Source: Pempheris klunzingeri (taxonomy: Eukaryota; Chordata; Actinopteri; Acropomatiformes; Pempheridae). From it: a stretch of 64,000 nt of DNA. Location of the stretch: contig NC_092027.1 of NCBI RefSeq assembly GCF_042242105.1, positions 13,820,721-13,884,720 of the forward strand, given 5' to 3'. Shown here in pieces: positions 1-64,000 of this stretch. The notes beneath the pieces are model-generated. The model searched no databases. It was given only the letters and a program-made list of their open reading frames with translations, and was not told where the DNA came from. Positions within the stretch are counted from its first letter, which is position 1, and each line of letters begins with the position of its first letter. A program made the translations under genes and the position numbers.

Positions 1-322
1 GCTCAGCAGTCAACCAAACATGGACACCAACACACCTCCTCAGAGAGAGGAGAAAGAGAGAAAAATAGGATTTATGGTATTTCCCCAAATATATTTTCTT
101 ACATTTAATAATGGTAAACCATTATCACGTTGTAGTGTTTGCTGTGTCCTCTTGGAGGAGGCAGAGTCCCTCATATTTTTTAACATGCAGCTTGGCAGCA
201 CTAGAGGAAAATCTTGTCTCTTCTCCTGGCCTTGCTGTCTCTTGTAGTCTTTGTTTGCTTTGTTCCACTAAGCTCTCTCCGTCTTTAGAACACCAGTACC
301 GCACACTTTGTTGTAATATCTA

Positions 323-328
323 TTTATT
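323..328 (-). terminator. candidate poly(A) signal of the leftmost minus-strand gene
   Basis: On the minus strand this reads AATAAA. It lies about 590 bases beyond the stop codon of the minisatellite-bearing reading frame at 916-1768, so positions 330-915 would be its 3' untranslated region. No other coding signal is visible in 1-915. This is an inference from position only. Confidence 0.4.
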
Positions 329-915
329 GAGGATTAGAAACATGAAAAACATACAAAAAAAGCCTGTGAAAATATGAAATAATCGTACACAATGAATAGC
401 AAAAGATTTATATAAACCATTGATAACATTAAGTCTAGTGTAGTAATCCTCTAAGAAACCTTTATCAACTATATCCTCAGCAGTTGCTGACGTTGGCACC
501 ATGCTAGGAGAGCGTGTTCGCATGTAGTGGTTCATTTTGTGCTTGTGTGAGCAGTAACCTGAGCTTTGAGAGGTTGCTATTTACATGAAGGTGTGAATGT
601 TTGGCTGCAGTGACCATGCAGGGTTTTATGTGTGCATTTTGGTGCATCCATGTCTGAGTTTGGGAGAGTGTGGTGTATGCAGAGTTGTCCGAGTTCAAGT
701 TTTCTGGCTCCATGAACTACGACCAGGTGGTGTGCTCGTCCTCTGGGTATAAAAGTGGGGAGGCAGGGTGCAAGGATGGATGACAGATGAATGGATGAAT
801 GATCCATAAAATACAAATGAGTTAGAGCCACGATGTACAGATTGTTGGAGAGATTAGATTATGACAGATGTTTGTGCGCTTGAATGTATGGACGCCACGT
901 TGGGTGGAGGCCTGG

Positions 916-1768
916 TCAGGAGAGTGGTGGCAGGGATCGGGTGCTGACCGAGCCGTACTTCACCCTGGACGGTGATGGAGGAGGCTGGGTGAGGTGAGGG
1001 GAGGAGGGGGACGGACGAAGGTGCCCGCTCGGGTACTCCCTCCCAGTCCCAAAGTACTCTGAGCCGGGAGCCTGTGATCGACCTCTGGGCCTGCGTAACT
1101 GAGGTGGGGAGGAGGAGAAGATGGGCATGCATTTGTACTGGGAGGGAGAGGGGGGGGGGTGGAAGGTGGGGGAAGAGTAGGGCCCAGGCACAGAGTGACG
1201 AATGGGTGATGGGTGGCTACCAGGTGAGGGATGACGGCCTGGTGAGGGGTGGCGGCCTGGTGAAGGGTGAAGAGCTGGTGAGGGGTGGCGGCCTGGTGAG
1301 GGATGACGGCCTGGTGAAGGGTGATGACCTGGTGAGGGGTGGCGGCCTGGTGAGGAGTGACGGCCTGGTGAGGGGTGGCGGCCTGGTGAGGAATGACGGC
1401 CTGGTGAGGAGTGACGGCCTGGTGAGGAGTGACGGCCTGGTGAGGAGTGACGGCCTGGTGAGGAGTGCCTCCCAGACAAGGGTTCACGGTTGCTGGGTGG
1501 GTATTCCATGCTGTGTTTGGGAGATTTGGGTGATTTAGGCATCTTGGGTGTATTGGGTGTGCTGTGCATGGGATGAGAGGAGGAGTAAGAGTTGGCACTG
1601 TGAGTGGGAGGGGCCTGGCTGGGAGACGTGGAGTCTCCATTGTTGCCGACTTTGTAGAGGAAGACATCATACTGAAGGGGCGGGCTGGTCTCTGGGTGGA
1701 GCTTGGTTTCTTTGGGGAGGAGCACCTCCAGGCCAATAGTAACTCCATCCTGATGTGGAAATATGGTA
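916..1768 (-). CDS. unrecognised protein, C-terminal exon with RHPSPG/RHSSPG tandem repeats (partial)
   Basis: I do not recognise this protein. The reading frame probably begins at a splice acceptor just right of 1768 (minus-strand ...TTCCACATCAG) with the residues DGVTIGLEVLLPKE. It continues through a short segment that looks like the end of a folded domain (PLQYDVFLYKVG), then a Ser/Pro-rich stretch (KMPKSPKSPKHS), then about 14 tandem six-residue units of the type RHPSPG or RHSSPG, and ends in a second Pro/Ser-rich tail with a stop at 916-918. The frame stays open to a Met at 1803, so an intronless start there is an alternative. No upstream exon was found before the cspg5 poly(A) signal. 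A folded-looking segment followed by a disordered repeat tail argues for a real gene. Against it, the repeat also leaves other frames open on both strands. Confidence 0.45.
1222..1480. repeat. 18-bp coding minisatellite
   Basis: About 14 head-to-tail copies of an 18-base unit, on the plus strand close to TGGTGAGGGGTGACGGCC. All copies keep the 18-base period, so the minus-strand frame reads RHPSPG, RHSSPG, HHPSPG or LHPSPG without interruption. Variation between units is by substitution, with no indels seen. Confidence 0.85.
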
Positions 1769-1803
1769 AGTAGAGAAGGATGGAACAATGTGGGGACAGT
1801 CAA

Positions 1804-3190
1804 AAATAATTCTTAAAAATATACAAGCCATGGATGAATTATGAGACAATGGGCCCTTAGTCACAGACTCAATAACTTTGATCTGCAACAACTGATTATT
1901 TAAGTTAATAGGACAAACAGTTGCTTTTTACACATCCAGCAGATATGGAGCAACATTATCATTCATTTGGAGTCATGTCTGTGGCCACCTGGCCAATACA
2001 AGTCCAATATTCACTCTCCTATTAGCTCCACTGACTCCTGAGATAAATATTCGGCTCTTTAGCAGCTAAGTGCTCCACGGTGTGAACCAGCTACAGTTGC
2101 TTATTTTGTCTTTCTGCAATTTGGTGCTGGGCAGGTACCACACGAAGTGTTTTAAGAGCTTCTTAGCTGAAAAAAGCTGCCTGCTGTGGCCAAAAAGACG
2201 ACGGTATGAGAGCAATGAGAGTGAACCAAATTGTAACTGTAATAGTAGTAGCTGTGACTAGAAAACCAAGACAATGAGCTAAAAAATGCCATAAAGCTCA
2301 GTGGAGCTGAGAGGAACTACATAATCGGGCACTAATTCTCTGTGGGTTCATCCCCTTTCCCATACAAGTATGATTTATTGTTGATATAAAAAATTGATTA
2401 CAGCCACTTTAACCATAACTCTAAGGTTCTTGTGTTGGTTGAAAACTGTTTCTGAACACCAATTCAGACAAAAATACTATAACATACTGTATAAAAATGC
2501 AGTAATAATGTTAGACCATTTAAAACAAACCTCTAACACCTGTTATATTTTCTTAAAGCACAGATTTTAAGCTCAGGACATTGTGATCAGGGTGTGATCT
2601 CCACTTTTGACTGTTGTCTGTGACTTTTCAACAAGATGGATGATTATAACAGTAGTCCCTGTAGGCCTGTGCCAAATAGATCCATTCAGTAATCCATCAA
2701 TGCATACAGGACAGATAAAAGGTGCAAATGATCAGCATTAGACATGGAGGAATAAAAGAGAACAACAAATGATACAAATGTTGTCTAAAAAAGTGCAGAC
2801 AAAGGAATACAAAAAGATATTTCAACATTCATGTCTACTTCTTATTAATAAAAACTCACATTCAGGTGGGGCATAGACTTTATAGAATCCACATTAAAAC
2901 ACAGTTACACTTGTGCTATCTTCTAGTCACTGTGGAGAGCTGTCCGTGGTGCTGAATGGGCGCACAGTCCCATTGATTGTGTGGTGTAATCTGTGAGCAG
3001 CCTACTGTGGCACAAAAGCAGGGTCAGCCGTGCATTCACTTATTATTAGCAGGGGAGCAGTTGGGCAGTAGTTAGCTTCATTGTGAGCAGACATGCAGAG
3101 AAAAAGAGAGAGAGCGAGAGAGAGAGAGAGGCTAGAGGGAAAGTAGAGCTAATAGCAACACACAGGGACAAGCTGGATAAAATTAAAAAG
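1804..3190. other. intergenic stretch without recognisable genes
   Basis: No coding exon with usable splice sites was recognised on either strand. A GA-rich microsatellite lies at about 3103-3131. If the minisatellite gene is spliced, its preceding exon should be here or further right, but I could not find it. Confidence 0.5.
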
Positions 3191-3191
3191 A

Positions 3192-3197
3192 TTTATT
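3192..3197 (-). terminator. cspg5: candidate cspg5 poly(A) signal
   Basis: Reads AATAAA on the minus strand, about 750 bases after the cspg5 stop codon at 3948-3950. This gives a 3' untranslated region of plausible length. Confidence 0.5.
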
Positions 3198-3947
3198 CCA
3201 ACAACTGTGAACTATAATCCTCCATGTATACTCAAAAAAGTACAAAAGAACCCCAAGTACATTAAAGTATTATAAATCACATTGAAAACCAAGACACAGC
3301 GTGTGTAATATAGGTATATAGATTCAAATATCAACTCCAAGCAATTACTTTGATCTCATGTAATCTAGACATATCCACTTATTAGCAATGTCAAACATGA
3401 ATATTTCGCAAATACAGATTCACTTGATTTCCACTTACTTCTTTTGCAAATATTACGTTTTCAGACACTTTTCGTTGATAACACCAATGCATGCGGGCAG
3501 AGGGAGACAGTAAAGCGGGGCAGGCAGAGGTAAGGGGACGGGTTTGGGGAAACAGGAGAGCAGACAATGAGGGGGTCAAGAGTTCATTGGCCAAAGACCA
3601 AGGCAGAGCATCAGTGGAGAGGAAAGTCAGTCATTAGTTGGTCCAAGCCAGAGATTTTAGTCCAGCGTAAGAGGCGGATAGAGGAAAGGAAGGAGGCAGC
3701 AGTGCCACTATGTGATCAGCATTGGCATGGCGGCCTTGTAAACAGGACTATTGTGCTTCTCAAGTTGTATCCTTAAATTCAGCTTGTGCTTACTTTTTAC
3801 CTTGGGCCTAATTGGACTCTTTTAAATACACAATATGCACTTTGCAAGATGTAAACAATGTTAGCCTATAATGATTTGTTGTTGCCTGTGTGCTCATTAA
3901 ATATTTTGGTCTGATTCTCCAGCAGCACACTTTGCCACATGGTGATA

Positions 3948-6900
3948 TTATACCAGGTTGTTCTGGAGCATGTTTACCTCAGCGTTTTCCTCTGTGTTGT
4001 TAGGGGTGTGGGCTTGGTCGCGGACGACAGAGGTTGGACGGTTGTTCTCGTGTTTTGGGGAATGAGAGTTGAGGATGTTCATTGACCCCTCCTCCTTGGG
4101 AGCCAGTGGGGACTTTGCTGGGTCCTCCTGCTTCTGAGGGTCATCCTGCAGGGAGAGTTGGTAACTTCTTATACATGCCTCACACGTACAAACACAGCTC
4201 CATATGCACACAAACAGGACAAATAGGACACAAACTCCCATGGAGACTGATAGACTTCTCACCCTGATTTGTCACTGTATAATTTCACATGTATCAAAAA
4301 TTTACTTTATGTCATTTGAAGGGATTTGGTAACATCCAAGAGAGCTCTTCCCCATGCTAGAGATGGCAATTTTTAAATAATACAGGTCACAGTATGGACT
4401 GATAGTGGACACGTGTGCTTAGACCTTCATCTAATCAACTAATCATGCCTCAGAATTAAAAAAAAAAAAAACATTTGGACCTGTGACATTTAAAAAACTG
4501 CATTGCAGACCATGTGTCTGCAGGGCCTTTTTAGCCTCTAGACCTGACATTTAGAGCATCCGGAAGTCACAGACACTTATCTATAACCACTGCACTGAAA
4601 TGCCAGCAGAGCTCTAAGAGTGGTAGCTTATATTAAAAAAGCAAGTCACAGTTCGACCACTTGATTTAGCTCAGTCAAGTGTGGGTAATGAAGTGAGGTG
4701 AAGTGATTTTTAAAATCAATCAGTGTGTGCTTGTGTTTGCACAGTACATCTGTGTATGCATGTTATGTATGAAGTTGCAACGTCTGAGGTGTATGCAGTT
4801 GTCAGTGTGAGAGCTGTGTGTGTATGACTACAAAACCATTGTGTCTGTGCACATCTGCATGTGTCAGTTTGTTGATGTCTAAGCCATCGATTGATTGGTT
4901 TGTCACAGACATATGAAGGTCATGGGCACAGCAGGCAGTAAGTAGGACACCATTGATCAGCCATAGTGGTTAGTGCTGAACAAAACTCTCTAAATGCCCT
5001 TTCACACCAGAGAAAACAAGCTCAAAAAGCTTTCAGTCATAGAAGCAAAATTGCTTTATTCTGTTGATCTCATAGGATTAATCTGTGTTTACATTTTACC
5101 ACTATTAACAAGATTCCCCATTAGTTATTGAGATTGAAATTCTAGCCACTTACATCATCATAACCTTATATATTGTGCTGGCTTAGTAACCCAGTAGGTG
5201 ACTGATAAATCTGCCAAAGAACACAAACCCTTACTCACAGAAACATAGATAATGCATCAATGCAAACACACTCGTATTCACAGACACACATGCTGCTACA
5301 GAAAGACATTTGCTTTATAGAAGCAGCACAAGCACAGCCTTTGGAAGAGAACTGGGTGGAAAAGGGGAAACCTGCTGCGCTGGGACCCTAAAATGGCTGT
5401 CTGAGCTCTACGAGCACAAGAACGAAGCGAGCTGTTAAAACAAAATGGAGGCTCTGTTTCCTCATTGGGCTTCTCAGGAAGCTGCAGAGGCACAGGTAAT
5501 AGAGGAGAGGCAGCAAATGTGGGAACTCACTATTTATTCACACAGCAGTGACTACATAGCACCTCTGAACAACTGGTTGCAGGAAGCCTAGTAGGGGGTG
5601 ATTAATCATTTCACATACAGTGTATGTGGTATAAAGCTGATACAAGATCAGATGCAGGAAGAGTTTTGTGGAAGTGAGGTCTGCGGCAGAAAGGGGAGCC
5701 AAAACCTGGGCATCTAGTGGTTACACAGTGGGTACGTTCAAAGCAAAGCCAGGGAGAAAAACTGCTGCAGGATGTTTCCACTCTGCTTACCTGTAAGTGG
5801 TTATAAGGGTTTCTGGGTTTATATTCCCAGGTGTAGCTGGTTGTTGATGGCCTCTGAGGGGATCGGTGAGTGTGAACAGCATTAAAAACACATATACTGT
5901 ACATTACAAACTATTGGTGGAAATCCCAATGAGAAGTTACTGATTTAAAAGGGCACCACAGTGGGTTGTGGGATGTGTGCATAGAATTACAAGCTTAGGT
6001 TAGCAGTCGGGTTTTAGTTCTGTGAATCAGAACAGACAGATGGCCGTGCACATAGACAGAGAGATAAACCGAGACAGGCCAAAAGAAGTCAAATCACAAT
6101 GTAAGCTGGCAGACAGAAAACATAGGGGAGGACATTGAGAACAAAGAGGAAAATAGATGGAGGTTATGACACATAACACAAACAAACATTGGGAAAAGAA
6201 ATTACACATGAAGATGATGGACAGAAAGAATTAGACAAAGAGGATGAATGGAAGAAGAAAAAAAGAGAATAAACATGAGGAGAGTTGAGGCGTACCTGAC
6301 AGATAATGTTGTCATAGTACGCCAGGTTGTGAGTGTGAGCTTGGGGAGCAGGCGGAGGGGTGTCACACAGTTTCCTTACATTTGGCTGCGAGCCATCGGC
6401 TGTTGTGGAAACTGACAGGCCGTCCGTCTGCGGCTCGGTGCTCTGTGGGCGGTACTTACTGCAGGTGGTGGTGGTGGTGGTGGTGGTGGTGGGGAGCAGG
6501 AGAGCAAAGACAGAGAGATTTGTTTGATAAATATTTGCAGCTGGTGTGTTCGTGCATTTGTATCTCTCCAGATACACATTTTCCTACATTTCTCTGCACA
6601 GGGTGAAATGAAACGCATATACACAAAAATGCATCATCACAGTCAAAGAACGTAAATAATCCAGTGGATACCAAAGGGAATTAGATCAACTCTAAAGGCT
6701 ACATTGCAGCTGGTGACTATTAAATACAATTTGACTGTATTAGATGGATTTCTCTCACTGTTCACTGCTTGTCAAAACTTGTCTTCATCTCAATTTAGCT
6801 CCATTCTCCCCCCCCTTTCCCTCCTGTGCACTCTTCATCATTTCATTTCAACATGCTCCATCAGTCGTTAGGTTGCAAAGTCTTAGAGGAATTACACTGA

Positions 6901-9900
6901 CATAGGCACAGCCACCTCTGTTTTTACCCTCTCACCCAATCACACACCTGCGTTTGCGAAGCCGTTTGTTCTCATTCTTGAGGCGGTGCAGCCTCTTGGC
7001 AAAGAATACGATGATCATGAAGAGGAGGATGAGCACCACGGAGGACACGCCCACCACCACGCAAAGCACCTGGAACTCCGAGACCGCCCAATCACAGCGA
7101 GTGCCTTTGTTCCAGATGTAGTCCTGCATGTTGCACCTGGATGCAGAGCGACACGAAGCAGCAATATTGGCCTTTTTGATCAATGTAACACTTTGAACTT
7201 GCCATTTTTTGCAGTCTGAAAAAAGCCCCAGCACTAAACATCACCATTGGTCTCTCCTGACCTGCTGTATTAAAAAAAGAAAGCCAAAAGCCAAGGGATT
7301 TAATATGAGTATGTACCCACTGCTTAAGTATATTTACCATATTTATAGCTACAGAATGTAAGCCAGAGTAAAGAGTGTAAAATGGTACTCAGAGCTGATG
7401 ACATGGTGTCCTGAGGTCTGTCCAGCAAAGCAGGGATTCGGCCTGCAGCCTAGCCCTTAATGAGATCAAAGGATCAGGATACGTGCATGTGCGTGTGTGT
7501 GTGCATGTGTGTGTGTGTGTGGGTGTATCTTTTCCATATTCCTGTCTTTCTCTGTGCAATTACACGCCAGGGTTTGAGCGTGTGTTTGTGTGCCCGCATG
7601 AGTGAGTGTGCGTACGTGTGTTTCGTGCTGTTACTCAGCAGGTATGATGGGATGAGCAACAGTTTACCTCTAAGCTTACACCAAGGCTGCTGGATAGGAC
7701 AGATGGTGCTATCAAGATGTGGTGCACGTATGGTGGAAGGATTGTATGTGTGTATTCATATGTGTGTCTCTCCCTGACCTTACTGTATTGTGATCTTCCT
7801 CATACTTTCTGTGTGTGTCTACATCAGCTGTCACCAGCCCAAACTGTTGACCCCCTGCCTCCAAAACTGATCTAATCCTTTGGCAACCCTGCTGTGATCT
7901 TGACGAGCCTTTATGACAGAATAAGCCAACCTCCTATTTGTAAGCTTGCATCTGAAGTGTCCTAAATCTTTTCTTTTGTGTTGTAGAGGGAACATATTGG
8001 AAATCAGTCCAACGAGACAAATTAAAAAGGGGGATGTTTTAGTGCCTAACAACTCCCCCAAACACCCCTGCTGCCATTCACATACTGTACATATGCGTGT
8101 GTGCCAGTTTGTCTGCTTGTAAATGCTACCAACACAGACATTTCCTCATTTTTCAATACTAAATATGATGAAAAAGGAAGGTTGTGTCTCCTTACAATTT
8201 ACAAGTGCAGTTTATCTGTTAATTAAGTTTTTCTTAGTTGTCCTCACCTGCAGAAGGCTCCCACTCCTGCCACCACGGTACACACTCCTCCATTGAGGCA
8301 GAAATTGGGTTCCATGTCACACTGAGTCACACACACCCCAGGTCCAGAGCGGACAAAGCCCAGCCTGCAGCCGTCATTCCCCATGGCACCACCTAAGCTT
8401 AACCCATCACCCTTGTCCGGCCCTGGCATGGGAGGAGCTGGCAAGGAAGCCCCCCTATCTACATTAGGCCTCACGTTATCAGGAACAACAGGAGAACCAG
8501 CCAGGAGTGGATTCTCATCCTCCATGTCAGCCGGAGGTGATAGGGTGGGCTCAGGTTCTGGGGTTGGGTCTAATGCTGAGAGATCATCGTCAGGGGACAG
8601 GTAGTCATAAAAGTCAGAAAGCGTCCATGCAGTAGGGTCTCCGCCTTTTTGCTTCTGGGGGCTTGGGGCTTTGGCCCAATCCAGAGCAACATCAGAGGGA
8701 ACAATATCCGGTGCAGGGCTGTGAAACTCTACGGTGATCACATCATCAGACAATGGGTTTCCAGGCTGGTCTGGACCTGCCCCTCCGGCAGTGAGCTCCT
8801 CCGCCACAGGGGGATCCTCCTCTACGAAGTCGAGGTAGGTGTGCTTATGAGAATGGTGATGTTTGGAGGAGCTGAGTGGGAGTTTAGCCCCGAGCCCAAG
8901 CCCCGCTCCGATTAGATGCTCCCTCTCCGCCGAGTCATCACTGAGCACCAACCTGGTGTTCAAAGCCTCCTTGTTGGCAGAAGATTGGTTGTGGTGATGA
9001 TGGCGTCTGGTCAGTGAATGCCTCCCTGTCAATTAGACACAGAAAGGCATCAAAGAGGTAATCCAGCATTTCACTTGATTAATTTCCCATGATTCAACTT
9101 GATTGTGTCTTTTTTTTTATCAGACTCTATTTGCCTGGTTGATATCCATGCCTTTAACAAAATGGTTCGACATTTTGGGAAAAATGCTTATTCGCATTTT
9201 TTCCCAGAGCTGCATGAGAAGATCAATACCACTCTGACCTTTCATAGGAAGCTACAGCCAGTACCCTCATGTCTTGAAAAAGCTTGAAACTCACCTAATC
9301 CATACAAATATCAATAAATAGTACATGCTGCGGTTTAATGAGGGGTTACATATCAGACTATTTCTTGACCAGCAATTGTAATGTCCTGGAATCTCCTAAA
9401 TTCACTGGCAGGAAATTACTGAACTTGACCAAGAATTAGTGCCGGAAATAACAGAGAGCAGTGGTATCAGTCTTCTCATCTAACTCTCGACAAGATAGCA
9501 CATTGTCCAAAATATCGAACCAATGTGGCTTTCCATTGAAAAATTCTAATCTCCAAGCCAGAGGTGAGAGATACCCCTGCTGACATCATCAGAGTCATAT
9601 TCTCACACAGAGGACATACAGCTGATTTCACAGGCTGAGAGAGGTAAACTGGCTTTCATGTGTAAAATCAGTCGCTTCCTCCTGGTAATCTTATTGTCAA
9701 CACTACGTGAATACTAGAGAGCTGTGGGAGTTTGTCAGATATTTTGTGTGATCTCGTCTAAATGTAGACGACAAAACGCTAAACAAAGACGTGCATACAC
9801 ACACATACAACATTTTTTGGTGGAGATTGGAGCTAATCCCAAGGTACCGGCTCTGTTTTGTTTGATAAAGATTATGGCCCAAGGATGAGGCATGAATAAT

Positions 9901-11707
9901 TTAAATAGATCCCTACAGTACTTTGCAGAGATGTCTTGAGGCCGTATGGGGCTAGTTTTCTAAGTGAACTGTTATGTCACCAGCTGAATTTGACACAAAC
10001 AATCTAATAAAAATATGCAATAAGCACAAAATCTGTTGTGCCAGAAAGCTAATTTGTGGAAAAGTCCAGCTCAGCAAAAAAAAAAAAACCCTGCTGTGGT
10101 TCATGTTTAAGAGCTAAGTGATTAATTGTCCAAAGAAATCTGAACAAGAGCTGAAGACTGCCGTGTAATCAGACCGTGGCGATGTAGGATTAGGCACATT
10201 GAGTGATTGACTAATGTGCTCTGGTGGCTGGGTGAGGATTAGATTAGGATTTAGAGCTATAGGTTAGAGGGCAACTGGTCAGGCACCTCTCATGTAGTTT
10301 GCAATCTACAGAAAGTTACAGAAAGACAGACAGAGGGAAACAATAAGAGAGGACACAGCTGTACAGATGAACAGGAACTCCAACTACGAGCCAGTCATTA
10401 CAGACCTATGCTGTGCAGACACATTGTTCAAATCCACAGAACTCTTTCAAATTGTAGTTCCCAAGGTTTCCAAAAATACCAGACCTAATGAGCTGAATTT
10501 GGGGTAAATCTGTAAAAAAAAACTGACGCAATGGTGCAGTCTAAAAATGGGATCTTGGATTCGTATATAAAATTCACTGTAAACATCACATGGATTCAAT
10601 CAAGAAAGAAAGTAAGAAAGAAAGAAAGACTGTGCTGTTGTACAGTTTTGGGAATATTTTTCTTGTACTGGAGGTAATGTTCCCACAGTTGACTGAGTTT
10701 CACACTTTTCCAGTGGCATGGTTCATCTGCCAAAATTTCCAAACTTGACCAAATACTTGGCTGGACGACTTCTCTCCCACTGCCACCCTGAAATTGCCAT
10801 GTCCAATGAGATCACTGCTTCCAGTGTCTGGCACTTCATTCAGAGCTAATACTAAAACCATCTGAACGTGCCTCGAGTCACGAAGACTAGTGGTGGCTGA
10901 GGAGCCATGAGATTCACCTCACACACACACACACACAGACACACACAGTGCAGTTGCCATGGTGAGATGTAAAGAGGTGCCATGTTGAAAGGAGTAGCGG
11001 AGCGAGGGAGTTGCAGTGGAAACAGAGAATCCAGTGTTCGCTCTCTCGCTCTCTTGTTTCTCAATCAATCAGCCAGCCTGTCAGAGTGCGTTGATATGCC
11101 AACTCCATCTCTGGGAAAACCGAGGTGGAACAAGCTCAAAGCCTCCACAGTTTGTGAAAGAGACAGACGTGCTCCACCAGTTAAAACTGATTACATCTGA
11201 TTCAAATTGCATTTAAAGGTTCAATCTGCCAATTTGTTCCCCCGTTGACTCAGATGCAGCTTCCCGGTGGCAGCTTGCAGTCTTACGGTGTTGACAAGAG
11301 CAAAAGGGAACGTGAAGAGATTACAAGAGCAAGATGAGCAAATTGAATGCACGAGTCTCCGCTTAGCAATTTGATTTCCGGCTTAGAAACGGTGTGGTTT
11401 GTGCCTTTAACTGCTGCTAAGCTCTTCACCTCTGGCATCACGCTGAGTATGTCACCATGGTAACAAGTTTTACCTGAGGTCAATGTGATTGGCTAGAGTG
11501 CAGATTCCCAGCAGCCTTCGTCTTGCCAGCAAGACACGATGAGAATTATGAAGGTCTCCTGCACACTGTTATAGACACACTTTGTAACTACCCACACACA
11601 CAAAGCTGTCTGTGGACACTAAAGGTGATAAGGTTCCAGCTGTTTTCTTATTTGTTTTTGCAGCATTTCAGGGTTTTTTTTTTTTTTATTGTTCCTCCCC
11701 TTCTCTC

Positions 11708-11753
<46 letters not shown>

Positions 11754-12538
11754 AGTCAGGGAGTTGCTGATGATCTGATGTCTTGTGTCATATCATGAGC
11801 TTTCTGGGGCTACAGGGCAGATGGACCTCACAGTATGCAGACAGCAGACACACACACACTCACATAGCAGAGCACACAGGAGTCTGGATTTGATCCATAT
11901 AGCTTTACTTAGCTTCCAAGGTTGATCTGTGTTTCTGTGTGTGTGGATTGCGGAACTGGTTTTATATACACTTTGAAGATGTCAATTTGGGCTTTAGGGA
12001 ATTAGCATTTCTCCTATTTTCTGACATTCTAGGAGCCAAAATATATATAGATTGATATAAAAAAAATAACTGACTAATTAGTAACGACGAAATTACGTTG
12101 CAGCTTTACTTTTATATGAGAATTTAATGTCTCAGACCTGCTATGAAAGAAAGAAAGTGTTATAGTTGCCTTGCTACTGATGCATCATAACCCTTTAAAG
12201 GGACATTAAAACAGCATTAAGGCTCAATGTTCCACCTTGTGTTGTGGTTTTTATTTTTATTTTCTCGGTCTATTACTGCGTAAGGGTCACGGAGTGAGGA
12301 AATACATCTTCTCACTTCGCTCCAGATGACTGAGAATGAAACAAAGATTCATGCAAACATTTCTCCTACTTAATCTCATATTGACAGCCACGTGGTCACT
12401 GGGGTTTAAAGTGTGAGAGACGGGACGCCAGGCGTCTATTTACCGGTCAATATGTCACTGTGTTAACGCCTGGTTACACATTGAGGGCGCGAGATGCGGC
12501 GAGAAAGGATGGGTTTGGAGGGGGGGCGGTGTGTGTGT

Positions 12539-12569
<31 letters not shown>

Positions 12570-12699
12570 GGGGGGGATACAGTGTCAGCGCGTGCCCACG
12601 TGAACCCCGGCGACCCTCTGCGTGCACGAGCCACCCTGTTGCTGGGCAGCGCTCATTTCAATATTCCCTACATTTTCCACATAATCTCAGAGCCCGGGC

Positions 12700-12731
<32 letters not shown>

Positions 12732-13619
12732 CAGAGAGAGGCCGAGCACAGTGTGTCAGATTTTCGTTCCCACACTGCCTGTCTCCGTGTCTCAAGGGAT
12801 GGGCAGTCAATGAGAAGGCGCAAAGAAGGGGAGCGGTGCAGCGGGCCCGGTTGTCTCGGGCTTCCCCTGAATGTCTGGAGGAATTCAGCCCTTTCAGCGC
12901 CGGTGAAAAGCCCTCCTGTAGCCTGGCCACGGTGCACCTAATCCCGCCTTTGTCTGGGCCACGCACCGCCGCGGCGAGTCGCAGCTGCGGCACCGAACTG
13001 TCAAATGTCTCTGTCTGATCACCGAAAGGCAAATCCTCCTTCCTCATACTGGCGCACAATAAAGCTTCTAACACGTAGAACAAGTCAGTTACAGGTTTTT
13101 TCCCTTTGACCACAGCCAGTGGTTCAAGTGTAATTAATGATCGATGCTTTCAGCATATGACAGAAAATATCAGACCATCAGACGATTTAAGAGCACAGTT
13201 TGGTGATTGATTGATTGATTGATAGTCTTTTGAATGCAGTTGAAATGCAAATGTGTTAAAACACAGTGACTGTAGATGCCAAAAAGCAATAGACAGATCA
13301 GATCAGTACATTTTAAAACATCAGTGTCCACTTAAAATCAGCCCATCACAGCCCGGCAGGTTACCCACAGCAACATTTAAGTCTTTCAGCGCTGATAATA
13401 CAAAGATAATGTATTTGTCATTTTCCACATCAAGCAAATGCAGGTGTGATTTGATCCACGCACGTGCGCGCTTTTCTCGCACACGCACACATACACAAAA
13501 GCCTACACACGCGCAGGGTGGGACTCAGCGGACTTACCGTGAGCAGACAGGGGGATGATGACCATTGAGATGGTCAGCAGCACCTGCCAGGTCCCCAAAC
13601 GACCGTTACCGCGCGCCAT
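3948..13619 (-). CDS. cspg5: chondroitin sulfate proteoglycan 5 / neuroglycan C
   Basis: Five coding exons: 13538-13619, 8248-9025, 6948-7136, 6296-6458, 3948-4145; 1410 nt, 469 aa, phases match. Residues 1-28 are a signal peptide (MARGNGRLGTWQ start, VLLTISMVIIPL core). Exon 2 encodes the acidic ectodomain, including the family motif WTLSDFYDYLSPD, and the first half of an EGF-like domain (about residues 247-301, six Cys, FCLNGGVC core). Exon 3 finishes the EGF fold and carries the membrane helix (about 310-334) and a basic juxtamembrane stretch. Exon 4 (RPQS...NVRKLCDTPP...YYDNIICQ) matches the cytoplasmic segment that I recall as alternatively spliced in mammals. Exon 5 ends in MLQNNLV, the conserved C-terminus. 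Known role of the family: neural transmembrane EGF-family proteoglycan of neurite growth and synapses. Teleosts have two copies; I cannot say whether this is cspg5a or cspg5b. Adjacency to smarcc1 in the same orientation matches human. Confidence 0.95.
6462..6492. repeat. (GGT)n / (CCA)n microsatellite at the cspg5 exon 4 acceptor
   Basis: About nine GGT units on the plus strand. On the minus strand they read (CCA)n immediately before the CTGCAG acceptor of cspg5 exon 4, so the repeat takes the place of the usual polypyrimidine tract. Confidence 0.85.
9150..9290. repeat. fragment of a common fish interspersed repeat in cspg5 intron 1
   Basis: The segment containing GGTTCGACATTTTGGGAAAA, then TGCTTATTCGCATTTT and AGATCAATACCACTCTGACC, resembles a repeat I know from many teleost genomes. 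A related TTAGCCTAGCTTAGCATAAA piece occurs near 20,220 in this window. The family name is not certain. Confidence 0.5.
11710..11752. repeat. (GT)n microsatellite
   Basis: A run of about 21 GT units in cspg5 intron 1. Further GT or CA runs in the same intron lie at 10,919-10,949, 12,532-12,552 (followed by a G-run to about 12,576) and 12,701-12,730. Confidence 0.95.
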
Positions 13620-13798
13620 ACCGCGGGCTGTCCGTGTGACACGCTGCTGCGCCGTGTGATCCCGCTCCTCGTGCCGCCGGTCAGATTGTGTGTGGCTGTA
13701 CGTAATCCTCACAGCGGATCCTCCAAAGTTCAGATCTTCCCCGTTTTCGCCATGTCTCCGTTATTCTCCTCAACGTTTGGCCTCCCTCACAGCTGCTG

Positions 13799-13872
<74 letters not shown>

Positions 13873-14260
13873 CGCGCGCGTCTAAACCGTTTAACGGCTT
13901 GGGTTCGGGTCCATTGTACCGAGCCCGTGCCCTCTCCTCCACACCTTTAGCGCGCGCGTGTCACTCTGCGCTTTGGGGTCCGTCGGCAGCACCTCTAGGA
14001 GCTGTAGTAGTAATGCGCGCGACCGGAGGAGGGTCTGCAGACGAGATTTTAATGAGCCGGCTTCGTAGCTGCCTGCATGCGGTCCGTTAAGCCTTTTCCC
14101 TCTGGCTGCACGGGAGAGGAGCGACAAAGCGCGGCACGGCACGGCACGGCACGGCGAGCGCGCACGGTACGTATGGGTGTCAAGTGCGAGCACTCACACA
14201 CACTCACAGAGACACACGCACACCGTGCAAATGCTCGTCAGTGTCCAGCCTCAGCCTGAT
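13400..14260 (-). promoter_or_regulatory. cspg5: CpG-rich cspg5 promoter region and exon 1
   Basis: GC and CpG density rise sharply around the first coding exon. A CGGCA-type pentamer is tandemly repeated at about 14,131-14,155, and a compound (TA)n(TG)n microsatellite interrupts the region at 13,799-13,872. This is consistent with a CpG-island promoter for the minus-strand gene. No TATA box or defined start site was recognised. Confidence 0.5.
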
Positions 14261-14545
14261 ACAGCAGATGTAGTTAATGGCTGAGGGGGGGTCTAAGCAA
14301 GCGTCTGTTGTCACTGGAAGTCAATATGCTCCATTTATACCACAGATAATGTGTGTGAACATCATGTCCACATTGTGTGTGTGTGTCTCTCTGGGTGATG
14401 TTTGTGTGTCAGGGGGTTATTTGGGTGCGTGTTGCCTTTGGCCAGCAGAGAGAAGTACGTGTGTGCACATGGTGGTGAATAATCCTCTTATGGTCATATT
14501 GTGATATAGGCTCCAGACAAAGGCATCTGCTGCCCCCCCCCATCT

Positions 14546-14605
<60 letters not shown>

Positions 14606-14658
14606 CTCCTCTCTCTCACACACACACACACACTCTCTCTCTCACACACACACACACA

Positions 14659-14717
<59 letters not shown>

Positions 14718-15472
14718 ACATTGGCTTGACAAATGAGTTCACCCTCTGTACATATCCATGACCATTTCATACATTCTCCCCCTTCCTATAGTTTCTCCCT
14801 CTCCCCTTGCACACACATCCCTGCTCACACTGCCTTTGCACCACTACATTTGGCTATCTTCCCCTCGATCACCCTAAATACCATCATACAATTGCTTAAC
14901 TGCTGCTCTGTGACACTAATCCATTTCCCTGCTTCTCTGTCTCCTTTACTGTCACAAACAGCTAACAGAATGGCCTGCGTAGGCCTGAATACACGTTCCC
15001 CTCCTAAATGGGATTATGTCAAATACATTATGAAATAATTAAGACCAAATGCTCCATTCCTAGTGAACATTGCAGTTTCTTTCATTACTCATTGAATAGG
15101 GAGCGAATGATCCCACACCCTGCTGTGCAGAGCACCCCGCTGTCCCCATCAATTATCCTCAAAAAAAATTAAACACCAAATCTAAACTGAGTCCATATCT
15201 CAAATCCTCATTCGTAACAATGGAGGTGCGGGATTTTGAATGTGAAGGAGTTGGCAGGGTGGGAGAGGGAAAGATAGCGAAAGGGACAGTCACACGAGGG
15301 GAAGAGAGAGAGAGTGTGTGTGATTGGAATCAGGGGATGGACAGACATGGCCGAACAATGATGAGAAGGAGCTGGAGAGTGGTAGGGATGGAGAAACAGA
15401 AAAATGTTCACTGATGCACTGCCAAACAGAGCAGAACGAAATTGCTTCCGCACCCGCCTACCCCCCCCCCCC

Positions 15473-15535
<63 letters not shown>

Positions 15536-16980
15536 CTGCCATGATAAAAACAAACAAGCACGTAGACCCTATCTTTAAACTCTCACTCCTCCTGTAGTGA
15601 TTGAATGGATTCCAGTATCTGGCTTTTTGCAGGCAGGATGGTTAGTTTTCGACTGTACGGGGACAGAAGTCGGTTTTATTCTGTGCAGGATGAACAGATG
15701 GATCTTACTGAGAACCAGAGTGGAAGAATAGCACACCTTGGTCGACGCCAAGCTCCGTGCATGCATGTGTTTGTGCATGTTGTGCTCGGGCCACGTCGTT
15801 TTTTCCATCCTGTTCCTGTGTTGAGCCGTGAGGGGTGGACAGGATGTCCAAATCCCCTCCAGTGCAATCCCTGTGTGTGTCAGTGAGTGCGTCCAACATT
15901 GCAGCAGCCACCCCAGGGAGAAGAAGATGCTGCTTATTGAACTATATCCACACACATAAAGCCTGCAATATATATACGACTAACAATGAGCAGGTAGCAG
16001 AGTGCTGCCTTTTCAGAGCAGAAGAGTCACTTTTCATCTTTCATTGTGGACTGGAAGCTCATCTCGTCAATATACAGTGCAGCCCAACTTTGATCGCACT
16101 CTGAACTTCTCGCTTAGAACTCAACAAAGGCCTATAATCTCACAGCATCACAGTAAAATTGTTGTATCACATCTTATACCCAGCTGATGACTCTTGCCGT
16201 TTGCATTCAGCTGTTTGCATGTTTCGTCTGTTTTGGTAATGTCAGTGTGCATCAGTGTGTGTTTGTGTGTGTATTTCAAAATGTTTGCATACTATAACTA
16301 TGTTAAGAGCTCATCTGTGTGGGTTTACCTCCACACACTGAAGTTTCTGCTGATGCGACATGTCACCATCACACTGTTGAAGCATAAAACACAAATTAAA
16401 ATGACTCATGTACTCAAAATTCACTCAAACAGTAGCACAGCAGTTGCTCAAGGGGTAATTGTTAAAAAAAATTCAGATTTTTGAAAGGTTGCCAGGAGAT
16501 TGTGATGTAGAAACAGATCCTGCCCTTATTTCAACTCCAACAAATGTTGATGAGAGTTTGAAGAGCAGAGACATCACAAGTGAAAACCTTACTAACTCTA
16601 CATGTCAGTACAGTAATTAAGAGACTATAAATTGACCAGAAGTTTAATCTGTATGACTCGGTATAACACTCACAATGTGGAATGAAAACATAGGAGCATC
16701 AGTGATACAGTGAATCTAACTTAACAGGCTCACCTTTATATATCTGATACAGAATGAACTCAAGGTGATTTGATAAAGGGCGCAGTGCTGCCTCCAGGTG
16801 GCGATAAAGCCCAAGAGCTTTGTCTCACAGCAACATGCAGTTGGGCGTCTCACCTTTCCCTCTGCACTGGTCAAGGTGATCATACTGGCATTTGCAGTGT
16901 AAATGGTTGGATATACACATATTGGTTTAGAAATCAAGGAAATTAAGCAGAGCCCTGAGCACAAATACAGTTTGCTGAGC
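14261..16980. other. intergenic, microsatellite-rich, no gene seen
   Basis: Contains mixed (CA)n/(CT)n tracts at 14,550-14,720 and a C-run joined to (CA)n at about 15,461-15,531. Short open frames here are repeat-driven and lack splice context or family resemblance. Confidence 0.6.
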
Positions 16981-16985
16981 ACTCG

Positions 16986-17125
16986 AATTCAAGCACAGTA
17001 ACTGAAAATACCATGTAGGTCATTTTCCAGTTTCGCAACAGCGAAATTATATTGTTTTATCGTCTGATTATGGTGCCTGTCATGCATTCCCTATATAGAG
17101 GAATAGTGCTTTCATTCCCTATATA
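16986..17125 (+). repeat. left arm of a palindromic MITE-like element
   Basis: A 140-base arm beginning AATTCAAGCACAGTAACTGA and ending CATTCCCTATATA. It is a perfect reverse complement of 18,729-18,868. The CATTCCCTATATA motif occurs twice inside the arm. The arms contain no coding potential. Removing the Tc1 copy and one TA rebuilds an unbroken palindrome of about 278 bases. Confidence 0.9.
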
Positions 17126-18728
17126 CAGTGGGGCAAAAAAGTATTTAGTCAGCCACCAATTGTGCAAGTTCTCCCACTTAAAAAGATGAGAGAGGCCTGT
17201 CATTTTCATCATAGGTAAACTTCAACTATGAGAGACAGAATGGGGGGAAAGAATCCAGGAAATCACATTGTAGGATTTTTAATGAATTAATTGGTAAATT
17301 CCTCGGTAAAATAAGTATTTGGTCACCTACAAACAAGCAAGATTTCTGGCTCTCACAGACCTGTAACTTCTTCTTTAAGAGGCTCCTCTGTCCTCCACTC
17401 GTTACCTGTGTTAATGGCACCTGTTTGAACTCGTTATCAGTATGAAAGACACCTGTCCACAACCTCAAACAGTCACACTCCAAACTCCACTATGGCCAAG
17501 ACCAAAGAGCTGTCAAAGGACACCAGAAACAAAATTGTAGACCTGCACCAGGCTGGGAAGACTGAATCTGCAATAGGTAAGCAGCTTGGTGTGAAGAAAT
17601 CAACTGTAGGAGCAATTATTAGAAAATGGAAGACATACAAGACCACTGATAATCTCCCTCGATCTGGGGCTCCACGCAAGATCGCACCCCATGGGGTCAA
17701 AATGATAACAAGAACGGTGAGCAAAAATCCCAGAACCACACGGGGGGACCTAGTGAATGACCTGCAGAGAGCTGGGACCAAAGTAACAAAGGCTACCATC
17801 AGTAACACACTACGCCACCAGGGACTCAAATCCTGCAGTGCCAGACGTGTCCCCCTGCTTAAGCCAGTACATGTCCAGGCCCGTCTGAAGTTTGCTAGAG
17901 AGCATTTGGATGATCCAGAAGAGGATTGGGAGAATGTCATATGGTTAGATGAAACCAAAATAGAACTTTTTGGTAAAAACTCAACTTGTCGTGTTTGGAG
18001 GAGAAAGAATGCTGAGTTGCATCCAAAGAACACCATACCTACTGTGAAGCATGGGGGTGGAAACATCATGCTTTGGGGCTGTTTTTCTGCAAAGGGACCA
18101 GGATGACTGATCCGTGTAAAGGAAAGAATGAATGGGGCCATGTATCGTGAGATTTTGTGAAAACCTCCTTCCATCAGCAAGGGCATTGAAGATGAAACAT
18201 GGCTGGGTCTTTCAGCATGACAGTGATCCCAAACACACCGCCCGGGCAACGAAGGAGTGGCTTCGTAAGAAGCATTTCAAGGTCCTGGAGTGGCCTCGCC
18301 AGTCTCCAGATCTCAACCCCATCGAAAATCTTTGGAGGGAGTTGAAAGTCTGTGTTGCCCAGCGACAGCCCCAAAACATCACTGCTCTAGAGGAGACCTG
18401 CATGGAGGAATGGGCCAAAATACCAGCAACAGTGTGTGAAAATCTTGTGAAAACTTACAGAAAACGTTTGACCTCTGTCATTGCCAACAAAGGGTATATA
18501 ACAAAGTATTGAGATGAACTTTTGTTATTGACCAAATACTTATTTTCCACCATAATTTGCAAATAAATTCTTTAAAAATCCTACAATGTGATTTCCTGGA
18601 TTCTTTCCCCCCATTCTGTCTTTCATAGTTGAAGTATACCTATGATGAAAATTACAGGCCTCTCTCATCTTTTTAAGTGGGAGAACTTGCACAATTGGTG
18701 GCTGACTAAATACTTTTTTGCCCCACTG
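17126..18728 (+). mobile_element. Tc1/mariner transposon, copy 1
   Basis: About 1.6 kb, starting CAGTGGGGCAAAAAAGTATT and ending with its inverted copy, flanked on both sides by TA target duplications. Long terminal inverted repeats contain the conserved AGCCACCAATTGTGCAAGTT segment. It carries one broken transposase gene. It lies between cspg5 and the micropeptide gene, inserted in the centre of a palindrome. A nearly identical second copy lies at 61,866-63,453 in the opposite orientation. Confidence 0.95.
17492..18512 (+). pseudogene. Tc1 transposase, inactivated (stop plus frameshift)
   Basis: The N-terminal half (17,492 onward, [20 protein letters not shown]) holds the paired-type helix-turn-helix DNA-binding domain ([13 protein letters not shown]) and the first catalytic Asp region ([11 protein letters not shown]). 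A premature stop follows SAKGPG at about 18,104-18,106. After MYREIL the frame is lost at about 18,157-18,160, and the C-terminal half resumes in another frame with the second Asp ([12 protein letters not shown]) and the Glu ([14 protein letters not shown]), the DD34E pattern of Tc1 transposases. The product cannot be made intact. The same frameshift is present in copy 2. Confidence 0.93.
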
Positions 18729-18868
18729 TATATAGGGAATGAAAGCACTATTCCTCTATATAGGGAATGCATGACAGGCACCATAATCAGACGATAAAAC
18801 AATATAATTTCGCTGTTGCGAAACTGGAAAATGACCTACATGGTATTTTCAGTTACTGTGCTTGAATT
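18729..18868 (-). repeat. right arm of the palindromic MITE-like element
   Basis: Exact reverse complement, as far as I can read, of 16,986-17,125. No clear target-site duplication was found outside the two arms. The arm ends 36 bases before the TATA box of the downstream micropeptide gene. Confidence 0.9.
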
Positions 18869-18904
18869 GCAGCAATGCGCTGGACCACACCTTTTAAGCA
18901 GCCC

Positions 18905-18910
18905 TATAAA
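18905..18910 (+). promoter_or_regulatory. TATA box of the micropeptide gene
   Basis: TATAAA followed by GGGG, in a CCCTATAAAGGGG context. A transcription start 25-30 bases downstream would fall near 18,935, giving a 5' leader of about 45 bases before the ATG at 18,982. Confidence 0.6.
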
Positions 18911-18981
18911 GGGGCCAAACAGAAATTAGACACAATTCTTCGCTTTGACTTGGTACACAACTATTAAGAGAGGGATAAAAC

Positions 18982-21900
18982 ATGGGCGTGACTGTGTAAG
19001 TAACTTTACCTTCAATTTAATACAGATAATATAGGGTCTATTTTTTAAGAAGCATTACTGTCTGGGTTTCCGATAAAAACGGTCTTACAATGGATGTTCA
19101 AACAAACAAGTCAATTTTCTCATGAGGTACAATGTTTGATTTAATAATGGTTGCATAATTTTAGTGTTGTAATGTAATGTTATTTCGTGTTGTAATTTAA
19201 AATGAATTAAAGCTGCAAGCAGCGTTGGAGGGCCCTCGCACCTCCGTTGCGTGCGGCGGCTCCGTCCTGTTGCTGGACTCCAACCCTTCCACGCGATAAA
19301 ACAGGGATTTTACCGAACAGAACATCAGTGCTTCTCTTCTACAGCTGACTCAATCAGTGAGTTTGTTTATGTCATTGTGTTACTTCGATGCTTGTAATGG
19401 TTAGTTTGGATCCAAAGAAATATTTATGTAGCACACAACAACACACACATACTAACCGAATGAGGCAGCAGCAGAGCAGCAGCTTCCTGTGTTCTGTGTG
19501 GTAAAATCCCTGTTTTAGTGAATGTAGTCTGGTGTGTGTGCAGAGAGCGATATAACGGCTGTTTGTGGTTAAACCAAAAGGATCTTCCAGGTCTCTCTCT
19601 GTAGGGATCCTTTCCATGATGCTGTCACACACTTAGAATAACACTCTGAGCCTGTCAGTGGATCAAACAAGCACTTTTAGTGGACCTACTGTGATCAGGT
19701 GCAGTTGGCAGTCGACTGAGGCAAACTGGACCAATTTTTTTCATTAAAGTTCCACTTTAATGTCTGACTGAGCTGCAGTGAAACGAGGAAAGCTTCAGTG
19801 TGACTGCAGGATTAGTTGGTTCTGTCATGAGGAAACCAGCTGGAGGTTCCTGCAGGGAGACTCTGACCCATGTGACGATGTGACACCTCATCGCTTCACA
19901 CCGTCGCATACTAAGAGCAGAAGATGGGCCGCATGTGTCGTACATCCTGATCACACACCTGAACACAACACAAGCTGATTTGTAACGCTGCAGTAGGAAA
20001 TATTACATTATAATTCTGGTTGAAATAACCCATTTTGTCACTACAATATTTATTTGAAGGTTTCCTTTAAAAACAAATGTGTCTGAGTGCTGTTCCCTTT
20101 GTGTTTAGATTTTTTTTGGCCTGTAAATGCACCAGTGATAATATCTAATTATATGAAAACACACTTTGTCCGTGACTACTCAATTTAAAAGAAGAGCTGG
20201 AGCTGGAGGCAGGACGTGGTTAGCCTAGCTTAGCATAAAGAGTGGAAGCAGGGGGAAACAGCCAGCCTGGATCTGTCCAGAGTTCAAAAACACACCTGTG
20301 AACACCTCTTAAACTCATAGACGAAAACACGTTGTGTCTGGGTTGAGTGTGAACACAAACAGAAATGTAAAAATAACACAGTGGTTTCAGGGTGAGTTAC
20401 GTGCTGGAGTGACCTCATCTCACTCTTGGAGAGAAAGCTAAATAGCACATTTCTGAAAATGTTGAACTGTTTCTTCATGCTACAATTAGACAATTAAATT
20501 AAAATGACATGTCATTTTATTATATGATACATATTATAATGTTATAATATATATATATTTATGTGCAACATTAAATCAGATCAGATCAGCTGATACTCAG
20601 TAAACAGTCCTTGATTGTATCCCAGTATGATATGAACAGTAAGACACCAGTCTGAAGAGTTCTGAACGATGCTCTACAGAGGAACAACTACACAGGAAAT
20701 CAATATTTAATTTCTAATTTAAGTTTTTATTTCAAATTATTTCAGATTTTTTGTTTGTTTGTTTTTTGTATGTTGGATAAACCGGAGCACCCGGAGAAAA
20801 CCAGTTTAAACACAGAGGAACAGATCAGATCCTGACAGACGGATCGCTCCCGTCTGTAAATCGCCAAAAATGCGTGAAAAATCCAATACAGCCTGTCCGT
20901 CCTTGGGAGCTGGATCTCTCCTTCACTGTGGTGCTCCCGGAGGTTTCTCTTTTCCCACTGGGTTTTTTGAGTTTTTCCTTCCCGAAGAAGGAGGGTCATA
21001 AAGATCCACCGGACTGATCCATTGGCCTCATCGACTGCTGGACTCTTTATTAGATTGTTTGTTCGCTTACACTTGTTTATTTCAGTGAACTTTGTAAAGC
21101 ACTATGAGACACTCTGTTGTGATATTGGGCTATACAAATAAAATTGAATTGAAAATTGAATTGAATATGGCCGACTTCCTGTTGGGTTGAGGTCATCGCT
21201 CCAAGAGACTTTTTGTGTTAGTCCTGAAGAGATACATGAACCCACCGAATTTCGTACATGTACATAAAACGCAGTTCCGGGGCTGAGTTTAGGTGGCACT
21301 ACAGAGCCATTTTGTCACACCCATTTGCGAAACCTGTGAAATACGTAATTTTTCACCACAACTGAATTTTCTGCAAACTTTCATGACTTTTTGTGCATGT
21401 TTAGGCCCCCAAAAATGCAATTCATTTGCCTAAAAAAGAAGAAGAAGAATAATTCCTTGCATTTCAACTATGTTTTTGGCCCCCTGGTCTCCTGGTTTTT
21501 TTCATTTCACGTATTTTTTCGAGGCCTACCTGCTCGAGGCCTATGAGGTCCGTACACCTCTTGGTTCTTGGGTACTGGCCCGTTTCCTCCCTTGCACATT
21601 TTTCCCCCACGCAGTTTCAATAGGGTCCTCGCACCGCTTAGTGCTCGGGCCCTAATTAGCAGTGTTTGAGGCCATCAGCTGTGTGATGCTGCACATGGCC
21701 ACAGGGTTTCTTTGCTGACATACTGAGCTCACAATGAGAGTGCTGATGTTCATTCAGCAAGTATAATGTTTAACCTGCGTATCCATCATCAGGTCAAATA
21801 CGAAAATATGATTATCAAAGATATAATACAGTCAAGCCAGGGAGGAACATTGTCTGTCCCAAATGTCATGGCATAAATAATATCACATGCAGTCATGCTG

Positions 21901-22215
21901 CTCTGAGTGAGTACAGATTCTGACTGATTCTCACTCCCTTTTTAGGGCATCTTTGAATTTTATGGAATTTTCTTTGGTGAGTTTGTCAATAACCACCCCT
22001 GGTTTGTTGATTATAATTGGAATTGTGGCTGTGGCAGCCATAGCAGCAGTGTTAGTGCACGCTCATCTTGGTAAGTAATTCAACAATCGCTCCAGAGGTC
22101 TGTTTTGTCAGAATAACACAAGTAAACTGCATTATGTTTAAATGCTAATTGTAATAATATCAGTTAGTGTCAGTGTTTTTCCTTCTTTTTTGCAGAAAAG
22201 CGACTGACAAGTTAA
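18982..22215 (+). CDS. unrecognised 52-aa single-pass membrane micropeptide, three exons
   Basis: I do not recognise the product. Coding exons: 18982-18995 (ATGGGCGTGACTGT, then GTAAGTAA donor), 21946-22070, 22196-22215; 159 nt, 52 aa. Exon 1 leaves two bases and exon 2 begins with the one base that completes a Val codon; exon 2 leaves one base and exon 3 supplies two. The start context is AAAACATGG. Exon 2 has a branch-like CTGAC and CTCACTCCCTTTTTAG acceptor and a GTAAGTAA donor. Exon 3 has a pyrimidine-rich TTTTTTGCAG acceptor. The protein begins MGVTVASLNFMEF. Its hydrophobic helix runs from about residue 23 to 46 (TPGLLIIIGIVAVA then AIAAVLVHAHL), and it ends EKRLTS, so the basic end is probably cytosolic. 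A TATA box precedes it and AATAAA follows the stop. Alternatives: only exons 2-3 are real with a start at 21,962 (42 aa), or these are the last exons of a longer membrane protein. Confidence 0.6.
19205..21660 (+). mobile_element. large composite fish interspersed repeat in intron 1 of the micropeptide gene
   Basis: Begins near AAAGCTGCAAGCAGCGTTGG (AGGGCCCTCGCACC follows) and ends near GGGTCCTCGCACCGCTTAGT (GCTCGGGCCCTAATTA follows), sequences I associate with widespread teleost repeats. Inside are a TTAGCCTAGCTTAGCATAAA fragment at about 20,220 and a retrotransposon-like tail at 21,090-21,165 (GGGCTATACAAATAAAATTG with ATTGAA repeats). No intact open frame is present. The class is uncertain and it may be several nested elements. 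Confidence 0.55.
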
Positions 22216-22248
22216 TTCATCAAATCACTGATGGAGGGACAACACTGC

Positions 22249-22254
22249 AATAAA
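22249..22254 (+). terminator. poly(A) signal of the micropeptide gene
   Basis: AATAAA, 34 bases after the TAA stop at 22,213-22,215. This is a compact 3' untranslated region that fits the small gene. Confidence 0.55.
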
Positions 22255-22799
22255 AGCAAAGATGGCAGACTCACTGATTACTCTTCCTGTTTTTCCGGAG
22301 TTAACCAAGGCAGTTATTGGAATGATCGCACTGGATGCCACTGATCTGATCAAAATGCAATCTAAGATAGCATGTGTTTCTGTAAGACACACGGTTTCTC
22401 ATACTTGGCTATGTGTTACTGAAGGGGAACCAGGAATCAGCTGACAAGAAGAAAAGTGGATAACCAGAAGCTTTAGAGAATGCAAAGACAAGGAACATAT
22501 TTTAGTTATTATTCCCTCACTTTGTTTAAACACGCCACACAATGTGTCTTAGAGAAGTGCCACATATGTAATTTGCTTTTATAAAACTTGAATGAACACG
22601 TATGATGTTATTGAAAACAAAAATGAATGCAACTGGATTCCCTCACTGTGCTTAATGAATGGGCAATTAGTCCAAACTTTTTGTACATTCAGTGCACAAG
22701 AGGGACACAGGGAAATGAAAAGTAATGTTATTGTTGTTGTATAGCTGCTGGGTACTTGGAAATGTTCCATGAGCACACATGCACAAACACACTAATGCT

Positions 22800-23020
22800 T
22801 GTCTTTCTGTAGTTGTGAGGGCACTCATTACTAAAATACACTCTCTAGCCCCTTAGCCTAAGCTGAACTGAAGTCTAAACTTGACCTTAAAACCAAGTTT
22901 TAACCCTCAAATGCCTCTTTGAAGTTGTGAGGATCAGGCAAATTGTCCTCACGATGCCGGAATGTCCTCACAACAATGGTTTAAACCCAACATTTGTTCT
23001 CATAACTATATAAAGAAGTG
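22800..23020. repeat. probable fish interspersed repeat with GTCCTCAC motifs
   Basis: CTAAACTTGACCTTAAAACC, TTTTAACCCTCAAATGCC, and repeated TTGTCCTCACGATGCC and ATGTCCTCACAACAATGG motifs resemble a common teleost repeat. No coding potential seen. Confidence 0.4.
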
Positions 23021-23087
23021 TTTGTGCACACACACACATACGTGTAAGACTAGAACAAACGATAAATTCAGTTTCATGTAAAACAAC

Positions 23088-23093
23088 TTTAAT
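23088..23093 (-). terminator. smarcc1: candidate smarcc1 poly(A) signal (ATTAAA)
   Basis: Reads ATTAAA on the minus strand, about 250 bases past the smarcc1 stop codon. Confidence 0.35.
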
Positions 23094-23343
23094 GAGCTGA
23101 GTTCAATCTTCAGATTTCTCAACTCCGGCATCAGAGCACAAATATTTCACAGATGTAAGACGGACTGAGCCGTTGACCAAATACACATCAACTGTGTGTT
23201 TATGCGTTTGTGTGTCTGTCAGTCTATAAACATGTGACTTCTGAAGAGTTAGACCTGAACATTTATGCCAGTGTTACATTTTGATGTGTGTCTGCTCCCG
23301 GTTGAAGGAGGATTCATGTACTTGTCTTGTTTGTCTGGTCAGT

Positions 23344-33151
<9,808 letters not shown>

Positions 33152-33867
33152 AATAAAATGAGATTAATCTCAAACGGGAGAACAAAACTGGCTAGCGCGC
33201 TCACTAGCCTTAGCGTTCTCGCGCTCTCTCGCGAGATGCAGCGCGATTGTTGCAGTTCGGCATAAAAGTTTTCTATTTTTTAGTCTTTAACTGTGTTTCA
33301 TTTTCGCGTGTTTTTTTTAATTTAACTGTGTGGTTTTTTGATTCAGTAATAAATGCCCATAATATCACAAAGTATATTTTTATGCACAACGTAATACACG
33401 CCTTTGTTACAGACCAGGACTTTTATTTTGAAATATAACATTATAAGGAAGTAACTGCGCAAGACATGTAAACAGAAATAAAGTACAGCGACTGGTTAGT
33501 AGCAACACATGTGTTGTTAATGCTCTAATTCTGAACTGCCTGTTTGAACTGTGCTTAAAATACAGCCAAATCACGTGCCTTGGGTTTACATTAATTGTTC
33601 TTGTTGCAGTAGTTTCCGTTTGTCATATTTTTCCAATAGAAAGTCATAGTGTCCCGTCCAGCCCCTCGACTGACTGTCTACTCAGCGAGTTTGTTGTGTT
33701 TCTCTTCCGTCGCCTTCTATAATTATATATCTGCAGATGCTCTGACTCACACACCCACAGACCAGCCAGCCACTATGAACTACTCTGCGTGGCAGTGAAA
33801 GACCAGCACCCTAGTAAGTAACTCATTCATCTTCTCACTTCTCACTAGTTCCAGGCCCTGAGGACCT
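33152..33867. promoter_or_regulatory. divergent promoter between smarcc1 and aste1
   Basis: Only 716 bases separate the two start codons, which face away from each other. A perfect palindromic TCTCGCGAGA motif lies at 33,227-33,236, a known core element of housekeeping and bidirectional TATA-less promoters. The flanking sequence is locally CpG-rich. A short upstream reading frame (MNYSAWQ, stop) begins at 33,775 ahead of the aste1 start. Confidence 0.65.
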
Positions 33868-36800
33868 ATGGGTGTGCAGGGTCTGACCACCTATGTGGAG
33901 GGGAACAGACACTTCCTCCAAGACGTGAAGTTCAGGGACAGTCGCCTGGTCATTGATGGCTGCAGTCTGTACTTCCGCCTCTACTTTAACCACGGTTTGG
34001 ACCAGCAGCATGGAGGGGACTATGGTGCTTTCGCTTACCTGCTCACTCAGTTCCTCTCAGCATTGGCAGCCTGTAACATCCAGCCGTATGTGGTACTGGA
34101 TGGAGGTAAGGATGTTGCTGCTTTGTTTTTCAACTTCTTCCGATTTATGATGTTAATGTTTCCAAGTATGTATATTTGGTCCCAAGTTTTATTTATATAT
34201 ATGTATACACATAATTTAAGTACCACTGTGAGAGACAGACAGCAGAGACAGATCCAAACCAAGTACAAGCTCGGTGACCACAAGCTGAACATCGAAAAAA
34301 GGAAGGACACAAAAAAAAATCACTTCCTCCTGAAATGGAAATAAGAAGAACCATTAAACAAATTCACCTCTGTAATCTCAGATTTCATAGAGCTCTATGA
34401 GCATAATGTTACATGGCCTACTCCTTGGAGAAGGAGACAGGACAGATCTTGCTGTCTAATATGTATCAACATGCCATAACCTAAGGGACAGTGTATGAGC
34501 GCACACATACACACATGCAGACACACACACATAATGTGATTAGAGGATATAGATAGAGGATATGTTATAGATAGTCTATATATAGTGTAATTAACCAATC
34601 AATTTTAAATGTCATAATAATGATCACAATATTGTATATTGTTCAAAGTATATCTCGCCCATTTAAAAATTGTCAATGTTCCTATAAAAAAAACACACAT
34701 AAACTGTAACGAGGGATGTTAATAATTAATCGTACAAGAATTCTGAATGAACTGATACTGTCAGTTAAAAAATATTAGTATTACTGATGGAGTTTTTGTG
34801 CAAAGTATGCAAACAATAGTGCTAACCTACAATACTGCAATACTTTTGCAGTCTGAGTCCCTCACTTATTCAAACGTCACTGTTCAGGAGAGTGGAGGTG
34901 GATCTGTTGGCCTCACAGTGGAGAGGGGGCATAGATCCACATTATGCCCTCTACCTCATGTATTTATTTCAGCTCATGTGTTAATTATCACTGTAGTTTC
35001 GCTCAACCTTTTAACCGTTTATCAGTCAGAATTCTTAGTGTTGGTTAAACTGTTAGTTGTTTACATCAGTAACTTTATCACCCATAAACATTTAATTCTC
35101 CTTTTTTTCTGTGGTTATAGGGATTGACCCCAGTGATAAGAAGTTTCCAACTCTGCGTCAGCGTCTGCAGGCCAAGATAAGGGAAGCGGACAGTCTCTCT
35201 CATGGCCGCAACGGCTCTGTTCTCCCTGTCCTCACAAGAGATGTCTTCATTCAGGTCCTCATCCAAAGAGGAGTCCCACTGGTCCAGTGCCCAGCTGAGG
35301 CTGACTGGGAAATTGCATGTTTGGCCCACCAGTGGAACTGCCCAGTTCTGACCAATGACAGTGATTTTTACATCTTTGACCTGCCAGGTGTGGGTAGCGG
35401 CAGGATTTTTCCAACTATACTTTAACAAGGACTTCAGACTTATCTTGTTTGATTTTGCTATTGTTTTTACATATTTTTATGTGTTATGTTTTCTATCTCA
35501 GGTGGTTACCTGCCACTGCGTTTTTTTCAGTGGACCAACCTCAACGGTAAAGCCTCTCACCGCTACATCCCGGCTCGCTGCTACACCACTAGCAGGTTGT
35601 GCCACTGGTTTAGGAACATGAACAGAGAGTTGCTACCCTTATGTGCCGTCCTGACCGGCAATGACTATGGCGCTCCAAAAGATGCTGAAACACTGCTAGC
35701 TCTGTTAGATGTGAGCAGATCAGGTGGTGGCAAGGGTAAAGGTAGAACACCCGCTTCCCGCATTGAGGGCCTTCTCCTGTGGCTGTCCTCTTTTCCAAGT
35801 CCGTTGGAGGCCCTGGAGGAAGTGAGCAGGTTAATGGGGGAGGAAGGCAGAGATGGAGGCGGCAGGGGCAAGAGAGGACAGAAGGATGGGCTCAGTTCAC
35901 AGCTGTGGGCGGGTATGCAGGAGTACCACATCACCCCTCAGAGCTCTCTGGCTCGCTGGTTCTCTGGATGTAAGGCAGCTCCTGGAGGGTGGACCTCTGG
36001 GTTCACACAGCTGCCAGAGTGCCTGTCGCTGGCTGCAGCGCAGGGACTGTTGGCTCCCTTGGTGGTAGATGCTCTGGTGATGCGCAGGGTCCTGCTCATC
36101 CCACAGGTGGAGAACAGCAAGCTAGCCAGCAGCCACTGTAGTGCCAGAGCCATACGTCAGGCTGTATATGGGATATTGCTTCAAGCACAGGATAAAAGGG
36201 TACAAGAAAACATCAGCCAGGGTGGGAGAGGGAGGCGGGGAAGGGGGCGGGGAGGTGGTCAGGATGGTGGAGGCAGGGGTCAGGGGATCAATTTACCCAC
36301 ACATCAGAGCATAAATGTAGGATTTACCGTCGAACAAGCAGCAGGTGCAGCTAGAGTACAAGCTCAGGGTGCCAGTGACCCAGTGAGTGTGGAGGAGTAC
36401 GACCGTCTGGATCTGAACTTGAAGAAGAACCAAGTAGAGGCAAATCCACCCAGAACCCCTCTACGTCTAGATATGCTCAGCCAGGTAAACACGACAGCAA
36501 ATGTGATTTATGTTTTTACTCCAATAGCAACAATTATATTATTTGGAATTATTTATAGTTTTTAAAGAGGATTTGTTCATGTGATTTGGATACATTTCCC
36601 AATGTTGTCTTTTAATTTCATTCAGGCTCCTGCAGCAGTACGTCTGGGTGTCCTGTTAGAAGTCTTGGGGGTGAAGGAGTCTGACCTGGCTCCTATTCCT
36701 CTCCACCTGAGGCTGGCTGTAGCAGTGACAGGCTTCTGGCTGCGAGAGGCCACACCAACACCCTCACAGCACCAGCTCCAGGCTTTGGTGCTGGGCATGG

Positions 36801-37832
36801 TTTACGGAGAGCTGTCCTGGAACAACCAGCCTGGAGCTACCCACCACCAACACGTCGGTTAGTCCTGTCAGATCTTTTGTATTGTTCTACAAAGTTACAA
36901 ACACTAACATGGGTCTCGATAACAAGGCAAACAGTCATCTATCCTCAATGATCTGCTGTGTATCACCCTAGTGCCCCATCTTAACTGGGCTGCAGAGCAC
37001 AATGTGTGGGCCGGGCTGGATCGACAGCGTGCGAGGCCAGGGGAGAGACGTGGCTTGGATGTCGGAGTGGCTCACAGTTTCAGCCAATGGCAAGCCTGCC
37101 TCTGGAGTGCTCTGTGTCTCAATGGGCTATTGCTGCTGCCACTGCCTGAACACCACCTATCATGGTAAGGCACAGGGACATGAAAGAGGGGAGGTAATGC
37201 ACACATTTGATCGTCAGTTTAGTAGTAGTGAAAAATGCACATCACACTTTGTCACAGACACCATCTAACAGTTCATTAGAATGTTCAGACATTCACTTTA
37301 CCATCATATAAAACAGAGAATAAAAAATATCCACATTTTAGAGTCTGAAGCCAGCAAATGTTTTCACTTAATAATTGTCTTAAACATCATTTCTATGACA
37401 GTTAGTTAGTTTTATTTAATAATTTCTAAATACATCTGCAGATATTTCCATGGGTTAGTGAAAGAATATGTGTGTTTCAGGTTGTACAGCGGTACGTTGG
37501 TGCACGGCCTCCTCAGGTATCTGAAAGGGGGCCGAGCTGCTGAATCGCTCTTAGCAGGGGGCTCCTTGTCTGGACAGCTCTACTCCTCCCTGCTGGCCGC
37601 CGTGAGACAGTGCAGCTCCAAAACCCATCCCTCCTCTTCAGCAGCAGGGAGGATGAAGAGAGGCAGAGGCCGGGGAAGAGGAGGAGGGAGAGGAGGAAGA
37701 GGTGGTGGTGGTGGTGGGAGAGGGAGAGGGAGAGGGAGAGGAGCAAGAGGAGGGGAAAGATTGACTGAGGAGATAAACAACAGGTTTACTCTCCTGATGA
37801 GTGAGGAAGAGTTTGATGATGATGACGATTGA
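33868..37832 (+). CDS. aste1: asteroid homolog 1 (XPG-like nuclease family)
   Basis: Six coding exons: 33868-34105, 35121-35387, 35502-36484, 36626-36857, 36972-37164, 37481-37832; 2265 nt, 754 aa. The N-terminus MGVQGLTTYVEGN with LVIDGCSLYFR and YVVLDGG is the XPG N-terminal nuclease module. VPLVQCPAEADWEIA and CPVLTNDSDFYIFDL are the XPG-I acidic motifs, and PLCAVLTGNDYGAP follows as in human ASTE1. The C-terminal SGTLVHGLLRYL and RFTLLMSEEEFDDDDD also match the family. Members are presumed structure-specific single-strand DNA endonucleases; human ASTE1 has been linked to DNA end processing. Two Arg/Gly-rich insertions (end of exon 3 and in exon 6) make it longer than the human protein (about 679 aa). 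It is divergent from smarcc1 and convergent with klhl7. Confidence 0.93.
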
Positions 37833-37911
37833 TGAGGAGGCAGAGAAAGACGAGCTGATCGATAAAAAGCACTTCCTAGGGGCCAAATGTGGGAGGACAT
37901 TCCAGTGTTTT

Positions 37912-37917
37912 ATTAAA
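37912..37917 (+). terminator. aste1: candidate aste1 poly(A) signal (ATTAAA)
   Basis: ATTAAA lies 80 bases after the aste1 stop. A canonical AATAAA at 38,398-38,403 is an alternative further downstream, which would make the transcript overlap the 3' end of klhl7. Confidence 0.4.
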
Positions 37918-38138
37918 CACACTCAGGGAATGCTACAAACTATAACTCTTAATGTTTTCCACTGAGCTTTTACCTTTTATAATTGTATTGCACTTATTTC
38001 ATCTTCCTCAGACATATTTACCGCCCATCAAATCAAGTGATGCCAATACATCAACCATCACTTTTCTCATACCACATGCTTGCCATAATGTTGCAGATCT
38101 ATAAGAGACTTGGTTCAAGTCACTGTAATTAATGCGGT

Positions 38139-38144
38139 TTTATT
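38139..38144 (-). terminator. klhl7: candidate klhl7 poly(A) signal
   Basis: Reads AATAAA on the minus strand, about 760 bases after the klhl7 stop at 38,906-38,908. The intervening 38,145-38,905 holds no gene and would be 3' untranslated sequence. Confidence 0.35.
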
Positions 38145-38905
38145 CTGTATCATCAACACAATATTTAAACACTGAATGTAGCAATGTCTTATTTTATGCC
38201 ATTGACCAGAAAGTTGTATGGCAGCTAATGTCATCTTAATGAGCAACTTATGAAATCTTGTCATCTTAATATTTGCCTTATTGAATATGGTGCTCGAGTT
38301 TACTCTTCTTTCTACATCAAAAAATAGAAATCAAACTCGGACACATTTTTCATTATTGCATTCAGCTTGTTTTTACTTGTAACCACATATGGCTAAGAAT
38401 AAAATGTTTACTAATTCTCTGTAAAGTCATCTTTAAGTTACAGCACGTCACCAAAGCACTCTAAATAAACACAAACACACACACACATGTTACAAAGACC
38501 TCTAAAATAAGGGCAAAGACATTAAAAAATAAAAGTTCTCAGCCACTTTTCTTTTTTTTTTGAGTTTTTGATTTTTTTTCAAAACCAGTCTGAGAATCCA
38601 ATCTAACAACCCCCTCTCGTTAAAAAAAGTCTTGGCTTAAACATGAATTTGTGGATAGTGTCCCACTGGCACTTTAACGTTAGGATCTACAATCCTGGCA
38701 CAGCTAAAAGTTAAAGCGAAATTTGACTGCTAGACATAAAAGAACATAAACAGTCTGCTGCCAAAATACACAGGTGAATATTGACATTAATATGAGCTGT
38801 CGGGCACTGGTGAGTCAGGCCTGCCCTACTGTAAATCAGCTCCATAGTCGGTCACAACTGTCACCAGACTCCACAAATTAAAATACACCCAATTTTCATC
38901 TTGTC

Positions 38906-41900
38906 CTATGAGGATGACGAGGTTGGTGCAGATGAAGAGGAAGTGGATGCAGCGTGCGAATGAGAGTCTATGAGGTCCATGTCTTCATCTTCGTTTACCC
39001 CACACGTGTCAACCACGCAGATCAGGCAGCTGGTGACGGGAAACGCTCGCACCTTGTTGCAAGTCACCCACCTGACAGCACAGAGGAAAACTGATTTAGA
39101 GACGGCATCGAACAGGAAAATGTTTGGTTATGGTGGGGTTAGTAGATTCGGGGTTTAAACAAGCTATAAAAAAAAAAAAAAATCTACATTTTTTGTATTG
39201 ACCAAAGAAACAAACAAACAGATTTCAGGCAATGGTTAGATCCACACACAGTCTTCATACGCTGCCTTCATATCTGTGACAACATCAGCAATGTCCATTT
39301 ATTCATTTGTTTTATTTTAGTGATATTTAATGAAGAGACCAACCTGTCAGTATCAGTGTGGTACTCCAGGACATGTCCGAGCCGTCCCACACCTTGGAAC
39401 CCTGCCAGCACATAGATAACCTCACCGACCGCCGCACACTTCACTGTTACGCCTCGCCACGGCATCGGTGAAGCAGCACGCCACTCATTACTTGCAATGT
39501 CGTAGTACTCCACTGAGTCCAGTCCGCCTTGAAAAAAACCAAAACCAAACTGTATTTGGTGTACTGCTACTGTATTCTTTTGTATTAATGTAATACAATG
39601 AGTCATCATCACTGTACTGGTTATAGTAAGATCAGTTTTTTTGTACCCAGTGCCCCTTGCCCTCCAACAGCATAGATCCTGTTATTGACCACTGCCAGCC
39701 CATGGTTCTTCCTGGCTTCTTTCATCCCACACAACTCCCTCCACCTGAGGACAGAAAGATGGAAACAGAGAGAGACACGGGATCAAGGAGGGAATCTGCT
39801 ACAGCAGTAAAATTATGTGACAGAAATTTATAGCAGTGCATCACAGCATTACACGATTTAACACTTATGCGTGTATGTGCATATGATCACGGTCAGGTAA
39901 ACACGCTTGACCTTTATGTTGCCGAAACTCTCTCTGCTCCTTTGTAGAGAAATATCCATGACCTCTTGGTCAAAGCCTTTCACAACCCATTGGATGAAAT
40001 GAAAATACTTCTCGTCAAAGAAAACATTAATCTAATATCCCAAAATGTTTTGGTCATAGACAATTTTAATCGAGTAACACTGATGTGGATATACAGACTA
40101 ATAATCAATAAAGAAATTTTCTCACATTATCTTTGCATTTGCTACTGTTGCAAGCCAGTACGTGCTAATAAGGCAACAATCTCTCTCACAGCACTCTTTG
40201 GGTTGTGCGGTTCTCAGCTGTATGTTTCTGTAACTCACTGTTGTGTGTTGGGGTCGTAAACCTCACAGTTGTTGAGGATCCTGCCAGACACATTATTGCC
40301 CACCGTTCCTCCGCAGACGTAGATCAGCCCGTTGGCTTCCACTGAGCCATGGCTGCAGCGGGCCATCAGCATGCTGGTTTTCACCTGCCACGACTCTGTT
40401 CTTGTGTCGTAGCATTCGAAAAGGTCAAGGGCAGAGCTGCCTGCAGACACAAACACAGAGTACAGAATACCATGACTAAATGCTTTCAGAAGTGGGATGT
40501 CTTTCCCCATGATCATCGGCGTAATTTTACCTTCTTTCCTAAACCAAAAAGACATGTAAATCTTAACCATCTTGTACAAGCACTCCAAAAATCACTGACT
40601 CCCCCAAATCCGCCAGTTCCACCACCCTGTACTCACCCACTTCTGACCCCCCGGATGTGTAGATCTTGCCCTGGGCGGCGCAGGCAGCCAGGCTGTCGCG
40701 AGGCGTGGGCGGACCCAGCTTGGAGTACCAGCTGTCCTTCAGGACGTTGTAGCAGTCCATGCGCTTGATGGGGAAGAGCTGTGAGCCACCCAGGATGTAG
40801 ACCACATTGTCCCAGAAGACAGCGGTGGCGTCCCGTCGCTTCTCAAAGGGGCAGCGGATGTCTGTCCAACTGGAATCCTGCATGGAAAGCCAGACTGACA
40901 CGTAAACGCTGGAAAATATTTCAATGGACCTAATTATACAAAACAATGGGTATAATGTTTGTTTCTGCAACAGCTGAACCAATTAATTTGAATTCTAGTG
41001 TCAGAAACACTGTAGAGCCCAAGAGGTCAAATAATGTTTCCAACTGAAACCAATAATTGGAGTTCTGAAGTTTCACACTTAAATATTGAACAAGATTATA
41101 TATGTATACAACATCAATTCTCTTCACTGCTCCTGTTGGTAAAATGTGTTACATATTGGTACCTTGGGGTTGAAGTAGCGGCAGGACTGAGGCTGGGAGC
41201 CTCCAAACAGAGCGATGCGGTAGTCGTGCTTCTTGCGTCGCGGTCGGCTGCTCTCACCCAGATCCTCCCGATCCTCCAGGGACAGCAGGTGGTAGCGCAT
41301 CCCACCTGCCACAAAGGCACAGGTTGCCCTATTTTTGCTTTGTGTGTGCTGGAGCTCAACCCAGCAGACCTTGGCACTAAAGCAGTTCAAACATGAACTT
41401 GCTCTCATGAGTCTACATCTGTGTGCATGTGTTTCTCCCACCCCTCCTACTCACTGATGACCATCTTGAGGCACTGTGGGTTGTCCTGGATGAGGGGCTC
41501 AGCCTGCACCGTCTTCGACAGGAAGGTTTTAGAGACCAGAGGAAAGCGAACGCATCCCAACACCTCCACCATGTACTGTTGTCTGTTACACACGTCGTAC
41601 TTCAGCCAGCGCACTGCCGCATCATAAATCTAAACACATGCAAAAACAAAACATATGCAGAAACCGAAGCGGCTCTGTTACTACCACCACTGTTGCTGGC
41701 TCGGAGGAGGAACAAAAATGACCCGCAATTCTGTCTAAGTCGGGGAGGAATAACGGCGCAAAATTCCCACCTTGAAAGGGCTGTATAAAAGAGGCTTTAG
41801 TTTCTATGATCATCTGACAAAATATCACACAAAAGAGATGAAAAATATGGTCAAAGACTGTGTGCATGTGTACCTGGGCCTCAGCACGGACAGTGAGTTT

Positions 41901-43398
41901 GTCCTGGTGCAGCAGATGTGTGAGCTGTGTGACGTCCAGTTGCAGGAACTCATCTAATTTATAAACTTCTGTGAAGTGGAGCTGGAAGAAGTCCTCTGCT
42001 GCTGCCTTCAGCTCAGGACAGTCCATACAGTCTGACAGAGCAGAAATACCTGCAGGAAAGGACAAGGATCAGTCAGTCAAAATAGCTGCATGATCAAGAG
42101 GCCTGGCCGAAACACATGAGGGGGAAAATAACTTTAATATCTAAATACACCAAAGTAATTCATTAGGATTAAAGCTCAATTAAGGGCTCAGCAAATTGTG
42201 TGGTAACAACAAGTGAGAAAAACCTTGATTGTATTTCTGTTCTTACCGAGGCAGTTAGTGGCATCAATTTGTCCTTTGAGGAATTCCACACACATTCTCT
42301 TCACAGGCTCAATCTGGTACTGGTTGGCTGCATCCAGCAACGACTGGACATTACTGCTGTTCACCGAGATCCTGGCGCACACACACACACATACATACAT
42401 ACACACTTTACTGTTCAAGAGGTTTTTCAGACAGAAATCAGATCAAAATAACACAAGGGTGGTCTAATCTTCTGTAAAGTTTAGCAGCTTTTCTACGCAA
42501 TTATGATTCACTTCAGAAGGCCGAGTTGCTCTGTATGACTCTAAATGACCACTTCCATATGTCACGATTTATACACTATTTGTGCACAAGACTCTTACCG
42601 AGCTGTGTAGATAAATTCGATCAACAGCTCAATGATTTCAGGCTCCGCGCTCCTCAGCTCCACCTCATGTGACATCGACTCCATCATTCTGGCTGGAGGC
42701 GAGGAAAAAGAGATAAAACATACCGCAACACGTGGCAGCATGAAATGTTTTTCCTGTTGTGCTTGGCAACATTTTGAGGAGCACTGCATAGTTTGTAATG
42801 TCTAATGGTTTACAAAATTAATAATCTCTTACACATTTTGCTTTGTATTACGTTATAGATGCCCTTTGCTTCTTATTCAATGTTCAATACTAAAACAGTA
42901 CTTTACCACGAAAGGAGCTTTTTTATAGTCATTTTGCAACACATCTTTGCATCTGTGACCGAAATCTAATGTTCTATTAGAAATCACACTGCCCATATTG
43001 CAGCAGAAGTGATTTTCTCGCTATTGTAGTCCACCTAGGCTCAATGCACATGATTATTGCGTTTTTATGTCCAGACTTACTAGTGAACATGAGGCTGAAG
43101 AAGTGGCTGGCAGCAGCCAACACTACTCTGTGGGCAGGGAAGTGTTTCCCCTGAACCACCAGGGTCACATCACAGAGCGTGCCCTGAAGGAAACACACAG
43201 AGAGTATCAGGACACAGGGACACAGGGACACACACACTCCTTTTGAGTCGTGTTTTCTCTCACACACACCTGTTTCCTCAGGTTGTTCATGACTCCCATG
43301 ATGCTCGACAGCTGCCTGTACTCCTCTTTGGTGGCACACTTCCTCTCGCTCTTCTTTTTAGAGCCTGGCGCCTTTTCCGGAGAGGCCACCCCCGTCAT
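38906..43398 (-). CDS. klhl7: Kelch-like protein 7 (CUL3 substrate adaptor)
   Basis: Twelve coding exons: 43270-43398, 43081-43183, 42599-42692, 42247-42371, 41874-42049, 41455-41629, 41163-41305, 40637-40877, 40239-40440, 39647-39744, 39344-39527, 38906-39071; 1836 nt, 611 aa. BTB domain at about 44-150 (GTLCDVTLVVQGKHFPAHRV), BACK domain at about 155-260 (CPELKAAAEDFFQLHF), then Kelch repeats at about 285-575 (DYRIALFGGSQPQSCRYF; VVYILGGSQLFPIKRMDCYN; LIYVCGGTVGNNVSG; IYAVGGQGALGGLDSVEYYD; VIYVLAGFQGVGRLGHVLEY). The start MTGVASPEKAPGSKKKSERK and the conserved exon pattern match human KLHL7 (586 aa), a BTB-Kelch adaptor of the CUL3 ubiquitin ligase. The extra length is mostly an acidic/Ser-rich tail after VVDTCG. 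It is head to head with the next gene. Confidence 0.97.
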
Positions 43399-44157
43399 GT
43401 TAGCCCGGTTGACGTTAATTTGCTCGGGTAAATCAAACTACAACAACAACAACACTCAGCACCGCTGTGGCCGCAGTGCGCAGCTGCAGCCTCTTTGTTG
43501 TAGCTCGGCAACTGACAGCTTTGCTTGCTAGCAGCCAGCAGCTTGTTGTGATTTTATGAATTAAAAAAGCCACCAGCTTGATGGCATCTTCGCCCTGAAA
43601 ACGGGTACAGAGAAACTAACGAAGATAAACTTGCTGTCAGGAGCGGAAATGGTAATAAAACGAGTTAACGTTGTGTGTTTTGTAAGCTTCAACTCTCGCG
43701 TTTTCTCTTCTTCTACGGTTTCAATTCTGGTTGAACATGCTAGCTTCCGCCCTCTGCTGGCCGACGGGACAAAGTACACATTAATCTGCAGGAATGCGGA
43801 AATAATTTACAATTTAACACCGTTTGTAGATAATGGGAATACTTTAAAACACTTTACGAGTTTGTATTCCTTTGAAAAGCATACTTCAGAATTTTTTTTA
43901 AATAGGGTAAATAGATAGACAATGAATTTATACAACTAATGGCAACAGAAGAGTTTTGTTTTATCTTGCTGCAGCTCACCTGTACGGTGCACCTGCCTGT
44001 CACGTTCATATCTAAGCAGTAATCCAGAAAAACATAACCAGGAAGAAATGTTTGTCAGGAGTCCCATGACGTTGACGTAATGTGGTATGCGGACTACAGA
44101 TGCATTGTCAGAAATAATTGACCTGAAAACAAATTGAGAGCCACCCGAGCTCAGAAA
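43399..44157. promoter_or_regulatory. divergent promoter between klhl7 and the 251-aa gene
   Basis: 759 bases between two outward-facing start codons. No TATA box seen. A CAACAACAACAAC run lies at about 43,439-43,451. The regulatory role is inferred from gene orientation only. Confidence 0.45.
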
Positions 44158-45607
44158 ATGCTCCGTTTTCTGAGCTGTTGCTGCTTCTCAAGGGAAAACT
44201 CCGACAGCGAGGTACGTGTGGACACTATTTTAGTGCTTTAAATTCACGTTTATGTGATTATAAAGTGGCTTCATTGGAGTTCAGACGAGAAATTTGATCA
44301 CCGCGTTGCTTCATCCAGTCAATCCAGTCAGATCACCGGATTAACCCATTAGTAGTCTAATTGAGCCTAACCACATACAGTTTAACAGTTTGGAGCATAC
44401 TATGCAGTTGTCACAGAAAAAAAACCAAACCAAATCATTATGATCCATGGCTTTCTCACAGATACACAGTGCAGTGACACAACAGAACCTTGAATATAAT
44501 AACATCTACATGATGGCACTATAAACTACATGAGACACTTGTAATTGACAAAGTCATTACATGCATGCAGGTAAACACAAGGATTCTTTATGTGCTTCAT
44601 GTTTCTTTCTGAAAAGTGCCAGAAAAAAAAAAAAAAAGATTCTATGTAAAGAAAACATCTCTGCTATTTCAGAGGCAGCCTCTCCTGCACCCTAGACCAA
44701 CAGACCTGAATGCACCTTCATCAGCCAGGCAGACCCGGCCAGCACACAGCGGTAAATAGCCTCTCTAAATGTTCATGCGTCCATGTGTCAAAGCTATACA
44801 CTTCCAACATATAAAATTAAAGGTGAACTTGCCTTTGTGTGTCTGTGCCTGTTTTTTTTTTCCCTCAGATGGACAGACCGTGAAGCGGATTGGTAGGCTG
44901 GTGATGAGGCGAGTGTGTGTACCAGAGTTGGACCAGAGGTTTTCTGACGTGGCCGAGACCTTCAACGAACAGCAGGAGCGCTATGAGGCCATGGTGCGAC
45001 ATATCAGAAACCTGCGACAAAGCTATGGTTGTAACCACAATGACACCCTGGCTTTGTCCGAATGTCTGGGGAACATCAGAGAGGAGCATGGTGAGACACA
45101 CTCAGAGCTGCCTGCTAGTACAAGGAATGTGATGGCAGGTTTCTTTGCTTTCATTTTCTGTTTCCTTTGTTTCTCTGATTCAACCTCCATGTCTCCCCAC
45201 TTGCAGAGGCCGAGTACAGGGTCTCCCTCAAGATTAAGGGCTATGACTTCTCCCTCTGTATGGTTCCTGTGGGGTCAAGAGGTGAAAGTGAGGAGGAGGA
45301 ATCACTGCCTCCACATCTGCAATTAGCTGAGAATGAACTGAAAGGCACTTCTGAGACAGCCAAAGCCACCATCTCAAAGGGCACCACGCTTCAAGAGCTG
45401 ATTGGCTGGTTGCTCCGCAGCAAGGATCAAATGGCTAAGCAGGTGAAGGGGGCCGCAACAACTTACCAGGAGCGAGGAAGACTCAGCGAGAACCTGGAGG
45501 AGAACATGAAGGAAGTGAGGAGGGCGAAGGAGTTGTCGCTGGGATACAGACAACAGGCTGGGGAAGTCCTCACTGAGGCTGCAGAGATAGCAGGGGCTTT
45601 TCTGTAG
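44158..45607 (+). CDS. unrecognised 251-aa protein with N-terminal cysteine cluster and helical C-terminus
   Basis: Four coding exons with canonical sites: 44158-44211, 44673-44751, 44869-45090, 45207-45607; 756 nt. The function is not recognised. The N-terminus MLRFLSCCCFSRENSDSE has three adjacent Cys next to hydrophobic and basic residues, a pattern typical of S-palmitoylated membrane-anchored proteins; there is no Gly2 for myristoylation and no signal peptide or membrane helix. A basic Pro-containing linker follows (exon 2), then a largely helical body (LDQRFSDVAETFNEQQERYE), a short strand-like segment YRVSLKIKGYDFSLCMVPVG, and a long charged helical C-terminal part (ENLEENMKEVRRAKELSLGY). 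All exon phases agree, which supports a real gene. Exon 1 holds only 18 codons. Divergent from klhl7; fam126a follows on the same strand. Confidence 0.82.
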
Positions 45608-47149
45608 TTCATGCACATTTTATGTACTTTATTTGAATCCACCAATTACGATACAACTGTGCATGATTCAGATATTCATGGAGTTCATACATGCTCAATT
45701 ATGTGTAGAGAAAGCATGAGATGGAACAAAATGTTGCAGTCTCGCTCTTTTTGTTGGTAAAATTGCCATTTGCAACCTAATAACAACAACATTGTGAGTG
45801 TAAAAAATGTTGCACAACAGATAATGAGACATTAACACACAGAATGCTATGCATGTATTAAAATATACCAAGTATACACTCTGCTTTGCAGGCCATTGCA
45901 GCCTCATGTTTGCTACAAGAACATGAAGACATGTTTTATTAAAGATTTTAATAATTATAGCAGATAGTCACTCTAACACATTAAATATACCGTTTTATCT
46001 GTGTAAAGGACTTACAGTATTTTCTTGGATGTATGTAATGTTACCAGTTAACTTAAGGGGGCAGTGCAGACTCACTTTATCATTCAAACAGTCGCTCTTC
46101 ATATTCTTCAGATTTGGTTTGTTTGTCATAAATTGCACTACATGGATAAAAATTCCACAAATCTGGCAATCAGTTATGAAAATAATAAATGTATTAGTTT
46201 TTTTGAATTCTGTACTTGATCAAACAACTTTTGCTAGAAGGAAAGAACTACTGCATTGGATAGTTCATTTCCTCTGTAATACAGTAGAGGACAGGACACA
46301 GTCCCATATAGCAGCAATGGGAGGTTTGTTGTGATTGTGTCTGTAGTGTTTTGTTATTGTAACAACGAGAGAGCAGCTTTGCTGCTTATCTGGAGAGGCC
46401 CATGCATTTATTAACGATTAAAATCTGAAGCTTTCCATCTGCTATTAATGTGAAAGCAAACAAGCACATGGTCATATGCCATCTTGATAATTAATTTTGG
46501 AAAATCCATTGTTCCAAAGGTCATTATCAAGTGGCCATGCATTATTCATCAGAGGGAGTCAGTTTTAGAGAACTAACTTTGCCTGAAGCTTTACAGATTA
46601 ATTTGGCTAGTGTGCAGGATGCGGTGGGTAAAACCTTAGAATGAGTTGTTCATCTCTAAATCAAAAAGAAGTTTAGGAAACAAAAGTAAATTGATACAAT
46701 TTGATAAAAGAATAATTGTTTAAGTTTAATACAGGTATATAAATTCTGTTCTTGATGACTTTGATTAGATCCCATGTTAGTGTGAGAATTATGTAAAAAT
46801 TGTAACTTATTATGTATTATATAATTAAAATGTAAATGTATCTTAATCAAATAATTCAATGGCAATCACTGACTTGACGGCATGTAACTGCAATTTATAT
46901 GCTGCAATATAATGTTTTCTTCTTTCAATATAATAATCTTTTAACTGTCAATTATTTACTTATTTAAGTGATTGATTAAAATCATGTCTGGTAGATCACT
47001 GCTGTCAAAGAGCAATGACTGACAGCGACAACCTACCATGATCGTGGAAATTATTAACGTGGAGCCTATTGTCTAATTTGATTGGATATCGGATCTGGGA
47101 GGCGCGGCAGTTACATGATATGCTGCTTACTGATTGGCTCAGGCGCTTG
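45608..47149. other. 3' untranslated region and AT-rich intergenic DNA before fam126a
   Basis: Candidate poly(A) signals for the upstream gene are ATTAAA at 45,938-45,943 and AATAAA at 46,184-46,189. From about 46,370 to 46,960 the sequence is AT-rich with many TAAT-type motifs and no coding potential. Two reverse CCAAT boxes (ATTGG) near 47,080 and 47,132 sit just upstream of the presumed fam126a first exon. Confidence 0.5.
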
Positions 47150-47336
47150 TCAGTCTGTGGAGACCGAGTCTCCTCGTCCAAGATAGTCTGAGTGGAGAGA
47201 AAGTAATGAAGATGGAAGGAGCTGATGTTGATGAATTATTGAGGAGATTTATGGAGTAGCGTGGTGATAGCCGTTTCCTCGTCTTGTCGGAACGATAGAG
47301 GACAGCGATACCAGGAAATTGACAGATAGCATGCCA
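47150..47336 (+). other. hycc1: presumed 5' non-coding exon of fam126a, with upstream reading frames
   Basis: A GC-richer segment downstream of two CCAAT boxes ends at a strong GTAAGTAA donor (exon end 47,336). It contains an 18-codon upstream frame at 47,206-47,259 (MKMEGADVDELLRRFME, stop) and a second ATG at 47,331. In human FAM126A the coding start is in a later exon, as here. The left boundary is a guess. Assignment to fam126a is by strand and position. Confidence 0.45.
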
Positions 47337-49000
47337 GTAAGTAAACCGTAACTTCCCCAGTTTACTTGCTGTCGCGCCTTAGCCACGTTAGCTAACAAGC
47401 AAGCTAATCTGTAAGAAACCGTGGTGACAGCTCGAAGTCATTCAGCAAGCTGAGACAGACAGTGTGTGACCGCGGAGGATTCATTTACAGTGTCTGGCTG
47501 GTACTGGTTATTAAAACACACTGAATTATATGGCCATGGAAGCTAACGTTTGCCATTGAGCTACCGGTGCATTGAGACAGAATTTCACGGTGTGTTACCA
47601 GTTGTCATTGTGGCAAACTAGCTTGTTAGCAGTGCCCAGAGACAGGTTGAACAGATTTTTTTTAAAATCTAATTCATCTACAATAACAGCGGGGTGTGTG
47701 TGTGTTTGTCTGTGTGTGTAAGTATGTGTGTGTGGACTGTCAGGACATTGTTAAGATTCCTCAGGTGATGCGCGCGCGTGTGTGTGTGCCAGTTTGGCAG
47801 GAGAAGAGACACCACTGCAGGCTGGTATGTTAGATAATGCTTTGCTAGGAGTTTTCTAAAACCCATCATGTGATGCAGTTTTCTTTTTCTACCCAGACAG
47901 TCCAGGGGTTTCCCGTATGATTAGTGTGACGCTTTGCCGCAAAGCTCCATGGTAGTCCTGCTGTATGACATGAGCTCCTTCACTACTGTACATGCCGTCA
48001 AAAGTTGAATCATGTTTGTTTTACATTCTGTGTCCTTCACAAAGGCTCTTACTGTTTAAATAAGACGCTGTTTCCGGCTAAATTCACAAGTTGCCCTTTG
48101 CTCCTCTCTTTCTCTCTCTCTCTCTCTCTCAGACTCATATTTTATATCTATTTATGGGTCTGTTGGGTGGCTGATTGTGCACTGTTAAAGTGGTGTCTCA
48201 GTATGTGGATTTGTGTGTACATGTGTAAAATGTATGCGCAGGCTAGTTAATGTGTGGCATCCATTGCTACTAGTGTCTCGGGCCTCTTAATGCTTGTTGA
48301 CAGTGAAGCCCAGCAGGTCATAGAGTGAGAAGATCGCGTGGGCTTTGCTTGTCATCCGGCATCCCAGCTAGAGTCACCCATGCCTGGGGTTTCATGAAAT
48401 ATCCTGCTAATTTGAGCAATGATGACAGTTGCACTCCTTTCCCCTTAAATTTAATTCTGCACCAGAATCTCTACACACAATCACAACATAGGTGAATTAT
48501 AGATGCTGAGTTTGTCAGCTAAAGTATACGTTTGTAGGCATAGGTGCCAGTTGATGTAGCATACATTGATGTAGCTCCAGGAAAAATCTTGAAAATCAAG
48601 CTAATTATCTGCACCCAAAGTGATATTTGAATTAGAAATTTGAGGGTTGAGCATTTAAAGAATTGCATAAGTCAGAGAGGGGTCTAACTGTGAACATTTA
48701 AAGCTGAGACAAATGGAAAGAAAAAGGGGACATGAAAGAGAGCTTTAAAATTGAAAAATCAGTGATGTTAATCACTGGTCTCTTCAGGCTCACTTGCTGC
48801 AGGAAGACTGGGAATTGAAAGGGCGAGAGGAGGGACGAAGATGCATCACTGGCTTAGAGGCAGCGGAGAAAAGCGCGTAGGCTGCTATAAGAGGATTCCT
48901 CCCTGTCAGATCTCTCTATCTCTCACCCTGAGAGGCAAAAACCACACACACAAACCACATACTCTATTGTCATGTCTACTTAGCTACAGGCAGTCCACTG

Positions 49001-49180
<180 letters not shown>

Positions 49181-52100
49181 CGGAAGCAAAAAAGCCCCCC
49201 CACTCCTTTTCACCAAGGCGTGAGCAATCTGCTATGAAGAGGACCTCGGGGGGGAGAGCAAGGTGGGAAGTGATGATGCAACAGGGTTAGCTACAGGCAA
49301 AGATGGTCCAAATAAAGAAAATAGCAACAGACGGCATGAAAAATGCGCAATATAAACCGCAGAGCGGCATCAAAACAAAATACTGAATTCCTAGAAATGG
49401 GCAAACAGTGTAAACAGCTCTTAGCAGGACCAGCAGGTCAAGCTGTGAGCTCTGGGCTTATTCGAGGCTGTGCCCTTTACGACCACAGTTGCATAACCCT
49501 GCCTTCACCTTTACTTGGACACCCCACAGCTCCTCAAAATAGGTCCTTAACATATTTTGCTTCCCTTCAAGTTGAGACAAGCTTGAAGTCGCTGACCTAG
49601 TTTGGAAATTTTGGGTGGAGTCATATTGCCACAGTTCCTGGTTCTGACATAGGTTTGTGCAGTTAAACCATTTATTAGCGGTCTGGGTGCGTTTGTAGTT
49701 GAGTCAGCTGAGGATACTCTAGCTAGTTAAGTTTCATTTCAACTTATTACATCTATTTGACAACTCTTCACCTCCCTGTAGCTTTAATTCGCTGAGAGCT
49801 AAGTAATGTGGGTGTCATTATCACTATAAGCCTAACCAGTAGTTTGTGTGGCCTGCACCCTGTACCACAGGAAAAAGCAGCTGGGGCAGCTCTGTCACTC
49901 TCAAAACCACTCTCTTTGTCTCTCTCTCTCTCCCTTCCTTTCTTCCCTCCATTCAAGCCCTCAATCTCATTGGCCCACTCACTTCCTGAAAAAAGAAGTT
50001 TCCAAAGCACAAGTGTAATAGGAAATGAGGTAATGAGCAGGGAGGGATGTGCATGTGTGTGGGTGCTCCCCTTATTCATTCTCACTTGGACTTGCTTCAA
50101 TTCTCTCTCCTCCAGCTTCCCTGAACAGGTATGTTCTCACTTGACTATCGAGCACCAGAGGACACTCTGTGTTTTGGTAGTGCTTCTTACGTGTTTGTAT
50201 CAGTCCATGTGAAATAGTGTGTGCGTGTGTGTGTGTGTGTGTGTGTGGGGGGGGTGTTATTCAGTAACTCTGCCAGGACATGCAGGCACATTTACAACAA
50301 GGATTAGGAATGCAAACTCAAAGGAGACCTGCCTGTGTTGGAACAAGTCCTCAGAAGGAGGAGTCAAAAATAAGCTCATTTAGACTGCCAGGCTTGTGCG
50401 TGCGTGCGCGTGTGTGTGGCAGAGAGTTTAAGACAGAAGCGTGGGTGTAAATTCAGAGGAACGAGCTGTCAACTTTAGCTAGCTCACAGGAACAGGTTTC
50501 GACAAACCAGACATTGAATAAACACACTTGCACAGACACACTTGTGTAATGTATGACACATTCTGTCAGTCACTCCTTGGCAAGTGATTCCCTCTATCAG
50601 CATTGGTTAAAAAAAAACAAAAAAACTCAGGCTCCTAAACACATTGATTAGATCCATCTCTTGAGCCCGTTCAGATCTCAGAGAGGCGCTTGTCAGTATC
50701 TTTGCTTATCTCAGTGATCAGGTGGTTGTGTGGAACAGCACAGATTGAAACCTAATGAACTCTCCTCTTTTATTGACCCTACTGTCTCAAACCTTTTGAG
50801 TTAGCCATCCCTCGAGTTGTTACACACCTCGTTTATGTGTCCATTTATCTCTTCCTCAATTCATTTCACCATTGATCTGTGCCTTGTTCATCCTCCTGCA
50901 CCGCCTGTCTCTCCCTCTCCTGCATTTATCGTGTGTCTACTTGTTGATCATGTCATTGGTTTGTTACTTGTGCTTGTCAAGCTTGCTCAGCCACTTATCC
51001 TTAACACTGGTTATTCATGTGTATGCGTTTGTGCCGGTCAGTGTGGTTGAGCTTCACAGAAGCAGCTCACCAGCTGCTGCATCATTTGGTGTGTGTGTGC
51101 GCACGCTCTCTCTGGCTTATATTGATTTCTGCCATGATCTGTGAGTCCATATTGACATAGAGATGGCTAACAGTTAGCCATACTAAGAAGGAAGATAAAC
51201 ATCTGCCTGATAACATAATTATGCTCTATAGTGTACTCCCAGGGTGATTAGTTTTCTATTTTCCTCCACCAGTTGCTCGCTGCTGTCTGCAGTATGTCAA
51301 TAGAGCTTAGAAATCTTGGAGCCAGGGCATTATGTGCTGGTTGTACCACTGCCTCTTGTGGTTTTAACATAGTTTTAGATTGAATCCTAATCATTTTTGT
51401 GGGTGAGTAACGCAGAAGTTGTTCATTGTTAATTATATCAAAATTGGAAGGTTAAACAATTAGTGGATCGGCATGATATAAGTCATGCAAAACATTCTCT
51501 GGGACATTCAAGGACAATTAAACAATTTTGACAATACATTTTCTAGGTTTTCTCAAAAATTGCGTATCTTGGGGATTTAAAGTGTTGTTTGGTTAAAACA
51601 AACAATTGGATTGTGTAATTCCTTTGTACTCTTCATGTTTTTTGTACACATATGCCACATTTATGTGTCATGTTTTACATAATTCAAATTATTTTCAAAC
51701 CATATCTGCTGCTGCTTTCGTATCCCTGAAGTCAAGATTTAAGTTGCTGCTGAGGTAGGAAGCAAACATACAGATGGATGACAAATTAAAGGAAAATGTA
51801 AAGCATCTTATTAGAGTGTTAGGCTGAGCTTCATCGACAGCTTCAGTGCTCCTCGATATAAATTCTCCAAGTCTCCACTGCCCGACAGGAGGGATCAAAC
51901 ACCCTTTCTTTGAAAGTGCCTTCCCTCATTTGGTGTTTGGGGGATGAGAAAAGTGTAGGGAAAGGGTTGATCAGTATGTTTATCTGCACCCACTAACTAA
52001 GTAACTAAGCATTACTGCAGTCTGGTATGATACAGGTTATAAAAAAGCCACATCCACTCCCAACACATATATCCACTGTGTCACATTCCCCAACTGTGTG

Positions 52101-53689
52101 GAAGCCCGTCATGGGTGCTGTTGGAGTGCAGGCTAACATTTGCAGCTCTGGTCTGCTCTTTATTGGATTTCGGGAAAGTTTACACTCCAGCAACCCCAGC
52201 CAATGGTCCATATCCTGAAAGCTGTATCTTTTTTTTTCCTATAATGTGTTGGTGAGAAGGCTGACAATATCATGTATGTAGCCATCTAGTGCATATTTAG
52301 GACCCCTTTTGACTGGGTTCTCACTTCAGAACAAGTCAATAGGAAACAATAAAAAGTCACCCAGAGACAGTATCTCTAACCAATTCTTGAACCTAGGTTG
52401 AGATCTGTACTCTGCAAAGGTCATAACAAATTATTCATACGTCGATGCTCATCAGACCACTGACCCCTTGTGTGTTGCATGATAGAATCTGCGTTTATTA
52501 TGTTTTTTCTATTATGTATGCTTTTCCTTTAGTTTGTCGCCCGTGTGTATCTCGTACTGTAGGTGGGTGGCTGCTGATTTTAGTCCTCAAGTATCTTTTT
52601 CTGGATACAGATGATGCAAATGGCATGCCCCAGATGCCAGCGTAGACAGAGCTGACTGCTTAAAAGTGATTCTGTAGGAGGAGAGAACCCGTCCTCTTAC
52701 AAGAACGACTCATCCACACTCTAATCACAGCCTTTTACTTTGGCATTCAGTGAGCTTGCCATTGAAACGCACATGCTGGCCTTAGATATTGCAGCCCTCC
52801 TTGTTGTCTTCACCAGCATGAAAGAACAGAACAACTAGGCTTGACTGACACAAAGGACTAATTTCTCTAAATGGAGGCTATTCTGCTTTATAATCCTTCC
52901 CCATTTCATGAGTCACTGGCTCCCCTCCCCCCTTGTCGTTCCTGTTGTTGGTACAGTCCATAAATAGACACCTGGCTGCCATGGAGGGACCAAGCACCAG
53001 AGTAATACAGAATAAAGCATCTGGATGTGTGAAAGACAGATTAGGGGCTGGGAAGACGTAGAGAGAGAGCAGTGATGCTGTGTGGGAGGGTGATCGGAGG
53101 GACAGAGGGAGCAAAGCAGGGATGGGGAATGGAAGAGATGAAAGTCAACCATAAACATATTATCTACTAAGTGAAGCGCTGGTGAAAGAGTTTTAAATGG
53201 TGGAATCGTGCTACCTTTAGCTCAGATTTGAGTGCATGTTTCTGCATGATAAATGTGCACACAGAAGGACTTATTCCTCCCTCTTTCCTTTTCTCAGTCT
53301 CTGCTACTAGACATACCAAACATGGACTTTGTTTCTGCATTCAACCGCCAATTTAGCCTTGTGCTCACAGTTTCCTAGCGCAGACACGACAGAGCACAGA
53401 CACGACATACCCCGCAGTGAGAACAGACTGCTAGTGGAAAACAAATAATCCATCAGAGATGTACAAAGACAGTGTCCTTCTCCTCATCTGAAAGCATATG
53501 ACCATGGTCAGCCATTGTTTTATGGTGACAGTCACAGTGCAGAGTTAGTTAAGCTGCTTTAAAAAGACAAGAACTGCTTTACTGATTTAAAAAAAAAAAA
53601 AAAAAAATTATCTCACTCTTTGTTTAAATCATTGATTCACTGTTTTGCACCACATTATCAGGTCAAAATTTCAATTTGCCCTACACTTT

Positions 53690-53850
53690 GGTTTATGACC
53701 AAATGCATACCACTCCCATTAGCCTCAGCTGTACTCCATGTTTAGTACTAATTAGCCAATATTAGCATGCTAGCATGCTAAACTAAGATGTGTTAGCATT
53801 TAGCTCGAAGCACCACTGTGTCTTAAGTGTAACCTCCACAGAGTTACTAG
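53690..53850. repeat. fish interspersed repeat fragment (TTAGCATGCTAGCATGCTAA type)
   Basis: Contains ATTAGCATGCTAGCATGCTA and GTTAGCATTTAGCTCGAAGC followed by ACCACTGTG, which I recognise as a motif string found dispersed in many teleost genomes. Non-coding; class not certain. Confidence 0.5.
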
Positions 53851-54239
53851 CATTGTTTCTCTGTATATGACTTACCGATAGTTTCTTTCTAAAGCATAGC
53901 TGAATCGGAGCCATTGCAAAAGAAACAGATTGAATGTGCTTAATACGAAAACATGGTCACTGGATTACCTTTCTGTCTGAATTGAACAGCCATCCAAAGA
54001 AATACTGCTCTGTGTCGTCATCATCCCCACATTGTTGTTGTTTATTTTGAAATGTAGTTTTAAAAGACAGAAGATCTTTCTTCTAACTGCAGTGTTAGAT
54101 ATGAATCAGCAGATATGTTATTACACAGAGAGAGAATCACACTGAAATAGAAAAGAAGGTAGATTCAAACAAATTGATCACCAATACCAGTAGATCACCA
54201 GTACAAAAGAGAAAAGACTCGGAGGTACAAAAAGGTTTG

Positions 54240-54545
54240 GAATTGGCAGTTGCAAACTAACTGTAATGGCTGCAGCTAATCCTTTGTGGAAACCTCACCC
54301 ATCAGTACATCCACTAAAAGAGTTTGCTTTTGCCACCGAAAGGCTCATATTGGTATTTGAAGTGTCTTACGACATCATGGAAAGGATCCCTACTGAGAAA
54401 GACCTGTGCGATTTTTATCTCCTAGAACACACAAGTTGCCAGTCTGGTTGCTGTGACTTTGGTTATGTCACTTGGAAAAACAATTCAAGCCCAAAGATGG
54501 CAAATTTCGTCATTTCGAAAATATGTAAAGAAATAGGGCAGACAG
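54240..54545 (+). repeat. interspersed repeat sharing a segment with the 19.6-kb repeat
   Basis: The stretch CATCATGGAAAGGATCCCTA with CTGAGAAAGACCTG matches, in reverse complement, the sequence around 19,585-19,620. An open frame of 94 codons spans it (start MAAANPLWKPHPSVHPLKEF) but is best read as repeat-derived. Confidence 0.5.
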
Positions 54546-55119
54546 TGTAAGTGCTGTGATGGATAGCAAGGGATATCAAAAATAACCAAGCGCGATGAAG
54601 GCAGAGATGGAAAGAGCAGAGTGTTAATTTCACTCTGCTAAAGCAGGTAAGAGTCTGCTTTTCTGTCTGACTCTGTTTTAAAGACATCAGAACTGAACAG
54701 CATGTTCAACCATCTAAATTCTGCAATGCCACATTTTTTTTTGTCCTCATCAGTACTTCAACGGTGAAGCCAGCCAGGCTTCTCTGTGTGGGTGATTTTT
54801 CGATTTGCGAGCCTGAGTTGAGAACAGGTTAGGCACTTGATGCAGAGGTGTGTGTGTCTGGAGAGGAAAGAGAAGGCAACCAGGAGAGCGAGAGCGACTT
54901 ATGCTTCTTTGGAGTATTGAATTGATGCCTGGAGCCTATACATACACTATTCACCACTGCCATGGTACTGTTTGCTGTTTGCAATAGAATATTTCTATCA
55001 GGATGCCAAACAATGGAAGGCAGGTAAACGCGGAAGGAGCCTTGTTCAAGATGTGATTGCTTGGGTTCACTATATACTTGCTGTCGGCCAATAATTATGC
55101 AGAGTGTGTGCTTATACGG

Positions 55120-55187
<68 letters not shown>
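55120..55187. repeat. (CT)n microsatellite forming a splice-acceptor pyrimidine tract
   Basis: About 33 uninterrupted CT units followed directly by CGTAG and the first coding exon of fam126a. Confidence 0.95.
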
Positions 55188-55190
<3 letters not shown>

Positions 55191-55222
55191 GGTAGAGGTG
55201 ACTCCACTGCAGATGAGGGAAC

Positions 55223-64000
<8,778 letters not shown>

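Follow-up and report, generated by a model that had tools for sequence, protein, structure and literature searches.

A candidate three-exon gene for a 52-residue single-pass membrane micropeptide between CSPG5 and SMARCC1 in Pempheris klunzingeri

The interval between CSPG5 and SMARCC1 in Pempheris klunzingeri probably harbours a real gene on the + strand, in which a TATA promoter and three short exons would give an mRNA of ~260 nt encoding a 52-residue single-pass membrane micropeptide. Judged from its sequence, the gene is best read as either lineage-restricted or fast-evolving. Exons 2 and 3 look much stronger than chance under the tests that we used, with thresholds set post hoc. Micropeptides encoded over very short exons form a class that gene finders easily miss and, if this gene is real, it shows that sequence alone can reveal one when its promoter, splice sites, frame and span all agree. 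To our knowledge, a spliced mRNA of this size would be among the smallest known.

We analysed a window of 64,000 nt (C16:13820721-13884720) from a genome of 646 Mb in 439 contigs. The cspg5-smarcc1 interval named in the original prediction was borne out by profile matches: two for Neural_ProG_Cyt on the - strand, one for Myb above its cut-off and one for SWIRM-assoc_3 below it (Table 1). The candidate gene is read from the + strand and is flanked by CSPG5 and SMARCC1, which are on the - strand; SMARCC1 may come near or overlap the candidate's 3' end from the opposite strand. The window also contains a Kelch gene, which we take to be KLHL18, an XPG_N gene, presumably ASTE1, and a Hyccin gene.

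Table 1. Positions in the window of the candidate gene's predicted parts, its neighbours and the repeated DNA near it.
Feature	Position	Strand	Details
CSPG5, Neural_ProG_Cyt domain	3951-4271 and 6275-6478	-	Profile matches
Tc1-like element	17429-18509		Pfam HTH_SB, HTH_Tnp_Tc3_2, DDE_3
Local inverted duplication, outer part of arm	18730..18868	.	Other copy 16986-17124, 139/139 identical; adjoins Tc1-like element
Putative core promoter CCTATAAAGG, TATA box	18903..18912	+	TATAAA at 18905
Candidate exon 1	18935..18995	+	Putative start ~30 nt past TATA; 14 coding bases, MGVT + 2 bases
Predicted intron 1, GTAAGTAA...CTCCCTTTTTAG	18996..21945	+	2,950 nt; donor 18996, acceptor ends 21945
High-copy repeat in intron 1	19216..20857	.	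1,642 nt; block may extend to 21659
Candidate exon 2	21946..22070	+	125 nt, would encode ASLNFMEFSLVSLSITTPGLLIIIGIVAVAAIAAVLVHAHL including membrane span; from translation, splice ranks, shuffles, single-copy DNA
Predicted intron 2, GTAAGTAA...TTCTTTTTTGCAG	22071..22195	+	125 nt; acceptor TTTTTTGCAG ends 22195
Candidate exon 3	22196..22272	+	EKRLTS; stop TAA 22213-22215; AATAAA 22249; putative 3' end ~22270
SMARCC1, Myb and SWIRM-assoc_3	26263-26634	-	Myb above cut-off; SWIRM-assoc_3 20.7 bits, below 27-bit cut-off

Checking of the sequence and its translation placed every element of the original prediction (TATA box, ATG, donors, the CTGAC at 21920-21924 in intron 1, acceptors, stop and AATAAA) exactly where it had been put. 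The coding pieces 18982-18995, 21946-22070 and 22196-22215 (14, 125 and 20 bases) join into a CDS of 159 nt for 52 residues and a stop, and spliced translation keeps the frame across both junctions with the 2+1 and 1+2 phases that had been proposed. The predicted mRNA measures 263 nt between two putative transcript ends. Its start ATG at 18982, with A at -3 and G at +4, is the sole ATG of candidate exon 1 and the first in the predicted transcript. The sequence TATAAAGG occurs a single time on the window's + strand. The promoter also fits the CArG pattern CC(A/T)6GG, which is present four times in the window, so that the fit may be incidental; the idea of a muscle promoter at CCTATAAAGG was dropped, with neither an E-box nor a MEF2 site found in 18730-18960.

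Splice sites were scored with matrices written by hand and ranked over the + strand of the window. Acceptor 1 ranks 12th (score 7.45) and acceptor 2 ranks second (10.97) among 4,396 AGs, and donor 2 is 52nd of 4,305 GTs with a score of 4.56. Donor 1 is weak: it scores 0.7 bits, a value equalled or exceeded by 335 of the 4,305 GTs, itself included. The donors had been described as perfect, which holds for the intron side of the intron 1 donor (GTAAGTAA) but not for its exon side (TGT). Between 13.8 and 24.0 kb on the + strand GTAAGT occurs twice, exactly at donors 1 and 2. For comparison, ten control stretches assigned to KLHL18, SMARCC1, CSPG5 and Hyccin were each represented by their best site; some of the assignments came from the translation as read and not from a family match, and the best site of a stretch may not be the true one. 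The best acceptors of these stretches score from -0.19 to 9.57 and the best donors from 1.98 to 7.16 (n=10); against them, acceptor 1 exceeds nine of ten, acceptor 2 all ten, donor 2 seven and donor 1 none.

The weakness of donor 1 bears directly on whether exon 1 is correctly placed. Exons 2 and 3 could be real in a transcript that starts elsewhere, with translation beginning either in a different first exon or at an in-frame ATG in exon 2; the latter would give a 42-residue product (MEFSLVSLSITTPG...) with the same span, which lies wholly inside exon 2. We regard this as unlikely, as a TATA box, a good-context ATG and GTAAGTAA follow one another in a non-repeat stretch of ~100 bases, and the six other + strand donors scoring at least 3.5 between 13.8 and 21.9 kb are unsuitable: those at 15226 and 16765 have poor intron sides, 17577 and 17717 fall in the Tc1-like element, and 19532 and 20392 fall in the high-copy repeat. 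When ATGs in 18730-19215 and 21660-21900 were scanned, ATG 18982 with donor 1 was the sole pair compatible in phase with exon 2 and having a donor score of at least 0. A longer gene with other upstream exons was also considered and rejected, there being no better non-repeat donor with a good intron side.

Relatives of the predicted product were sought within the genome and in sequence collections. A search of its own genome with the product raised a single first-look candidate which, when scored, was the product itself. A second copy of CSPG5 is on C8, where a stretch of 90 kb carries SMARCC1-like pieces at its left end and CSPG5-like sequence from 57 kb on, and so includes the interval between the two; no convincing copy of the product was detected in these 90 kb, the best tblastn match having an E of 0.15. 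As a positive control, the same settings recovered two SMARCC1 pieces, one of 28 residues (E 2e-9) and one of 20 (E 3e-7), and, since such short pieces are detected, a similarly conserved copy of the product on C8 should have shown. A tblastx search of the region recovers the same SMARCC1 pieces, but its low-complexity filter may have masked the span; when the exons by themselves were compared with the C8 interval and the filter was switched off, 18 weak matches came back, the best at E 0.78. The SMARCC1 piece at 23487-23570 (-) has 61% identity with its C8 duplicate.

The original prediction could match the product to no known micropeptide, and searches of Pfam, NCBIfam and PDB sequences likewise returned no convincing family. 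Pfam gave CEND1 only (E 0.54, below cut-off) and NCBIfam gave transduce_GlnX (E 0.11), both weak and overlapping the span. PDB sequences at E<=10, among which regulin structures are presumably present, gave three MerF only (E 0.57-0.69), again weak and overlapping the span, and no regulin. In viral and prokaryote contigs, a collection distinct from fish genomes, 280 and 592 pattern matches were obtained, of which tblastn confirmed none. In the open-access library searched, none of the titles and abstract openings listed for this interval and for fish micropeptides names such a gene, and the string IIIGIVAVAA is absent from that library. A structured RNA was considered and rejected, as every Rfam family stays below its cut-off in 18700-23600; the sole match there up to E 0.5 is mir-1912 at 22640-22704 (E 0.44, with 20.6 bits where the cut-off is 72).

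Such a lack of relatives in the collections searched is also what a spliced long non-coding RNA or a decaying gene would show, its exons transcribed and spliced and its frame free of selection, and the second frame of exon 2, which is open as well, points the same way. This explanation seems improbable to us because the start, both phases and the stop agree, and because an open frame with a span this hydrophobic arose in only 11 of 20,000 shuffles of exon 2, compared with 7,677 that had some open frame.

For the exon 2-3 part of the gene, we counted models consisting of a strong acceptor, an open exon, a strong donor, a strong acceptor, an in-frame stop and a poly(A) signal. At strict thresholds the + strand of the window has two models, both of them this exon pair in its two frames and one with the membrane span, and the - strand has none; neither strand of the 90 kb around the duplicated interval holds a model at strict thresholds with poly(A). 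In 1,623 dinucleotide-shuffled windows, one strand each, the mean was 0.006 models and none had a membrane span, although the shuffle figures overstate the contrast because shuffling breaks pyrimidine runs and because the splice thresholds and the TM criterion were chosen post hoc, after the sites were known. Relaxing the thresholds to 5/3/5, with poly(A) still required, lets one TM-bearing model through on the + strand of C8, and at the loosest setting (3/1/3, no poly(A)) there are 88 to 271 models per strand across the four strands of the window and the C8 90 kb, the two strands of the window having 211 and 271, of which 9 and 22 carry a span of at least 2.0. Motifs resembling splice sites and a promoter that fell into line by chance in intergenic DNA would fit the ordinary donor 1, the post hoc motif thresholds and these loose counts, but this is very unlikely given that under strict thresholds with poly(A) this pair stands alone on both strands of the window and of the C8 90 kb and that no shuffled window gave a model with a span.

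Taken as a whole, the anatomy favours a gene because the signals agree in frame, both acceptors and donor 2 are strong, the shuffles rarely reproduce the pair, GTAAGT marks both donors and the DNA of exons 2-3 is single-copy. The same reading is weakened because donor 1 is weak, neither a paralogue in the genome nor a convincing family match was found, exon 2 can also be read through in another frame and the criteria were post hoc. The three-exon single-pass micropeptide originally proposed is the best fit to this anatomy, with exons 2-3 appearing strongly non-random by splice ranks and shuffles, whereas its description as regulatory was an analogy that similarity to the regulins does not back; a regulatory function of the product is plausible but unsupported.

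The predicted product has 52 residues, and its most hydrophobic window of 21 residues (24-44, mean Kyte-Doolittle 2.74) is the predicted span. With fewer than 100 residues and one predicted span, it falls in the structural class of single-pass membrane micropeptides. There is no K or R and one E among the N-terminal 21 residues; of the last ten, two are K/R, one is E and two are His. Under the positive-inside rule, such a charge distribution predicts an N-out/C-in arrangement, in which the N-terminus is probably outside or luminal and the EKRLTS tail cytosolic. The helix is rich in Ala and Gly (G30, A33, A35, A36, A38, A39), which suggests packing against another helix. A larger transporter, channel or complex might offer it such helices in the membrane, or it might pack on itself, and the packing could tune or stabilise the partner. 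Stannin and other short single-span proteins have a short N-terminus and an Ile/Val/Ala-rich span; their likeness to the candidate is one of composition only.

Sequence similarity to PLN, SLN or other regulins was not found in the PDB and Pfam searches. SERTM2 (PMC12019361) is a single-pass micropeptide with an N-out/C-in topology, the same as that predicted for the candidate, and its reported partner is a larger membrane protein, the TASK1 channel. It is longer, with 89-90 residues against 52, and has a 34-residue non-cytoplasmic N-terminus with a putative N-glycosylation site; its coding region is reported to be highly conserved among vertebrates (PMC12019361). The likeness of SERTM2 to the candidate is one of architecture, with no established sequence relation. 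The regulins (sarcolipin, phospholamban, myoregulin, DWORF, ELN and ALN) resemble the candidate in having one membrane helix and a size of 31 to 66 residues for the members with a stated length (PMC8396278). Sarcolipin and ELN have a cytoplasmic N-terminus and a luminal C-terminus, and MLN and ALN have cytoplasmic N-terminal domains (PMC8396278); in contrast, the charges of the candidate predict, by the positive-inside rule, the opposite topology.

A fuller account of the gene can be offered only tentatively. The product may be a relative-less N-out/C-in micropeptide from a lineage-restricted, possibly unannotated gene that arose or was retained in one copy of the interval, and might be an accessory subunit, specific to fish, of some larger membrane protein. 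Should the gene prove real, fish biology would gain a new candidate regulator amenable to simple knock-out, and a test of whether genes of this kind emerge de novo next to long-standing neighbours or persist in a single copy once a genome has been duplicated.

Repeated and duplicated DNA surrounds the candidate exons. The repeat family at 19216-20857 in intron 1 is young and high-copy: a query with 19216-21659 returned 6,963 first-look candidates, of which 40 were scored and yielded 103 matches, the query itself among them. Identity to 19216-20857 is 93-98% in most of the 40 scored copies, and the next 802 nt (20858-21659) have two partial matches only among them. If 19216-21659 represents one insertion, the older intron 1 would have been ~0.5 kb (506 nt). 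Several scored copies have extra adjacent copies of a 102-base segment (query positions 1541-1642). The DNA of exons 2-3 (21660-22700) has one genomic match, itself, and is single-copy, on which ground an origin of these exons from a repeat or transposable element was rejected. A repeat origin of exon 1 from 18869 onward was rejected as well, as 18730-19215 matches itself and a local inverted copy of 139 bases, which stops short of the TATA box.

This inverted copy belongs to a pair of arms (16986-17333 and 18521-18868) that flank the Tc1-like element. The arms are 348 bases long and identical at 332 of 348 positions; counted from the outer end, the first mismatch comes after 215 matching bases. 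The outermost 139 bases have no further match in the genome, and the arm end at 18868 is 37 bases upstream of the TATA box. The duplication is either the result of a recent aberrant transposition or inversion or a fold-back artefact of assembly. A second copy of a Tc1-like transposase, recognised by reading its translation only, is located at 61963-63151 (-), and long CA/TG microsatellites are seen in translations at 48980-49210 and 63435-63650.
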